DNA from: Alphaproteobacteria bacterium
Lineage (GTDB): Bacteria; Pseudomonadota; Alphaproteobacteria; SMXP01
DNA: 64,000 nucleotides
Direction: 5' to 3'
Assembly (NCBI GenBank): GCA_028285305.1
Contig: JANQPV010000009.1
Coordinates: forward strand, 62,001-126,000
The position numbers and the translations under genes were made by a program. Under the pieces are notes generated by a model, which was given only the letters and a program-made list of their open reading frames with translations, made no database searches and was not told where the DNA came from. This document shows, piece by piece, positions 1 through 64,000 of the stretch (positions within the stretch are counted from its first letter, which is position 1; each line of letters begins with the position of its first letter).

Positions 1-1
1 T

Positions 2-433
2 GTTATCGAAGGTGTGTTCCCAGCACCTCCGGAAAAGGTCTTTGCGGCCTTCACCGAGCCGGAACAAGTGATGAAGTGGTTTGGGCCCAAGCCAGGCGCG
101 CTTCATTCTGCTGAAATCGACCTGAGAGAAGGCGGCAAATGGCGGTTTGTGGAGAGTTTAGAAAAAGAAAGAACGGTCGCTTTTGAGGGAACTTATCTTG
201 AGATCGAGCGAAACCAGCGGCTCGTCTTTTCGTGGGCGAAAGTCGTGTATGAGGGTGAAGAGCGCGAAGACAGCGGAGACTCTCGGGTCGAGATCACCTT
301 CGATCCCCATCCTGAGGGAACTCGCGTGCGCCTCATACACTCTCAGATTGACGATGAAACCATGCGACGCGGCTTCGGTGGTGGCTGGGAGCGAGGGTTG
401 GGCAACTTGTCAGCGCACCTGTCCAACACTTAG
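2..433 (+). CDS. SRPBCC / AHSA1-family protein (5' end outside window)
   Basis: The reading frame is open to the left edge, so the true start lies before the window; a GTG at 14 is inside the domain and is unlikely to be the start. The visible 143 residues begin in the first strand and helix of an AHSA1-type fold (PAPPEKVFAAFTEPEQVMKWFG), followed by a GGKWRF turn and an EGTYLEI strand. These are the usual landmarks of polyketide-cyclase/AHSA1 proteins, which bind hydrophobic ligands in a helix-grip cavity. The ligand cannot be deduced. The neighbour is a converging GST gene. Confidence 0.8.
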   Translation, partial: VIEGVFPAPPEKVFAAFTEPEQVMKWFGPKPGALHSAEIDLREGGKWRFVESLEKERTVAFEGTYLEIERNQRLVFSWAKVVYEGEEREDSGDSRVEITFDPHPEGTRVRLIHSQIDDETMRRGFGGGWERGLGNLSAHLSNT

Positions 434-451
434 AGACGTTGGTTGCGTCCC

Positions 452-1222
452 TTAGTCTATCTGACTGCTCGTGGGGCGGTGGTTCGCATAGATTTCAAGC
501 ACCCATTTGCCGCCTGGATGCGACCGCCACTCTTCTAGCCAGCCATCGACGCGCGGCGGCGTCGGACTGGGCCAACTCATGGACGGCGAGGGTGGGCTCA
601 CCCCGATTGCAAGGATCGACGCTGCCGCGAGATCGGCGATGCTGAATCGCTCGCCCACCAAAAAGCCAGAGGGCTGGACGTTTGCCTCTATGTAGTCGAA
701 GCCTCGGCGTGTTGTCTTGAGGGCCGCCGCGACCCCTTCAGGTGAGTCACATCCCAATGCTTTGCGCAGCCGAGGTGCCATGCGCGCAGTCAAAAGACCG
801 TACATCGTCCGTATAGCCCTTCCATGATGGACCCCGAATATTTCCGCCACATACTGAGGATGATTCAAAAGTATGTCGAACAAGGCGGCGCGGATGTTTG
901 GGCCGATGTCCTCGTCGAATACTCTTTGAATCTCTAGTGTTCGGGCTTGCTCTTCCGGGTCTTCGGGAAGGAGCGGGCGTTCCGGGTATCTGGTGTCGAG
1001 TTGCGCCAGAATTTCCGCCGAACCGTTGACCACCTCTCCATTGTCAAACCGAACGACGGGCACTTGGCGCTGACCGGTGAGCTTTTGAACCGGCCTTGCT
1101 TGCAGGGGCGGCATGAAGGATTTCCGGATATGGGGAACGGCTTTGTGGTCGAGCCCCCAGCGCGCCTTTTCGTTGTAGTGCGAATAATTCAGTTGCCACA
1201 GTTCGACTTTGGATTTTGACAT
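452..1222 (-). CDS. Glutathione S-transferase family protein
   Basis: 256 residues. The N-terminal thioredoxin-like domain (about 5-85) contains YNEKARWGL at the glutathione-thiol position, the cis-proline in QVPVV (P55) and the SAEI glutathione-contact motif (68-71). The all-helical C-terminal domain follows. A strong Shine-Dalgarno AGGAGG precedes the ATG. Cytosolic conjugation or reduction of electrophiles is the family role; the substrate is unknown. It is divergent from a TetR regulator, and the shared 70-bp gap carries two tandem operator-like dyads, so the GST is probably the regulated target. Confidence 0.88.
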   Translation of the reverse strand: MSKSKVELWQLNYSHYNEKARWGLDHKAVPHIRKSFMPPLQARPVQKLTGQRQVPVVRFDNGEVVNGSAEILAQLDTRYPERPLLPEDPEEQARTLEIQRVFDEDIGPNIRAALFDILLNHPQYVAEIFGVHHGRAIRTMYGLLTARMAPRLRKALGCDSPEGVAAALKTTRRGFDYIEANVQPSGFLVGERFSIADLAAASILAIGVSPPSPSMSWPSPTPPRVDGWLEEWRSHPGGKWVLEIYANHRPTSSQID

Positions 1223-1235
1223 GAGCGACCTCCTA

Positions 1236-1280
1236 TTGCATGATGATTAACATGCAAATTGAGTGATGATCAACATGCAA
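1236..1280. promoter_or_regulatory. Tandem TetR-type operator between GST and tetR
   Basis: Copy 1 (1236-1257) is a perfect dyad TTGCATG-N8-CATGCAA. Copy 2 (1259-1280) repeats it in the same orientation as TTGAGTG-N8-CATGCAA, with the centre nearly conserved (ATGATTAA and ATGATCAA). The 23-bp period places both on nearly the same DNA face. The position between divergent GST and TetR starts fits a repressor site controlling both genes. The role is inferred; the repeats are read directly. Confidence 0.7.
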
Positions 1281-1292
1281 TAGAGGCCGCTG

Positions 1293-1868
1293 ATGCGCTA
1301 TAGTCGGGAGCATAAGGAGAAAACGAAACAAAGGATCATCCGGGTGGCCGGACGGCTCTTTCGGAAGAAAGGGTATGACGGCGTCGGTATTGATGACATT
1401 ATGGCGGCGGCCAAACTCACCAGAGGGGGGTTCTACGGATACTTCAAATCAAAAGCGGATCTGTTCGCCCATGCGATCAGTCAGCAACCTGATTTTGTGA
1501 CCCGTTTGAGGGCTCGCAATGGCAGCACGCCGCGTTCGCTGCGAGAAGCAGCCAAGAAGGAAGTGGAGGGCTATTTGCATCCCTTCCATCGGAAAATGGT
1601 TGGCGAAGGGTGTGAGCTGGCGTCACTCTCCGTAGACACCGCCAGAGCATCCAAGGCTGCGCAAGAAGGATATGCCGCCCAAGTCAAGGAACTCATTGCC
1701 GAGTTTGAGCGGGGCATGGACGATGGTCCTGCTGCGCAAAGTCGTGCGATCCGGGCCATGGTGATGTGCGTGGGCGGATTGCTCATCGCCCGCGGAATGG
1801 GCGATGACGAACTTGCCATCGAAGTCCTCGCCGCCGCCCGGGAGGGTGCGAAGCGGGAGCTGGGTTAG
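1293..1868 (+). CDS. TetR/AcrR family transcriptional regulator
   Basis: 191 residues. The N-terminal helix-turn-helix spans about residues 12-58 (RIIRVAGRLFRKKGYDGVGIDD ... FYGYFKSKADLF shape), followed by an all-helical ligand-binding and dimerisation domain. The start ATG lies 12 bp after the second operator half, consistent with autorepression. Related TetR proteins repress a neighbouring detoxification gene until an electrophile or drug binds; here the divergent GST is the obvious partner. The ligand is unknown. Confidence 0.9.
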   Translation: MRYSREHKEKTKQRIIRVAGRLFRKKGYDGVGIDDIMAAAKLTRGGFYGYFKSKADLFAHAISQQPDFVTRLRARNGSTPRSLREAAKKEVEGYLHPFHRKMVGEGCELASLSVDTARASKAAQEGYAAQVKELIAEFERGMDDGPAAQSRAIRAMVMCVGGLLIARGMGDDELAIEVLAAAREGAKRELG

Positions 1869-1931
1869 CACCGTGCGTTTGCTCGATTGATTCTTGATCA
1901 ACCGGTTCGTAAGATCATATCTGGAAACGTC

Positions 1932-3083
1932 TCATTCGCTCTGGGGCTCCATTGGTCCAGTGCGGGTGGCGCCGTCTTCGATCCCCGTTTCCGGGCATAA
2001 GCTCTTCAGGGCGCGCCATTCCTCAGCGCTCATCACCGGACGGGTTTTTCCGCCGACGGCATCGCGGGCCGCATCAGCGCGTTCGTCAGAAAATGGGTGT
2101 GTGCGGATAAAGGACTGAACGGTGCGAACGCGGTCGTCTTCAATCTCTTCTTGGGCGGCTAGCCGGTCGAAAAACGCCGTCATGCCTTGCGTTCCTATGC
2201 CGGTCGCGTTCAGACGTTCGATGGCATACTCGTCCGCTTCTCTTTCGAATTCTCGGGAATACGACACGTTGGCCAGTTCCGACCCCGCGATCAGGATCCA
2301 CTGGGACGATCCCCCGCCGCCACCGGTTATCAACTGCACGATAAACGACGTTCCCATATAGCGGGTGAGGGCGACCATGGAATGGCGATACTCCACATGG
2401 CCGAATTCATGGGCAAGCACTGCGGCAAGTTCGTCCGGACCTGATATAGCGTGCAGCAACTCTCCCGTGACGACAACGTATCCGCCCGGCAAGGCAAACG
2501 CGTTCACCATCCCGGCTTTGACCAACGTGACACTGACTTCGCCTTCGAGAGGGGTGCCTTCCGTCAAAAGGTGCGTCAAGTCATCCAGCGCGGTGCGCCC
2601 GTCCTCGGCTGTATCGGGCGTAGCGACACACTCAGGCCATTGACGAAAAACGTCCTCGGCGACGGTTGCCCCGATCTGTTTTTCTGTCTCTACTGGAATG
2701 CGTTGGGCGATGGGTTCGGCCAGAAGCGGGATTGAATAGTAGACCCCCGCCAAGAAGGCGACCGTGATGGCGCCATATGCGACCGCAAGGCCGAGGGTCT
2801 TGACGATGGAGCTCTGTGCGAAGAGTTTTTTGGGCAGATACCCTTTCAAATAGGCGACGGCCTCAGGATGTTCGACGACTAAGCGCGCTTCGCCGTCATC
2901 GTGGCACCCTAAGCGTAGAGGTTGAGATTTGTAGTTGGCCTTGACGGTAAATATTCGATCAAGCGGCCAGTTTGCCAAGACTTGGCCATCCGCGAGACGA
3001 ATGCTTAGATGGTGGCTGTCGACTGAGAGTTCTACATCGTGCGCGGCTGCCGATGACCCGTCATAATAGGTGGCGCGCACCAT
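1932..3083 (-). CDS. M48-family zinc metallopeptidase with N-terminal DUF7092-like domain
   Basis: 383 residues. Residues 1-80 form a beta-rich domain typical of membrane-bound alphaproteobacterial M48 peptidases. One membrane segment lies at about 94-117, so the catalytic domain probably faces the periplasm. The zinc site is HEFGH (225-229, ligands H225 and H229, catalytic E226), with the third ligand in EREAD (280-284). Start GVs such as NAFALPGGYVVV are usual for the Oma1/BepA-like fold. It lies 14 bp after the upstream DUF898 gene and is co-oriented, so the two are probably co-transcribed. The role is likely membrane-protein quality control. Confidence 0.88.
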   Translation of the reverse strand: MVRATYYDGSSAAAHDVELSVDSHHLSIRLADGQVLANWPLDRIFTVKANYKSQPLRLGCHDDGEARLVVEHPEAVAYLKGYLPKKLFAQSSIVKTLGLAVAYGAITVAFLAGVYYSIPLLAEPIAQRIPVETEKQIGATVAEDVFRQWPECVATPDTAEDGRTALDDLTHLLTEGTPLEGEVSVTLVKAGMVNAFALPGGYVVVTGELLHAISGPDELAAVLAHEFGHVEYRHSMVALTRYMGTSFIVQLITGGGGGSSQWILIAGSELANVSYSREFEREADEYAIERLNATGIGTQGMTAFFDRLAAQEEIEDDRVRTVQSFIRTHPFSDERADAARDAVGGKTRPVMSAEEWRALKSLCPETGIEDGATRTGPMEPQSE

Positions 3084-3097
3084 GAGTTTTGCTCCTG

Positions 3098-4495
3098 TTA
3101 AACGGCCCCAAGGTCGAACGCGTCCGCTAGTCCTTCGCCGAGCCCAGGCTTTCCGGCGCTTGTTTGCATAATGCCGTGAATGTCGAGTTCACCCTCTGCT
3201 TCTAACCTTCGGAAAATATACCGAAACGTGCGGACTTGAGTATAGGGGAGGCCCAGCCCTAAAGTCAGTACAATGATGAGGAGATTGCCGATTCCTAGCC
3301 AAAGCAAACTGATGGTCGTTGCGCGCAGCTTAAACTTAACGCTTTCGAATGTCGTCGACTGCGCGAAGTAGCGCATTTCTTTCGCCTGGTACCAAACGGT
3401 TGTGAGGGCAACAAAGATCAAGAAGCCGTAGATGGCCACGAGCGCTTGAAGGAAGGCAAAGACTTCTTCGGAGGTGGTCGGCTCCATGGTGATGTTCTCT
3501 ACGATCCCCGGAAAGAGATAACCGATCGCTGCAAAATACCCAATCACGACGAATATGTTGAGTGCCCACACCATGGCAAACACCCGGTAGAGAGGGCCGG
3601 CGCGGCCATTGAATCGGAACTGGCGATCGCCGAACCACATGTTGGAGATCATTTGGCGCATTAGCGTGACGTTTTGCAAAGGTGTGAGCCAGGTCAGTGT
3701 CAGGACGTTCCCGATGGCAAAATAAAGATACCTGAAGCCGTATAGGAGAGACGAACCGGTTTGACCAAATCGGATGCTTCGCCATGAGGTTCGAGATAAA
3801 CGGTACGCCCGAGCTCGGTAAACAGCTACTCCAATCAGGAAAATGAAAAGGAGGTAGAGCGGGATATACAGTGCCGCGTAGATGGGACCATATACCGTGG
3901 ACAGATACTCGATTGCCGCGAACGCGGCGATGATGGGTAGGATGACGAATACGCTTGCAAACAAAAAACCCAGGAAAAGTTCGAGCCCTCGGCCCGTATA
4001 TTCAAGGGTCTCGTCGTTGATGGTGGTTTTGCTCCACAAATAACGGCGGACATTCGTCCGTGCCCAAAACCGGTAGAGAGAGAGGGTCAAAATGTTGAAC
4101 AATATATTGCGGAGCACCAGGGGGGTGATCTGACGTGCAGTTGCCGTTTGATCAAACTCCAGCGGAACGCGGCCTGGCCGCTCCCCCAAACGGGCGCTAC
4201 CTTCGTCTTGCGTATCACCGCCGGACGGATCTTCTTTTGCGGTTGTCTGGTCGTCATCGCCGCGCAGAACGCTATGGGGTCGGCGTAAGGATCGGCGGAG
4301 TGGAGGTGAAATCCGCCCTGTTTGGTCAAGGCTTGTTTCGTTGTCCGGCGCTTCAACGATTGCCTCGCCGGCAGGTTCGTCTTGCGGCATTTCGGCCAAG
4401 TCCGGCGCCCCAACCAGCTCTCCGAACACATTGACGCGTGGTTGCCCCCGTTTCCGGCGCCAGCGTCCCGTCGATCGCCGCGTCACCATCACCAA
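3098..4495 (-). CDS. DUF898 (YjgN-like) multi-pass membrane protein
   Basis: 465 residues. The first ~110 residues are polar, charged and probably disordered. From about residue 112 comes the DUF898 core, with the family signature in which a start strand is followed by NILFNILTLSLYRFWARTNVRR. About six hydrophobic helices follow. Function is unknown for the family. The pairing with an M48 peptidase downstream is common in alphaproteobacteria and suggests a joint envelope function. AAAGGGG lies 7 nt before the ATG. The gene is divergent from the HerA-like ATPase gene. Confidence 0.85.
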   Translation of the reverse strand: MVMVTRRSTGRWRRKRGQPRVNVFGELVGAPDLAEMPQDEPAGEAIVEAPDNETSLDQTGRISPPLRRSLRRPHSVLRGDDDQTTAKEDPSGGDTQDEGSARLGERPGRVPLEFDQTATARQITPLVLRNILFNILTLSLYRFWARTNVRRYLWSKTTINDETLEYTGRGLELFLGFLFASVFVILPIIAAFAAIEYLSTVYGPIYAALYIPLYLLFIFLIGVAVYRARAYRLSRTSWRSIRFGQTGSSLLYGFRYLYFAIGNVLTLTWLTPLQNVTLMRQMISNMWFGDRQFRFNGRAGPLYRVFAMVWALNIFVVIGYFAAIGYLFPGIVENITMEPTTSEEVFAFLQALVAIYGFLIFVALTTVWYQAKEMRYFAQSTTFESVKFKLRATTISLLWLGIGNLLIIVLTLGLGLPYTQVRTFRYIFRRLEAEGELDIHGIMQTSAGKPGLGEGLADAFDLGAV

Positions 4496-4533
4496 ACCCC
4501 TTTTTTACCCATTTTGATCGTGAGATTACCCGA

Positions 4534-4547
4534 GATTCTGCAGAATC
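4534..4547. promoter_or_regulatory. 14-bp perfect palindrome in divergent promoter region
   Basis: GATTCTGCAGAATC is a perfect palindrome between the divergent DUF898 and HerA-like genes, a few bases before a TATGAT (4550-4555) that could serve as a rightward -10 box. It could be an operator; no regulator gene adjoins it. Confidence 0.35.
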
Positions 4548-4630
4548 ACTATGATAGAGCGACTTCTGGGGCCTCCTGGATCGCGTAACCGCGTGTAAAA
4601 CATCCACACTGTGACACGGAATACTCATAT

Positions 4631-6133
4631 ATGGCGAATGCAGAGACCATTTTCATCGGCGCCGGAGAGAAGCGCCAAGAACTCATCCTAAAATTGGCGA
4701 ACCGCCATGGTTTAATTGCAGGAGCAACAGGGACCGGGAAAACGGTTACTTTGCAGATATTGGCAGAAGGGTTCGCTGCTTCCGGCGTTCCCGTATTTGT
4801 GGCGGACGTAAAGGGCGATCTCTCGGGTATCAGCCAAGCCGGAAAGTCTAAGCCGTTCCTGCATGAGCGCGCAGATACAATTGGTTTTGAAGACTACCAA
4901 TTTGAGGGCTTCCCAACGGTGTTTTGGGACCTTTATGGCAAGCAAGGCCATCCCATTCGTACGACGATTTCGGAAATGGGGCCGCTCCTCCTGTCTCGCC
5001 TTTTGGAACTCAACGACACCCAAGAAGGGGTTCTGAACATCGCGTTTCGTGTTGCCGATGAAGAGGGTCTTTTACTTCTGGATCTCAAGGATCTGCGCGC
5101 TCTTATGACTTATGTCGGAGAGAATGCAAAAGAGCTCTCCCTCGAATACGGCCGTGTTTCGACCGCTTCGGTCGGCGCCATTCAGCGGCGTCTCTTGGTG
5201 CTCGATGAACAGGGCGGAGAGAAGTTCTTCGGCGAGCCAGCCCTTGATCTGTTCGATTTTATGGAGCCGGCGCCGGATGGACGGGCACATATCAACGTTC
5301 TTGCCGCGGACGAACTTATGATGGCGCCCCGGCTTTATGCGACTTTCCTATTGTGGTTGCTCTCTGAATTGTTCGAGGAACTCCCAGAAGTCGGCGATCC
5401 AAAAAAGCCCAAGCTCGTCTTCTTTTTTGATGAGGCGCACTTGCTTTTCAAAGATGCGCCGAAGGCGCTTGAGGACAAGATTGCCCAGGTCGTGCGGCTT
5501 ATTCGCTCGAAAGGGGTCGGCGTCTATTTTGTCACGCAAAATCCGCTCGATGTTCCCGAGGAGGTTTTGGGGCAACTGGGGAACCGGGTTCAACATGCCC
5601 TGCGGGCGTTCACGCCGAGGGATCAGCGGGCGGTCAAAACAGCGGCCGACACCTTCCGGCCCAATCCCAGCTTCAAAGCGGCGGACGTGATCACCCAACT
5701 GGGTGTGGGCGAAGCGCTTGTCTCCACGCTGGAAAAGAAAGGCGTGCCGGGTATTGTAGACCGTACGCTGATCAGGCCTCCTAGTTCGCGCATGGGACCG
5801 ATAACTAAAAAAGAGCGTACACAGATTATTTCCGACAGTCTGATCGGAGATATCTATGCGGAAGAACGAGATAGGGAGTCTGCCTACGAACTCCTGCGTG
5901 AAATGGCCGAAGACCGCGTGAGAGAGCAAGAACGTGAAGCGCGGCGCCGGGACAAGGCAAAGTCTCGTGGGCGGTCGTCTCGAACGTCTGGTGTTCGTCG
6001 CCGACGGTCCTCCAACCGGCAAAGCGTCGGCGAAGCCTTTGCGAAAACGGTCGCCCGCACCATCGGCCGGGAACTGGTACGCGGGGTATTGGGAACGTTT
6101 TCGGGCAAGAAGAAGAGGCGCCGGCGTCGATAA
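4631..6133 (+). CDS. HerA-like ATPase, DUF853 (YjgR) family
   Basis: 500 residues. Walker A GATGTGKT is at 31-38 and the Walker B stretch KLVFFFDEAHLLF is near 258-270, with an arginine-finger/sensor region VTQNPLDVPEEVLGQLGNR after it. This is the FtsK/HerA-clade RecA fold of DUF853 proteins, which are cytosolic and of unknown role. The C-terminal ~100 residues are extremely basic (Arg/Lys/Ser runs, ending in five arginines after KKK), suggesting nucleic-acid or membrane contact. The Shine-Dalgarno is weak (ACGGA). Length is normal for the family. Confidence 0.9.
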   Translation: MANAETIFIGAGEKRQELILKLANRHGLIAGATGTGKTVTLQILAEGFAASGVPVFVADVKGDLSGISQAGKSKPFLHERADTIGFEDYQFEGFPTVFWDLYGKQGHPIRTTISEMGPLLLSRLLELNDTQEGVLNIAFRVADEEGLLLLDLKDLRALMTYVGENAKELSLEYGRVSTASVGAIQRRLLVLDEQGGEKFFGEPALDLFDFMEPAPDGRAHINVLAADELMMAPRLYATFLLWLLSELFEELPEVGDPKKPKLVFFFDEAHLLFKDAPKALEDKIAQVVRLIRSKGVGVYFVTQNPLDVPEEVLGQLGNRVQHALRAFTPRDQRAVKTAADTFRPNPSFKAADVITQLGVGEALVSTLEKKGVPGIVDRTLIRPPSSRMGPITKKERTQIISDSLIGDIYAEERDRESAYELLREMAEDRVREQEREARRRDKAKSRGRSSRTSGVRRRRSSNRQSVGEAFAKTVARTIGRELVRGVLGTFSGKKKRRRRR

Positions 6134-6249
6134 CTATCTCGGTCCATCCGTATATGAGGGCGGCCATGTTGATGCCGCGAAGGCGGGGCATTCTTCCATC
6201 GGTTCACTGCCGTCAAAGCATAAAAAAGGTGGCACACCAGGAGATTGCT

Positions 6250-7065
6250 ATGAATGCGCTCAAATGTCTGGTCGGGATTGTTATTATCGTCGCGGTTTAT
6301 CACGTGTCCTATGCCGAAGAGGAGGCTGGCCCGAGAACTGAGCGGTTTGGCTTTGCCGATACCCTTGGACATCACATCCTATTGCAGGTCGAACCAAGTT
6401 TTGAGACGCAGCTGTTGACTCGGGCGATTTGTGCGCAAGGGCGGTCTCTTCCTGTTACGGCCGTGAGCATGGCGGATATCCCCCACACTCATCCTACGGA
6501 CGAGCGGGCTGAGGACAAAGATTTTCATTCCCTTGGGGGAACGGTCTACCATGTAGGAGAGCCGGGAACGGCACCTCACGATACGTGTTACCTGGTGGAC
6601 CAGAAATCTATTGACGAGAGTGATGTTTTGGTTCCCGGACAGACGGATGAACCATGTCCAGAGGCGCTGAACAATCAGTTGGAAGCGGATCTTCGCCGTG
6701 TGGTCGCAAAGTGTTCCGTTCTGGCAATGTTTGAAAGCGGATTGCGGATCGCTCTCGTGGAGTATCAGCCCGAAGGAAAACACCTGCTCGCCAGTTTGAC
6801 TTTGTTTGGAGATGATCGGCTCGCCAATTTCTTGATGCCAGCGAAATCGGGTACAGGCAGCGCATGGCGGGTCGATGACGAAGAAGAGATTAGCGCAGAG
6901 GACTTTGAGGTCTTGTTTGGGCTTAATGGACCGGAGGGCGCTGCTGTGGCCATCGCTTGGGCAGGCGCGGAAGGCTCGAATATCGGCCTCTATCAGGTTC
7001 AGGGCGATACGCTCGAAATTGTGGCCGAGGGCTATCGGTATTTTCAGTTTCCCGATGCGCAATAG
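6250..7065 (+). CDS. Secreted hypothetical protein
   Basis: 271 residues from the ATG at 6250, which has AGGAGA 6 nt upstream; the frame is open further upstream, but this start opens directly into a signal peptide (MNALKCLVGIVIIVAVYHVSYAEE). The mature part has several cysteines and acidic patches but no motif I recognise. It is probably periplasmic. The gene starts 116 bp after the HerA-like ATPase, in the same orientation, and is followed by a hairpin. Confidence 0.65.
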   Translation: MNALKCLVGIVIIVAVYHVSYAEEEAGPRTERFGFADTLGHHILLQVEPSFETQLLTRAICAQGRSLPVTAVSMADIPHTHPTDERAEDKDFHSLGGTVYHVGEPGTAPHDTCYLVDQKSIDESDVLVPGQTDEPCPEALNNQLEADLRRVVAKCSVLAMFESGLRIALVEYQPEGKHLLASLTLFGDDRLANFLMPAKSGTGSAWRVDDEEEISAEDFEVLFGLNGPEGAAVAIAWAGAEGSNIGLYQVQGDTLEIVAEGYRYFQFPDAQ

Positions 7066-7066
7066 C

Positions 7067-7094
7067 AAGGGCGACCGGCAATTCGGTCGCCCTT
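7067..7094 (+). terminator. Hairpin after the secreted hypothetical gene
   Basis: AAGGGCGACCG-GCAATT-CGGTCGCCCTT is an 11-bp perfect stem with a 6-nt loop directly after the stop codon. The downstream T-run is poor (CTTAATC), so it may be a bidirectional or weak terminator; the EF-G-like gene converges from the right. Confidence 0.6.
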
Positions 7095-7140
7095 AATCGA
7101 AAGTCCTGAACCGGGTCGGCTGGGCGCCCCTGGTTGATCG

Positions 7141-9171
7141 TTACTCCGCAGTCGCCGATTGCACCACTTGGTCCGCCAATCGTCCGGTGAGCTCAGATAG
7201 GTGGTCGTAGTCTGACTCATAGGTTGCGGAGCCCAGGGTGACCGACCTTAGTTCGATGATGAGATCGTGAAGCTCTGCTTGCGGAATGTGAGCCTCAATG
7301 GCATCCCAGCCCGGCCAGCCCTCGCGGCCGTCGAAGCCGAGAATGTGGCCGCGCCGCGAACTGACGATGGAGTTAATCTGTCCGGTGAACTCGGACGGCG
7401 CCATGATTGAGACTTTCATGATGGGTTCGAGCAAAACCGGTTGGCATTCTGGCAACGCCTCGGACATGGCCATGCGCCCGGCCATTTTGAACGCCATGTC
7501 TGAGCTATCCACGCTGTGATAGCTGCCATCGACCAGCTTTACACCGACGTCCACAACAGGAAAGCCGAGGGGACCCGAGCGCAGATAGTCCTTCACGCCG
7601 GCTTCGACGCTCGGGATGTACTGTTTCGGGATGGCACCTCCCGTGATCGTATTGCTGAACTCAAACCCCGTTCCAGCCGGAACCGGCGCTATTTCCACAA
7701 CGACATCGCCGAATTGGCCGTGACCGCCAGACTGTTTCTTGTAGCGGCTATGATGCTTGGCCGATTTTCGGATTGTTTCCCGGTACGGAATTTTGGGGAG
7801 GTGCTCTTTTGCAGCAACGCCAAAGCGGTTGTTGAGCCGGTCCAGAGCCAGTTTGATGTGAAGATCGCCTTGGCCTCGAAGCAATATCTCATTTGACTCA
7901 GCATTTTGTTCGCACACGAGCGAAGGATCTTCTTCGCAGATCTTAATGAGCGACGAAACAAGCTTAACTTCGTCTTTCCGATTGGTGGGCTCAAGGGCGA
8001 CCGTGAATACCGGGTGAAGGACGTTGAAATCAGGCGCGGGCGCTGGGTCGCCTCCCGCGTTTAATCTGTGGCCCGTCTGAACCTTGTCGAGCTTCGCGAA
8101 GGCGACAACGTCACCCGCTTGCGCAGAAGACGTCTTGTTTGATTTGTCGCCATGCAGAGTAAACAATCCTGACGGTGCCTCGCCGCCGATTTTGTCATTG
8201 TCGCTAAACGTTCCGGCCAATATGCGTGCGAGAGAGAGCTTGCCCAGATGCTGTTGGTTGAAGGTTTTGAGAACTTGCGCTGTTGATTGATCGGTTTCTA
8301 CACCAAGGCGGAGTTGGACATTTTCTAGGTCCGGCGTTTCGTGGCGGAGCGCCTTGAGAAGGCGGTGCACACCGCTTACCTTTAGGGCAGACCCCATAAG
8401 CACGGGTATGATCAAGCCCTCTTGGAGTTCTTTTGCGAGGTCTTGGCAGATTTCTTCCCGGGGCGGCTGGGTGTCCTCAAGCAATTCCTCCATGAGGTGA
8501 TCGTCGAAGTCAGCCAGAGTTTCCAACATCTCATATTGCGCCGTGCCGAAACGATCGGAGAGATCGTCTGGAATGTCGATCTGTTTTGAAGGCTCGCCGT
8601 CCTGATAGACATAGGCGCGCCCGTGCGCCAAATCAGCGTAGCCTGTAATCTCATCGTTGGTGCGTATGGGAATCTGGCGGAGAACGATCGGCTTTTGAGT
8701 GACGCTGCGCAGAGCGTCTGCAAGTCCCGCAATGGATCCACCTGCGAGATCAACTTTGTTGGCAAAAATGTAGTGGGGAACGCCGAGATCTTCGAGCGTC
8801 TTTAACAGGGGGGCAAGAGAAACGATTTTGGAAGTATCGGTTTCGGTGACGACAATCGCTGCATCGCATATGGGCAGTATACTGAGAGACTCTTGCGATA
8901 ATTCGATTGAGCCTGGGCAATCAATAAAGGTATAGTTTTCGCCCATGAACTGGGTTGTGGCGATGTTGAGTTCCGTGCCCATCTGGCGGGCCTTGGCCTC
9001 ATCGCTGAAGTCGCCAAAAATATGAGAGCCGTTTGCTGAGCGGCGATCTAATGCGCCGGTCTGAAAGAGAATGGATTCGAGGAGTTGCGTCTTTCCGCTG
9101 GATTGGGGGCCGACAAGGGCAATGACACGTGTGGATTGACGGGGTCTTTTGGGTTGCACATTTCCAGGCAT
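7141..9171 (-). CDS. Elongation factor G-like GTPase (alphaproteobacterial paralogue)
   Basis: 676 residues from the ATG at 9171, chosen because AGGAGG lies 6 nt before it; the frame is open further upstream without a better start. G1 is GPQSSGKT (21-28), G3 is DCPGS (84-88), G4 is NKVD (138-141), followed by EF-G domains II to V. Canonical EF-G has DTPGH in G3; the catalytic histidine is replaced here by Ser88. The protein is also shorter than true EF-G (about 700). A housekeeping fusA would sit beside rpsG and tufA, which are absent here, so this is a paralogue of uncertain translational role. Confidence 0.85.
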   Translation of the reverse strand: MPGNVQPKRPRQSTRVIALVGPQSSGKTQLLESILFQTGALDRRSANGSHIFGDFSDEAKARQMGTELNIATTQFMGENYTFIDCPGSIELSQESLSILPICDAAIVVTETDTSKIVSLAPLLKTLEDLGVPHYIFANKVDLAGGSIAGLADALRSVTQKPIVLRQIPIRTNDEITGYADLAHGRAYVYQDGEPSKQIDIPDDLSDRFGTAQYEMLETLADFDDHLMEELLEDTQPPREEICQDLAKELQEGLIIPVLMGSALKVSGVHRLLKALRHETPDLENVQLRLGVETDQSTAQVLKTFNQQHLGKLSLARILAGTFSDNDKIGGEAPSGLFTLHGDKSNKTSSAQAGDVVAFAKLDKVQTGHRLNAGGDPAPAPDFNVLHPVFTVALEPTNRKDEVKLVSSLIKICEEDPSLVCEQNAESNEILLRGQGDLHIKLALDRLNNRFGVAAKEHLPKIPYRETIRKSAKHHSRYKKQSGGHGQFGDVVVEIAPVPAGTGFEFSNTITGGAIPKQYIPSVEAGVKDYLRSGPLGFPVVDVGVKLVDGSYHSVDSSDMAFKMAGRMAMSEALPECQPVLLEPIMKVSIMAPSEFTGQINSIVSSRRGHILGFDGREGWPGWDAIEAHIPQAELHDLIIELRSVTLGSATYESDYDHLSELTGRLADQVVQSATAE

Positions 9172-9997
9172 GCGTTCCTCCTTTGTTTGGGGACGCAAGC
9201 GCCTGGTGACGGCGCAGCGGCTTGATTTCACGGAACTCAATTTGGCCAACAAGGCCAAACTCTCAGGCCCAACATCGAACGGGAATTCGGTACCCAAATC
9301 CCCAGCTGCTTTTGCGGGCCTGTGCGCACCGCTACGCAGTTTTCGGTCATTCGGCAGGGCCCGGACGGGCCGAAAAGCGAATGACCAACGTCCCAATTCG
9401 AGACGACCAAGGCGCGAACGTCCTTTGGTTAGACTGTCAGCGTGGCACCAAAAAATCCGATTGGCAAGGGGGACGTTTCAGGCCTGGGAACAAAGTTTTG
9501 TTCAGTTGAAGTACTGGAGATTTGACTAAAACGAGAGGTGATTCACCGGTTGTTCTCAAGAACTGGTGGCGGTTCAAGGGAGCTTGAACATGAAGTCTTT
9601 GCTCTTGTTGCGTTAGGGTCATGAAGACTTGATGCGTGTAAAGAGCAAAGAGCTTTTTGGGTGGTCTGAGCTACCGAACCTAATAAGCCGTGTGATGGAG
9701 TTGGCTGACTAAGTGGTGCGGTGCCCCTGCAATGACCGGGCGCCTATTTGAGATGGATGTTTCTGGAGGTCGGCCAGAGGATCTCAGGATGGGTGATGTG
9801 ATTTTGAAGCGCTGAGATCCAATTGAGCCGAGCGCCTTTTCCTTTGTTCGTTTTCCACAGATAGAAGTCAAATGTCCGGAGTCTCCGGCGTGAGATGCAC
9901 GGCGGCTGTGATGAAAAGGGGATTGCATTCTGCCTTCTTCTTGATTAGAGACGCGCATGACTAATTTTAAGGCAGAGCCAAATAAACAGGCAGAGGT
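9172..9997. other. 826-bp intergenic region with several hairpins
   Basis: I find no convincing protein gene. Inverted repeats are dense: TTTGGCC-N5-GGCCAAA (9241-9259), a nested hairpin with outer arms GGTCATTCG/CGAATGACC (9345-9386), GTTCAAG-GGAG-CTTGAAC (9572-9589), and CTTTGCTCTT/AAGAGCAAAG (9597-9650) followed by TTTTT. The region could hold one or more non-coding RNAs or long leaders. Confidence 0.5.
9572..9658 (+). ncRNA. Possible small RNA 3' part ending in a terminator-like stem
   Basis: A perfect 7-bp hairpin GTTCAAG-GGAG-CTTGAAC (9572-9589) is followed by 10-bp arms CTTTGCTCTT (9597-9606) and AAGAGCAAAG (9641-9650), then AGCTTTTT. Adjacent stems ending in a T-run resemble an sRNA with an intrinsic terminator, but the terminal loop of 34 nt is large and no promoter is obvious. 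Confidence 0.25.
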
Positions 9998-10672
9998 GTG
10001 CTCGTGAAGGTTTCAGATGCCCTAAACAAGCGCATCAGCACCAGGGCATTCCTGGACAAATCCGTTCCTCGCGACCTGGTGGAGGATATCTTGCGCGTTA
10101 GCCGGCAGGCGCCGTCCGGCGGAAATTTGCAGCCGTGGCATGTCTACGTGGTGATGGGCGACAAGCGCGATGAGCTGGTGAAATTGATCCAGGACAAAGC
10201 CGCCGAATCCCCTGGCGGGGAGGGAACGGAATACAATATCTACCCGCCTGAGCTCAAAGATCCTTACCGCGCACGACGGTTTCAATGTGGGGAGGACATG
10301 TATGCCACCATCGGCATTCCGCGGGATCAAAAGTTGGAGCGATTGATGCAGGTGGCGAAGAATTTCGAATTCTTCGGGGCACCTGTAGGGCTCTTCTTTT
10401 CCATCGACCGGCAAATGCAAGAGGGCCAGTGGTCCGACCTTGGAATGTTCATTCAGAGTTTCATGCTGTTGGCAGTCGAACATGGGCTCGCAACCTGCGC
10501 TCAAGAAGCTTGGGCAATCTGGCACAAGACGGTGGCGGAGTTCGTCGGTATCCCGGATGAGCAGATGCTCTTTTGTGGAATGAGTCTCGGCTATCCGGAC
10601 GAGGCCGCGCCCATCAATGGTTTGAGAACGGCCCGTGCCGAACTCGATGAATTCGTAAAGTTTTTGATTTGA
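9998..10672 (+). CDS. Nitroreductase family protein
   Basis: 224 residues, GTG start preceded by GGCAGAGG. FMN-binding nitroreductase features are visible: R(I)STRAF near the N terminus, APSGGNLQPWHVYVV (about 37-51), the GMFIQSFMLLAVEHGLATC helix, and GMSLGYPDEAAPIN near the C terminus. Family members are cytosolic homodimers reducing nitroaromatics, quinones or enones with NAD(P)H. The gene is followed by a possible tiny membrane peptide and a quinone oxidoreductase in the same orientation. Confidence 0.9.
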   Translation: MLVKVSDALNKRISTRAFLDKSVPRDLVEDILRVSRQAPSGGNLQPWHVYVVMGDKRDELVKLIQDKAAESPGGEGTEYNIYPPELKDPYRARRFQCGEDMYATIGIPRDQKLERLMQVAKNFEFFGAPVGLFFSIDRQMQEGQWSDLGMFIQSFMLLAVEHGLATCAQEAWAIWHKTVAEFVGIPDEQMLFCGMSLGYPDEAAPINGLRTARAELDEFVKFLI

Positions 10673-10692
10673 TAAATAGAGAAAGAGTGTTC

Positions 10693-10776
10693 ATGAGACC
10701 TGGTAGTTTTCGTGCTGATTTTTTGGCATTTGTCGTTTTTATGGTTGCGATCTTGGTGATCAGCGTCGTCCTCTAG
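10693..10776 (+). CDS. Possible 27-residue single-span membrane peptide
   Basis: ATG at 10693 opens a 27-codon frame ending in TAG at 10774-10776. The first 10 residues are polar (M-R-P-G-S-F-R-A-D-F) and the rest is an unbroken hydrophobic stretch of about 17 residues ending V-V-L, the layout of small bacterial membrane proteins. An in-frame GTG two codons upstream follows AGAAAGA. It sits between the nitroreductase and quinone oxidoreductase genes on the same strand. Only the hydrophobic pattern and position support it. Confidence 0.35.
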   Translation: MRPGSFRADFLAFVVFMVAILVISVVL

Positions 10777-10806
10777 CTTTGAGGTCCACAAACATATGAG
10801 GCTCTC

Positions 10807-11787
10807 GTGCCAACCATCAATGCCTATCGCGTTCACAAACCCGGCGGGCCGGATGCGTTAAAGTATGAAGCCGTTGAATTGGCGGATCCAGGCCCCGGCG
10901 AGGTCCGTGTTCGTCACACGGCAGTGGGACTGAACTACATCGACACCTATCATCGCTCCGGGCTTTACCCTTTACCGCTTCCTTCGGGAATTGGAGTTGA
11001 AGCGGCAGGCATCGCAGAAGCGATCGGAGAAGGGGTGAGCGACATCAAAAAAGGGGATCGCGTTGCCTATGCGACCGGTCCACTTGGAGCGTACTCCGAA
11101 GCCAATAATGTGGCGGCCGGGCGGATGGTCAAAGTGCCTGAAACGGTTACCGATGAGCAAGCAGCCGCCATGATGCTTAAGGGCATGACCGTCCACTATC
11201 TTCTTCACTCTACGTACAAAGTAAAGCCGGGCGATACAATTCTGGCTCATGCGGCTGCCGGAGGTGTTGGTCTCTTGATGTGCCAATGGGCCAAAGCGCT
11301 TGGGGCAACCGTTATCGGGACCGTGGGATCTCAGGAAAAAGCGGACCTTGCTCAGGCCAATGGCTGTGACCATCCCATCAATTACGTTCAAAGCGATTTC
11401 GTTGAGACAGTTCGTGAGCTGACGGGGGGTAAGGGTGTGCCTGTTGTGTATGATTCCGTTGGTGCGGATACGCTTTTGAAATCAATGGATTGTCTGTCCC
11501 CCCGCGGGACTTTGGTGAGTTTTGGTAATGCCTCCGGCGCGCCGCCGGCCATTGATCCCGGCGTTCTTGGCAACAAGGGGTCGCTGTTCTTTACGCGTCC
11601 CAGCTTGTTCCACTACACGCTGACAACCGAGGAGCTCCGGCACCGTGCGGAGGAATTGTTTAAAGTTGTGAGCGATGGAACGCTCACGATCCCAATCAAT
11701 CAGCGCTATGCTTTGAAGGACGCCGTCCAAGCCCACATGGATTTGGAAGGGCGCAAGACAACCGGGGCAACGGTTCTAATACCGTGA
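10807..11787 (+). CDS. NADPH:quinone oxidoreductase, zeta-crystallin-like MDR family
   Basis: 326 residues, GTG start. The N-terminal GroES-like domain has DPGPGEVRVRHTAVGLNYIDTYHRSG, the hallmark of zinc-free quinone reductases (QorA). The Rossmann nucleotide motif is AAAGGVGLLMCQWAKALG (about 150-167). No zinc-binding cysteine set is visible. It acts in the cytosol, reducing quinones or enones with NADPH. It follows the nitroreductase, so the two may deal with the same class of electrophile. Length matches the family. Confidence 0.92.
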   Translation: MPTINAYRVHKPGGPDALKYEAVELADPGPGEVRVRHTAVGLNYIDTYHRSGLYPLPLPSGIGVEAAGIAEAIGEGVSDIKKGDRVAYATGPLGAYSEANNVAAGRMVKVPETVTDEQAAAMMLKGMTVHYLLHSTYKVKPGDTILAHAAAGGVGLLMCQWAKALGATVIGTVGSQEKADLAQANGCDHPINYVQSDFVETVRELTGGKGVPVVYDSVGADTLLKSMDCLSPRGTLVSFGNASGAPPAIDPGVLGNKGSLFFTRPSLFHYTLTTEELRHRAEELFKVVSDGTLTIPINQRYALKDAVQAHMDLEGRKTTGATVLIP

Positions 11788-11882
11788 GCGTTTTTGGGGC
11801 GATTGGTCGTCTACGTTCGCGGGGCCCCTTTCCAGTCCAATTGTCCAACCATTGGCTTTTGACGCAGTGATCATCCTTACAC

Positions 11883-12425
11883 TTAGTCACTGCGCTCTAT
11901 AGTCAAGTCGACGGAGCCGACCTTGATGCCATAAAGGCCGACCGTCGCCGAATTCCTGACAATGCCATTTTCGTCCTTGTAGAGAACATCGCGAAACTTC
12001 ACAACGCGTCCACTGCTCCCATCGTCGTCTGCGCCAAGGGCGACTTTGTATTCCATGCGAAAGACCTGACCCTCTTGAACGGCGACGGCTTCGCCAATGA
12101 CGTCTTCGCGGGTGCCCGTCCAGCGGTTTTCGCCAATTCGGGTGAAGACCCATGTCTTCTTATCTGTTTCTCCGTCATCGTAGAAAAAGTCTTCGACCAA
12201 TGTGAATGTCGGTTCTGACCACGTCCCGTGGAGCTTGGCTGTGAAGCCACGATTTGTGCCGTTGATTGCGCGAAATGATCCCTTGCCGATTGTCGCGCCC
12301 GCAAGATCTCTTTCCAGCTGAAAGGCTTGCCCTTGCCCATCGGATGGAACGCCGGGATATGTGGCGCACGCACCCAATGCGATGACGAGCGGAAACACAA
12401 AAGGATACGCCAGGTACTTCAACAT
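11883..12425 (-). CDS. DUF3833 family lipoprotein
   Basis: 180 residues from the ATG at 12425, which has GGAGG at good spacing; an upstream in-frame ATG would put a polar tail before the signal peptide. The signal peptide ends in the lipobox L-G-A-C, so the protein is probably lipidated at the cysteine. The mature part contains the DUF3833 pattern of a beta-rich domain (FRAINGTNRGF, LVEDFFYDDGETDKKTW, MEYKVALG). Function is unknown for the family. Confidence 0.8.
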   Translation of the reverse strand: MLKYLAYPFVFPLVIALGACATYPGVPSDGQGQAFQLERDLAGATIGKGSFRAINGTNRGFTAKLHGTWSEPTFTLVEDFFYDDGETDKKTWVFTRIGENRWTGTREDVIGEAVAVQEGQVFRMEYKVALGADDDGSSGRVVKFRDVLYKDENGIVRNSATVGLYGIKVGSVDLTIERSD

Positions 12426-12951
12426 TTGGGGCCTCCAAGGCAAGCACAATTGATCCATTAACGCAGCGCTGCTTTGCGGAGTTCACCTTGAGAGCGATGA
12501 AACCCCAGCGCCTTTGTCGTTTTGAGAACAAAATGAACGAACGCCGGGCGATAGGGAGGAGGTCGTTGACCCGGCGCTCGTTCTGGTCAATGCGGCTTTG
12601 CAAAGGACGAGAGTGTCGAGACTGGGCGAAGTCTTCTCGCCCACCGCATTTGTGCAATTGTTACGCCCTTGCTCCCAGGGCGGATCAATCGCGGAATTGT
12701 TCGTTTGGAACGTTCGCATGTCACGTCGGGACAGGAAATCGTGCGCTCCAGACATTCGCGATATCAGGAGAGGCATTGGGTCGGCCCTCGACCCATTACG
12801 GAAACTGCCAGCTGGACTGTTTACCAAAGGGAAGTGTCGGGTCAGTTGGACCGTGCCGTGCATGAATATGCGTGCTTAGAAGTTTAACGCGCGGTTTGAC
12901 GCCGTCCGTTCAGCGGCCTACAGCTATGGATGATCGAAAGGCGGGATCGCG
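12426..12951. other. 526-bp gap without a convincing gene
   Basis: Short open frames on both strands show no domain, signal peptide or good start. The one clear structure is an imperfect 14-bp inverted repeat GAACGAACGCCGGG (12535-12548) / CCCGGCGCTCGTTC (12570-12583) with a single G-U-type mismatch. The right end should contain the promoter of the TetR gene at 12952. Confidence 0.5.
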
Positions 12952-13611
12952 ATGAACAACAGGACAGGTGTGGTGCGCCGAGCGCGCCAAGACTGGCAGA
13001 AAGAACAGCGCCGCGAAGATATACTCTTGGCGGCCGAACGGCTTTATGTCGATATGGAGGGGGTGATTCCCACGGTCGCCGCCGTCGCATCGGCGGCTGG
13101 CGTGGCAAAGGGAACCCTCTATTTGTACTTCAAGACAAAAGAGGAGATCTTCCTTGGTCTCCTTGAGTGGCGCTTTTCCGCCTGGTTCGGAGATATCGAG
13201 TCGCAGCTGGACAAGCATAAAGGGCCAGTCACAGTCGATGTCGTGGTCGACGCCATCAGCAATTATGTCTTCAAAAACCCGCTGTTTCTTCAGCTCGCGG
13301 GGCGCGGACACCTCTTTTTGGAGGAAAAGAGCGACATTCAGTTCGCCCTTACATTCAAGGAAAATCAGGCGGTAAAACTTCAGGAAGTCGGGGCCCTCAT
13401 TGAGAGCAAGCTGCCTTCATTGCCGGCTGGTAAGGGGTGGAAAATGTTAATGCGCTCCTATGCGTTTGTGCTTGGGTTGCGGCAGCTCACCGACCGTCCT
13501 GCCTATGTTCAGGCGGCCATCGATGCAGGCGAGCTCAATTATTTCACTCTAGACTTTCACGAGGAATTGACTGAGTGCCTGACCGAAGTTTGGCAAAGTG
13601 CTTGTAAATGA
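12952..13611 (+). CDS. TetR family transcriptional regulator
   Basis: 219 residues. The N-terminal HTH (about 18-68) includes ILLAAERLYVDMEGVIPTVAAVASAAGVAKGTLYLYFKTKEEIF, with the usual GTLYLYF recognition-helix pattern. The C-terminal domain is helical. The gene lies 80 bp upstream of the iorAB-type operon on the same strand, and a perfect 13-bp dyad overlaps its stop codon; it is therefore a plausible regulator of the molybdenum hydroxylase genes. The effector is unknown. Confidence 0.88.
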   Translation: MNNRTGVVRRARQDWQKEQRREDILLAAERLYVDMEGVIPTVAAVASAAGVAKGTLYLYFKTKEEIFLGLLEWRFSAWFGDIESQLDKHKGPVTVDVVVDAISNYVFKNPLFLQLAGRGHLFLEEKSDIQFALTFKENQAVKLQEVGALIESKLPSLPAGKGWKMLMRSYAFVLGLRQLTDRPAYVQAAIDAGELNYFTLDFHEELTECLTEVWQSACK

Positions 13612-13621
13612 CCGCAGGTCA
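13609..13621. promoter_or_regulatory. Dyad TGACC-GCA-GGTCA before the molybdenum hydroxylase operon
   Basis: A perfect 5-bp-arm dyad lies at the end of the TetR gene and 70 bp before the 2Fe-2S subunit start, next to GATATAA, which could be a -10 element. It could be the operator of the adjoining TetR protein. Confidence 0.4.
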
Positions 13622-13691
13622 GATATAAGGTTTCCTCTGCTCTGAATTGGCGCCTGCGCCACGTTCCCGTGTTCAGCAAGGAGACCTCATC

Positions 13692-14144
13692 ATGATCAAA
13701 TTGAAAGTGAACGGCGAAGAGAAAGTCGTCGATGTCGAGCCTGACACGCCTTTGCTTTGGGTGCTCAGGGATGAACTCGGTTTGACCGGTACGAAATTTG
13801 GCTGCGGCGTGGCCTCGTGCGGGGCATGCACCATTCACGTGAACGGCTTTCCCATGCGCTCTTGCACATTTCCGGTGGAGGCAGCTCAGGGGGCGGAGAT
13901 TGAAACCATCGAAAGCCTCACCAAAGACGGCGAACTCCATCCGGTGCAGCAGGCCTGGATCGACAATCAGGTGCCGCAATGTGGCTATTGCCAATCCGGA
14001 ATGATCATGGCGTCGGTTGCGCTCCTCAAGCAAAACCCTCAGCCGACAGATGAAGATATCGATGCGAACGTCACGAACATATGTCGGTGCGGGACATATC
14101 AGCGGATCCGCCAAGCGATCCACGATGCTGCGGCAAAAGCGTAA
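13692..14144 (+). CDS. iorA: 2Fe-2S subunit of a molybdenum hydroxylase (isoquinoline 1-oxidoreductase alpha type)
   Basis: 150 residues from ATG 13692 behind AAGGAG. The N-terminal plant-type 2Fe-2S cluster has C38, C43, C46 and C58; the C-terminal helical 2Fe-2S domain has C96, C99, C130 and C132 in the CGYCQSG / CRCG pattern. Such small subunits pass electrons from the molybdopterin subunit to an external acceptor. The next gene is the matching large subunit, 15 bp downstream, and no FAD subunit is present, which fits the two-subunit IorAB / membrane aldehyde-oxidase type rather than three-subunit xanthine dehydrogenases. Confidence 0.92.
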
Positions 14145-14158
14145 CGAGGGAGGACGAT

Positions 14159-16411
14159 ATGGGCATTATGAAAACAACGCGCCGCGTCTTCTTAATCGGT
14201 GGCGCCGTCGTGGGCGGCGGGATGGCGCTCGGCTACGGATTCTTGCGCGACAAGCCGGGAACGGCCGGGTTTGAAAACTACGGTGAAAAAGGAACCGCGC
14301 TCAACGCGTGGGTCAAGATCACGCCCGACGAGCAAGTTGTGTTGGCGGTGCCGCGCTCGGAAATGGGGCAAGGCGTCTACACATCTATGGCGCAGTTGAT
14401 CGCCGAGGAATTGGAAGTTGCTCTGGATGAGATCAAGGTGGAACATCCGGATATTAATGCTAAGTACACGAACTATTATCTCGGTTCCGGGGGCGCGCAG
14501 GGCGACGGTGGTGCGGTCAAGTGGATCCTAGAGCGGGGCGCTGCCCTTGCGCCGTATGTTGGGACGGGCGGAAGTTCAACCGTAAAGGACGGCTATAGAA
14601 CAATGCGGGTCGTTGGCGCGTCAGCGCGGGAAATGCTGATGGCGGCCGCCGCGGAAAAGTGGGGGGTCGACCGCTCCGCGTTGAAGGCCGAAAACGGAAC
14701 CATCATCAATACCAAGACGGATGAACACCTGACCTATGGTGCTCTGGCGGTTGCAGCTTCCGAGCAAAAGCCGATTGCGTCTCCGCCACTTAAAGATCCC
14801 AAGGATTTCAAGGTTGTTGGCACGTCTGCGGCAAGGGTTGATGTTCCGGAAAAAGTGGATGGGACCGCCCAGTTCGGCATTGATGTTCAGTTGCCGGACA
14901 TGCTTTATGCGACGGTCAAACATGTCCCGTACTGCGGCGGCAAACTCGTCTCTTTCGATTCAGATGCGATCAAAGATATGCCCGGCGTCGAAAAAGTCGT
15001 CGAAGTGCCCGGCGGCGTCGCGGTTGTTGCAACGTCCTATTGGCGTGCCAAAAAAGCGGTTGATGCGCTACCGGTGAGTTATGATGACTGCGGCAACGGT
15101 GGTCTAAACTCGCAAGCCGTGATGGCGGATTTCAGATCAGCTCTCGAGAATGAAGAAGGGTTCAACCGTCAGCTTGAAGAGGGGTTCGATGCGGCGATTG
15201 CCGGCGCGTCGAAGACGGTCGAAGCCTCCTATGAGGTTCCTTATCTCGCCCATGCGTGTATGGAGCCGATGAACTGCACCATGCAAATCAAAGACGGCCG
15301 GGCTGAGGTTTGGATTGGTCATCAGGCGCCTGTTCTTGTCCATTGGGCAGTTGCAGAGGTCACAGGAATCAAATCTGAGAATATTGATGTGCATGTGATG
15401 TACTTGGGCGGCGGCTTTGGCCGCCGGGCAGAGCGGGACGTAGTTGTCCAAACCGCCCACGTTGCCAAGGCTGTTGAGGGCCGTCCCGTCAAGTTCGTTT
15501 GGTCCCGGGAACAAGATATGCAGAACGGTCAATACCGGCCGCAAACAGCGGCAAAAATGAAGGCCGGGCTTGCTGAAGACGGCAAACCTGCTGCATTTCA
15601 GGCTAAAGTTGCGCTGCAATCGGTCGCGACCAGTTTCAGTCGGCGGAATAATATGCCCTCGTTCCTGCAGGCTCAACCTGAGACTGATGATATGATGGTG
15701 GAAGGGCTGGCGCATCAACCTTACGATTTGGGCGCGGTTCGGATCGACCAGATTGCGCGTGAGCTGCCGGTGGAAGTAGGAAACTGGCGGAGTGTCGGTC
15801 ATTCTCAAAACGCGTTCTTTAAAGAGAGCTTCATTGACGAGATGGCTATAGCTGCCGGACAGGACCCGTTCGCGTATCGCAGAGAGATGCTGACAGATGC
15901 CCCGCGTTTTCGGGCGGTGCTCGAAAAGGCGGCCGAGATGTCGAATTGGGGAACTCCTCTGGGGCCCAATCAAGGCCGCGGGATTGCGTTGCAAGAGTCC
16001 TTTGGATCGATTGTCGCCGAGGTGGCCCATGTGACCGTCGGCGAGGATGGTTCCCTCAGCATTGATGAAGTGTTCTGTGCCATGGATTGCGGCGTGACCG
16101 TCAATCCGGACACGGTCAAAGCTCAGATTGATAGCGGCATCGTCTATGGATTGTCCGCGGTCCTATTCGGCGAGATCTCCATTGAGAATGGGCAGGTGTA
16201 TCAGCAAAACTTCCCAGACTATGAAATGGTGCGCCTGTCGACGATGCCGAAGGTGACGTCGTTTATTATGCCGAGTGCGGAGAAACCAGGAGGCGTTGGG
16301 GAACCCTCGACGCCGCCTATTGCGCCTGCCGTGACAAATGCGATCTATGACGCGAGCGGCAAGCGGGTCCGCCGGCTGCCGCTCGTCAAAGAGAATTTGC
16401 GCGTCGCGTAG
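14159..16411 (+). CDS. iorB: Molybdopterin-binding subunit of a molybdenum hydroxylase (IorB type)
   Basis: 750 residues from ATG 14159 (GAGGGAGGA upstream). The N terminus carries a Tat-like signal, TTRRVFLIGG followed by a hydrophobic stretch, so the holoenzyme is probably periplasmic or inner-membrane-facing. Molybdopterin-contact motifs are visible, including GGGFGRRAERD (about residue 417) and the catalytic-glutamate region EKPGGVGEPSTPP near the C terminus. The family hydroxylates N-heterocycles or aldehydes using water as oxygen donor; the substrate is not predictable. A good intrinsic terminator follows. Confidence 0.92.
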   Translation: MGIMKTTRRVFLIGGAVVGGGMALGYGFLRDKPGTAGFENYGEKGTALNAWVKITPDEQVVLAVPRSEMGQGVYTSMAQLIAEELEVALDEIKVEHPDINAKYTNYYLGSGGAQGDGGAVKWILERGAALAPYVGTGGSSTVKDGYRTMRVVGASAREMLMAAAAEKWGVDRSALKAENGTIINTKTDEHLTYGALAVAASEQKPIASPPLKDPKDFKVVGTSAARVDVPEKVDGTAQFGIDVQLPDMLYATVKHVPYCGGKLVSFDSDAIKDMPGVEKVVEVPGGVAVVATSYWRAKKAVDALPVSYDDCGNGGLNSQAVMADFRSALENEEGFNRQLEEGFDAAIAGASKTVEASYEVPYLAHACMEPMNCTMQIKDGRAEVWIGHQAPVLVHWAVAEVTGIKSENIDVHVMYLGGGFGRRAERDVVVQTAHVAKAVEGRPVKFVWSREQDMQNGQYRPQTAAKMKAGLAEDGKPAAFQAKVALQSVATSFSRRNNMPSFLQAQPETDDMMVEGLAHQPYDLGAVRIDQIARELPVEVGNWRSVGHSQNAFFKESFIDEMAIAAGQDPFAYRREMLTDAPRFRAVLEKAAEMSNWGTPLGPNQGRGIALQESFGSIVAEVAHVTVGEDGSLSIDEVFCAMDCGVTVNPDTVKAQIDSGIVYGLSAVLFGEISIENGQVYQQNFPDYEMVRLSTMPKVTSFIMPSAEKPGGVGEPSTPPIAPAVTNAIYDASGKRVRRLPLVKENLRVA

Positions 16412-16438
16412 ACGACAGTTGCAGAAATCTCATAGAAG

Positions 16439-16464
16439 CCCTGCTGTTTATCGGCGGGGTTTTT
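16439..16464 (+). terminator. Intrinsic terminator of the iorAB operon
   Basis: CCCTGCTG-TTTAT-CGGCGGGG forms an 8-bp stem (two G-U pairs) with a 5-nt loop, followed directly by TTTTTG. It lies 28 bp after the iorB stop codon. Confidence 0.85.
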
Positions 16465-16500
16465 GTGCTTTAGTGGCACCTATTAGCAAGGGGACGAAAT

Positions 16501-17145
16501 ATGATCGATCTGTACACATGGAGCACACCTAACGGGCACAAGGTCTCCATAATGTTGGAAGAGTGCGGCTTGGATTACACGGTGCATGCCATTAATCTGC
16601 AAGAGAACAAACAATTCGAACCTGACTTCTTGGCGATTTCACCAAATAACAAGATACCTGCCATTATCGACCAGGAGCACTCTTCCGGCCCTCTTTCGGT
16701 TTTTGAATCGGGAGCTATATTGATCTATTTGGCAAACAAAGTGGGTAGGTTCTTTCCCAAAGAAGAACGCGACCGGATGAAGGTTCTCGAATGGCTGATG
16801 TGGCAAATGTCCGCGGTCGGACCGATGATTGGCCAGTTGGCCCATTTTGCGATCATGGCTGAGGAAAAAGTTCCCTACGCCATTGACCGCTTCCAAACGG
16901 AAGCCTTCCGTTTGATGAAGATTCTGAACACCCAGTTAGACGAAGGCGATTATATAGCGGGCGACTATTCGATTGCAGATATTGCTACGTTTTCCTGGGT
17001 TCAACTGGCAGTGGGACAACTAAAAACTACACCAGGCGCGCCGGATGTTTCCAACATCGAAGCGTGGGTCGACCGCATCAAAGAGCGGCCAGCGGTGCAG
17101 CGCGGGCTGCTTATTCCCACGGATGAACAAAAGGCTGCGGGGTAA
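16501..17145 (+). CDS. Glutathione S-transferase, YfcG / nu-class-like
   Basis: 214 residues. The N-terminal thioredoxin fold begins IDLYTWSTPNGHKVSIMLEE, the STPNGxKV signature of nu-class GSTs such as YfcG, which act as disulfide-bond oxidoreductases with two glutathiones. NKIPAI carries the cis-proline and VFESGAI the glutathione-binding Glu-Ser. A helical C-terminal domain follows. The gene appears to be a single transcription unit between the iorAB terminator and the MerR cassette. Confidence 0.9.
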   Translation: MIDLYTWSTPNGHKVSIMLEECGLDYTVHAINLQENKQFEPDFLAISPNNKIPAIIDQEHSSGPLSVFESGAILIYLANKVGRFFPKEERDRMKVLEWLMWQMSAVGPMIGQLAHFAIMAEEKVPYAIDRFQTEAFRLMKILNTQLDEGDYIAGDYSIADIATFSWVQLAVGQLKTTPGAPDVSNIEAWVDRIKERPAVQRGLLIPTDEQKAAG

Positions 17146-17161
17146 CGTTTCAACTGTCCGT

Positions 17162-17240
17162 CACGGGACGACATTTCCCCGTGAAAGCGGGGGCCAAGCA
17201 ACTTCAGCTGGCAATCAGGATAATTGTGGCTGGCCCCCCG
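17162..17240. repeat. REP-like palindromic element
   Basis: CACGGG (17162-17167) can pair with CCCGTG (17178-17183), or alternatively CCCCG-TGAAAG-CGGGG (17177-17192) can form; CGGGGGCCA (17188-17196) can also pair with TGGCCCCCCG (17231-17240). The core CCCCGTGAAAGCGGGG resembles the GCGAAAGC extragenic palindromes common in alphaproteobacteria. I saw no second copy in this window. Confidence 0.4.
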
Positions 17241-17374
17241 ATCAACGTAAACCTTCAGTTTGCTTGTCGGGTGAATGACGAGTAGCGTTTCAAGTGCATG
17301 AGATGCGTGTTGTTCTCCAAAGGTGAGCTGTGATCACAGCTTTTGGTCGGCGCTTTTGTTCGCAAAGCTGGCCT

Positions 17375-17392
17375 GGGAGATGTCTCCCTTTT
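17375..17392 (+). terminator. Short hairpin with T-run ahead of the MerR cassette
   Basis: GGGAG-ATGT-CTCCC followed by TTTT lies just before the MerR-type promoter. It may insulate the cassette from upstream transcription of the GST gene, although it is 230 bp beyond that stop codon. Confidence 0.4.
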
Positions 17393-17402
17393 ACCTTTCC
17401 TC

Positions 17403-17434
17403 TTGACTTAAAGCTGGCTTTAAGTGGCAGACTG
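17403..17434 (+). promoter_or_regulatory. MerR-type promoter and operator
   Basis: TTGACT (17403-17408) serves as -35 and is overlapped by the perfect dyad ACTTAAAG-CTGG-CTTTAAGT (17406-17425). A -10-like CAGACT follows at an extended 19-bp spacing. An overlong spacer containing a dyad is the hallmark of MerR-activated promoters, and a MerR gene is third in the operon that follows. Confidence 0.8.
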
Positions 17435-17464
17435 TTGAGACAGATCACCTAAAGGAGGTTGGTC

Positions 17465-17791
17465 ATGACGGAACAGATCACGCCCGCCGATATCGCATGC
17501 AGTCTTTCAGACGAGGAATTCCGCGAGCGCCGTGCACTCGTTCGTGAAACGGTGGTCTCGAAAGTATTGCGGACGGAACGGACGGTCTCCGGCTTGAAAG
17601 TCCGGTTTCCGAATACAGAAGAGATGAAGGAGACCGTTCAGCAGTTTGTCGAGTTGGAACGAGAATGCTGCGGTTTGCTTTCGTTTTCTCTTGACAAGTC
17701 TGGATCGGAACTAGAGCTCGAAATCGCGGGTCCATCATCAGATGCAAAGAAGACGCTCGATTTCTTCGCGCATGCATTGACTGAAAAATAA
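17465..17791 (+). CDS. Heavy-metal-cassette-associated protein with a CC motif
   Basis: 108 residues from ATG 17465, 7 nt after AAAGGAGG. It has the pattern ACSLSDEEFRERRALV at the N terminus, a central GLKVRFPN strand and ELERECCGLLSFSL with vicinal cysteines, ending in GPSSDAKKTLDFF. I recognise this layout from small uncharacterised proteins found beside MerR regulators and metal-resistance genes. No catalytic motif is known to me; the CC pair could bind a soft metal. First gene of the MerR-controlled operon. Confidence 0.65.
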   Translation: MTEQITPADIACSLSDEEFRERRALVRETVVSKVLRTERTVSGLKVRFPNTEEMKETVQQFVELERECCGLLSFSLDKSGSELELEIAGPSSDAKKTLDFFAHALTEK

Positions 17792-17792
17792 A

Positions 17793-18041
17793 GTGCGTAC
17801 GGACGAAGCCAAGACGTGGACTCGTATCGGCCGAAGCGGACTTTTCATCGGGCTGATGGCCGTCATGGCGTGCGAACTTCCCATTCTATTGGCGGTCCTT
17901 GGGTTGGGAGGTCTAAGCTCGATTGCGTCCATTTTTTCCCCTTCGCCCTTAATTGAACATTCTGCCTTAGCGCTCGCGGCGGTGGGTTTGGGAATTCTTG
18001 TGTTCGTCCGTTTACGGTTCAAGCATAGGAAAGGAGCTTGA
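17793..18041 (+). CDS. Small two-span membrane protein (possibly MerF/MerT-like)
   Basis: 82 residues, GTG start one base after the previous stop, so probably translationally coupled. Two hydrophobic helices lie at about 15-37 and 52-72, followed by a basic C terminus (RFKHRKG). Helix one contains ACELPILLAVLGLGG, which recalls the cysteine-pair helix of MerF/MerT mercury transporters, but only one cysteine is present. Membrane transport of a metal is inferred from context only. Confidence 0.5.
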   Translation: MRTDEAKTWTRIGRSGLFIGLMAVMACELPILLAVLGLGGLSSIASIFSPSPLIEHSALALAAVGLGILVFVRLRFKHRKGA

Positions 18042-18043
18042 CG

Positions 18044-18433
18044 ATGAAAATTGGAGACGTTTCGGACCGGCTCGGCATTCCCGCCTCCACCATCAGATAT
18101 TATGAGCAAATCGGTCTGATTGCGCGCCAGAGAAGGGAGTCTGGACGCCGTGTGTTCGATGAAAGGGCAATTACGGTTCTGCAATTCGTTCAGCTCGCGC
18201 AAGCCGCCGGTTTTTCCAACGAAGAAACGAAGTCTCTATTGGAGAATTATGCGAACGACCCTTCGCCCTCAGGTATGTGGACGCCGTTTGCGGAGACAAA
18301 GAGGCGAGAGATCCGCTTTCAAATCGAACGTTTACGTCACATGGACAAGATTTTGACTGAACTCTTGAAATGCGAATGCCCAACCTTGGACGCTTGCGTG
18401 GAAGCCGCATGCGGACGGGGTGTTGCCAAGTGA
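18044..18433 (+). CDS. MerR family metal- or redox-responsive regulator
   Basis: 129 residues from ATG 18044 (AAAGGAG 7 nt upstream; an in-frame TTG two codons earlier lacks this spacing). The winged HTH is MKIGDVSDRLGIPASTIRYYEQIGLI (1-26), followed by a dimerisation helix. The C terminus has four cysteines: C110, C112, C118 and C123. C-x-C-x5-C matches the last three cluster ligands of SoxR, but the first SoxR cysteine is missing, so a metal sensor is more likely. The perfect dyad at 17406-17425 is its probable site. Confidence 0.85.
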   Translation: MKIGDVSDRLGIPASTIRYYEQIGLIARQRRESGRRVFDERAITVLQFVQLAQAAGFSNEETKSLLENYANDPSPSGMWTPFAETKRREIRFQIERLRHMDKILTELLKCECPTLDACVEAACGRGVAK

Positions 18434-18654
18434 CTGCATTCGCAATTGAAGGCATGGGGCTTGCGGCCGTCGTCATCATGGTAGGGAGCTATGCTCTGGA
18501 ACATCGGCACCCGGCCTTCATTGCCATATTTTCCGGCGGGTGCGCGCTTGCCGCCCTCTACGCCCTGTTGATCGGTTCCTATCCGTTTCTTGTTGCGGAA
18601 GGGATCTGGGCGCTCATAGCATTCAGGCGATGGCGTGCCGCCGTTTGTTCCTGA
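18430..18654 (+). CDS. Small membrane protein, CBU_0592-like
   Basis: 74 residues from GTG 18430, overlapping the merR stop by 4 bp (GTGA), which argues for translational coupling. Three hydrophobic segments cover most of it: EGMGLAAVVIMVGSYAL, AIFSGGCALAALYALL and FLVAEGIWALIAFRRW. The pattern of an N-terminal G-x-x-G helix and a C-terminal WALIAF helix resembles the CBU_0592 small membrane family. The function is unknown. Last gene of the MerR cassette. Confidence 0.55.
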   Translation: MTAFAIEGMGLAAVVIMVGSYALEHRHPAFIAIFSGGCALAALYALLIGSYPFLVAEGIWALIAFRRWRAAVCS

Positions 18655-18722
18655 GTCCAGATTCTTTGCGCCACTGGCCATATGCATATACCCTCGTTCG
18701 CAGAGATGAAGGATGAACACTC

Positions 18723-19928
18723 TTGAAGATTGACCTCATCAGTTCCCAGAGCTTTTCGGCGGGTCACCCTCACGATCAATACGCGTGGCTCAGACAGAAC
18801 GCTCCGGTCTATTGGCACGCTCAAGCCGACGGGTCCGGCTTTTGGGTGCTCAGCCGCTATCAAGACATCTACGATACGAGCCGGAATCACCAAGTGTTTT
18901 CGTCTGAGCCGACCATCATGATCGATGATCCCGCTGACGCCATGCAAGAGGCCATGGGGGACTACAAGATGATGCTGATGATGGATCCGCCTCAGCACAC
19001 CGCATTTCGATCTCTCATTCGCGGAGAGTTCGCTCGGGAACCAGCCGGGAAAATGCGAAAGCGGATTGATGAGCTGGCCAGCTTGATCGTTGATGATGTG
19101 ATTGAGCGCGGCGAATGCGACTTCGTGAGTGATATCGCCGGAGAGATGCCGTCATTTGTCATCGCAGAAATGATGGGTCTGCCTCTGGAAGATGGCCGCG
19201 AACTCTATCGGCTGACCGAAATCTTTCATACTTCGCCCGATGCCCTTGAGCCTGGTGAGAGCGATGCGGCGCTGGGCAAAATGTTTGGCTACGCGGCTGA
19301 TGTCATCAGGGAAAAGCGCGCAAGGCCGGCGGACGATCTGGCGTCAAAGTTGCTCGCGGCCGAAGTGGACGGGCGCAAGTTGGACGATGTCGAGTTTCAA
19401 TTGTTCTTTATGCTGCTTGTAGATGCGGGCGGCGACACAACTCGAAATTTGGTATCCAGCGGGATGTTGGCTCTCATTGAGCACCCTGACCAGCTTCGCT
19501 GGCTGCAAGAGGATCCGGTTGGCCGGATTGAGCTGGCGCGGGAAGAACTCCTGCGCTGGTGCAGTCCCGTTATCTATATGCGGCGCAGGGCCAAGTGCGA
19601 TACGACGATTGCCGGCCAGTCCATTCGGAAAGGGGACAAGGTCGTTATGTTTTATGGTGCCGCGAACCGGGATGAAGGTCACTTCGAAAATCCGAACCGC
19701 TTCAATCTGAGCCGGACACCGAACGATCACTTGGCCTTTGGAACGGGGGGCCATGTGTGTTTGGGTCAACACATCGCGCGCATCGAGATTGATGCGATGC
19801 TGCGGGAAGTGCTTGGGCGAATGAAAAACTTGCAGTGTACGGAAGCTCCGTCTTGGCTCGAATCCAATTTTATTTCTGGGCCCAAAACCATGCCCGTGTC
19901 GTTTGAGGCTGGTTGCAAAATAAATTGA
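18723..19928 (+). CDS. Cytochrome P450
   Basis: 401 residues, TTG start with GAAGGA about 9 nt upstream; the nearby ATG at 18713 is in another frame. I-helix oxygen-activation motif AGGDTT is at 235-240, ExxR at EELLR (about 274-278), and the heme-binding loop FGTGGHVCLG has the proximal ligand C346. There is no membrane anchor, so it is a soluble class I bacterial P450 needing a ferredoxin and reductase, neither of which is adjacent. The substrate is unknown; the AGGDTTR and HTAFRSLIRGEF patterns resemble CYP families acting on steroids or fatty acids. Confidence 0.95.
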   Translation: MKIDLISSQSFSAGHPHDQYAWLRQNAPVYWHAQADGSGFWVLSRYQDIYDTSRNHQVFSSEPTIMIDDPADAMQEAMGDYKMMLMMDPPQHTAFRSLIRGEFAREPAGKMRKRIDELASLIVDDVIERGECDFVSDIAGEMPSFVIAEMMGLPLEDGRELYRLTEIFHTSPDALEPGESDAALGKMFGYAADVIREKRARPADDLASKLLAAEVDGRKLDDVEFQLFFMLLVDAGGDTTRNLVSSGMLALIEHPDQLRWLQEDPVGRIELAREELLRWCSPVIYMRRRAKCDTTIAGQSIRKGDKVVMFYGAANRDEGHFENPNRFNLSRTPNDHLAFGTGGHVCLGQHIARIEIDAMLREVLGRMKNLQCTEAPSWLESNFISGPKTMPVSFEAGCKIN

Positions 19929-19943
19929 CACGCGGTATGTCAA
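19925..19943. promoter_or_regulatory. Dyad TTGACA-N7-TGTCAA ahead of the putative selenoprotein
   Basis: A perfect 6-bp-arm dyad overlaps the P450 stop codon and lies 57 bp before the ATG of the redoxin fusion gene. The left arm is also a consensus -35 box, and TATAGT (19944-19949) follows but at short spacing. It is a candidate operator; the regulator is unknown. Confidence 0.45.
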
Positions 19944-19999
19944 TATAGTGTGATGTCGCGGTGTCGGCGACGCTGCGTTTAAATCTCCGGAGAAATGCA

Positions 20000-21223
20000 A
20001 TGGTTGTTGAAACGGATCATCACGGATTTGAAGCGCCTGCTGCACTGGGGCACCCCGGGCGGGCCGGTCTGCCGGAGGGCGCCTCGACGGGGCCTGATAT
20101 CGGGGAGCGTCTTCCCGACTTCGAGTTGCCCGATGCCAATGGACATATTGTGCGCTTCCACCACGATAGAGGCACGTCAAAGGCGGCCGTCGTGTTCTAC
20201 CGATCGGCGGTGTGGTGACCGCCTTGCATGACGCAGTTGGTCGAGCTGCGCGATCGCTATCACATTTTCGAGGAGGTGGGCATCAAGCTCTACGCCATCT
20301 CGTACGATGACCAGGAGGCGCTTAAGCAATTCTCCGATGCCTACGATATTCCGTACCCGATGCTCTCGGATGTGGACTCGGAAGTCATTAAGGCCTACGG
20401 CATTCTCAACACGCAAATAAAGCCCGGCGATGCGCTCCTTTACGGTATCCCCTATCCAGGCACCTATATCACCGACGAAAACGGCATTGTCATCGAGAAG
20501 AGCTTCTTCGATACCTACAAGCGGCGTATGTCGGCGGAACAGATGGTCGATCGAGCCGTTGGGGAAGTGCTTTTGCGCGGTGAAGAGCCGACAGCAGATG
20601 TTTCCGATGACGAAGGCATTAAGGTCTCGGCCACGCTCCACGGCGGTGCGATCAAACAGGGATCGCAAAGGGAGGTCATCGTCCGTTTTGATCTGCCGGA
20701 CGGGCTTCATATTTACGGTGAACCGGTGCCAGAGGGCATGATCCCGACAACAGTTTCTGTCGAAGGGCCGGAGGGTCTCGTCGTTGAGGAACTGATTGCG
20801 CCGCCCACGGAGCGCCTTTACCTCTCGTCGCTCGATCTGGAATTGCCAGTCTGGTCGGGCCAGGTTGATTTTCGGGTACCGGTCTATGCCACATCCACTC
20901 TTGCTTCCGAGTGCCGACCGGTGGACGACGATGAAATCACGTTGACCGTCACCGTGAAATACCAAGCATGCGACGATGCAGTCTGTCTCCTACCAAAAGA
21001 AGAGAAGATTGAGCTTGTCGTGCCGTTGGAGCCGGTCCACGTACAATCGATTGCCCTTCACACTGGTCATGGTCAGCGCGAGGCGCCTTATGACGGCATG
21101 CCGGCAGTCAAGCGGCTAATGGCGCGTAAGATCAAGCAGAGCCCCTTAGGGTTCGTGCGCTATCTCTTGAACGCCGCACGGCTAAGTTTGGCGGCGCGGC
21201 GACGATCAAAGGGGCCTCGTTAG
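20000..21223 (+). CDS. Putative selenoprotein: peroxiredoxin-like domain fused to a DsbD-alpha-like domain
   Basis: 407 residues if TGA at 20216-20218 is read as selenocysteine (Sec73). The start is ATG 20000 with GGAG upstream. The frame is the same before and after the TGA, and it interrupts the redox motif: R-S-A-V-W-Sec-P-P-C-M-T-Q-L-V-E-L, where relatives carry W-C-P-x-C. Residues 30-190 form an AhpC/TSA-type thioredoxin fold (ERLPDFELPDANG, YAISYDDQEALKQF, YPMLSDVDSEVIKAYG, GTYITDENG). Residues about 207-345 resemble the DsbD alpha domain, with YQACDDAVCLLPKEE (C324, C329). A SECIS-like stem-loop follows the TGA at correct spacing. The alternative, a nonsense-mutated pseudogene, is less likely because both halves are intact. 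No signal peptide is evident. Confidence 0.85.
20216..20250 (+). promoter_or_regulatory. UGA selenocysteine codon with bacterial SECIS-like stem-loop
   Basis: UGA is at 20216-20218. After a 13-nt gap comes CGCAGUU (20232-20238), loop GGUCG (20239-20243), and AGCUGCG (20244-20250): a 7-bp stem with one U-G pair. The loop starts 20 nt after the UGA. In E. coli fdhF the SelB-binding hairpin has a GGUCU loop starting 18 nt after the UGA, so both the sequence and the distance match well. Confidence 0.8.
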
Positions 21224-21444
21224 TCTTTTTGACACTATATGGTGTGCTCTGAATAAGCCATGGAGTGGCTGCCTATTTTGGCGTTGGGTTTATTGGTTTA
21301 GAGGAGAACCAAAGTCGTCAAAGTCAACCACTCACCGTGCACAGTGCGAATGCCTGGAAAACACTTTTTGAAGGTTCCAAATGGAGAGTTGGGGGCCAAC
21401 GACGAGGTCAAGTGCGTCAACGTCGGCGGCAGCCTGAGAGAGTA

Positions 21445-22794
21445 TCACGTCACCCCATAGGCCAGCATGGCATTCGCCACTTTTATGAAGCCCGCAAGAT
21501 TTGCGCCTTTCACGTAATCCACATAGTCGCCTGATCGTCCGTGTTCGACGCATTGGTCGTGGATTTCAGCCATGATGGATTTGAGCCGTGAGTCAACTTC
21601 ATCGGGAGACCATGAGAGTCGCATCGCGTTTTGGGACTGTTCGAGACCGGAGACGGCCACGCCGCCGGCATTTGCAGCTTTTCCAGGGGCAAAAAGAATG
21701 CGGCTGTTCCGGAAGATCTCGATTGCGTCGAGATCCGACGGCATGTTGGCCCCTTCGCAGACGCCGAATGCACCGTTTTCGATCAGTGTCGTCGCATCGC
21801 GGCTGCCAATCTCATTTTGCGTGGCCGAGGGGAACGCAAGATCGCACGGCACCGTCCACGGGCGCTCGCCTTCGACGAATGTGGCGCGGAATTCTTCGGC
21901 ATAGTCTGATATTCTGCCTCGCTTTCCATTTTTTAGTTCTTTGACAAATGAGAGTTTCTCGTGGGTCAGTCCTTCCGGATCGTGTATGAAACCACTTGAG
22001 TCCGACAGAGTTACCACTTTGCCGCCCAACTCAATCAACTTTTCGGTTGTATACTGAGCGACATTTCCCGATCCCGATACGACACAGGTCTTGCCTTCGA
22101 CGGCGTCCCGACGCGCGGCCAGCATGTTTTGCATGAAATAGACGCTGCCGTATCCTGTCGCCTCGGTGCGAATGCGCGAGCCGCCAAACTCAATTCCCTT
22201 ACCTGTAATCGCGCCGGTAAACTCGTTGCTCAAGCGTTTGTACATACCGAAGAGATAGCTGATTTCACGTGCGCCCACACCGATATCGCCGGCGGGCACA
22301 TCGGTGTTGGGCCCGATGTAACGGTGAAGTTCGGTCATGAATGCCTGGCAGAACCGCATGATTTCCCTATCGGACTTGCCCTTCGGGTTAAAGTTTGCGC
22401 CGCCTTTGCCGCCCCCCATTGGCAGCGTGGTCAGAGCGTTCTTGAAGATTTGTTCAAAGCCCAAGAATTTGATCACGCTCTCGCTGACAGTCGGATGAAA
22501 CCGCAGCCCGCCCTTGTAGGGACCAATGGAATTGTTGAACTGCACGCGACACCCTCGATTGACGCGCACATGTCCTTCGTCGTCCTGCCAACTGACGCGG
22601 AAACTGATGACGCGGTCGGGTTCGGTCAGGCGCTCGAGGATCTGAGCTTCACGCAGTTCGGGTCGTTTGTTGATGTAAGGAATGACCGTCTCGGCGACTT
22701 CCTTCACGGCTTGATGGAACTCGGGCTGGCCCTCGTTGCGTTTCACCAGTCCCGACATAAAGTCATCAAGGGTTAGAGGGTGTGTCAATTCCAT
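21445..22794 (-). CDS. gdhA: NADP-specific glutamate dehydrogenase
   Basis: 449 residues from ATG 22794, with GAGG upstream; this gives the usual length of the bacterial hexameric NADP enzyme (447-450), and the open frame upstream is not conserved in type. The substrate-binding and catalytic lysine region is LPMGGGKGGANFNPKGKSD. The Rossmann motif is VSGSGNVAQYTTEKL. It makes glutamate from 2-oxoglutarate and ammonium in the cytosol. It lies 110 bp downstream of the lipoamide-dehydrogenase-like gene on the same strand and may have its own promoter there. Confidence 0.95.
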   Translation of the reverse strand: MELTHPLTLDDFMSGLVKRNEGQPEFHQAVKEVAETVIPYINKRPELREAQILERLTEPDRVISFRVSWQDDEGHVRVNRGCRVQFNNSIGPYKGGLRFHPTVSESVIKFLGFEQIFKNALTTLPMGGGKGGANFNPKGKSDREIMRFCQAFMTELHRYIGPNTDVPAGDIGVGAREISYLFGMYKRLSNEFTGAITGKGIEFGGSRIRTEATGYGSVYFMQNMLAARRDAVEGKTCVVSGSGNVAQYTTEKLIELGGKVVTLSDSSGFIHDPEGLTHEKLSFVKELKNGKRGRISDYAEEFRATFVEGERPWTVPCDLAFPSATQNEIGSRDATTLIENGAFGVCEGANMPSDLDAIEIFRNSRILFAPGKAANAGGVAVSGLEQSQNAMRLSWSPDEVDSRLKSIMAEIHDQCVEHGRSGDYVDYVKGANLAGFIKVANAMLAYGVT

Positions 22795-22904
22795 TTGAAA
22801 TACCTCGAGAGTTGAAGGAATAGTGCTCGGCGAATGCCGTGCCGCATGCTCCATCAATATGTGCTTGATTGGAGCGATGGGAAGAGGTGGAGGCTCGTTT
22901 CATC

Positions 22905-24344
22905 TTATCCTCCCGGACCGCAATCGAGACACCGGGGTGGGGGGGGCGCTCCCATTTCGAGTGCGCGATTGAGGGTGCGAAGCGCAGTACGGATGCCTTC
23001 TTCCATCACGGGATGATAGAACGGGCGCTCGAGCATTTGGCTGACAGTCAATCGCGACTGGTGCGCCCATGCCAAGAGATGGGCCATATGCTCCGCACGT
23101 GGACCTACCATCTCCGCGCCCAAGAAAGCGCCAGTATTGCGTTCGCCATACACCCGCAGCAGTCCCTTGTTCACATTCATCACGCGGGCGCGCCCCTGGT
23201 CGGACCAATCCACTTCTCCAACTGCAAATTCGGCAGCGCGTTCCGTCAGCCCACGATAGGTTTCTCCGACCATCATGATCTGAGGGTCCGTGAAGACGAC
23301 CGATATGGGTGAGCTCTTAACGAAGCGCCGAACGTCCGGATATGCCGCCGCATTGTAGCCAGCCACGAAGCCTTCGTCTGCCGCTTCATGCAGAAGCGGA
23401 AAGCGATTATTTGCATCGCCGGCTATGAAAATGTGTGAGTCGCCGCTGCGGCCGTTATGGACGTCAAAAAGGGGAACGCCGCGTTCATCGAGTGTCAGGC
23501 TTGTGTTTTCCAAGCCCAGCCCCTCAACGTTTGGCCGGCGCCCGGTGGCCACCAACGCAAAGTCGAAGTCTGCCGTTTGCGTTACCCCGTCCACCAGATA
23601 GTCGATTTGCACGCCATCCTCGGTGCGGGTCCGGCGTGTGACCTCTGCGTGCGGAAGGAAGTCAAATTCGTCTTTGAAGATGGCCTCAGCGGCTTTCATC
23701 ATATTGGGGTCCGTCAGTGGTCCAATTAGGTGATCCCGACCAAAGAGCGTGACCCGCACGCCCAACCGGTGCAAAGCCTGCCCCAGTTCGAGGCCGATGA
23801 CGCCTGCACCGAAGACCGCCACCGACTGAGGTAGTGTGTTCCATTCAAAGATATCGTCATTGACGATGAGACGATCTCCAAAGTCGTTAAACATGGCCGG
23901 CACGTTCGAACGAGACCCGGTTGCGATGACAATGCGATCAGCGGTGACCGTGCTGCCGTCACTCAAACGAAGTTCGTGATCCGAGATGAACGTTGCGCTC
24001 GCGTTCGATCGGTGGGATTCCGGCCAACTGTCAACCGCTTCCAGAACAAATCCGACAAACCGATCGCGTTCGGAACGGATTCTCTTCATGACTTGGGCAC
24101 CGTCGATTTTCGGCGCGTCATAAGTTATGCCGAAGACGTCTGTATGCTTTCCGAAATGTGCGGCTTCGGCGGCAGCGATCAAGAGTTTTGAGGGCATGCA
24201 GCCCACGCGCGCACATGTGGTGCCGTAAGGTCCTGGATCGATCAAAAGTACAGAGTCGGTTTGGGCGGATACTTCTCTATAAGATCGCATGCCGGCCGTT
24301 CCGGCACCGATGATCGCAACGTCAACATGTCTTTGATTGGACAT
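22905..24344 (-). CDS. Pyridine nucleotide-disulfide oxidoreductase, dihydrolipoamide dehydrogenase-like
   Basis: 479 residues. FAD motif GAGTAGMRSY is at 13-22, the redox-active disulfide is in TTCARVGCMPSK (about 43-54), the NAD(P) motif is GAGVIGLELGQALHRLG, and the C-terminal catalytic pair is in HPVMEEG. All elements needed for thiol-disulfide chemistry are present. No lipoyl-domain or 2-oxoacid dehydrogenase gene is nearby, so a dedicated reductase role is likelier than a dehydrogenase complex. The DUF417 gene just upstream recalls the E. coli rclA-rclC pairing in reactive chlorine stress. Confidence 0.85.
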   Translation of the reverse strand: MSNQRHVDVAIIGAGTAGMRSYREVSAQTDSVLLIDPGPYGTTCARVGCMPSKLLIAAAEAAHFGKHTDVFGITYDAPKIDGAQVMKRIRSERDRFVGFVLEAVDSWPESHRSNASATFISDHELRLSDGSTVTADRIVIATGSRSNVPAMFNDFGDRLIVNDDIFEWNTLPQSVAVFGAGVIGLELGQALHRLGVRVTLFGRDHLIGPLTDPNMMKAAEAIFKDEFDFLPHAEVTRRTRTEDGVQIDYLVDGVTQTADFDFALVATGRRPNVEGLGLENTSLTLDERGVPLFDVHNGRSGDSHIFIAGDANNRFPLLHEAADEGFVAGYNAAAYPDVRRFVKSSPISVVFTDPQIMMVGETYRGLTERAAEFAVGEVDWSDQGRARVMNVNKGLLRVYGERNTGAFLGAEMVGPRAEHMAHLLAWAHQSRLTVSQMLERPFYHPVMEEGIRTALRTLNRALEMGAPPPPRCLDCGPGG

Positions 24345-24370
24345 TTTTGCCTCACTGATTAGAGCTTATT

Positions 24371-24421
24371 GTGCAGTCTGTTTGAGAGGTACACAGAGGT
24401 ATTCCTCTGCGTACCCTGCAC
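24371..24421 (-). other. Intercistronic hairpin between DUF417 and the disulfide oxidoreductase
   Basis: GGTACACAGAGG-TATT-CCTCTGCGTACC (24388-24415) is a 12-bp stem with one A/C mismatch, and outer arms GTGCAG (24371-24376) / CTGCAC (24416-24421) extend it. No T-run follows on either strand, so an mRNA processing or stability element is more likely than a terminator. Confidence 0.55.
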
Positions 24422-24429
24422 GTGTAAGG

Positions 24430-24933
24430 TTACTTGCCCGACGCCGTTAGAGCATCGTCTAAGGCCCAAAGGGATGCCGCGAGCAAAACCAAATCTTTCA
24501 GGAGAAACTGGCCAGGCACGACAGAGATGGCGGGGCCGCTGACATTGTCCAAAAAGACGCCGGGTGTGGAAAGGAAAAAACTCAAGGTGAGCAAGAAGGT
24601 AAGTGTCGCGCCCAGTGCGCCCAGGACTGCCAGTTTGGGGTTCACAAACCGGAGCGCAAGTAAGATAGCTATTGACAGCTCCACCGTACCGATCAGCATT
24701 GATGCCGTTTGGGCGCTGGCAATAGTCAAGAGGAATGAAATGAAGGGGCTGTTTGCGATTAAGCCTTCGATTGCGGCCGCCTCATATGCCGTGAATTTCA
24801 TTCCACCGAACCAAAGAAAGACGATAGGTAGGCTGATGAAGATGCCATATTTTGAGCTGGTCCGAATGACCTCGCGAAGTGGCATCGTTTGGTTTGCCGA
24901 TGTGCGGTCTTCTGAAATGTGAGCGTGTGACAT
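24430..24933 (-). CDS. DUF417 (YkgB/RclC-like) membrane protein
   Basis: 167 residues with about four membrane helices. Typical DUF417 features are WFGGMKFTAYEAAAIEGLIANSPF, SFFLSTPGVF and PGQFLLKDLVLLAASLWAL. The E. coli member RclC belongs to the reactive-chlorine operon, but the biochemical function is unknown. Here it lies between the SDR gene and a disulfide oxidoreductase in the same orientation, again a redox context. An AAGGAGAAT site precedes the ATG. Confidence 0.85.
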   Translation of the reverse strand: MSHAHISEDRTSANQTMPLREVIRTSSKYGIFISLPIVFLWFGGMKFTAYEAAAIEGLIANSPFISFLLTIASAQTASMLIGTVELSIAILLALRFVNPKLAVLGALGATLTFLLTLSFFLSTPGVFLDNVSGPAISVVPGQFLLKDLVLLAASLWALDDALTASGK

Positions 24934-25046
24934 GTTGCATTCTCCTTAGAAATACTGAAGTCAGGTAGGCGGATTATTATTGGATCCCATGCTCTACTCC
25001 GGCTTGGGTTGTGGCGGGTCGGAAAGAACCAACCGGATTTGGATTC

Positions 25047-25760
25047 TCACCATTGTTCGCCAAAAGGTCGAAGATCCACATCGAAGGACCAAGTGGATTT
25101 ATCTTGGTGTGCTATGTGGAAAACTTCGTCAGCGATGGCATATGGCTTACTGAAAAAATCCTCCGGTTCATCGGGGTTGAATGGAGCACGGGTCCACGGT
25201 GTGTCGATGGCTGCATCAATGGTGACGTAAGCGACATGAACGCCTTTGGGGCCAAGATCGCGGGCGAGGGCCTGCGCCAGGATTCGCTGGGCCGCTTTTG
25301 TCGGCGCGAAAAGAGCATAATTAGGAACGCCGCGGTGTGCGGATGTATTTCCGGTTACAATGATAGCGCCGGTGCCCTGGGCTACCATCGACGGGGTCAA
25401 CTCGCGCGCCAGATAGAGCAGACTTGTGGTGTTGACCCTAAAGTTTTGTTCAAGTTCTGAGGGATCTGCTTCCATGAACGGTTTGAACGTGGCGCGAACC
25501 GCATTGTGTACCAAAATGTCCGGCTCTCCCATGTCTCTGCGAATTCTGCTGCAGACATCGTGTAGCTCTTCCAAATTCGCGATATCGCAGGGATAAGCGC
25601 GCGCGGTCGGCAGTTCTTGGTCCAGCGCATCGAGGCGTTGCCGGTTGCGGGCGATCATCGCGACCAGATATCCTTCCTCCGCAAAGCGCCGAACGAGGGC
25701 GGCACCAGTTCCGTCGCCTACGCCCGTCACGACACAGACTTTTGAGCGTGTGTTTTCCAT
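25047..25760 (-). CDS. Atypical short-chain dehydrogenase (catalytic Tyr position is Phe)
   Basis: 237 residues. The Rossmann motif VTGVGDGTGAAL (12-23) and NTTSLLYLAREL helix are as in SDRs, and GTGAIIVTGNTSA gives the Ser strand. In the YxxxK position the sequence is F-A-P-T-K, so Tyr is replaced by Phe. LGPKGVHVAYVTIDAAIDTP follows. I recall related SDRs with the same change, so it may be a subfamily trait rather than a defect. Substrate unknown. AGGAGA precedes the ATG. Confidence 0.8.
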   Translation of the reverse strand: MENTRSKVCVVTGVGDGTGAALVRRFAEEGYLVAMIARNRQRLDALDQELPTARAYPCDIANLEELHDVCSRIRRDMGEPDILVHNAVRATFKPFMEADPSELEQNFRVNTTSLLYLARELTPSMVAQGTGAIIVTGNTSAHRGVPNYALFAPTKAAQRILAQALARDLGPKGVHVAYVTIDAAIDTPWTRAPFNPDEPEDFFSKPYAIADEVFHIAHQDKSTWSFDVDLRPFGEQW

Positions 25761-25790
25761 GATTTCCTTCTCCTGTTTTAACCATGCCGG

Positions 25791-26105
25791 TCAGAGAGAT
25801 GCGCGCAATCCGAAATAAGCGATAATCAGCGACAGCGCGACAACTCGCGTTACTTTCTTCCCAGTGCTGATTAGTAAGAGCGCCGCCGCACTCAGTTCCG
25901 CAGCGCCAAAGAAATGATTCACGCCAATGGGACTGGCCGTGAAGAGTTGATCCGCAGCAGGTGCAAATGAATCCAGCACTTCCAGAGCGCCAAGGATTGT
26001 CAGGGTGGCCGCCAATCCGGCCTTCAGTGCCCCCTTGCAAAGGCCGATTGTCCGCTTCGAGAGTATATTTGGTGATAAACGCGTATTATTTGTGCATGCA
26101 GTCAT
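25791..26105 (-). CDS. Small hydrophobic membrane protein, hypothetical
   Basis: 104 residues. The first ~25 residues are polar; then three hydrophobic stretches follow (GLAATLTILGALEVLDSF, HFFGAAELSAAALLLIS, VVALSLIIAYFGLRA). It could belong to the DoxX/DUF417-like group of small membrane proteins, but no signature is clear. AGGACAAG-type ribosome-binding site upstream. It sits between the AhpD-like and SDR genes on the same strand and is probably part of that operon. Confidence 0.6.
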   Translation of the reverse strand: MTACTNNTRLSPNILSKRTIGLCKGALKAGLAATLTILGALEVLDSFAPAADQLFTASPIGVNHFFGAAELSAAALLLISTGKKVTRVVALSLIIAYFGLRASL

Positions 26106-26132
26106 CTTGTCCTCCCTTTGACTGCGTCAATG

Positions 26133-26157
26133 GGGAGCGGCCGTTCGGGCCGCTCCC
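26133..26157 (-). other. Intercistronic perfect hairpin after the AhpD-like gene
   Basis: GGGAGCGGCC-GTTCG-GGCCGCTCCC is a perfect 10-bp stem with a 5-nt loop, starting 8 bp after the AhpD-like stop on the minus strand. No T-run follows, so it could partly terminate or stabilise the upstream mRNA segment. Confidence 0.6.
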
Positions 26158-26164
26158 GCCTGCG

Positions 26165-26716
26165 CTAGGCTGCGGCTTTCTGGGCGACCTCCACTTTGGG
26201 AAAATCGATTTCCGTGTCAGCTATGTGATTGAGGTAGTTCGTCAAAATGTTCGCCACCACATTGGCGAGAATCTCAACAATCGCCTCGTCGTCGTGACCG
26301 GCTTCCCTGACACGTTGTAAGTCATCATCGGAGACAAACCCTCGTTTTTCCACGATCTGGTTGGCAAACTCGAGGGCGGCTGCAAGACGCGAATCTTCCG
26401 AAGTTCCATTCAGACGTCTGCTGATTTCTTCGTCTTCGACTTTTAGACCCTTAGAGATGGCTGTATGAGCCGAGGCGCAATAATCGCATTGATTTGCACC
26501 GGCAACGGACAGTGCGATTGCCTCGCGGCTTTTCGTGTCAAGATTTCCGGTTGCCAGTGCGTCACCGACCGCCAGATATGTTTTCAAGGCGGCGGGGGAA
26601 TGCGCCATCGTGCGAAGGACATTTGGGACGAGCCCGAGTTTCTTCTGTACGCCGTCTAACAATTCCTTGGCTTCGCCGGTGGCGATTTGTGGATCTATAG
26701 CTTGAAGTCTGGTCAT
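26165..26716 (-). CDS. Carboxymuconolactone decarboxylase / AhpD-like protein
   Basis: 183 residues. The AhpD-like active site is C77-D-Y-C80-x3-H84 within AIALSVAGANQCDYCASAHTA, the expected thiol pair plus histidine for peroxidase or disulfide reductase activity. Members without a dedicated dehydrogenase complex often use a cytosolic disulfide reductase; one such flavoprotein is encoded further down this gene run. AAGGAGA precedes the ATG. Confidence 0.9.
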   Translation of the reverse strand: MTRLQAIDPQIATGEAKELLDGVQKKLGLVPNVLRTMAHSPAALKTYLAVGDALATGNLDTKSREAIALSVAGANQCDYCASAHTAISKGLKVEDEEISRRLNGTSEDSRLAAALEFANQIVEKRGFVSDDDLQRVREAGHDDEAIVEILANVVANILTNYLNHIADTEIDFPKVEVAQKAAA

Positions 26717-26795
26717 GGTGTTCTCCTTTCGGGTTTGGATTGATTGGGTGGTGTTCAGTTAGGGTGGAACGATTCCGCGCCCATGCACATTTGCG

Positions 26796-28478
26796 TTACT
26801 CCGGGGGCGTTTCTTTTGGAGCCGAGCTCGCAGGACCAAAGGATTCCGTGTGGATTTGGTCTGCCGCCACGCCATAAGCTTCAAGCGCTGCTTGCATGTC
26901 AGCCATGAAATTGGTTGGACCACACACAAAATAGTGTGCGTTTAGTCCCGGAGCGAGATCGGATATCACTTTTCGGTCAAGACGACCGTGATGGTGATAG
27001 TTGGATCCCAACTTGTCCGTGGGTCCGGGTTTGCTATAGGACGTGTGAACGGTGATGTACGGGCGCTCGTTTTCCAAGGTGTGAACTTCATTGGCAAGCG
27101 GATGATGGTCGCCGTCTCTTGCTCCATGAAGGAACCAAATTGGGCGGGTATGATTTTGGGCTACCGCTTGGTGGAGCATGCTGAGCATCGGCGTGATGCC
27201 GACGCCGGCACTGATCAGGACCAGAGGACACTCGTTGCACGTCATCATGAAGTCACCTGCGGGAGGGCGGCTGTCGATGATGTCGCCGACCGAAGTGTGG
27301 TCATGAAGAAACCTGGAGACGAGACCATGTGGTTCCCGCTTAACACTAATCCGGTAGTGTTGATCCGTAGGCGATCCAGATAGGGAGTAGGTCCGCTGAA
27401 CTGGTTCGTCCCGCCCGGGAAGAGAAAGCTGGATCGGTAAGTGTTGTCCTGCCTCGAATTCGGTGAGAGGGCCGCCGTCGCGGGCTTCGAAGACGAACGA
27501 GGTGACACCTTCGCTCTCGCGCACTTTGTCGATGAGACGCAATGACCGGACGGCGCCGGCATCGGCGTTCCAGCGGAGGCTTGCTGCTGCGGGAAGTTCG
27601 ACGAGTTCACCGATCGTTAAGGTGACGAGGCGCCTCGCGCCCGGATACTCGGTGAGTTTCTCTCCATCCCATTCGATGCGCGCAGTGCCGGTCAGTTGCA
27701 AAAGGCTGCCCGTTTCGAAATCAATGAACAGGTAGCCGGCTCGTGGATCTTGGATCAGATTGCCGATCGTGTTGTAGTGATTGTTGCCGGCATAATCAGG
27801 GAAGACGATCGTGTTTTCGTCGGTGACTTTCACAAATCCGCGGTCACCGCCCCGGTGAGAGGCGTCCATGCCATAGGCCTCGCTCTCTCCGGTGCCGCGA
27901 TAGCCGCTCGCGATGAAAAAGGTGTCGGCGTTTTCGATCCAATGGACCTGTGCGGGTGACAGTCTGTTGCCCTTTATTGCCTGCCCGGGTGTGTTGTCCG
28001 GAACGCGGAACCAATTCCGCTCACGGATGTATTGCGGACAATTGCCGAAAGCTTGATCAACGCGAAACTGAAGCGTGTTTCCGTCTTGGGCAGCAAAACG
28101 GCCATTGACTCGGTTCCGCCGCCGGGTGGCCAACTCGATCCCAAGCAGTCCAACATCTGCTCCGTCTACCAGGGCGTGTTCAAGGGCATCGCCTTGGGCT
28201 GTCTTAGCGTCGATTGTCAGTGTTTGGGGGTCGGGGGAGCGAACGAAGCCCTCAGGACCTTCCAGCAGCGTGGCCCACGGACGACCGTCCTGGTCACGGG
28301 CGGCGGCGATCAGGAAGGGGAGCGAGGTGTGAAACTCTCTATGCTGTTCCGGGAGGTGGTTCCGCACGACTTTGCGAGCCCATTCCTCGATATCGCGGAC
28401 GCCCAGACGTCTTTGTACGGCTTGTTCGCCAACGTGAAACGGTGAGGACTGTTCATCCTTGTTCACCTGGAGTTTCAT
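26796..28478 (-). CDS. Pyridoxamine-phosphate-oxidase-like domain fused to FAD/NAD(P)H reductase
   Basis: 560 residues. Residues about 40-200 form an FMN-binding split barrel of the PNPOx-like type (FLIAAARDQDGRPWATLLEG, FIDFETGSLLQLTGTARIEW). The second half is ferredoxin-NADP-reductase-like: QRTYSLSGSP for FAD, LISAGVGITPMLSML for NAD(P)H, and YFVCGPTNFM near the end. The C-terminal 2Fe-2S domain found in many homologues is absent. It is likely a cytosolic electron-transfer flavoprotein. AAGGGGAAG precedes the ATG. Confidence 0.88.
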   Translation of the reverse strand: MKLQVNKDEQSSPFHVGEQAVQRRLGVRDIEEWARKVVRNHLPEQHREFHTSLPFLIAAARDQDGRPWATLLEGPEGFVRSPDPQTLTIDAKTAQGDALEHALVDGADVGLLGIELATRRRNRVNGRFAAQDGNTLQFRVDQAFGNCPQYIRERNWFRVPDNTPGQAIKGNRLSPAQVHWIENADTFFIASGYRGTGESEAYGMDASHRGGDRGFVKVTDENTIVFPDYAGNNHYNTIGNLIQDPRAGYLFIDFETGSLLQLTGTARIEWDGEKLTEYPGARRLVTLTIGELVELPAAASLRWNADAGAVRSLRLIDKVRESEGVTSFVFEARDGGPLTEFEAGQHLPIQLSLPGRDEPVQRTYSLSGSPTDQHYRISVKREPHGLVSRFLHDHTSVGDIIDSRPPAGDFMMTCNECPLVLISAGVGITPMLSMLHQAVAQNHTRPIWFLHGARDGDHHPLANEVHTLENERPYITVHTSYSKPGPTDKLGSNYHHHGRLDRKVISDLAPGLNAHYFVCGPTNFMADMQAALEAYGVAADQIHTESFGPASSAPKETPPE

Positions 28479-28529
28479 TTTATCTTCCCCTTCTTGAAGG
28501 AAACCGAGAGACGTGAGTGGGTGGGGGTG

Positions 28530-29150
28530 CTAGGCGGCCAGTCCGACATTAGTTCTTTGCATGGGTACGAAGCCTGGCAGTCTTTCGATGCGCGAAAGCA
28601 GAGCGCGGATGTTGGAGTAGCTCCTCAGGGAGACGTTTCCTTCGGGGGCATGGGCGGTGTAGCTGTAGATCGCAATGTCAGCGATTGATGGCCGATCACC
28701 AACCAACCAGTCGCGACCTTTCAAATGGTCTTCCAGTAAAGCGAAAACGCGTGCGGAGATGTCTTTGGCTCGCTCCGCGTCCAGATCGGCACCGAATACG
28801 GTGATCAATCGTGCCGTGGCCGGGCCGTAGGCAATGTCTCCGGCGGCCAGAGAAAGGAAGCGCTGAACCTGGGCTTGGCCGACCGGGTCGGCGGGGATCC
28901 ACTCCGGTGCATACCGCCGGGCCAAATAAACGAGGATCGCATTCGAATCCGGCAAGGTCAGGTCATTATCGACGATGACCGGTACTTGGCCGGCCGGGTT
29001 CAGCGAGAGGAATTCGGGGCTCTTGTGTTCGCTGGCGGCGAGATCCACGTCGATCAAATCGTGATTGATGCCGGTCAGGCTGGCGAACAATTCGACGCGA
29101 TGAGAGTGACCGGAGAGTGGGTGACGATAGATTTGGATGGCGTTTGACAT
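28530..29150 (-). CDS. Glutathione S-transferase
   Basis: 206 residues. Thioredoxin-like N-terminal domain with HPLSGHSHRVELFASL at the active-site region, GQVPVIVD (cis-Pro) and LPDSNAILVYLA with the Ser that binds the gamma-glutamyl group. The helical domain contains SIADIAIYSY, the conserved N-capping box of GSTs. It is the first gene of the leftward redox run and is divergent from a LysR regulator, so it is the most direct target of that regulator. Confidence 0.92.
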   Translation of the reverse strand: MSNAIQIYRHPLSGHSHRVELFASLTGINHDLIDVDLAASEHKSPEFLSLNPAGQVPVIVDNDLTLPDSNAILVYLARRYAPEWIPADPVGQAQVQRFLSLAAGDIAYGPATARLITVFGADLDAERAKDISARVFALLEDHLKGRDWLVGDRPSIADIAIYSYTAHAPEGNVSLRSYSNIRALLSRIERLPGFVPMQRTNVGLAA

Positions 29151-29225
29151 GGGAGACCTTTCGTGGGGCTGTCTTGAAACTCTTCTTGCTGGCTGATCCA
29201 GCGACGCCCTCAGATCTAATCCATT

Positions 29226-29252
29226 CCTAATTCGGAGATAATCACCCTAATT
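29226..29252. promoter_or_regulatory. CCTAATT direct repeats in the GST/LysR divergent region
   Basis: CCTAATT occurs at 29226-29232 and 29246-29252, exactly 20 bp apart (about two helical turns), within an AT-rich promoter gap. LysR proteins bind as tetramers along one DNA face, so these could be part of the regulator's site. Confidence 0.4.
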
Positions 29253-29310
29253 GTTCAAACATTATGTATGATATGGGCATAATAGCTTTCCTATCGCGAG
29301 GAATTGATCG

Positions 29311-30189
29311 ATGGACAGGCTGGAGACAATGAAGGCTTTTGTGGCCGTGGCTCAGGAAGGCTCGTTTACGGCGGGGGCCCGGCGATTAAACGTCACCCCC
29401 AAACTGGCGAGCAAGTACGTCAAGGAGTTGGAAACGCGTCTTGACGCGCAACTGTTCAACCGGACGACACGGAGTGTGACGTTGACCGACGTTGGCAGTG
29501 CTTATTTGCAGCGCTGCATCCCCATGCTCGACCAATTCGAAGAATTGGATGATCTAGTGAAGGAGAAGCAAACGTCTTTGGCTGGATCAATAAGGATCAC
29601 CGCTCCCACCGGATTCGGCAGTACCAAACTCACCGATGCGCTGGTCCCGTTCATGAACGAACATCCAAAAGTGGATATCGAACTTATTTTATCAGACAGC
29701 AGAGTGTCATTGGTCGAAGAGGGGTTCGATCTTGCGGTCCGTGTCGGTGTGATGAGAGATTCGACCCTGATCGTGCGAAAACTCGGCGACATGCCCCTTA
29801 TCGTCTGCGCGTCTCCATCGTATCTTGATCGGAATGGCCGCCCGTCAACACCGGCTGCGCTTTCCACGCACAATTGCCTGATCGACGAAAACCAAGTCGA
29901 TCCTCACGTTTGGCGTTTTACGAAGAATGATGACGAAGTCTCGGTCAGAGTATCCGGCCCCCTTCGTGCCAACTCACCCGGCGCCATCGTCAGAATGGCA
30001 GTGGGTGGACAAGGGATCGCAAGAAGTCCCCTTTATGCGGTTGAAGAGGGGTTGGCAACCGGCGAACTCGAACGTATACTGACAGACTATCAGACCGATC
30101 AATTTGGGTTATTGGCGCTCTACCCGCCGAATCGGCACTTAACGGCGCGGCTCAGGCGCCTTATTGATCACTTGGCGGATTTTTTTTAG
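29311..30189 (+). CDS. LysR family transcriptional regulator
   Basis: 292 residues. The N-terminal winged HTH begins MDRLETMKAFVAVAQEGSFTAGARRLNVTPKLASKYVKELE, followed by the linker helix and a periplasmic-binding-like effector domain (SIRITAPTGFGSTKLTDALVPF). It is of the subgroup with ATQ-type -RLETM starts that often controls GST, oxidoreductase or efflux genes. The divergent neighbour is the GST gene that opens a redox gene run. GAGGAA precedes the ATG. Confidence 0.92.
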   Translation: MDRLETMKAFVAVAQEGSFTAGARRLNVTPKLASKYVKELETRLDAQLFNRTTRSVTLTDVGSAYLQRCIPMLDQFEELDDLVKEKQTSLAGSIRITAPTGFGSTKLTDALVPFMNEHPKVDIELILSDSRVSLVEEGFDLAVRVGVMRDSTLIVRKLGDMPLIVCASPSYLDRNGRPSTPAALSTHNCLIDENQVDPHVWRFTKNDDEVSVRVSGPLRANSPGAIVRMAVGGQGIARSPLYAVEEGLATGELERILTDYQTDQFGLLALYPPNRHLTARLRRLIDHLADFF

Positions 30190-30417
30190 AGCTAGTGCGC
30201 ACACTCATTGAAAGTTCATACCACTTACAAATCGCGACACGCCAATCGATCCGATGAGCGGTTAGGCTGATTGGCTTGAGTTTTCGTTCTGGAGACCAAG
30301 CGAAGATTCCGGACGAGACCTGAAACAAACATGGGCACTCAGGAAGGCTGACCGTCTAACAGAACCGTTCGTTGCTTCACAGTCGGACCTCCGGGAGCGT
30401 TCGTGTTCCTATCGGTT

Positions 30418-31980
30418 CTAAATCCGCCGTCCTGCCGCTTCCCAATATTTGTCGCGCAGGAGCCGCTTGTAGAGTTTGCCTGTGGGATGACGGGGGAGGG
30501 CGTCTTCGAAATCAATGCTGCGCGGAGCTTTATATCCGGCCAGGTGTTCCCGGCAATGCGCAACCAACTCCTCCGCCAGTTCGTCCGAGGGGGAGGCCCC
30601 ATCGATCAGTTCCACTGCGGCTTTGATCTCTTCGCCAAACTCTTCGTTGGGAATGCCAAAGACGGCCGCGTCCGCCACCGTCGGATGGGTGACGAGAACG
30701 CCCTCAATTTCTTTGGGATAAATGTTCACGCCGCCGGAGATGATCATGTCGATCTTGCGGTCGCTCATGAAGAGGGACCCTTCGTCATCCAGATATCCCA
30801 CGTCGCCAACGGTAAAGACGCCGGGCTCCAAATGGGCCTCGGCGGTTTTATCAGGGTCCTTATGATATTCGAAATCGGTCCCCATCTGGTTCTTGAAATA
30901 GAGCGTGCCTTCTTCGTTTGGGCCGGCGCGGCTGCCGTCTTCTTTGACGACCATCACCTCGACCATGGGCAGAGGCTTGCCCAAACTGCCGGGTTTGGCG
31001 AGCCATTCTTCCGATGTCACCGCCGTAATGATCGAGCCCTCCGTCGAGCCGTAATACTCGTTGATCTTGGGACCCCACCAATCAATCATTTGGCGTTTTA
31101 CATCCGGCGCGCACGGTGCGGCGCCATGCCAAACGACTCCCAGACTGGAGCCGTCGAACTTTCCTCGCGTAGCGTCATCCAAACGCAGCAAGCGGACGAA
31201 TTGCGTGGGTACCAAATGTATATTCGTGATTTTATGTTTGTCGATGAGCTCCAGAGTTTCGGCAGCATCGAATTTGTGACGCATTACCACCGCTGACCCA
31301 GCGATCATGGGCAGGAAGGAAAAGGCCCATTGGGCGGAGTGATAGACCGGCCCCTCCAGCAGAGTGATGCCGTCTTTGGGCAGAGACATGCTGTCCGAAA
31401 TACCGGCGCCAATGAGCTGCATCAATTCGACGGGCCCGCCGGGGGCGGTGGTGCTGCTGACCACCCCTTTGGGCCGGCCCGTCGTGCCGGAGGTATAGAA
31501 CATGGGACCGCCCAGGCCCTGGTCCTCCGGCTCGGCGTCCGAGGCCCCGGCCAAGACATCCTCATAGGATTGAAAGTCTTGCGTGGCCTCACCACCGATC
31601 ACGGCTTTCAGGCTCAAGTCCGGTACGCCGGTGCCCTTTACGGCCTCGGCCGCGATATCAATAAAGCGTATGTCGGCGAGCAGGGCCTTAGACTCGGAGT
31701 TTTCTAAAACGTAGGCGACTTCCTCTGCAACCCAATGCCAATTGACCGGCACGAACCGCCAGCCCCCGTGGGTCGCTGCGGCGATGGCTTCAAAGTATTC
31801 GCGCCGATTGCCGGACAGGATCGCAAAAGTGTCCCCGGTCTGAAGGCCCGCGCCGCGCAAGGCATGGATCAAACGATTGACGCGCTTGTCGAAGTCCGCC
31901 CAGGTGGTGGCGCCGAACTCATCAGTGACGGCGGGTTGGGCGCCTCGGGATTCGGCGAAAGGCGAGAAGAGAGCGGTCAC
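30418..31980 (-). CDS. AMP-binding acyl-CoA synthetase
   Basis: 520 residues of the ANL superfamily. The phosphate-binding loop is FYTSGTTGRPKGV (about 167-179), the adenine motif is YYGSTEGS, the hinge region VGDVGYLDDEGSLFMSDRKIDMI contains the conserved Asp/Arg, and the C-terminal lysine motif is PRHPTGKLYKR. It activates a carboxylic acid with ATP and CoA in the cytosol; the acid is not predictable but medium or long-chain and aromatic acids are usual. Isolated, with no beta-oxidation genes adjacent. Confidence 0.92.
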   Translation of the reverse strand: MTALFSPFAESRGAQPAVTDEFGATTWADFDKRVNRLIHALRGAGLQTGDTFAILSGNRREYFEAIAAATHGGWRFVPVNWHWVAEEVAYVLENSESKALLADIRFIDIAAEAVKGTGVPDLSLKAVIGGEATQDFQSYEDVLAGASDAEPEDQGLGGPMFYTSGTTGRPKGVVSSTTAPGGPVELMQLIGAGISDSMSLPKDGITLLEGPVYHSAQWAFSFLPMIAGSAVVMRHKFDAAETLELIDKHKITNIHLVPTQFVRLLRLDDATRGKFDGSSLGVVWHGAAPCAPDVKRQMIDWWGPKINEYYGSTEGSIITAVTSEEWLAKPGSLGKPLPMVEVMVVKEDGSRAGPNEEGTLYFKNQMGTDFEYHKDPDKTAEAHLEPGVFTVGDVGYLDDEGSLFMSDRKIDMIISGGVNIYPKEIEGVLVTHPTVADAAVFGIPNEEFGEEIKAAVELIDGASPSDELAEELVAHCREHLAGYKAPRSIDFEDALPRHPTGKLYKRLLRDKYWEAAGRRI

Positions 31981-32197
31981 TTAAGTTTCCTTACTTGTTA
32001 TTGGCTGCACCGGCTTCTGGTTTTCGGCGGTCACCCTATCCAGTTAAGCCGACCGCGCCAATAGGTCCACCTTCGCTCGGCGCAGATAATGGCCAACGTC
32101 ACGAAGCGAAAGTTGATCAACCAGCGCCAACAATTGACTCAAAATTCCACTTCAATTGTGCTTAGAGCGGGTGGGGTTGCCGAGGGGGTGATGGGCT

Positions 32198-32749
32198 GTG
32201 ATCGAAGCATATGAACTGGTCGAAAGATCGAGATCGCAGCCGCTCGATGACATTTTTCGTCTTCGTGCGCGTGCCTGGAAGGCTCGCGAACCAGCGTTCC
32301 CAAGTGAATTGGACGCCTGGAGTGATAGCTTCGATGCGCTTTCTGAACATTTCGCCTTGATTCACGAAAGTCAGGTGGTAGCAGCGTCGCGTTTGACTTT
32401 TGCAGATTCGGTCGTTGGGGGGCCGGATCGGGACGTTTACGAGCAAGTCGGTACTGAAGCGGAGCCACCTTTTGCTTTTATATCTCGTTTGGTCGTGTGT
32501 CCCAACCATGCGGGGCGAGGACTACCGTCCATCCTCGATCAAGTCCGCCTTGACCGCGCAAGAGATGCAGAGTGTCGAACGTTGCTGGCGTGGACGAGCG
32601 CCGGCGACAAGAGAGAACGGCAGCTACTGTCATATGGGTTCAGACCGCTTTATAAGACCAGTCATCGGACCGGACCTTTGACGAACATACGTTCACAAAC
32701 TGTCTTGATGCTCGAACTCTTTGGGCGATCTGCAGGTGTTGGACGATAA
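32198..32749 (+). CDS. GNAT-like acetyltransferase
   Basis: 183 residues, GTG start. The GNAT core is visible: a strand FAFISRLVVCP followed by the acyl-CoA pyrophosphate loop N-H-A-G-R-G-L and helix, then a CRTLLAWTSAG strand and YGFRPL near the end. The region upstream is AT-rich with a TTGACT that could act as -35. The acceptor substrate is unknown. It converges with the methyltransferase gene. Confidence 0.75.
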   Translation: MIEAYELVERSRSQPLDDIFRLRARAWKAREPAFPSELDAWSDSFDALSEHFALIHESQVVAASRLTFADSVVGGPDRDVYEQVGTEAEPPFAFISRLVVCPNHAGRGLPSILDQVRLDRARDAECRTLLAWTSAGDKRERQLLSYGFRPLYKTSHRTGPLTNIRSQTVLMLELFGRSAGVGR

Positions 32750-32843
32750 CTGCGAGCTTGCATTATCGTTCTATACGCGAACGTTTTTCCGATCCGCTCT
32801 AAAGTTTTCGATGGGTCGCGTACAAACGAGTGACAGTTTCTCA

Positions 32844-33464
32844 CTAACCTTTCCGAACCACGGCAAACAGCACGCGGCCTTTCCAATGGTCCCATTTTTC
32901 TTCCACGGTGAAGCCAGCGTTGGTAAAGGCCCGTTCGACCTCTTTCCGGGAAAGCGTGTTCACCGGCGGAACAAATCCAAAAGCCCGCCCGATGGGAATG
33001 AGCAGGCGCCACCACAGCGGTCCCTCCTTTAGGCACACGGTACTGGAGACAAAGACGCCGCCGGGCTTGAGCCACTGATGAATGTGGCCGATCGTTTCCT
33101 TATGGTCCTCGACAAGATGCAGAATGTTGAGGGCCAATACGGCGTCAATTGACTCTCTGGCCACGTTGAGTGACTCCACTTCAGCGCGTTCAAACGTGAC
33201 GTTCGTAACGCCCTCCGCTGCCGCCTTTTCCTTCGCGATGTCCACCATGTTTTGGGAGACGTCCACGGCGCGAATGTGACTGACGTGCGGAGCATGCGCC
33301 AGCGCCGTCGAGCCGGTGCCGCATCCGATCTCCAAAACATCCATGTCCGGCGTAAGGCGCTTGCGGGTGGCCTCTAGCTTCTTCTGGTAAGTTTTTTCGT
33401 CGGCAATAGGCTGCTTGGCGTACTTTGCCGCCGTTTTGTCCCAGAATTTTCGATGGCTTACCAT
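32844..33464 (-). CDS. Class I SAM-dependent methyltransferase
   Basis: 206 residues. Motif I is DVLEIGCGTGSTAL (about 43-56), motif II region is IRAVDVSQNMVDIAKEKA, then NVTFERAEVESLN and DAVLALNILHLVEDH, the standard Rossmann methyltransferase order. The ubiE-like layout suggests a small-molecule acceptor. It is divergent from the LysR gene at 33570 and probably its target. Confidence 0.9.
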   Translation of the reverse strand: MVSHRKFWDKTAAKYAKQPIADEKTYQKKLEATRKRLTPDMDVLEIGCGTGSTALAHAPHVSHIRAVDVSQNMVDIAKEKAAAEGVTNVTFERAEVESLNVARESIDAVLALNILHLVEDHKETIGHIHQWLKPGGVFVSSTVCLKEGPLWWRLLIPIGRAFGFVPPVNTLSRKEVERAFTNAGFTVEEKWDHWKGRVLFAVVRKG

Positions 33465-33497
33465 GGAGGATCACTCGTTCGTTGCGCTTAGGGGCCG

Positions 33498-33543
33498 ATT
33501 GGCGAAAGATAAGCTTATGCGTCAGGGAAATGAATTGGCGAAA
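33498..33543. promoter_or_regulatory. ATTGGCGAAA direct repeats between methyltransferase and LysR genes
   Basis: ATTGGCGAAA occurs at 33498-33507 and again at 33534-33543, 36 bp apart in the same orientation, in the divergent gap. This is a plausible two-site operator for the adjoining LysR regulator. Confidence 0.4.
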
Positions 33544-33569
33544 TATGTCTGTGTGATATACAAATATGC

Positions 33570-34517
33570 ATGAATTGGGCACTCATTCCGTTCGACTGGA
33601 ACCAGGCGCGGGCGTTTCTTGCAACGGCGGAAGAGGGGTCGTTGTCTGCGGCCTCTCGGGAGCTCGGGCTCACCCAACCCACCCTCAGCCGTCAGGTGGC
33701 CGCGCTGGAGCAGTCTCTCGGGGTTACTCTGTTTGAACGGATCGGCCGGTCGCTGGCGCTGACCGATGCGGGACGAGACTTGCTTGACCATTTCCGCGAT
33801 ATGGGCGAAGCGGCCCATCGGGCCTCGCTGGCCGCCCAGGGCCAAGCACAAGGGATAGAGGGCACGGTTCGGATCACCTCCACGAATACGCTGGCCACGT
33901 ATCATCTTACGCCAATTCTTGCCGAGTTGCGGCGGGAGGCGCCAGGCCTCGAGCTTGAAGTCATCACCTCGAATCAGACCCGAGATCTGATGCGCCGGGA
34001 AGCGGACATTGCGATCCGCCACGCCCGCCCTGAACAGCCGGACTTGATCGCCAAACTTATCGGCGAGTCAGAAGTGGGCTTCTATGCTGCGAAATCCTAT
34101 CTCGACAAGATTGGACGCCCACGGACCAAAGACGATCTAGCCCATGCGGATTTTATCGGTTTTGAAACAGCCGAGTTGATGTTGCCGACCTTGCAGGAGA
34201 TGGGATTGCCGCTCAGACGAGAAAACTTTCGTATCTCTACGGACAGCGGCACCGTGATGCTGGAATTGATGCGGCAGAATTTGGGGATCAGTTTCATGTT
34301 AAAAGAGGATGCGGAATTGTTCGATGATATTGAGCTCGTGCTTGCGGACCTTGCGCCGATCCCTGTACCCATATGGTTGGTCACCCACCGCGAGCTGCAT
34401 ACCAGTCGGCGGATTCGCCTGGTGTTTGATTTCATTGCCCGTTCCATGGGGAAACGGGATGATGGAAACACCGCGAAGCAGGATTTGGGAGATAGCTGGA
34501 CTGTTCCGTTGGATTGA
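33570..34517 (+). CDS. LysR family transcriptional regulator
   Basis: 315 residues. HTH begins DWNQARAFLATAEEGSLSAASRELGLTQPTLSRQVAALEQSLG, the textbook LysR pattern, then a linker helix and effector domain (GTVRITSTNTLATYHLTPIL). The last ~25 residues (KRDDGNTAKQDLG onward) are polar and probably disordered. It is divergent from a methyltransferase gene. The effector is unknown. Confidence 0.92.
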   Translation: MNWALIPFDWNQARAFLATAEEGSLSAASRELGLTQPTLSRQVAALEQSLGVTLFERIGRSLALTDAGRDLLDHFRDMGEAAHRASLAAQGQAQGIEGTVRITSTNTLATYHLTPILAELRREAPGLELEVITSNQTRDLMRREADIAIRHARPEQPDLIAKLIGESEVGFYAAKSYLDKIGRPRTKDDLAHADFIGFETAELMLPTLQEMGLPLRRENFRISTDSGTVMLELMRQNLGISFMLKEDAELFDDIELVLADLAPIPVPIWLVTHRELHTSRRIRLVFDFIARSMGKRDDGNTAKQDLGDSWTVPLD

Positions 34518-34935
34518 AAGTCCCGTCTCGATCCTCTCAAGAGCTACACAGACGGTTGTTGCAAATGGGTTATCCATTAAGTTCAGGCAGTTTTCGCCCC
34601 GAAAGTGACATGCAGCGAAACCATTGCACGTGTGAGTTGGGCCAAACTGATCCCTATCTTTGGTTTATGAATGAAACGCCTTATGAATAGTTGATTAAAG
34701 CGACAGCGCAGAGCAAAGGCGTTAGCCTCACTGAAGTATTGGATGCTTGTTCACAATTTACGGTTAAGGTGATGCGTGCATCTCTATGGCGGAGCAGTCG
34801 CAGTCGAAAGGACTGAATTGGCCGGCATTGCCCTGGTCTGCGCATCGTTTTTGGACTGCGGCATTTGACCAATCCTGCAATCGAATGGGCATTGTGACTC
34901 GAGACGAACAGGCGAGCGATCAAGAAGGGGCTGAG
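34518..34935. other. 418-bp gap, no gene seen
   Basis: It includes the open frame upstream of the Sel1/Hcp-repeat gene, which I do not treat as coding because the signal peptide starts at 34936. No hairpin with T-run, dyad or small gene with a ribosome-binding site was seen. Confidence 0.5.
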
Positions 34936-37476
34936 ATGAAGCGAAGACTTCCTGGTATCTTGGATATCATTTGTACCCATATTGTCCTTGCACTCATCAG
35001 TGTTCAGATTTCCGTCGCGTTCGCACAGGATACAAGCGGAATCATGCGCAAGGCCGAAGAGGCGTTCAATGCGAAAGACTATGTGACATCGCGAAAGCTC
35101 TACAAGCTGGCTTGTGATTCCGGCGATGCAACGGCGTGCTTTTGGACGGCCGAGTTCTTACGCATGGGAGAAGGTGGGGACAAGGACGAAGAACAAGCCC
35201 GGTCTTTGTATGAAAGTGCGTGCGCGCAGGGCGTTGCGAAAAGTTGCTATACTGCGGGCGCCATGCACGATCTAAACCTCGGAGGCGCTGGTGACAGGTC
35301 CCAAGCGCGCGCGATGTTCCAAAAAGCATGTGACGGTCAGAATACGAATGGCTGCAAGAAGTTGGCATTTTACTTGTACAGCGGAGAAGGCGGGGCTGAG
35401 GACAAACCGCGAGCTCGGGCACTTTATGAAGAGCTCTGCTACGATGGCAACACAGAGTCCTGTTCCAGTTTTGCCCTTATGTTGGAAAGAGGAGAAGGAG
35501 GAGACCAGGATCAAGAAAGTGCCAGGGGGCAATTTGAACTAGCGTGCAAAGAGGGCTACGCCCGTGCTTGCGCAGAGACCGGCCGCGTGTTGTTGAACGG
35601 GATTGGCGGACCTGTGGATTTGATCGGCGCTCGGACATATTACACCACCGCGTGTGACAGCGGGGTCGCATTTGGGTGTTCCGACCTCGGCTATATGCTG
35701 AATGAAGGTCTCGGTGGGCCTCGGAATGATATCCAAGCGCGGGAGCTGTTCAAAAAAGCTTGTGACAGCGATTTCGCTCACGGGTGCCTCAATCTGGCGT
35801 CCATGCTCGACAGAGGCGAAGGAGGCGCCCAAGACCAGGCAGGCGCGCGGACACTCTATGGCAAGGCTTGCGATGCGCAGCATGCTGAAGCTTGTTTCAA
35901 CTTGGCGCTTATGTGGGAGGCAGGCGACGGCGGCCCGAAAGACTTCGGTCCTGTGGGAACCCTTTTGCGGAAGTCATGCGATGGCGGCTACAAAAATGCC
36001 TGTACGCACCTGAAAAATCTAGTCGCAAGATTGGACGCCGACATCGAGCGGCTGGAGAAGGAAGAAAAAGAGGCTCGGGCGGCATATGAAAAATCTCGTG
36101 AGGCAGAAAATAAGGCGCTAGAAGAGCTAGACCGTACCCTTGAGGCGGCGGTGAGCTATTCCGTTGGTCGGCCAGAGGCCTCCCAGACCTTGGAGATCCT
36201 ATTCTCCGTGTCCTGTCACAAGTGCATTGATGAATTCGACCGGTCTCTGAGTGATCTGGAAAAACTGATTGACACGGGAGACGTGCGCGTTGACTTCACG
36301 GACGTGTCCCACATTATCGGCAGTTCCCAGCAGGGACAGATAAAGGAGGCGACGCTGAACGCAACAAGGGCGCTTCGCTGCATGGGAGATAACAGCCGCG
36401 AATCGGAATATCTGCAACGCTTGCGGGGATTCGTTCAAATGCTCAAAGACGTGGTGCCCGGTGAGGACGTCGACGGCAACAAGAGTCGGCGGTTCATCAG
36501 ATGGGTGCAGGTAAAACCTCATGAGCTGAACGCGCAATTCAATCTCAGCTCCACAGCGGATATCGGCGGCCTCTATATGACGGGCGTCGGACTTTCTCCC
36601 GAAGACTGCGAAATGGAATATTACGACGAGCTAATGGAGAAGGTGGAGAAACGGGCGCGATCTCTCAGCCTGCGCGAGGTGCCTCTCTATGTGCTTGATG
36701 GAGAAGCGCTCGAGGTTGGCACGAAACTAGGCGACATAGTTTCACTACTGAGTGATACGTCAGGCACGTCGAGAAAAAACCATAATGAAGAGACTGAAGT
36801 TGAGAATGGCGCTGAGGGGCTGGGGCGGCAAGTGGAACGGATCGCTTCCGATCTGTATGCGGATCGAATAGAGAAACGAGCTGTCGATGAAAAGGTCGAA
36901 CAGCTCGAATCTCAATATGCCGCCATTGATGACAAGGTCAAAAGACTAGAGCAAATCGCCAAGCACGCGCCCAACAATGCCGAGTGGTATTCGAATACCG
37001 GTTCTTACGGAGTGATCAGCCTGGAAGTTTGTTATGTGCTGGGATGTGATTCCCAGCGTGTTTCCCCAATGGCGGCAGCGGTCACGGCGGTCGCGGCCAA
37101 TGAATATGCGACTACGCTTGTATCTTCGGAAAATCTTTCTTCAGCATATCGCGGAAGTGACCGATTTGTTGATAAGGGTGGTCAAGAAGACCTCAGAGCC
37201 GTTTTTCGGATCAGGCGACCTGACTCTGATGTTTACTTCGTAACGTCAAAGCACGTATCGGACGAAGCGACATATACTTGGGCAGGCGCGATCCATGAAA
37301 AATTCAACAGGATCAAAGAGCGTCTCGGCGCTTATCCTCACGCCGTTGGACAAGAAGCAAAAGACTGGAATCGAAACGACCTGTTCGAAAACTCACCGCC
37401 TGTTCCATTTCACGAAGGAGCTTACAGATATTTTCAAGAAGTGGGACTAGCAAATGGAACTCAGTCATTAGAGTAG
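34936..37476 (+). CDS. Secreted protein with nine Cys-paired Sel1/Hcp repeats and a thioredoxin-like CxxC domain
   Basis: 846 residues from ATG 34936, behind AAGGGG; the frame extends 50 codons further up but this ATG opens a signal peptide ending A-F-A-Q. Nine repeats follow with exact 36-residue spacing and a C-x7-C pair each: C60/68, 96/104, 132/140, 168/176, 204/212, 240/248, 276/284, 312/320 and 348/356. This is the disulfide-stitched Sel1-like (HcpA) solenoid. A coiled coil (365-405) leads to a DsbA/thioredoxin-like region with C427-H-K-C430 and a later VPLYVLDG strand. A second coiled coil (about 680-730) and an unrecognised C terminus follow. Probably periplasmic. Confidence 0.8.
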   Translation: MKRRLPGILDIICTHIVLALISVQISVAFAQDTSGIMRKAEEAFNAKDYVTSRKLYKLACDSGDATACFWTAEFLRMGEGGDKDEEQARSLYESACAQGVAKSCYTAGAMHDLNLGGAGDRSQARAMFQKACDGQNTNGCKKLAFYLYSGEGGAEDKPRARALYEELCYDGNTESCSSFALMLERGEGGDQDQESARGQFELACKEGYARACAETGRVLLNGIGGPVDLIGARTYYTTACDSGVAFGCSDLGYMLNEGLGGPRNDIQARELFKKACDSDFAHGCLNLASMLDRGEGGAQDQAGARTLYGKACDAQHAEACFNLALMWEAGDGGPKDFGPVGTLLRKSCDGGYKNACTHLKNLVARLDADIERLEKEEKEARAAYEKSREAENKALEELDRTLEAAVSYSVGRPEASQTLEILFSVSCHKCIDEFDRSLSDLEKLIDTGDVRVDFTDVSHIIGSSQQGQIKEATLNATRALRCMGDNSRESEYLQRLRGFVQMLKDVVPGEDVDGNKSRRFIRWVQVKPHELNAQFNLSSTADIGGLYMTGVGLSPEDCEMEYYDELMEKVEKRARSLSLREVPLYVLDGEALEVGTKLGDIVSLLSDTSGTSRKNHNEETEVENGAEGLGRQVERIASDLYADRIEKRAVDEKVEQLESQYAAIDDKVKRLEQIAKHAPNNAEWYSNTGSYGVISLEVCYVLGCDSQRVSPMAAAVTAVAANEYATTLVSSENLSSAYRGSDRFVDKGGQEDLRAVFRIRRPDSDVYFVTSKHVSDEATYTWAGAIHEKFNRIKERLGAYPHAVGQEAKDWNRNDLFENSPPVPFHEGAYRYFQEVGLANGTQSLE

Positions 37477-37779
37477 TGTGTTAGTCGACGAGTCATTTTT
37501 CACAGATTTTGGCGAAAGATATCTTCAGTGCAACTCTCACATGCAGAAGCTCGCGACTGGAGCACAATTCAAAGTCTGCGGACCCCGTAAGGGGATTGCC
37601 TTTTGATGGCGACCGCATGAAAGTCGAGGCCGCGCAATCCGAAGGCTGCCGACTTGCCTCCGTTTTTGTCAGTTTCGGCGCTCCAAACGACAAAGACAGC
37701 CGACTACGCCTGACCGCCGTAGAGTGGCTCGACGGATGGCGTTTGGTTGATGCCCAATTTGCGGGGGTCGGCGTACTTG

Positions 37780-37998
37780 TTACTCAACGATCAGTGTACC
37801 GAAGGCTTTTGAATAGCCAAAATGGGAACGTAGACGGATTTCTCGCTCAACTCCAAACGCAAATTGATTGAGTACGCCAAGCCTGGTGTCTGGTGAAGAG
37901 CCGATGGACATTTGATCGGTGCGTGCCGCAAGCGCGATGAGCTTGTCTTTGCCTCCACAATAAGGATAAGTCGGTTCGGTCTTGAACGTTCCAGTCAC
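37780..37998 (-). CDS. Possible small hypothetical protein
   Basis: 72 codons from GTG 37998, whose GTGA overlaps the stop of the upstream minus-strand frame, as in coupled genes. It contains TYPYCGGKDKLIALAART but no known motif. It may instead be the out-of-frame end of a decayed gene. Confidence 0.25.
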   Translation of the reverse strand: MTGTFKTEPTYPYCGGKDKLIALAARTDQMSIGSSPDTRLGVLNQFAFGVEREIRLRSHFGYSKAFGTLIVE

Positions 37999-38348
37999 TC
38001 ATGGTCGAGATATTTTTGCAGGTCACCAAGCGCGCTAGCCTTGGACCAACGCCCGGAGCTCGCATAGTAAGAACCGCCAGAATAGACATCTCCCACCTTC
38101 GCGATCTGCGTCAGGCCGGTTTTAACATCGACGTCTTGTGGCCTGGTCCCTTCGAGCATGCGCGCCATGTGCCAGCGGCCGGATCGCGGGCTGCCATCGT
38201 CCTCTAGAAAAGCTTTGAGATAAACCGCACTACATTGCTTGCACGTCTCAAGAGTGAACTCCCACTAATCATGTTCTCCCAATCTGGCGGAATCGAAGTT
38301 CAAATGCTGTGGCTCCGACTCGAAACAGTCATGGTTCGGCTTGTTTGG
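37995..38348 (-). pseudogene. Possible amber-interrupted coding remnant
   Basis: On the minus strand a frame starting at ATG 38348 runs 28 codons (ending S-A-R-L-G-E-H-D), meets TAG at 38265-38267, and continues in the same frame for 89 codons (W-E-F-T-L-E-T-C-K-Q-C ... D-L-Q-K-Y-L-D-H-E) to TGA at 37995. Composition on both sides looks protein-like, including a CKQC motif just after the TAG. I do not recognise the family. A decayed gene is the simplest reading. Confidence 0.3.
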
Positions 38349-38492
38349 CATCTTTCGACTGGTAATACAAAGCGCCTCCAAACGGAAACGATAAGCTCCT
38401 TCCCGGCATAGTTTTCTCGATATTCCTAGGAACAGACCGGATCCTTTGAGAAATGAGTTTGCGCCGATGTTGCCATGCAGTAAAACCGCGCG

Positions 38493-40151
38493 ATGACCGA
38501 TATGCTGAATATCTCGCTTGTCCAAATGAACCCCACCGTGGGCGACTTGAAGGGAAATCTTGAAATGGCGCGGGCTGCAATCAAAACCGCGCAAGAGCAA
38601 GGCGGTGAGCTGGTTGTGTTCAGCGAGCTCTTCTTGACGGGCTATCCGCCGGAAGACCTCATCCTCAAGCCTGCCTTTCATTTGGACGCGATTACGCTGT
38701 TGGACGTCTTGGCGAAGGAATTCAAGGACGGTCCGGCGATTTTGATGCCGACGCCGTGGGTGGAGGAAGGAAAGCTTTTCAATGGCGTGGCGCTTCTTGA
38801 AGGGGGCAAGGTCTCGGCGACCAGAACCAAAGTGCATCTGCCCAATTACGGTGTGTTCGATGAGTACCGGGTGTTTGCGCCCGGTCCTATGCCCGGCCCC
38901 ATGAATGTCAATGGCGTTCGTCTCGGGGTCATGATCTGCGAAGACATGTGGGAAGAGGATGTGGCCGAGTGTCTGCAAGAAACCGGTGCGGAAATCCTCG
39001 TGGTGCCCAACGGCTCGCCGTTCAACGTCATTAAGATCGACCAGCGTATGAATCATGCCGTCGGCCGGGTCACGGAAACGGGCTTGCCCCTTGTCTACGT
39101 GAACCAGTTGGGAGGGCAAGACGAGCTCGTGTTCGACGGGGCCAGCTTTGTTCTCAATGCGGATTGTTCGATGGCGGTTCAATTGCCCGGGTGGGAAGAG
39201 GCGGTGGTCACCTCGAAATGGATCCGCGAGGGCGACGGTTGGCGCTGCGAGGACGGCCCCAAAGCCGTTCTTGAGACGGATCTTGAGGCAACCTATCTTG
39301 CGGCGGTTTGGGGGCTGAGGGATTATGTTGAGAAGAACCGCTTTCCCGGCGTCGTGCTCGGCATGTCCGGCGGCATCGACAGCGCGCTGAGCGCCGCCAT
39401 TGCGGCCGATGCGTTGGGGCCGGACAAAGTCCATTGCGTCATGATGCCGTCCAAATATACCAGCCAAGAAAGTCTTGATGATGCGGCTGGGTGCTCTGAG
39501 CTCCTGGGCGTCCGGCACGATACGATCCCCATCACCGACGCCGTGACGTCCTATGACGGGATGCTCAAAAGTGCATTCGAGGGAACCAAACCGGATACGA
39601 CCGAAGAGAACATTCAATCGCGCTTGCGTGCGGTCATTCTTATGGCGCTTTCAAACAAGTTCGGGCACATGGTACTGACGACCGGGAACAAATCCGAGAT
39701 GTCGGTGGGGTACGCGACGCTTTATGGGGATATGTGCGGCGGCTACAACGCGTTGAAAGATATCTACAAAATGCGGGTGTTCGCTTTGGCGTCTTGGCGG
39801 AACCAAAACTTGCCTAAGGGCGCATTGGGACCGGCCGGGCGGGTCATTCCTGAACGGATCATCACCAAACCCCCGTCGGCCGAATTGCGGGAGGATCAAA
39901 AGGATGAGGATTCACTGCCGCCTTATGAGCAGCTCGATGACATATTGGAGTGTCTCGTGGAAAACGAAATGGCGTTCGAGGATATCGTTGCCCGCGGCCA
40001 CACCCCTGAAACCGTGAAACGCATCGAGCATTTGCTTTACGTCGCCGAGTACAAACGCCGGCAAGCGCCGCCGGGGGTGAAGATTGGTGTAAAGAATTTC
40101 GGCCGCGACCGGCGCTATCCGATCACGAATGGGTTTCGCGACGCGCGGTAA
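38493..40151 (+). CDS. nadE: Glutamine-dependent NAD+ synthetase
   Basis: 552 residues. The N-terminal nitrilase-type glutaminase domain (1-~265) has the Glu-Lys-Cys triad in VVFSELFLTGYPPEDL, KVHLPNYGVFDEYR and GVMICEDMWEED. The C-terminal ATP-pyrophosphatase domain has GMSGGIDSALSAAIA (about 285-299). It makes NAD from nicotinic acid adenine dinucleotide, ATP and glutamine, the final step of NAD synthesis. The two-domain form and length match alphaproteobacterial enzymes. It stands alone here. Confidence 0.96.
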   Translation: MTDMLNISLVQMNPTVGDLKGNLEMARAAIKTAQEQGGELVVFSELFLTGYPPEDLILKPAFHLDAITLLDVLAKEFKDGPAILMPTPWVEEGKLFNGVALLEGGKVSATRTKVHLPNYGVFDEYRVFAPGPMPGPMNVNGVRLGVMICEDMWEEDVAECLQETGAEILVVPNGSPFNVIKIDQRMNHAVGRVTETGLPLVYVNQLGGQDELVFDGASFVLNADCSMAVQLPGWEEAVVTSKWIREGDGWRCEDGPKAVLETDLEATYLAAVWGLRDYVEKNRFPGVVLGMSGGIDSALSAAIAADALGPDKVHCVMMPSKYTSQESLDDAAGCSELLGVRHDTIPITDAVTSYDGMLKSAFEGTKPDTTEENIQSRLRAVILMALSNKFGHMVLTTGNKSEMSVGYATLYGDMCGGYNALKDIYKMRVFALASWRNQNLPKGALGPAGRVIPERIITKPPSAELREDQKDEDSLPPYEQLDDILECLVENEMAFEDIVARGHTPETVKRIEHLLYVAEYKRRQAPPGVKIGVKNFGRDRRYPITNGFRDAR

Positions 40152-40188
40152 GGGCATCCTAGCTGGTGCCGAAGTGATGAAAATCGGC

Positions 40189-40581
40189 CTATGAGCTGAC
40201 GTGGGCGATTTCAGCGATCAAGCTCGTCCAGGCTCTCTCCATGTCCTCGGTCCACTCGTCAGAGAGCAGATCTCGAACGGTGTCTCTCACGATCTCAAAG
40301 AATGCATGAAAGGTGTCTTCGGGTACGCCGTATCCGTCATGCTGCATGCGCTCGGCCGAAATAAAGGCAGGCGCCATGCGCCGCTCGCCGGCCATGTCGA
40401 GGATGCACTCGAACGTGTGTTGCAGCATGGAGCCGCGCACGCCGCCGTCCCGGTCGAGGACGAAGAGTTCTTCCATCTCCGGGAATTCTCTGAAGAGGCG
40501 CTCGTAAATGAGCGGCGTTGGATCTCCGCCGCTTTCGGAGGCCTTCTCCAGAGAAGAAAGTATGAGCTCATTTTGGGTCAT
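40189..40581 (-). CDS. Globin-like protein
   Basis: 130 residues. The C-terminal helix pattern TFHAFFEIVRDTVRDLLSDEWTEDMERAWTSLIAEI is that of globin G and H helices, and the middle has MQHDGYGV, where the histidine could be the proximal heme ligand. It resembles short single-domain globins of alphaproteobacteria. Heme binding and gas sensing or NO chemistry are inferences from the fold. It converges with nadE with a 37-bp gap. Confidence 0.7.
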   Translation of the reverse strand: MTQNELILSSLEKASESGGDPTPLIYERLFREFPEMEELFVLDRDGGVRGSMLQHTFECILDMAGERRMAPAFISAERMQHDGYGVPEDTFHAFFEIVRDTVRDLLSDEWTEDMERAWTSLIAEIAHVSS

Positions 40582-40734
40582 GGAATTGGTGTCCGTGATT
40601 AGGACGAGTGTGTCAAGCCGAGCAGCGCCTCGTCACGGTGCAGCTTGGTTGGGCCGGCCTCGAAGTTTAAACTTGGCCGTGCAAATGGTCTCCGTCCGTG
40701 ATAGTCAAAGACCACTGCCAAAAGGGGCGAAACG

Positions 40735-41259
40735 GTGCGCATAACGCTTGTTGTTATCACACTCATTTACGGTCCAATGCTCGGCTATCTGGGCTACGTG
40801 TACTATCTTGCTGTTAACGGCGGCATGGTCGGTACCTGGACAGGGGTGTGGCGCGGAGGCGGGTATGCCCACTATGAGTGGGTCATAGACCGCAGCGCCG
40901 ACGGAACCTTTAAAGGCCACTACAAGATTGCTGACTTTAAGTGCTGGGATGAAAGTGACTCTTATGAGGAAGGGGTTTGGGAATTTCGTTGGGGGCGTTT
41001 CATTGCCAAGAGTGAATTGAGTAATGGCGTTCCAAGCGATTTCGAGACCTCCTATATCTCGCTCTACTTATCGAACACGAAACATGTTTATTTGTACATT
41101 GATGAATTACGGTTTGGCAACCTGACCGTCTTCACCGCCGATCGTGTTACCTCTGGCTTTAAGCCTCGAGGTTGCGGAGCCAAGACCCATGACGGACCGA
41201 GGCCTAGGTCAAACGTAAGAGAATTCAATTTCATTTTTCGTTCCGAACCGTCTGAGTAA
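40735..41259 (+). CDS. Membrane-anchored or secreted hypothetical protein
   Basis: 174 residues, GTG start with AAAGGGG upstream. The first ~25 residues form a signal-anchor or uncleaved membrane helix. The rest is rich in aromatic residues and predicted strands (GTWTGVWRGGGYAHYEWVIDRSADGTFKGHY), resembling small lipocalin-like beta barrels of unknown function. No catalytic motif seen. Confidence 0.6.
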   Translation: MRITLVVITLIYGPMLGYLGYVYYLAVNGGMVGTWTGVWRGGGYAHYEWVIDRSADGTFKGHYKIADFKCWDESDSYEEGVWEFRWGRFIAKSELSNGVPSDFETSYISLYLSNTKHVYLYIDELRFGNLTVFTADRVTSGFKPRGCGAKTHDGPRPRSNVREFNFIFRSEPSE

Positions 41260-41416
41260 ACGCCTTAGTTTGTGCCAGAACAATAATCAAACGAGCCGCA
41301 GACCTTCAAAGCGCCTCCGACGGTCTTCAATCGTGACTGACAAGCGGGAGGGCCCAAATTCATGCATGTGAGGTTCGATTGGCTGACGTCCTATCGAACA
41401 GGGTCAAAGCTACTTT

Positions 41417-41710
41417 CTACATCTCAAGTGCTTTTATGAGAACTATGTTCCCGTCGGCGCCAGCGCGGCGATGTTCGGATATTTTTTGATACTCTGCGGA
41501 ATTAAACCAATTGAACGCCACGTCTTTTGAGGGAAACTCCAAAAGGACAGTGCGGGTATAAGGCCATTCTCCTTCCAGCGTCTCGGGCGCCTCGTCGACC
41601 GCCAGGATCTTACCGTTGTAGGTGGTGAAAATGTCCATGAAGCCCGCCTCGTACTTTGTGAATGTCTCGCGGTCCTTCATTTTCAATTGAGCGATGAGAT
41701 AGGCCGTCAT
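41417..41710 (-). CDS. DUF1330 family protein
   Basis: 97 residues, the normal size of DUF1330, a dimeric alpha-beta ferredoxin-like (Dabb-related) fold. The typical elements YLIAQLKMKDRETFTKYEAG, GKILAVDEAPETLEGEWPYTRTVLLEFPSKDVAFNWFNS and EYQKI are all present. The function is unknown for the family. AAGGAACA precedes the ATG. Confidence 0.9.
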   Translation of the reverse strand: MTAYLIAQLKMKDRETFTKYEAGFMDIFTTYNGKILAVDEAPETLEGEWPYTRTVLLEFPSKDVAFNWFNSAEYQKISEHRRAGADGNIVLIKALEM

Positions 41711-41835
41711 GGTCGATGTTCCTTTTGCTTGCGCGGTGCCTGTGCTTGGGTGATTTGTACTGATCTCATAGGCCGAACAGCGGCCGATGCCTAGTGAATT
41801 TCATCATCTTATCCAATGCTGAGAGGAAAGCAAAA

Positions 41836-42327
41836 ATGACTGACACATATGTGGTGCGGACGGCGGACATCCCGGTTGACCAGACGTTTCATTTTCAACA
41901 CCCTCTGAATGCGCAATCGGAGCTTCGGCTTTTGCCTTTGTCTGACGCCACCGGAATGACAAAATTGGGCGTCAGTATCGGACGCATTCCTCCGGGTAAG
42001 GAGGGGTTCCTGCCACATGCGCATGCCGGCCAAGAAGAGTTCGTCTTTGTCCTCGAAGGCGAGGGCGTTCTCACCGTCGACGGGGAGACAACGAACTTGG
42101 TACCCGGCGACTTTGCCGGGTTTCCCTGCGATGGGGCTGTCCATCACATCGTCAACCAAGGCAGCGTTGATCTGGTCTATCTGATGGGCGGCGAGCGCAC
42201 ATCCACAGATGTTGCCTATTTCCCCTCCATCGAAAAGAAGGGGTTTTGGGCGAACGGGACGATGCACTATGTGGACGACAAGGACGCCGCCGCGTTCAAG
42301 CCCGAAGATTTTGTGAAAACCGACTAA
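41836..42327 (+). CDS. Cupin domain protein
   Basis: 163 residues from ATG 41836, 7 nt after AGAGGAAAG; an upstream in-frame ATG lacks this. Cupin motif 1 is PHAHAGQEEFVFVLEGEGVLTVDG and motif 2 is PGDFAGFPCDGAVHHIVNQG, giving a complete metal-binding His/Glu set. The barrel is single and small. Substrate unknown; it converges on the AraC-type regulator gene that may sense a related ligand. Confidence 0.85.
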   Translation: MTDTYVVRTADIPVDQTFHFQHPLNAQSELRLLPLSDATGMTKLGVSIGRIPPGKEGFLPHAHAGQEEFVFVLEGEGVLTVDGETTNLVPGDFAGFPCDGAVHHIVNQGSVDLVYLMGGERTSTDVAYFPSIEKKGFWANGTMHYVDDKDAAAFKPEDFVKTD

Positions 42328-42330
42328 TTT

Positions 42331-43164
42331 CTAGCTCTTGATCGGGATCCAAATCTCAACGCCGCCATTGCCTGTCATGCCGTCGAACCGTTCGTCATAC
42401 AGTTCGAAATCGGGTGCTTGTGCAACCTCGTAGCCAGACTCTGGCAGCCATTTTCCCCATATGGTGCGCACGGTACGTCTGATTGTCGAAATGTGATCTG
42501 CATGCAGAAAGACGGCGTACCTCTGCGGCTTGATCTCCATATGATCAAGATCACTTGGCAAGTTTGACACATCCGCAACTTCTACGGCGGCCATGTAGTC
42601 GATCGCGCCTTCTCCGTCTCCGTTGTAGCAAATGCCGTATGAGGTGGTGCCGACTTGTCCCGGTATCGTTCCGATATGGGGTGCAAACTTCTGCCATTGC
42701 AGGGGAATGCCGGCAATGGTTTCGTCCGTATAGTGCTCAGACAAGCCGGCGACCCAAAATCGTCTGCCGGTTTCAAATCTTTCAGGCTCGAGGTTGTCCA
42801 ACAGGTCTTCGGTCAATTTTATCGGCTCCATGATTGGCAAGTGACACAAGGATCTGGATTCGCGGACTGTTTCCGGTGAAACACCGAAAACGTCTTTGAA
42901 CGCTCTTGAGAACGCCTCATGGGAGTTGTAACCCGCCTCAAGTGCGACCCCGAGAATGCTTGGGGCACCATCGCTGAGAGACTGGGCGGCAATGGAAAGG
43001 CGGCGTTGGCGCACGTACCGCATCGCGGAAATACCGACCACATATCCGAAGGCGCGCGCCAAATGGTACCGGGAGACGCCGGCGACCTTGGCGATGCTGT
43101 CAAGCGACAAGTCCATCGCCAAGTGGCTCTCAATATACCAAATTGCTTTTCCGATTGGGTCCAT
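42331..43164 (-). CDS. AraC-family regulator with GyrI-like effector domain
   Basis: 277 residues. The N-terminal AraC/XylS domain (about 1-105) has two HTH units (DLSLDSIAKVAGVSRYHLARAFG and SILGVALEAGYNSHEAFSRAFKDVFG). The C-terminal half (about 120-277) is the GyrI-like small-molecule-binding domain (ending ELYDERFDGMTGNGGVEIWIPI), as in Rob and SbmC relatives. Such proteins sense drugs or lipids. It overlaps the end of the cupin gene region tail-to-tail. Confidence 0.9.
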   Translation of the reverse strand: MDPIGKAIWYIESHLAMDLSLDSIAKVAGVSRYHLARAFGYVVGISAMRYVRQRRLSIAAQSLSDGAPSILGVALEAGYNSHEAFSRAFKDVFGVSPETVRESRSLCHLPIMEPIKLTEDLLDNLEPERFETGRRFWVAGLSEHYTDETIAGIPLQWQKFAPHIGTIPGQVGTTSYGICYNGDGEGAIDYMAAVEVADVSNLPSDLDHMEIKPQRYAVFLHADHISTIRRTVRTIWGKWLPESGYEVAQAPDFELYDERFDGMTGNGGVEIWIPIKS

Positions 43165-43435
43165 GAGTCCTCTCAGGCTCGGTGCCTAACATCTAGGTGG
43201 AGTGCCCACTTGATCGAAATTGCGCAATCTCCGTGTGGCCGATGTCATCAAGGTTCGACCAATATAGAGTGGTTGAGCGGAATTTATCGGTTTATCCTCC
43301 CGTACGGTCCAGACAAAAAGATGCCTGGATTACGTGAACATAGTGAATCGAGAATAGAGGGTGATGGCGGCTGGGAGCCGAACACGTTAGACTGGCTGTG
43401 CCTGCCGGCCAGTGATCCAGGAAAGGTGAATAGCG

Positions 43436-44473
43436 ATGCGCGTTTTTCTTTTTGCAATACTTCTCGTCGTGCTGGGGGGAGGAGCGTATTTGCTTTACAC
43501 GGACCAGCAGGACGACGGTGTACTGAATTTTTCTAACACTCCATTCTTGGCTGACTTGTTCGCCACTGATTCCGAATCTGAGGAGGAGGAAACCGAAGTC
43601 GCTGTGGCTCCGCCATCTGCTGAGGAGGAGCCGGCTTCTGAAACATCCGCGATCGAGCCGCCGACCTTTGACATTGTGCGCGTTGAAGCGGACGGCAACA
43701 CGCTGGCTGCGGGCCGGGCGGAGCCGGGGTCAACGGTTAATCTGCTTGCGAATGGTGAAGAGGTTGCCTCAGAGACTTCAAATGACAATGGGGAATGGGT
43801 GATGCTGCTCGAGCGTCCCCTGGACCAAGGCCAGCAGAATTTGACCCTTGAGATGGTTTTGCCCGACGGCACTGTTGTCAAATCGGAGCAGGTCGTTGTG
43901 ATTGCCGTTCCAAAGCGGGCTGGTGAAAAACCCCTTGTTGTACTGGGTGATGAAGATGGTGAAAGCCGCATCTTACAGGAGCCGGGCGGCGGAGTGCGCG
44001 TTGGCGACCTCAGTCTTGATATCGTCGATTATGACGAGGGCGGCGCCGTTATCTTGCAGGGTCGCGCCAAGCCTGGAGCGCAGGTTCGGGCATATGTGGA
44101 TAATCAACGCATTGGCGATGCGCGCGCGGGAGTGGACGGGTCCGAGAGTGAAGGAGAGTGGATACTCACGCCCGATCAATCGATCGTGCCGGGCACGTAT
44201 GTTCTTCGTGTCGATCAGCTCGCAGACGACGGCTCGGTGTCGGCCCGCGTCGAAGTACCGTTCGAGCGGCTTCCGCCCGAACAAGCCCAAAATCTCTCCC
44301 CAGGCCAGGTTATCGTTCAACCGGGAAATAGCCTGTGGCGAATCTCTCGCCGGCTATACGGTCAAGGCATTCTCTACACGGTGATCTATGAAGCGAATAA
44401 GGGTCAGATCCGTGATCCGGATTTGATCTATCCAGGTCAGGTGTTCGATACGCCGGTGGTTCCTGGCGGTTAG
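43436..44473 (+). CDS. LysM domain protein with Ig-like repeats
   Basis: 345 residues. A hydrophobic N-terminal segment (3-20) acts as signal anchor, followed by an acidic Glu/Ser-rich linker. Two Ig-like or bacterial-type repeats follow (FDIVRVEADGNTLAAGRAEPGSTVNL and GAVILQGRAKPGAQVRAYVD), both with the AxPGxxV pattern. The last ~50 residues are a LysM module (IVQPGNSLWRISRRLYGQG ... LIYPGQVF), binding peptidoglycan. Likely a periplasmic or envelope protein. Placed 68 bp before the Atm1-type exporter. Confidence 0.9.
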   Translation: MRVFLFAILLVVLGGGAYLLYTDQQDDGVLNFSNTPFLADLFATDSESEEEETEVAVAPPSAEEEPASETSAIEPPTFDIVRVEADGNTLAAGRAEPGSTVNLLANGEEVASETSNDNGEWVMLLERPLDQGQQNLTLEMVLPDGTVVKSEQVVVIAVPKRAGEKPLVVLGDEDGESRILQEPGGGVRVGDLSLDIVDYDEGGAVILQGRAKPGAQVRAYVDNQRIGDARAGVDGSESEGEWILTPDQSIVPGTYVLRVDQLADDGSVSARVEVPFERLPPEQAQNLSPGQVIVQPGNSLWRISRRLYGQGILYTVIYEANKGQIRDPDLIYPGQVFDTPVVPGG

Positions 44474-44541
44474 GGCTGTGCGTGCGCATACCGGGCGCGC
44501 GCTCCTGGTAAATTGCACCGGGAAGCTATAAGTCCTGAGCT

Positions 44542-46473
44542 ATGCCGCCTGCATCTGAAGAAAAGACCGAGAGCGCCGATAAGGGAACCGCGTCCGAACC
44601 GCTCCAAGAAGAAGGCAACAAAGCACAACTGTCCATTTTGGCGTCCCTTCTCCCCTATGTTTGGCCGAAGGACCAGCCAGGATTTCGCGTTCGGGTGATC
44701 ATCGCCTTTGCCTGCTTAGTTGCGGCCAAGGCGGTGATGCTCGGTGCCCCCTTCTTCTACGGCGAAGCTGTGAATATCGTGACAGGCCAAGGGGAGGCTT
44801 TGGCCGTTGCCGCCGTGCCTCTTGCGCTTGTCTTTGCCTACGGCTTTTCGCGCGTGGGCAGTGTTGCCTTCCAAAACTTGCGTGATGCGATTTTTTCTCG
44901 TGTGGGCCAACGGGCGCAAAGACTGATTGCTATGGAAGTCTTTGAGCATCTGCACAACCTGTCGCTCAGGTACCATCTCGAACGCCGCACGGGTGGTTTG
45001 AGCCGCGTGATCGAACGGGGCGTTAAGTCCGTAGACTTCCTTTTGCGCTTCTTGGTTTTCAGCATCGGTCCCACTCTCTTGGAGTTGGTGCTGGCCAACA
45101 TTGTGCTCACTGTGATGTACAGCTGGGTTTATGCGCTCATTACGACTATAGCCGTGATCTGTTACATGTGGTTCACGTTTTCGCTCACGGAATGGCGGCT
45201 CAAAATCCGGCGCGATATGAACGAACGGGATACCGAGGCGAACACCCGCGCGATCGACAGTCTGCTGAATTACGAGACAGTTAAGTACTTCACAAATGAA
45301 GACTACGAGGCGGAGCGCTTTGATCGCGCTCTCATGCGATATGAAGACGCGGCCGTTAAATCCCAAGTTTCTTTGGCGTGGGTAAATTTCGGCCAAGCAA
45401 TCATTCTTAATCTTGCACTGGTCAGCATGATGATCATGGCGGCCATCGATGTCGTTGCCGGTCGGATGGATCCTGGTGGATTTGTCGTCGTGAACAGTCT
45501 GCTGATCCAGCTCTACGTTCCCCTTAATATGTTGGGCTTTGTGTATAGGGAGATCAAGCAAGCCTTGGTCGATATGGAAAAGATGTTCGGCTTGACCCGG
45601 GTTGCCCCTGAAATCGCAGACGGTCCAGAAGCGATGGATTTGATCGTTGGTCACGGTCAAGTGGAATTCAAGGATGTTGAATTCTCTTATGATGACGAAA
45701 GATCTATTTTGAAGCGTGTGTCGTTCGTCATTCCGGGGGGCAAGAAGGTGGCGGTTGTCGGACCGAGCGGGGCCGGCAAATCGACGCTCTCGCGTTTGCT
45801 CTTTCGTTTTTATGACGTCAGCAAAGGGTCTATTTTGATCGATGGTCAAGACTTGCGAAGTCTGACCCAAGACAGTTTACGCCGCGCGATCGGCATCGTT
45901 CCCCAAGACACGGTTCTGTTCAACGATACCATCAAATACAACATCGCCTATGCAGATCCGTCCGCGACGCCCTCAGCCATTGAAGAGGCAGCGCGTCTCG
46001 CTCAGATCCATGATTTCATTTCCGGCCTGCCCGATGGCTATCACTCTCAAGTGGGCGAACGCGGATTGAAGCTTTCAGGTGGAGAGAAGCAGCGCGTGGC
46101 CATTGCGCGTACGATCTTGAAGGACCCTCCCATTCTCATTCTCGATGAAGCCACGTCGGCGCTTGACACAAAGACCGAACGCGGCATTCAAGATGCCCTC
46201 AAAGGTGTTTCAGCTGATCGCACCACTTTAGTGATCGCGCACCGCCTGTCGACCGTTATCGACGCAGATGAGATTCTTGTGTTGAAAGAGGGGGAGATTG
46301 TTGAACGCGGCACACATGCGGTCCTCTTAGACAAGGCGGGGCTCTATTCCGAAATGTGGCAAGAACAGCAATCCGCGATCGCTCGCGGAGAAGAAATCGT
46401 TTCAAAGGCGCCGGCTGCCGTCGACTCGCCCGCCTCCTCAACCGAAAAAGTTACGCTTCCCGAGCCAGCTTGA
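44542..46473 (+). CDS. Atm1/HMT1-type ABC exporter
   Basis: 643 residues, half-transporter with the six-helix domain first (about 50-340) and one nucleotide-binding domain. Walker A is GPSGAGKST, the signature is LSGGEKQRV, Walker B is ILILDEATSALD, and the Q- and H-loops are present (VPQDT, IAHRL). The extended QNLRDAIFSRVGQRAQRL region and RNATL-like helices are typical of ATM1 proteins, which export glutathione-linked metal or sulfur species. It forms a homodimer in the inner membrane. Confidence 0.9.
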   Translation: MPPASEEKTESADKGTASEPLQEEGNKAQLSILASLLPYVWPKDQPGFRVRVIIAFACLVAAKAVMLGAPFFYGEAVNIVTGQGEALAVAAVPLALVFAYGFSRVGSVAFQNLRDAIFSRVGQRAQRLIAMEVFEHLHNLSLRYHLERRTGGLSRVIERGVKSVDFLLRFLVFSIGPTLLELVLANIVLTVMYSWVYALITTIAVICYMWFTFSLTEWRLKIRRDMNERDTEANTRAIDSLLNYETVKYFTNEDYEAERFDRALMRYEDAAVKSQVSLAWVNFGQAIILNLALVSMMIMAAIDVVAGRMDPGGFVVVNSLLIQLYVPLNMLGFVYREIKQALVDMEKMFGLTRVAPEIADGPEAMDLIVGHGQVEFKDVEFSYDDERSILKRVSFVIPGGKKVAVVGPSGAGKSTLSRLLFRFYDVSKGSILIDGQDLRSLTQDSLRRAIGIVPQDTVLFNDTIKYNIAYADPSATPSAIEEAARLAQIHDFISGLPDGYHSQVGERGLKLSGGEKQRVAIARTILKDPPILILDEATSALDTKTERGIQDALKGVSADRTTLVIAHRLSTVIDADEILVLKEGEIVERGTHAVLLDKAGLYSEMWQEQQSAIARGEEIVSKAPAAVDSPASSTEKVTLPEPA

Positions 46474-46497
46474 GCTTTATTCGACGAAAATTGCTGG

Positions 46498-46503
46498 TAT
46501 AAT
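46498..46503 (+). promoter_or_regulatory. Consensus -10 TATAAT ahead of the PagL-like gene
   Basis: TATAAT lies about 40 bp before ATG 46544; a recognisable -35 element at standard spacing is weak (CTTTAT). It suggests that the PagL-like gene has its own promoter after the ABC exporter. Confidence 0.45.
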
Positions 46504-46543
46504 CGCCGCCACAAAAGGTTAATTGCGTGGGGGGCGCGTTCGC

Positions 46544-47173
46544 ATGGCTCAAAGGGTACGCTCTGCATCATCTCATAAAGCTTCATCGCGGAAGGTGCTG
46601 GTCGAACAATCCTACGTCACAGCCTTTGTCAGCTTTGTGCTCCTCTTTTTTGCGGCTTTTGTCGCTCAATCGCAGGCCGAAGAATTTTCAGGCTATGAGT
46701 TTCGCGGCGGCATCTTGAAACACGACGCCGGACTGTTCAGCAGCCCGCGCGAAGACGGCGTGGATATTAATCTAGAGGTTCTTTTTCCAAGCCCCAAGGT
46801 CTTGCGCTACATCGGCTCCCCTCGTCCTCATATCGGCGGGTCGTACGCCACTGACAGCAATGGCACCAGCCAAGGCTATCTCGGTCTGACCTGGGATTAC
46901 TACGTTGTTGAACGCGTGTATCTGACCGGAGCCCTGGGTGGAGCGGTGCATACGGCGGACAAGCTGACGGAAGAAGATTTCGCACCGGGTGAAATGGCTG
47001 AGCAGAAGATTCTCGGCTGCCGCGTGTTGTTTAGGTTGGCGGTTGGCCTCGGCTATCAATTCACGGAGCGCATTAGTGGTCAGCTCTATGCCGACCACAT
47101 TTCGAACGCGAGCATCTGCGACAATAACGAGGGGCTTGAAGCTGCCGGTGTGCGTTTCGGCTACAAATTCTAG
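46544..47173 (+). CDS. Lipid A 3-O-deacylase, PagL/acyloxyacyl hydrolase family
   Basis: 209 residues from ATG 46544; an in-frame TTG 7 codons up is possible. A signal peptide (VTAFVSFVLLFFAAFVAQSQAEEF) precedes a beta barrel. Catalytic residues of PagL are visible in YADHISNAS (His and Ser) and NEG (Glu), and the chain ends in aromatic F as outer-membrane barrels do. The enzyme removes the 3-O acyl chain of lipid A in the outer membrane. Confidence 0.85.
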   Translation: MAQRVRSASSHKASSRKVLVEQSYVTAFVSFVLLFFAAFVAQSQAEEFSGYEFRGGILKHDAGLFSSPREDGVDINLEVLFPSPKVLRYIGSPRPHIGGSYATDSNGTSQGYLGLTWDYYVVERVYLTGALGGAVHTADKLTEEDFAPGEMAEQKILGCRVLFRLAVGLGYQFTERISGQLYADHISNASICDNNEGLEAAGVRFGYKF

Positions 47174-47395
47174 CTTTTTCCCAGAGACCAAGTTCGCTCG
47201 GAACGGTCGTTCGTTTGTCAGTGCGGGCAACGCATTGACTTAAGTCATTGATGCCCAAATAGCACGCTAAACACGGTTTTCTTGAGACGCGGTCGCTGGT
47301 ACACTCTTGCCAAGTAGCGCTGTCAGTTAGGGGCAGGGCGAGAGAGACCGCATGACAAAAAGAAGCTGCGTCCAACGAGGCGCGCCGGTCCGCGT

Positions 47396-48547
47396 ATGAC
47401 CTATTTGGGCCGGAGAAGAAAAAGAAATTCGAAGCGGAACGACTCGGATCGAACTTCACGGCTTGGCCGGTTCGGTCATACCTTCGCGGCAGTTGATTTA
47501 GGGACAAACAATTGTCGTTTGCTTGTTGCCAAGCCCAAGAAGGTTGGGTTCCAAGTCATTGACTCGTTCTCCCGTACTGTCCGCCTTGGAGAGGGGCTTG
47601 AAAAATCGGGACACCTGTCTGAGGACGCGATCGGGCGAACCATAGATGCACTCAACATCTGTGCGGAAAAGATGCAATATCGCCGAGTTTCGCGGGTCCG
47701 GGCAATTGCGACCCAAGCTTGCCGTCTGGCAGAGAACGGCGAGGACTTCATTGCCCGTGTGCGCGAAGAAACGGGCATCTCCCTAGACATAATACGTGCG
47801 GACGAAGAGGCGAAATTGGCCGTTGCCGGCTGTTCTTCGCTTCTGGATCATGGGCAAGATGCGGCGCTCATTTTTGACATCGGTGGTGGGAGTACGGAGC
47901 TTGTGTGGCTTGACCTAAGTTCTCGGGGTGATGGAGACGTCAATTCTGCTGGCCGAAGCATGACGAATTCTATTGTTGCGTGGACGTCTCTTCCCTATGG
48001 GGTTGTAAATTTGGCAGAGCGGTATGGTGGCGGCGATGTAGCGGCTGACACTTATCAAGCAATGGTTGGCGAGGTCATAGATGCCCTGGATGCTTTTACG
48101 GAGGCTGATGGACTAAAGGCCGCATTCGATGAGAGCCGCGTTCAGATGCTCGGCACGTCCGGAACCGTCACGACGCTGGCTGGTATCTATTTGGGACTCG
48201 AACGTTATGATCGGGCCAAAGTGGACGGCCTCTGGTTGGATATGCCGGCCGTGCGCGACATTTCAAATCGATTGGCCTCGATCAGCTACGCGGAACGCAA
48301 GCAAGTGCCGTGTGTGGGGCATGATCGAGCCGATCTGGTGGTTGCGGGCTGCGCCATTTTAGAAGCCATTCATCAACGCTGGCCGTGCGACCGGCTCCGA
48401 GTGGCCGACCGCGGTTTGCGCGAAGGCATGCTCTTGGCACTTATGGACAATGCCGATCGGGAAGGCAGTCGTCCCGGTGAGAAGAACAAGAGCACGAAGG
48501 GGCGTCCCCGGCGCTCCCGCAATCAATACCGGCCGGCGCGTGCGTAG
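47396..48547 (+). CDS. Ppx/GppA family phosphatase
   Basis: 383 residues. The actin-like phosphate-binding pattern AAVDLGTNNCRLLV (about 31-44) and FDIGGGSTELV (near 158-168) mark the exopolyphosphatase / pppGpp phosphatase family, followed by LPYGVVNLAERYGG and MLGTSGTVTTLAG. The N-terminal 28 residues are basic and unlike other members. The missing C-terminal HD part of long Ppx enzymes is normal for this short type. It lies 11 bp before rlmE, likely co-transcribed. Confidence 0.92.
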   Translation: MTYLGRRRKRNSKRNDSDRTSRLGRFGHTFAAVDLGTNNCRLLVAKPKKVGFQVIDSFSRTVRLGEGLEKSGHLSEDAIGRTIDALNICAEKMQYRRVSRVRAIATQACRLAENGEDFIARVREETGISLDIIRADEEAKLAVAGCSSLLDHGQDAALIFDIGGGSTELVWLDLSSRGDGDVNSAGRSMTNSIVAWTSLPYGVVNLAERYGGGDVAADTYQAMVGEVIDALDAFTEADGLKAAFDESRVQMLGTSGTVTTLAGIYLGLERYDRAKVDGLWLDMPAVRDISNRLASISYAERKQVPCVGHDRADLVVAGCAILEAIHQRWPCDRLRVADRGLREGMLLALMDNADREGSRPGEKNKSTKGRPRRSRNQYRPARA

Positions 48548-48558
48548 AAAAGAAGACG

Positions 48559-49296
48559 GTGGACAAAGACCAACCTAAAAGAACACGCAGCAAACGACGG
48601 CCGTCCTCGCCTCAGCAGTCGGCTTCGTCCGGCCGAGGCGGTCTGACCCAAAATGTGCGCACCGCCAAAGGCCGGCGCCTTTCGTCGACGCGCTGGTTAG
48701 AGCGGCAACTCAATGACCCCTATGTTGCGGCAGCCAAAGAACGAGGACTTCGCTCACGCGCAGCGTTCAAGCTCGAACAAATGGACGAAAAGTTCGGTGT
48801 GCTGAAGAATGCTGCAACAGTTGTCGATCTTGGGGCAGCGCCGGGCGGCTGGTCTCAGATTGTTGCTGAACGCTGCCATTCACGAGGCAAGGGGGATATG
48901 CGTATCATTGCCGTCGACCTCCAAGAAATGGAACCTGTCCCGGGTGTGCGCTTTCTGCAGATGGACTTTACCGAGCCCCAAGCGGCGGAGACCATTAAGG
49001 TGGTTCTCGGAGGTGAGGCCGATTGCGTTCTTTCCGACATGGCAGCTCCCGCAACGGGGCATAAGCAAACAGATCATCTGCGCATCGTTGCCTTGTTCGA
49101 GGCCGCGCTTGAATTTGCGGTCACGGTATTGCGGCCGGGAGGGTCTTTTGTGGCGAAAGTGCTCCAAGGCGGAACGGAACACCGATTGTTGAGCGAAATG
49201 AAGAAGTCATTCCAGACGGTGCGGCATTTCAAGCCGGATGCAAGCCGGACGGACTCAGCGGAAATCTACGTTGTCGGGCTCGGGTTTCGAGGCTAG
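48559..49296 (+). CDS. rlmE: 23S rRNA 2'-O-methyltransferase RlmE
   Basis: 245 residues, GTG start. After a basic, disordered N terminus (about 45 residues), the FtsJ/RrmJ fold shows RSRAAFKLEQMDEKFGVL, SAM motif VDLGAAPGGWSQI, DMAAPATGHKQTDH and GGSFVAKVLQGG, containing the K-D-K-E catalytic set. It methylates U2552 of 23S rRNA. The pairing with a Ppx/GppA gene upstream is frequent in alphaproteobacteria. A G/C-rich stem-loop follows before guaB. Confidence 0.94.
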   Translation: MDKDQPKRTRSKRRPSSPQQSASSGRGGLTQNVRTAKGRRLSSTRWLERQLNDPYVAAAKERGLRSRAAFKLEQMDEKFGVLKNAATVVDLGAAPGGWSQIVAERCHSRGKGDMRIIAVDLQEMEPVPGVRFLQMDFTEPQAAETIKVVLGGEADCVLSDMAAPATGHKQTDHLRIVALFEAALEFAVTVLRPGGSFVAKVLQGGTEHRLLSEMKKSFQTVRHFKPDASRTDSAEIYVVGLGFRG

Positions 49297-49311
49297 CGCA
49301 GGCACGTGCGC

Positions 49312-49358
49312 GTGAGGCCCCTTTGCGCCGGCGTGCGAGTCGTGATAAACGGCCTCAC
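49312..49358. other. Inverted repeat between rlmE and guaB
   Basis: GTGAGGCC (49312-49319) and GGCCTCAC (49351-49358) are perfect 8-bp arms with a 31-nt interior that contains a smaller GCGCCGGCG palindrome. No T-run follows. It could be a leader structure of guaB or a weak terminator of rlmE. Confidence 0.35.
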
Positions 49359-49405
49359 CGTGGCCCAAGGTTCAGTCCACCTTCTCACGGGTTGCGGGTG
49401 TTTAA

Positions 49406-50893
<1,488 letters not shown>

Positions 50894-50920
50894 TTAAATT
50901 AAATCATATCAGAGTCGATC

Positions 50921-52243
50921 GTGACACCGAGCGCCAGGTGCCAAGCTGCAATAGAGATTTTGCACTCTTATAATGCCAGCGAAGGCTCGCTTGCACACTA
51001 TCTCGACTCTTGGGCGCGAAATCATCGATATGCGGGATCCAAAGATCGCAGGTTTATACGTGAGCTGATTTATTCTGTCTTTCGTCGTAGGCTCGAAATC
51101 GCAAATTATGTTTCCGATGAGGATCCGCGTGCCTTGGTCATTGGGGCGCTGCGTATTGGTTTGGGGTTAACCGCCGAGGAGGCCGCTTCTTTTTTTGATG
51201 GATCCGCCTATGGGCCCGTGCCTCTCTCGCAATCGGAGAGCCAGCTCATTGTGAGTGATCCCTGCGAAAGTTTAGAGGATCATGTCCGCTGCAATTTGCC
51301 TTTGTGGTTGTTTGAGAAGGTTTTAGCGAGTGGGGGACATGATGTTGAAGACATCATGATGCTGCAAGAGCGGGCGCCTCTCGATCTGCGCGTAAATGCT
51401 CTGGAACCTTATGACGCCACCATTCGCATGCTTGAGGAAGGAGGCATCTGTGCGCCGCCTTGCAAATACGCTCCCTATGGAAGGCGCGTTCCAACTTCGA
51501 AAAATGAAAACCCGAACCGAGTTCTGGATTCGCAAGCATTCCGGCGGGGCCGAGTCGAAGTTCAAGACGAGGGCTCGCAATTGGCTTCCTTGTTGGTCGA
51601 TGCCCGACAGGGACACCGTGTTCTGGACTATTGCGGCGGTGGAGGAGGTAAGACGCTCGCCATTGCTTGCCGGCCGGGCGCTCCTGATGAGTTTTTGTGC
51701 ACAGATGTTAACCAACGACGTTTGCAGGAAGCAAAAAGACGTACAAAGAGAGCTGGACTGAAGGGCATCGAATTTGCTCTGCTTCCAGAGGAGGGACGCC
51801 CGACGAGTGTTCATCCGCTTGCTGATGAGCATTTCGGGTTTCACCGCGTCGTCTTGGACGCACCCTGCTCGGGATCGGGTGCATGGCGGCGCCGGCCGGA
51901 AGAGAAGTGGGCCATGACTCCTGGAAGACTTGAGGATTTGTGTGCGGTTCAAGACCGACTGTTGAAAGCGGCCAGCGGCTATGTCTGTCCGGGAGGCCGC
52001 CTCGTCTATATAACCTGTTCTTTGTTTGCTGAGGAAAATGCGCTCCGGGTGAGCCGATTTCTGGGTGAAGTGCGGGAATTTAGGCTTATGTCCGCACGCA
52101 GTGTTTGGCGTGATCTTGGGTTGCCAGAACTCTCGCCGCGTTGTTTTCTACCCGTTCGCGATGAAGGTGACGGGCTCATGCTTGCGCCGTGGCTGTCCGG
52201 TACCGACGGATTTTTCGTAGCTATTCTCGAACGGGTGGCTTAA
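50921..52243 (+). CDS. rsmB: RsmB-family 16S rRNA cytosine-5 methyltransferase
   Basis: 440 residues, GTG start. The N-terminal NusB-like part (about 1-75) is short, then the SAM-binding domain with VLDYCGGGGGKTLAIA and the two RNA m5C cysteines: DAPCSGSGAWRR (the release cysteine) and ITCSLFAEEN (the nucleophile). Downstream sequence reaches the usual C-terminal region. The target is probably C967 of 16S rRNA, by family. It lies 28 bp after guaB. Confidence 0.85.
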   Translation: MTPSARCQAAIEILHSYNASEGSLAHYLDSWARNHRYAGSKDRRFIRELIYSVFRRRLEIANYVSDEDPRALVIGALRIGLGLTAEEAASFFDGSAYGPVPLSQSESQLIVSDPCESLEDHVRCNLPLWLFEKVLASGGHDVEDIMMLQERAPLDLRVNALEPYDATIRMLEEGGICAPPCKYAPYGRRVPTSKNENPNRVLDSQAFRRGRVEVQDEGSQLASLLVDARQGHRVLDYCGGGGGKTLAIACRPGAPDEFLCTDVNQRRLQEAKRRTKRAGLKGIEFALLPEEGRPTSVHPLADEHFGFHRVVLDAPCSGSGAWRRRPEEKWAMTPGRLEDLCAVQDRLLKAASGYVCPGGRLVYITCSLFAEENALRVSRFLGEVREFRLMSARSVWRDLGLPELSPRCFLPVRDEGDGLMLAPWLSGTDGFFVAILERVA

Positions 52244-52299
52244 GGTTTGCGGTGCGATATGACAGGCTTACACATCTCGGCGAAAACAAAACAACGTTT

Positions 52300-52779
52300 A
52301 TGAAAGACTCAACCAGTACAAAATGGATTGCGTGTCTCCTCATTGTTTGCGGGACATTTGTCGCAACTCTCGTCCCCCAACGTCTCGAGTCGAGTGAGCT
52401 GAGCGAGCGACAATTGCGATTGTCAAATTTGATTACGGAACAAGGAATAGTTGAGCTTCAAGCATCGCGCTATGGGTCCGCGATCCGCCTCTTCGAACAG
52501 GCTGTCGTCGCTAACCCGCAAAATGCGAGGGCGTTCAGCTATATGGGGCATGCTTACCGGCAAGTTGGTATGGTCAAGCGGTCCTACAAGTACTTCGGAA
52601 CGGCGCTGGAGATAAATCCGAACGAGCGCAGTGCATTGAATTGGAGCGGACAAGTCGATGTCGTCGGTCAGAATATACCGCTGGCGGAGGAAAAGCTTGC
52701 TCGTCTCGAGCGGTTATGTGGCAGAACCTGTCCGGAATATTTGAAACTGAAGGGTGCCATCGAAGAGGGGAGTAACTAA
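52300..52779 (+). CDS. Secreted or anchored TPR protein
   Basis: 159 residues from ATG 52300, a start chosen because it opens a signal or anchor sequence (WIACLLIVCGTFVATLVP); no clear Shine-Dalgarno is seen, and the open frame overlaps the RsmB-like gene. Two TPR units cover SRYGSAIRLFEQAVVANPQNARAFSYMGHAYR and SYKYFGTALEINPNERSALNW. A CGRTC motif lies near the end. It lies 6 bp before guaA; role unknown. Confidence 0.7.
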   Translation: MKDSTSTKWIACLLIVCGTFVATLVPQRLESSELSERQLRLSNLITEQGIVELQASRYGSAIRLFEQAVVANPQNARAFSYMGHAYRQVGMVKRSYKYFGTALEINPNERSALNWSGQVDVVGQNIPLAEEKLARLERLCGRTCPEYLKLKGAIEEGSN

Positions 52780-52785
52780 CGGACC

Positions 52786-54363
52786 GTGACACCCGAACGG
52801 ACCCCAGGCGCTTCAGCGCAAGACACGATCCTCATAATAGATTTTGGCTCACAGGTGACGCAGCTTATTGCTCGGCGAGTGCGTGAGAGTGGCGTCTATT
52901 GTGAAATCGTTCCCTTCCATCATGTTGAAGCTCCAGATGCCTATGGGGCATTGAAGGGCGTCATTTTGTCTGGAGGGCCTGCGAGCGTCGTCACTGAGGA
53001 TACACCCCGGGCCCCTGATTGGATTTTTACAAGCGATCTGCCTGTGCTCGGCATCTGCTACGGGCAACAGACAATGGTGGCGCAGTTGGGAGGCCGGGTT
53101 GAAACCAGCGATCACCGGGAGTTCGGCCGCTCGGACTTGGACGTGATCCAAGAATCGTCTCTGTTTGAGGGCGTGTGGCGGACCGGTGAGCGCGATCAGG
53201 TTTGGATGTCCCACGGCGACCGCGTCATCGAGCTTCCCACAGGTTTTGAGGTTGTCGCCACGAGCAAGAACGCGCCCTTCGCAGCCATCGCAGATGAACA
53301 GCGCAGGTTCTTTGGCGTGCAGTTCCACCCGGAAGTTGTTCACACGCCGCGCGGTTCGGAATTACTTCGCAACTTCACTCACGACGTGGCTGGGTGTTCC
53401 GGCAGTTGGACGATGGCGGCATTTAAGGACGGCGCCATTCAGAAAATTCAGCGCCAAGTAGGCCGTGGGCATGTCGTGTGCGGACTGTCTGGAGGCGTAG
53501 ATTCGTCCGTCGTTGCCGTACTGTTGCACGAGGCAATCGGCGATCAGCTGACTTGCGTCCTGGTTGATACCGGTGTGATGCGCACGAACGAAGTTGAAGA
53601 TGTGGAGGGCCTCTTTCGCGATCACTACAATATTCCGCTGATCAGCGTCGATGCGTCGGACCTCTTTCTCGCCAAACTGCAAGATGTCACGGATCCGGAG
53701 CAAAAGAGAAAGATCATTGGATCTACGTTCATTGACGTGTTTGACGCAGAAGCCCACAAAATCACTGACGCCAAATTCTTGGCGCAAGGTACTCTTTACC
53801 CTGATGTCATTGAAAGTGTGTCCTTTGCTGGAGGGCCGAGCGCCACGATCAAATCTCATCACAATGTGGGCGGATTGCCGGAACGCATGAAGCTCGAATT
53901 GGTGGAACCTCTCAGAGAATTGTTCAAGGATGAGGTCCGCGCACTTGGCAGGGAACTGGGATTGCCGGAGACCTTTGTTGAACGCCATCCGTTTCCCGGA
54001 CCGGGATTGGCTATCCGCATTCCGGGAGAAGTCACTCGCGACAAAGCAGATATTCTGAGGCGTGCGGACCGCATCTATCTCGAAGAAATAAGGGCAGCCG
54101 GATTGTACAATGAGATTTGGCAGGCCTTCGCCGTCTTGTTGCCGGTGCGGACGGTTGGCGTTATGGGCGATGAGCGAACCTACGAGTTTGTTTGCGCCTT
54201 GCGGGCGGTAACGTCCACGGACGGCATGACCGCCGATTACTATCCCTTCACGCATGAATTTTTGGGGAGAGTCGCAACAAGGATAATCAACGAAGTGCGC
54301 GGCATAAACCGTGTTGTGTACGATGTGACGTCCAAACCTCCGGGAACCATCGAATGGGAATAG
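52786..54363 (+). CDS. guaA: GMP synthase (glutamine-hydrolysing)
   Basis: 525 residues, GTG start. The class I glutaminase domain (1-~200) has LGICYGQQ with the nucleophilic cysteine and FHPEVVH for the catalytic His/Glu. The ATP-pyrophosphatase P-loop is [15 protein letters not shown] (near 233-247). The C-terminal dimerisation region ends in [10 protein letters not shown], identical in type to bacterial GuaA. It converts XMP to GMP, completing the pathway from guaB. Confidence 0.97.
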
Positions 54364-54427
54364 CTCCAATTGCTGCATGATGGGGTGTGCGGTATAGTCG
54401 TGGCTGCATCGATCAGGGAGACCAGCC

Positions 54428-55024
54428 ATGGAAACGTCCGAAAAGCGCGCCACGTATCGCAGAATGTCGGAAAGTACGAAAGAAGATTGGCAAATCATTG
54501 GGGGCCATCAAGCTGACTTCAATAAGGATTTGCCCAACCGGGTATTAGAGCATCTGCGCCTGCTGACGGGCGATTACGGCGGCTTTCCGGTTTCGCGCTT
54601 GGAGCACAGTGTCCAGACAGCGACTATGGTCCATAAGGCCGGCAAGGATGAGGAGTATGTTGTGTGTGCGCTGCTGCACGATATTGGGGACACTCTTGCG
54701 AGCTATAATCATGGGGATATTGCCGCGGCGATCTTGAAGCCCTTTGTGTCTGAGGAAAATCACTGGATCATCGAGCATCACCCGATTTTCCAGGGCGTTT
54801 ACTTTTTCGAACATTTGGGCCTCGACCCCAATATGCGGGAGCAGTACCGAGGGCATCCGCACTTCGAGGCTTGCGCGGATTTTTGCAAGTTCGATCAAGC
54901 CGCGTTTGATAGTAACTATGAATCCATGCCGCTTGAGGCTTTCGAGCCTATGGTTCAACGGGTCTTCTCAAAGCCAAAAAGGTCCATTTATTTGGCGGAA
55001 AACGGCAGGATTGCCGCCGAATAA
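54428..55024 (+). CDS. HD domain-containing protein
   Basis: 198 residues. The HD metal-binding motif is spread over SRLEHSVQTATMV (first His), ALLHDIGDTL (HD pair) and HGDIAAAIL followed by IIEHHPIFQGVYFF. This arrangement resembles small HD proteins related to PhnZ and MIOX-type oxygenases, which use a di-iron site, but the exact activity is uncertain. ATG with GGGAG upstream. It may be co-transcribed with guaA (64-bp gap). Confidence 0.8.
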   Translation: METSEKRATYRRMSESTKEDWQIIGGHQADFNKDLPNRVLEHLRLLTGDYGGFPVSRLEHSVQTATMVHKAGKDEEYVVCALLHDIGDTLASYNHGDIAAAILKPFVSEENHWIIEHHPIFQGVYFFEHLGLDPNMREQYRGHPHFEACADFCKFDQAAFDSNYESMPLEAFEPMVQRVFSKPKRSIYLAENGRIAAE

Positions 55025-55264
55025 GGTAGCGATCCTGCAAAGTCCCACGGGCGCGAGTAACGACCAACCACCTTCACATCGGCGTTCGGGCGCTTGCGTC
55101 ATGCGGGGCTTTGCCATATATTCTTCATATAGAGCGCTCTCGTACGGGCGCCTGGTTACATTTCGCAACGCATCTGCCTTTGCCGATCGGGCCTTGATCG
55201 CCCGGCAAAATGGCTCCCAGAAACCAAGCCGGATCTACCGGCGCCCTTCAGGTGGGAGGCAGCA

Positions 55265-56131
55265 ATGTCGGCAAGAAATATATCAAATTCGTGTTCCCAA
55301 AAGCGGGTCACCGTTCCCCAGATTCTCGCGCGAAAAGGCGGCGATCCCATTGTTTGTCTGACCGCATATACCGCGCCCATGGCCAAGCTTATTGATCAGT
55401 TTGCAGACCTCATTCTGGTTGGCGATTCGGTCGGTATGGTCGTGCATGGGCTCGAGAGCACGTTGGATGTTTCATTGGACATGATGGCTTTGCACGGCCG
55501 CGCGGTCCGTCGCGGTGCGACGCGTGCGCTCGTCGTGGTCGATATGCCCTTTGGCACTTACGAAGAGGGTCCTGAGATTGCGTATCGCAATGCGGTGCGC
55601 CTCATCAAAGAAACCGGATGTGAGGCGGTCAAACTCGAAGGCGGTGCCTATATCGCGGAAACAATTCAGTTTCTTACCGATCGCGGTATCCCCGTCGTGG
55701 CGCATATTGGACTGATGCCGCAAGCCAAAAACATCAAAGGCGGATACAAGGTGGTTGGGCGCCGTCAGCAAGAATGGCGTGACATTGAAAATGATGCACA
55801 AAAGGTTGCTGAAGCCGGAGCGTTTGCCTTGGTTTTGGAAGGTGTTGCTGAGCCGCTTGCCGAAAAGATAACCTCCCTGATCGACATTCCAACAATTGGA
55901 ATTGGCGCATCGAACAAATGCGATGGTCAAATCTTAGTGACCGATGACATGTTGGGTATGTTCCAGAAAACGCCCACGTTCGTTAAACGGTTTGCCGATT
56001 TGGAAACGGAGATTACTGCCGGGCTGCAGGCCTATGCCGAAGAAGTAAAGGCGCGGACCTTCCCCGCGCAAGAGCATACCTACGCGATGCTGGAGACGAA
56101 GCCGGAGCTTGTGGTTTCCAACGCGACCTGA
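55265..56131 (+). CDS. panB: 3-methyl-2-oxobutanoate hydroxymethyltransferase
   Basis: 288 residues, GGGAGG before the ATG. Hallmarks are [29 protein letters not shown] with the magnesium Asp, VVDMPFGTY, and AVKLEGG, then HIGLMPQ and the catalytic Glu region LVLEGV. It makes ketopantoate from ketoisovalerate and methylene-THF, the first step in pantothenate synthesis. The panB-yfgM-bamB-der order is common in alphaproteobacteria. It starts 240 bp after the HD gene. Confidence 0.96.
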
Positions 56132-56180
56132 GTCAACAGGGCGTTGTGCCTTCGCTGCTCCTTGCTGGCGGGCGTTTCGT

Positions 56181-56196
56181 GCAAGGGAACCCTTGC
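56181..56196. other. Strong hairpin after panB
   Basis: GCAAGGG-AA-CCCTTGC is a perfect 7-bp stem with a 2-nt loop, embedded in more G/C-rich pairing (GCGT ... ACGC) on both sides. No T-run follows. It lies about 50 bp after the panB stop and before the YfgM-like gene, and may separate the two units. Confidence 0.4.
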
Positions 56197-56302
56197 GGAC
56201 GCGAAGGTGACACGATAACGTCCGCCCTCGTTTTGCCCTGTTTAGGGGCCTAATTCGCCGTGAGTACAATTCAAGCAATTTAGCAACGGAAAGACCAGCT
56301 TC

Positions 56303-57067
56303 GTGTCCGACATTTTTCGTGAGGTCGACGAGGAATATAACAAAGACCGCGCGCTCGAATTTTGGAAGAAGTATGGCCCGGCCATCATCGGCGGGGTGGC
56401 CGCCATTGTTGCTGCTGTTGTTCTCTACAGTTTCTGGCAATCGTATTCCGCCAATCAACGCGCCAAACAATCTGACAAGTTCGTGGCGGCGTTAGAGCTG
56501 TTGGAGAATGACACACAACCTTCAGAGGCCGCGCGATCTTTTGCAGAGTTGGCAGAGAGTTCCAGCTCCGGTTACAAAATTCTCTCCAGCTTTTTGCATG
56601 CGAATTCTTTGACGGAAGCCGGCCAGGTCGAGGAATCCCTCTCCGTGTACGAAGGAATTATTGTTAATTCGAATGCAGACAAAGTCATGCGCGACCTTGC
56701 CAGAGTGAAGGCGGCTTATTTGGTCGTCGATACTGCTAGCCTTGATGAAATGAACGGGCGGGTGGCCGCTTTGATGGACGGCAAAAATCCATGGCGGCAT
56801 TCGGCGCGTCAGCTGATTGCGATCGCAGCTTTCCGCGAGGGCGATGTAGAGCGTGCGCGGACTGAGTTCTTGCGTCTTCTGAGTGATCCGGGGACACCGC
56901 AAAATATGCGTGCTTTGGCGCAAGAAATGCTAGGCGTTCTCGGCCCCGTTGAGCCGCGAACGCAAGTAGACACGGAGCCGCGGACGCAAGCAGACACGCA
57001 AAGTTCCTCAGAACAAATTGAGCCGGTGCCTGTCGAATCGGACGGCGATGTACAAGACGAACCTTAA
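56303..57067 (+). CDS. YfgM-like tetratricopeptide membrane protein
   Basis: 254 residues, GTG start. An N-terminal cytosolic stretch (DIFREVDEEYNKDRALEFWKKYG) precedes a single membrane segment (PAIIGGVAAIVAAVVLYSFW, about 31-50), then periplasmic helical TPR-like repeats and an acidic, low-complexity tail. This is the layout of E. coli YfgM, a partner of PpiD near the SecYEG translocon. The bamB gene follows, as in E. coli. Confidence 0.82.
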   Translation: MSDIFREVDEEYNKDRALEFWKKYGPAIIGGVAAIVAAVVLYSFWQSYSANQRAKQSDKFVAALELLENDTQPSEAARSFAELAESSSSGYKILSSFLHANSLTEAGQVEESLSVYEGIIVNSNADKVMRDLARVKAAYLVVDTASLDEMNGRVAALMDGKNPWRHSARQLIAIAAFREGDVERARTEFLRLLSDPGTPQNMRALAQEMLGVLGPVEPRTQVDTEPRTQADTQSSSEQIEPVPVESDGDVQDEP

Positions 57068-57183
57068 GGCCTTTGATTAATTTCCTGAATCGATGCACTT
57101 CTAATTGGCCTGGCGGGTCCTCCGGTCCTCTCAGATTTCGGAGTCGGCGTCGCATTCAAAGCAGTTGGAGGGAGATACAGATT

Positions 57184-58581
57184 ATGAGAACCGTTCAAAC
57201 CAACTCCAATTCTGTTGCGTTAAAACCTCTAGCTGCTTGGCTTCGCCCCTTGGGTGTAGCTGCCGCCGCATTGGCTTTGGCTTCCTGCACCAATCCCCTC
57301 TCAGGGGTGTTCGGTGCGCTTGGCGGCGGCGACAGTAATGAGCCAAAGATCGAGGGCGAGCGTGTTCCTGTCATGCTTGTCGATGCAGAGCTAAAAGAAG
57401 ACCCCACTTTGAGGGCCTCGGAGGTCATATTTCCCCCCGCCAGCGCAAATGTCGATTGGCCTCAGCCCGGCGGTCAGCCAAGCCATGCGCCTTATCATTT
57501 GGCTCTGGGACCCGCGCTCAAAGAAGTTTGGAAATCCAAAGCGGGCGCTCCGTCCGACAACAAAGGAACAATTACAGCCAACCCGGTGATTGGCGATGGC
57601 AAGATCTTTGTACGAGATGCGCGGTCCGGGGTCACTGCCCTTGATGTCCGGACAGGCAGGACCGTGTGGGAAGTGGATTTAACGCCCGGCAAGGAAAAAG
57701 ACTACTTAGGTAGCGGAGGCGGTGTTGCGTTTGGTGGCGGGCGCGTCTTTGCCACAACCGGATTCGGCTTTGTGGCGGCGCTCGATGCGCGCAACGGAAC
57801 GGAGCTGTGGCGGGCGAAACTGGGGCTGGCGATTTCGGCGGCGCCCACGGTCAAAGGAAACCGGGTTTACCTGACCACGTTCGATAATCAATTCTATGCG
57901 CTTGATGTTCAGACCGGCGAAACGATTTGGGCCCACCGCGGCATGGAAGAGACCGCCAAGCTTCGCGTGAGTACGAGTCCTGCCATTGAGGGCGATTTGG
58001 TCGTGGCCCCCTATTCTTCAGGTGAGGTTTATGGGATTCACGCCCTTACCGGGCGAGCGGCCTGGAACGACTCGCTGATTCGCACGGGGCGTGTGACGAT
58101 GTTATCAACGATGAATGACGTGGCGGGCCGGCCGGTCATTGACCGCGGTATCGTTTATGCGATTAGCCACAGTGGACGTATCGTGGCCATTGATGCTCGG
58201 CTGGGGCAACGGATATGGACTTTGAATGTGGGTGGCACTCAGACACCTTGGGTGGTTGGCGATTTTGTCTACGTGCTGACCGATGATGCGGAGTTGCTCT
58301 GTGTCAGTCGTTTGGATGGCCGAGTGAAATGGATTGAGGAACTCCAACAATTCAAGGATATGGAAGATCGCAAGAGGCCGATTACGTGGAGCGGTCCGAT
58401 TTTGGCGGGCGGCCGATTGTTGCTGACGTCTTCGTTGGGGGAAGCGGTATCGATCGATCCGTCCACCGGCGAAATTCTGAAACGATCCAAAATTGCGGAA
58501 GGCGTTTTGGTGCCTCCAATTGTCGCCAATCAGACGCTTTATGTACTGACGGATGCGGCTGAAGTCTACGCGTACCGCTAG
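57184..58581 (+). CDS. bamB: Outer membrane assembly lipoprotein BamB
   Basis: 465 residues from ATG 57184 (GGAGGGAGA upstream); the open frame further up is not used because the lipoprotein signal begins here (lipobox LASC in ALALASCTNPL). The mature part is an eight-bladed beta-propeller of PQQ-like repeats, with blades such as VTALDVRTGRTVWEVDL, FVAALDARNGTELWRAKL, FYALDVQTGETIWAHR, VYGIHALTGRAAWND and IVAIDARLGQRIWTLNV. BamB supports BamA in outer-membrane protein insertion. Confidence 0.93.
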   Translation: MRTVQTNSNSVALKPLAAWLRPLGVAAAALALASCTNPLSGVFGALGGGDSNEPKIEGERVPVMLVDAELKEDPTLRASEVIFPPASANVDWPQPGGQPSHAPYHLALGPALKEVWKSKAGAPSDNKGTITANPVIGDGKIFVRDARSGVTALDVRTGRTVWEVDLTPGKEKDYLGSGGGVAFGGGRVFATTGFGFVAALDARNGTELWRAKLGLAISAAPTVKGNRVYLTTFDNQFYALDVQTGETIWAHRGMEETAKLRVSTSPAIEGDLVVAPYSSGEVYGIHALTGRAAWNDSLIRTGRVTMLSTMNDVAGRPVIDRGIVYAISHSGRIVAIDARLGQRIWTLNVGGTQTPWVVGDFVYVLTDDAELLCVSRLDGRVKWIEELQQFKDMEDRKRPITWSGPILAGGRLLLTSSLGEAVSIDPSTGEILKRSKIAEGVLVPPIVANQTLYVLTDAAEVYAYR

Positions 58582-58613
58582 GCTCCCATTGATGGCGGAA
58601 TTGGTAAAGTGTC

Positions 58614-59966
58614 ATGGATCCAGTTGTCGCCATCATAGGTCGGCCCAATGTCGGTAAGTCGACACTCTTTAATAGATTGGTCGGCAAACGCCTGGCTCTC
58701 GTTGACGATACGCCAGGTCTAACCCGGGACAGGCGCGAGGGGGATGCCCGTTTGGGCGACCTGTCCTTCAAACTCATTGATACGGCCGGTTACGAGGATG
58801 AGGCCGGCGCAACGCTGGCCGCACGGATGCAGCAGCAAACGGAAGCCGCAATCTCGGATGCAGATATTTGTCTCTTTGTCTACGATGCCAGGGCCGGTGT
58901 GACACCGTTGGACCATCATATTGTGGGCCAACTGCGGGACAAAGGCATGCGTACAATCTTAATTGCAAACAAGTGCGAGGGACGCGGGGCTGAGCCCGGC
59001 CTTTACGAGGGCTTCGAATTGGGACTTGGCGAACCGATCGCTCTGTCCGCAGAACACGGCGAGGGTATGGGCGATCTCTACCGAGAACTCGCGGATCATT
59101 TTTCGGAAGTGATCGGCGAACGCGGCGTAGCCACCGACGACGATCCCGGAGAAAAAGCGATGCGGCTTTCGATTGTGGGGCGGCCCAATGTTGGAAAGTC
59201 TTCGCTGCTCAATCGGCTGGTCGGTGAAGAACGCATGCTGACGGGTCCCGAAGCGGGTATTACCAGAGATGCGGTTGGTGTTGATTGGAACTGGGACGGG
59301 CACCCGGTAAAGCTTTTTGACACAGCTGGTCTACGCAAAGCGGCCCGGGTAAAAGACAAGCTCGAAAAGCTGTCCGTGGGCGATACACTAAATGCAGTGC
59401 GCTTTTCCGAAGTCGTCATTTTGGTGATGGATGCGGAGCAACCCTTTGAAAAACAAGACCTTCAGATTGTTGACCTCGTTGCGAAAGAAGGCCGGGCTCT
59501 GATCATTGTCTTGAATAAGATCGACTTGATCAAAGACGTGCCCCGGTTTCGCTCCGACGTGTCTGAAAAACTCGGCCGGCTTCTGCCCCAGATCAAGGGC
59601 GTGCCTCTCGTCTTAATTTCAGCGGAGACGGGCAAAGGGGTCGAGAAATTGCTTCCCGCCATTCAACAGGTTTACCGGGATTGGAACGCCCAAACGAAGA
59701 CCTCTGATTTGAATGAGTGGCTTCGCGATATGGAACAGCGGCATCCACCGCCTGCCGTCAATGGAAAGCGGATCAGACTAAAGTATATCGCTCAAATCAA
59801 GAACCGTCCGCCGACCTTTGCGCTTTTCGTCTCCCGAGCTAAACATCTGCCCGAATCCTATCAGCGTTATTTGATCAATGGATTGCGGGATGCGTTCGAG
59901 CTGCAAGGGACGCCCATTCGCCTTTATTTGCGAACGGGAAAAAATCCGTATGCTTCCGGTAACTAG
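58614..59966 (+). CDS. der: Ribosome-assembly GTPase Der
   Basis: 450 residues. Two tandem G domains: GRPNVGKSTLFNRL (8-21) with DTAGYED and NKCE, and GRPNVGKSSLLNRL (near 189) with DTAGLRK and NKID. The C-terminal KH-like domain (about 360-450) follows. It acts in 50S subunit maturation. The first-domain NKCE has Glu where most GTPases have Asp, a variant I have seen in alphaproteobacterial Der. The stop codon overlaps that of the convergent SDR gene by 4 bp (CTAG). Confidence 0.96.
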   Translation: MDPVVAIIGRPNVGKSTLFNRLVGKRLALVDDTPGLTRDRREGDARLGDLSFKLIDTAGYEDEAGATLAARMQQQTEAAISDADICLFVYDARAGVTPLDHHIVGQLRDKGMRTILIANKCEGRGAEPGLYEGFELGLGEPIALSAEHGEGMGDLYRELADHFSEVIGERGVATDDDPGEKAMRLSIVGRPNVGKSSLLNRLVGEERMLTGPEAGITRDAVGVDWNWDGHPVKLFDTAGLRKAARVKDKLEKLSVGDTLNAVRFSEVVILVMDAEQPFEKQDLQIVDLVAKEGRALIIVLNKIDLIKDVPRFRSDVSEKLGRLLPQIKGVPLVLISAETGKGVEKLLPAIQQVYRDWNAQTKTSDLNEWLRDMEQRHPPPAVNGKRIRLKYIAQIKNRPPTFALFVSRAKHLPESYQRYLINGLRDAFELQGTPIRLYLRTGKNPYASGN

Positions 59967-60718
59967 ATGGAATTGCGAGAGATAACGTCGCCGCGCTCGC
60001 CGTTGTAGGCAATCAATGCGCCGTTATGCTGACAGTCTGGCGCCGCCAATTCGACAAACAGCTCTCCAAGGGCCGCCGGCTTCGTAAGTGTTTCTGGATC
60101 GATGCCTGGCATTGCCTGCGTGTGCAGGGCGGTATTCACTGAACCTGGATCCAGCAAGTTGCAGTTGACGGAGGTGTTTTCGTGCTCGGCTGCGTAGATT
60201 TGTGCCAGGGCTTCTAGACCCGATTTGGAGACTGCATAGCTGGCCCAGTACGCTTTTGGTTCTTTCCCTACCGGGCATGTTACGAGAATCACTCTCGCGG
60301 CATCAGAGTTCCGCAGCAAGGGGTCCAAGGACCGTAGAAGGCGCCAGTTGGAGGTCAAATTGGTCGCGATCACACGATCCCATTCGTTCGGATCTACGTG
60401 TCCCAGGGGGGACAACGATCCCAGAATTCCGGCATTGCCGACAAAGATGTCCAACTTGCCCCAGCGCTCGTAGAGCGCAGCTCCTAAGTTGTCTATTTTT
60501 TCATGTTCGAGCAGATCTTGAACGACGATCGTTGCGGTTCCGCCGGCTTGGGTGATCGCGTCATCTAACTCTTCCAATCCACCCTGGGTCCTCGCCAATA
60601 CAATGCAATGCGCACCGGCTTCGGCGAGCGCAAGAGCGGCCGCATAGCCGATGCCACGCGAGGCTCCTGTGATCAGCGCCGTGCGGTTGGAGAGCGGTTT
60701 GTCTGGAGATGCGGGCAT
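59963..60718 (-). CDS. Short-chain dehydrogenase (YciK-like)
   Basis: 251 residues. N-terminal TALITGASRGIGYAAALALAEAG for nucleotide binding, NAG in FVGNAGILGS, and the catalytic YAVSK (Tyr and Lys four apart). The stretch RNSDAARVILVTCPVG provides a normal Ser/Thr site. Its neighbours purF, cvpA and radA make up a conserved cluster in alphaproteobacteria. Substrate unknown; it lies 14 bp downstream of purF. Confidence 0.9.
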   Translation of the reverse strand: MPASPDKPLSNRTALITGASRGIGYAAALALAEAGAHCIVLARTQGGLEELDDAITQAGGTATIVVQDLLEHEKIDNLGAALYERWGKLDIFVGNAGILGSLSPLGHVDPNEWDRVIATNLTSNWRLLRSLDPLLRNSDAARVILVTCPVGKEPKAYWASYAVSKSGLEALAQIYAAEHENTSVNCNLLDPGSVNTALHTQAMPGIDPETLTKPAALGELFVELAAPDCQHNGALIAYNGERGDVISRNSI

Positions 60719-60732
60719 GCTCTCGGTCGTGG

Positions 60733-62217
60733 TCAGTATTCGTCGAACATGTCAACGAGAAGTGAGAGTTGTTTCCTGGAATCGTCGGTGTCCTTGAGAT
60801 CCGTCAACTCTGTTGGATAGTCGCCGGTGAAGCAGTGATCTGTAAACTGAGGGACATATTGGTTGCGCCGTTGTTCACCGAGCGCGCGGTAAAGACCGTC
60901 GATCGACAAAAAACCTAAACTGTCCACACCGATGAAGTCAGCCATTTCGTCAACCGTCTTGCAACGGGCGGCCAGGAGGTCCTCTTGGACCGGCGTATCA
61001 ATCCCATAGTAACACGGGTGAGTAATGGGCGGGCTTGATATGCGCATGTGAACTTCTGAGGCGCCTGCATCCCTCATCATTTGGACAATTTTTAAAGATG
61101 TGGTTCCGCGCACAATGCTGTCGTCGACCAAAACGACCTTTTTACCTGCGACCACGGCTTGGTTGATGCTGTGCTTCAAGCGCACCTTGAAATCCCGGAT
61201 TTGTTGGGTGGGTTCAATAAAACTCCTGCCCACATAGTGGTTACGGATGATGCCTAGTTCATAAGGGCGGCCGGTATGCTCGGAAAAACCAAGCGCAGCC
61301 GGTATCCCGGAGTCCGGAACCGGGACAACGACGTCAACTTCGGCCGGTGCCTCGCGGGCCAACTCATGTCCCATGTTTTTGCGCAGCATATAAACGCTTT
61401 TGCCCGCCAGAATGCTGTCGGGCCGCGCAAAGTAGACGTATTCAAATATGCAAGGCCGGCTTGGCTGTTTTGGAAAAGGCGTGAGACTTTTTACGCCTGC
61501 CTTAGAAATGACGACCACTTCGCCAGGGTCGACTTCACGGATGAACTCAGCGCCGATGATATCGAGCGCACATGTTTCCGAACACAGAATGTGCGCTCCG
61601 TCATGGTAGCCTAAGATCAGCGGCCGGATCCCCAGGGGATCGCGTGCACCGATCAACTTGTCGCCCGTCATCGCGACTAAGCCGTAAGCGCCTTCCAGCT
61701 GCCTCAGCGCATCAATCATTCGCTCAATGAAGGAATCGCGCGTGCTGCGGGAAACCAAGTGGAGTATGACTTCGGAGTCCGTGGTACTTTGAAAGAGGGC
61801 GCCGTCGTTCACTAGACTCTGGCGCAAGGTGACGGCATTCGTCAGGTTTCCATTGTGAGCGATCGAAAGTCCGCCGGATGCGAGATCGGCAAAGAGCGGT
61901 TGAATGTTTCGCTGCACGGTCGCGCCGGCCGTCGAATACCGGACGTGACCAATAGAAAGCCGGCCCGATAAATTGCCGATGACGTCTTGAGATGTGAAGT
62001 GATCGCCAACTAAACCTAGTCGGCGCTCCGCGTGGAAGTGCTCGCCGTCAAAGCTCACGATCCCCGCCGCCTCCTGGCCCCGATGTTGAAGCGCATGTAA
62101 TCCCAACGCGACGAGGGTGGATGCATTGTCCTCACCGAAAATGCCAAATACTCCGCACTCTTCTCTTAATCTGTCTTCCTCTGGATCAAGAGAAAAGCCA
62201 ATGGGGGTATCTTGCAT
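60733..62217 (-). CDS. purF: Amidophosphoribosyltransferase
   Basis: 494 residues. An N-terminal propeptide of about 20 residues precedes the nucleophile cysteine in EECGVFGIFG; the enzyme is therefore probably processed. The PRPP loop is VVLVDDSIVRGTTS (near 353-366). It commits PRPP and glutamine to purine synthesis, producing phosphoribosylamine. It follows cvpA closely (5-bp gap), the usual purF-cvpA order, and is read from the same strand as radA. Confidence 0.97.
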   Translation of the reverse strand: MQDTPIGFSLDPEEDRLREECGVFGIFGEDNASTLVALGLHALQHRGQEAAGIVSFDGEHFHAERRLGLVGDHFTSQDVIGNLSGRLSIGHVRYSTAGATVQRNIQPLFADLASGGLSIAHNGNLTNAVTLRQSLVNDGALFQSTTDSEVILHLVSRSTRDSFIERMIDALRQLEGAYGLVAMTGDKLIGARDPLGIRPLILGYHDGAHILCSETCALDIIGAEFIREVDPGEVVVISKAGVKSLTPFPKQPSRPCIFEYVYFARPDSILAGKSVYMLRKNMGHELAREAPAEVDVVVPVPDSGIPAALGFSEHTGRPYELGIIRNHYVGRSFIEPTQQIRDFKVRLKHSINQAVVAGKKVVLVDDSIVRGTTSLKIVQMMRDAGASEVHMRISSPPITHPCYYGIDTPVQEDLLAARCKTVDEMADFIGVDSLGFLSIDGLYRALGEQRRNQYVPQFTDHCFTGDYPTELTDLKDTDDSRKQLSLLVDMFDEY

Positions 62218-62222
62218 ATCTG

Positions 62223-62852
62223 TCAGTCCTCTGAGGTCGTTACGATGAGCTGGTCGAGCTCTTGGCGTTCGTTTCGGTCATAGCCTTGCTCTTTGTTTTG
62301 CTCGGCTGAGCTCGATCCCGTGTTTGCTTGCGGGCTGGGTTTGGGTGATTGGGCAGCCTGCGAGGCATCTTCTCCCGAAGATACGCCAACATCATCGGGA
62401 AAAATGCCTGCAACCCCTTTTATCACGGGCAAGAACGTGGCGTCGCGAAACAATTCCGGTTCTGTACCAGGTTCCGCGATTTGCAAAGTTCCCCAATAGA
62501 CCAGTGCCCACAGGAAGAGACCGCGAAATGTGCCAAAAGCGAATCCCGCCACGCGGTCAATCGGTCCTGGGTCGTCCCGGCCAAACCGCCGGCTGATGAT
62601 ATTGGTTAGGAACATTGCCGGTATGAGAGCCACGACGAAGACGAACAAGAACGAGGCTGCATCCGCCATTTCCGGAGATGTAAGATACTCCCGAAAGGAG
62701 CCGCTCAAGTAGCGAAACGAGGCAATCGCAACAATAACGGCTGAGACCCAAGCGAATATGGTGAGCGTTTCGCGAACGAAGCCGCGCAATAGAGCCATCA
62801 GTGCAGAGAGTAAGACGACGACAGCGATGGCGGTGTCAATTCCCGTCAGCAT
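62223..62852 (-). CDS. cvpA: CvpA family membrane protein
   Basis: 209 residues. Four membrane helices in the first ~130 residues (IAVVVLLSALMALLRGF, IFAWVSAVIVAIASFR, ASFLFVFVVALIPAMFL, RGLFLWALVYWGTLQI). GFVRETLTIFAW and GRDDPGPIDRVAGFAFGTFRGLFL are the family signature. A polar, probably disordered tail of 70 residues follows. It is associated with colicin V secretion and biofilm in E. coli, but has no firm mechanism. It lies between radA and purF. Confidence 0.93.
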   Translation of the reverse strand: MLTGIDTAIAVVVLLSALMALLRGFVRETLTIFAWVSAVIVAIASFRYLSGSFREYLTSPEMADAASFLFVFVVALIPAMFLTNIISRRFGRDDPGPIDRVAGFAFGTFRGLFLWALVYWGTLQIAEPGTEPELFRDATFLPVIKGVAGIFPDDVGVSSGEDASQAAQSPKPSPQANTGSSSAEQNKEQGYDRNERQELDQLIVTTSED

Positions 62853-62894
62853 GCTTTTTCTCGCTCATACATCTCTTTGTGTTCCGTTCTGCCC

Positions 62895-64000
62895 TCAGAT
62901 TTCCCGGATCTTTGCAACGAGTTCGTTAAGATCGCCCAATTTGATACACTCCAGCTGGGATGACGGCCTACGAGTTTCCGATGTACTTGGCACTATAGCA
63001 CGTTCGAAGCCAAGTCGTTCCGCTTCTCTTAACCGCGCTTCAGGCTGAGCGACGAGTCGTATCGCTCCTGATAAGCTGATTTCCCCAAACACCACAGTGT
63101 TCTGCGGAAGAGGCCGATTTAGGGCAGACGACACCAAGGAGGCCGCAACCGCCAAATCCGCGGCGGGTTCATTGATGCGAAGTCCCCCGGCGACGTTCAA
63201 GTAAACATCGTGCTGGCCCAGGTTAAGGCCACAGCGTGCATCCAATACTGCCAAAATCATTGCCAAACGCGATGCATCCCAACCGACAACGGCCCGGCGA
63301 GGGGTACCAAGGGATGTGGACGCAACCAGGGTTTGTATCTCAACCAAAACCGGCCTTGACCCCTCCATGCCGGCAAAGACAGCGAGGCCGGGGACATCGC
63401 CGGATTGTTCACTTAAAAAAAGTTCAGAGGGATTATCGACTTCTGCTAGACCTTTGTCTCCCATATGAAACAGGCCAATTTCATTTGTGGCGCCGAAACG
63501 GTTTTTCACTGCTCGCAGAATTCTGTACTGATCGCCGCGTTCACCTTCGAAATACAGCACCGTGTCGACCATATGTTCCAAAACGCGCGGCCCTGCGAGT
63601 TGGCCGTCCTTGGTCACATGGCCCACCATCAAAAGGGCCGAGTTCGATTGCTTGGCAAATCTGATTAGTTCTTGTGCGGACGCCCGTACTTGGGAGACCG
63701 TGCCGGGGGCTGCTGAAATTACGTCCGACCACATGGTCTGGATTGAGTCGATGACAATGAGGGCGTGGTTTGCGGGACTCTTTGACAAGGATGTCAGGAT
63801 GTCGCGCAGTCCTGTTTCGCACGCCAATTGAAGGTCTGCTCCCTCCAAGTTCATGCGCTTTGCGCGCAGTCTAATCTGGTTGATGGATTCCTCACCGGAA
63901 ATGTAAGCGACGGGCAAACCTTGCTCCGCAAGACGTGCGCATATTTGAAGAAGGAGTGTGGATTTCCCGATGCCGGGATCTCCCCCAAGAAGAAGCGTGG
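62895..64000 (-). CDS. radA: DNA repair protein RadA (5' end outside window)
   Basis: The frame remains open to the right edge; the visible part begins with the Walker A loop GGDPGIGKSTLLLQ. Next come VAYISGEES, the RadA-specific motif KNRFGATNEIG, and the C-terminal Lon-protease-like domain. The N-terminal zinc finger is therefore outside the window. RadA is a branch-migration ATPase in recombination repair. It heads the radA-cvpA-purF unit (42-bp gap to cvpA). About 368 residues are visible. Confidence 0.95.
   Translation of the reverse strand, partial: TLLLGGDPGIGKSTLLLQICARLAEQGLPVAYISGEESINQIRLRAKRMNLEGADLQLACETGLRDILTSLSKSPANHALIVIDSIQTMWSDVISAAPGTVSQVRASAQELIRFAKQSNSALLMVGHVTKDGQLAGPRVLEHMVDTVLYFEGERGDQYRILRAVKNRFGATNEIGLFHMGDKGLAEVDNPSELFLSEQSGDVPGLAVFAGMEGSRPVLVEIQTLVASTSLGTPRRAVVGWDASRLAMILAVLDARCGLNLGQHDVYLNVAGGLRINEPAADLAVAASLVSSALNRPLPQNTVVFGEISLSGAIRLVAQPEARLREAERLGFERAIVPSTSETRRPSSQLECIKLGDLNELVAKIREI

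Follow-up and report, generated by a model that had tools for sequence, protein, structure and literature searches.

A predicted selenoprotein joining a UxxC Prx-like domain to a DsbD-alpha domain in an alphaproteobacterial genome

The gene, its in-frame TGA, and the selenocysteine machinery of the genome

The window, that is, the whole stretch of 64,000 nucleotides analyzed here from an Alphaproteobacteria bacterium (contig JANQPV010000009.1), carries a frame of 407 residues which is interrupted by a single TGA (table 1). A Shine-Dalgarno-like GGAG is located about 10 nt upstream of the start codon. When read with translation table 11, the gene falls apart at the TGA, with 72 codons preceding it and an ORF of 331 aa (20228-21223) starting from the ATG at 20228. 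The context of the TGA is YRSAVWUPPC (RSAVW-U-PPC), and the match to the AhpC-TSA family PF00578 spans this codon. The neighboring genes with Pfam support (P450, glutamate dehydrogenase, MerR, and SDR) use UGA as an ordinary stop, which is an indication that the recoding is local and the code is not changed. Further TGA-interrupted frames with a redox-like motif were looked for in the window, and none was gene-like as judged by eye.

The genes selA, selB, selD, and the tRNA-Sec form a single cluster in the same genome, on contig C73, all of them above the curated cut-offs. The other homologue-carrying genomes which were checked also possess selA above its cut-off (8/8), and in G126, which is one of these, approximately 12 kb separate selA from the homologue.

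Other selenoprotein genes seem to be present in this genome. In proximity to the sel cluster, within locus L023 (C73:122600-142400), an alkylhydroperoxidase-related CFYUT selenoprotein is located on the minus strand (6507-7682; NF041238, 422 bits against a cut-off of 175). Four more AhpC/TSA-type frames contain a TGA within the motif W-U-P-[YF]-C (table 1), and thus the organism looks selenoprotein-rich.

Table 1. Coordinates of the selenoprotein gene in the window and of selenocysteine-related features elsewhere in the genome (C, contig; L023, locus C73:122600-142400)
Feature	Position	Strand	Basis or remark
Predicted whole selenoprotein gene	20000-21223	+	407 aa; start ATG 20000; Sec at residue 73; stop TAG 21221-21223
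AhpC/TSA (Prx-like, thioredoxin-fold) domain, residues 34-165	20099-20494	+	PF00578, 111 bits; fold matches
In-frame TGA, Sec73, first residue of U-P-P-C	20216-20218	+	Sole internal TGA; TGA in 33/33 members
Cys76, putative resolving partner of Sec73 in UxxC	20225-20227	+	Invariant
SECIS-like hairpin	Stem 20232-20238 with 20244-20250; loop GGTCG 20239-20243	+	Family conservation and published limits
DsbD-alpha (DsbD_N) domain, residues 220-339	20657-21016	+	PF11412 and fold
DsbD-alpha redox pair, Cys324 (20969-20971) and Cys329 (20984-20986)	20969-20986	+	YQACDDAVC, both invariant
Conserved tail, HxGHGQ then two basic helices	21059-21220	+	Invariant residues; model
tRNA-Sec	C73 131130-131220	-	78 bits
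selD, with its own in-frame TGA	C73 131362-132306		376 bits
selA	C73 132481-133833		587 bits
selB	C73 133878-135734		311 bits
TGA-containing AhpC/TSA-type frame	L023 about 7693-8220	-	W-U-P-[YF]-C
TGA-containing AhpC/TSA-type frame	L023 13416-15311, second half	-	W-U-P-[YF]-C
TGA-containing AhpC/TSA-type frame	C39:75989-76450	-	W-U-P-[YF]-C
TGA-containing AhpC/TSA-type frame	C8:5509-6039	-	W-U-P-[YF]-C

Distribution of the family and conservation of the recoding site

The scan of genome contigs revealed seven full-length relatives, with record titles including Alphaproteobacteria, Deltaproteobacteria, and Myxococcota. In the whole-genome searches, relatives were found in 3 out of the 385 genomes of the window's class and in 33 out of the 379 genomes (as counted from the table) of the phylum of a Myxococcales genome, where every full-length row has one in-frame TGA. 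The close family is composed of 33 extracted members including the window, whose protein is 50-69% identical to the relatives; two of these rows belong to genomes which the contig scan also contains, under different names. The TGA is placed at the same column within a single open frame in every one of the 33 members. The search of viral contigs showed no relative.

In the phylum to which an Acidobacteria genome belongs, the respective search gave strong matches in 51 of 396 genomes. From this search 25 loci were checked, among which those without TGA were picked on purpose, and therefore the distribution at residue 73 (17 Sec and 8 Cys) is a biased ratio for this mixed branch. The cysteines corresponding to C76, C324, and C329 are kept in all 25 divergent relatives. 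The maximum-likelihood tree of 57 rows separates the mixed Sec/Cys branch from an all-Sec branch of 40 rows in which the window is placed. Well-supported branches force at least six Sec/Cys changes in the mixed branch, their direction not being given by the tree, which is midpoint-rooted.

A family with Sec exclusively was considered at first, based on the searches in the window's class and in the Myxococcota-anchored phylum, and was dropped after eight Cys two-domain proteins were verified in the Acidobacteria-anchored search; it holds only for the window's clade. Separately, one genome with the standard fusion was observed to have, in addition, a divergent Prx-like frame which contains three in-frame TGA codons (G442:C3:153195-153770).

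Directly downstream of the TGA, a SECIS-like hairpin with a stem of 7 bp and the loop GGUCG starts 13 nt past the TGA, its loop lying 20 nt past it. This is within the limits of bacterial SECIS elements as given in PMC13188914 (loop of 3-9 nt, G in the first two positions, stem of 4-16 bp, and 16-37 nt from the UGA). The same limits include the hairpins of 32 of the 33 close-family members, the exception being L081 with a mismatch. The commonest form is CGCAGCTC-GGT-GAGCTGCG. Across the aligned sequences 98% of the stem cells pair, and three members show a compensatory change of G-C to A-U on both sides of the stem. Codons 78-84 are nearly frozen (normalized synonymous entropy of 0-0.67, the mean of the gene being 0.87), with Thr78 as ACG and Glu82 as GAG in 33/33 members and Leu80 as CTC in 31/33. 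Since 4% of the synonymous recodings of the window sequence equal or beat its hairpin, the weight of this evidence rests on the family.

The Sec two-domain relatives of the Acidobacteria-anchored search possess the hairpin in 16 of 17 cases, L142 having a weak one. Among the eight respective Cys proteins, it is intact in L136, moderate in L134, and absent or weak in six. Among the relatives sharing only the Prx domain, the nine with TGA show a hairpin 20 nt downstream of it, whose sequence is often quite different (UCCAGGC-GGUC-GCCUGGA), and in the five with Cys it is missing or very weak. Sec was not taken as proven by a hairpin alone, on account of the recodings mentioned above and of the Cys relative which keeps one. 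This relative, L136 (G1411:C2, Cys as TGC), is sister to L146 (G1154:C15, Sec as TGA), and the two share the identical hairpin GCAGCUCGUGGAGCUGC; L136 may have changed from Sec to Cys recently and kept its SECIS as a fossil.

The TGA could be a true stop, whether of a pseudogene, of a gene split in two, or through a sequencing error, as standard ORF calling gives two ORFs and the 331-aa part has an ATG 10 nt past the TGA. This is very improbable, because all 33 members have the TGA at this codon and a protein conserved on both sides of it, the Pfam domain runs across it, the sel machinery is present in the genome, and a 331-aa product would be devoid of the active site and of the beginning of the thioredoxin fold. 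The open frame alone does not identify the inserted residue, and the TGA might be read as another amino acid by reassignment or nonspecific readthrough. This is the least probable of all the alternatives: UGA terminates the Pfam-supported neighbors, the Trp codon directly before the TGA is TGG, relatives have Cys at this column, and a SECIS-like hairpin is found together with the complete Sec machinery. Conclusively, gene 20000-21223 is predicted to be translated, with near certainty, as one selenoprotein in which UGA 20216 is read as selenocysteine.

This prediction is in accordance with an earlier sequence-only reading of the locus, which had proposed a frame broken only by the TGA at 20216-20218, its split into a 72-residue piece and a 331-aa protein by standard calling, a TGA at the place of a redox Cys (W-U-P-P-C), and conservation on either side. 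The frame of 407 residues is otherwise open, the ORF listing under table 11 reproduces the split, relatives have Sec or Cys at the position in question, and the frame is open throughout the close family. The checks which had been suggested point the same way, as selA, selB, selD, and the tRNA-Sec (selC) were all recovered on contig C73, and residue 73 is Sec in the 33 close-family members and Cys in eight two-domain and five Prx-only relatives. A sequencing error is ruled out by the same TGA in dozens of independent assemblies. The reading as selenocysteine is thus upheld by the sel genes, the Sec/Cys homologues, and the recurrent TGA, with the hairpin as additional support.

Domains, cell location, and the putative redox relay

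The fold of the first domain matches peroxiredoxins best, and ResA as well. The peroxidatic motif PxxxT/SxxC is absent, as YRSAVWUPPC has no Pro or Thr at the respective positions, unlike YPKDLTPGC in L036/L037, and hence the domain is named Prx-like and not peroxiredoxin. An AhpC/TSA domain with UxxC, by which UxxC Prx-like selenoproteins are defined, is present in the window protein. No NCBIfam model reached its cut-off with the full-length protein; the SelL-related redox protein model NF040769 scored 31.9 bits, below the curated cut-off of 120.

Residues 220-339 are a DsbD-alpha domain in which the redox Cys pair is kept. PF11412 matches the window protein with 38-40 bits (cut-off of 25) and is above the cut-off in all 32 C-terminal parts tested. 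The model of the C-terminal part (mean pLDDT of 87.6) matches ScsB-N (Z of 11.9, rmsd of 2.7, 126 aligned) and ten entries of the DsbD N-terminal domain (Z of 9.9-10.8), the following rows being at 8.6. These matches include PDB 1z5y and 1jzd, in which DsbD-alpha is bound to a partner protein. The profile search of solved structures with this domain yielded no hit by sequence (E up to 1). The motif YQACDD..C of the window protein recurs in L034, in a complete membrane DsbD. The tail has no Pfam match, and its invariant residues are H354, G356, H357, G358, Q359, and E361. The remaining parts of a complete DsbD/ScsB, that is, the membrane domain and the C-terminal thioredoxin domain, were not found by Pfam or hydropathy in the 407 aa, where the maximum 19-residue hydropathy is 1.02. 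Taken as a whole, the recoded two-domain redox protein is given a probability of roughly 0.86.

Based on hydropathy readings and not on a signal-peptide predictor, the extracted members of the window's clade show no hydrophobic N-terminus and no clear membrane span, and the Alphaproteobacteria/Myxococcota relatives are predicted to be cytoplasmic. By the same readings, the relatives from the Acidobacteria-anchored search mostly have a signal-peptide-like start (L142 and L143 are without it, and L131 and L144 are ambiguous), so that most of them are probably periplasmic, in agreement with the periplasm as the known site of DsbD-alpha. One branch with Sec/Cys swapping against another with strict Sec and no export signal offers a natural comparison for the benefit of Sec.

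The ORFs around 26 members showed no conserved operon and nothing pointing to a substrate; the recurrent neighbors SDR, P450, and GST are common genes. In the window, a P450 gene of the same strand ends 71 nt before the selenoprotein gene. Upstream of this P450 gene, a MerR-type regulator (18038-18433) is located amid three small ORFs without a Pfam match (17459-18654, plus strand), a layout like that of a small metal-resistance operon.

The proposed mechanism begins with SelA, SelB, SelD, and the tRNA-Sec of the same genome, which would read UGA 20216 as Sec under the direction of the downstream hairpin. Sec73 would then attack an oxidized substrate (a protein disulfide, a sulfenate, or a peroxide) and Cys76 would resolve it, forming a selenenylsulfide between Sec73 and Cys76. 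This center would be re-reduced by the pair C324/C329 of the fused DsbD-alpha, and the pair would be recharged by a cellular reductant, for instance thioredoxin. In known systems, C103/C109 of DsbD-alpha hands electrons to the thioredoxin-fold proteins DsbC, DsbG, and CcmG (PMC7347389), and the relay is suggested by the fusion, in which one chain carries a donor of this kind together with a potential client. A thiol/selenol-disulfide reductase with an intramolecular relay from C324/C329 to Sec73-Cys76 is accordingly put forward from this comparison at about even odds.

The protein may instead act mainly as a peroxidase, with Sec73 or Cys76 reducing hydroperoxides and the DsbD-alpha pair resolving or recycling, since Pfam assigns the first domain to AhpC/TSA and its best structural matches are peroxiredoxins, and other selenoproteins of the genome are alkylhydroperoxidase-like. 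This seems rather unlikely, as the PxxxT/SxxC motif is absent, the UxxC layout is typical of thiol-disulfide oxidoreductases, and ResA structures match too. It is more doubtful still that DsbD-alpha binds a partner or serves a separate client and passes no electrons to Sec73; the predicted cytoplasmic location of the window form, apart from the usual DsbD partners, favors such a role, but the Cys pair of the domain is invariant in the close family and present in 25/25 divergent relatives. With the intramolecular relay retained as the preferred reading, a broader view is tentatively proposed, somewhat below even odds: a two-domain family of Acidobacteria, Myxococcota, and Alphaproteobacteria with a selenenylsulfide center and its own DsbD-alpha reductase, in part exported and in part cytoplasmic with strict Sec, which would perform DsbD-alpha chemistry without the DsbD membrane transporter.

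Comparison with known systems

The sequence-only reading had regarded the UxxC Prx-like class as already known, and rightly so: thiol:disulfide oxidoreductase selenoproteins of this type (PF00578) appear as predictions in PMC13188914 and under the name Prx-like 1 in PMC2398784. It had also called the product a fusion protein, which is real, and had left the partner unnamed; the partner is here assigned to DsbD-alpha. A full-text literature search, outside subscription papers and supplements, found no description of a Prx-like/DsbD-alpha selenoprotein fusion, nor was one found in the accessible part of the 2026 review PMC13188914. The class is thus established, and its fusion to DsbD-alpha appears undescribed. 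The family is found in several bacterial phyla, standard annotation splits it, and it stays below the cut-off of every NCBIfam model.

Two other selenoproteins are among the closest known systems. TsoB (NF045694), as presented in PMC13188914, is a rhodanese/DsbD fusion-like selenoprotein with the motif UxxxxU and two Sec. It shares a DsbD-like part with the window protein, which on the contrary is Prx-like with UxxC and has the DsbD-alpha pair as CxxxxC; NF045694 is absent from the NCBIfam matches obtained with the full-length protein (E up to 1). Unknown_3 likewise joins a Prx-like selenoprotein domain to a Cys-containing domain, but with three conserved Cys including a CxxC, against two in CxxxxC here, a distinction made by description.

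The UxxC Prx-like selenoproteins resemble the window protein in the AhpC/TSA domain, the UxxC, the SECIS directly downstream, and the existence of Cys relatives. The window protein differs by the addition of DsbD-alpha, a conserved N-terminal GHPGR extension, and the HxGHGQ tail. With DsbD-alpha/nDsbD (PF11412, also in ScsB) it has in common the immunoglobulin-type fold and the redox pair YQAC....C. Unlike that system, it has neither a membrane nor a C-terminal thioredoxin domain, its clade has no signal peptide, and a Sec thioredoxin-fold domain is joined instead, so that a putative Sec thiol-reductase is tied to a known electron-donor domain on a single chain.
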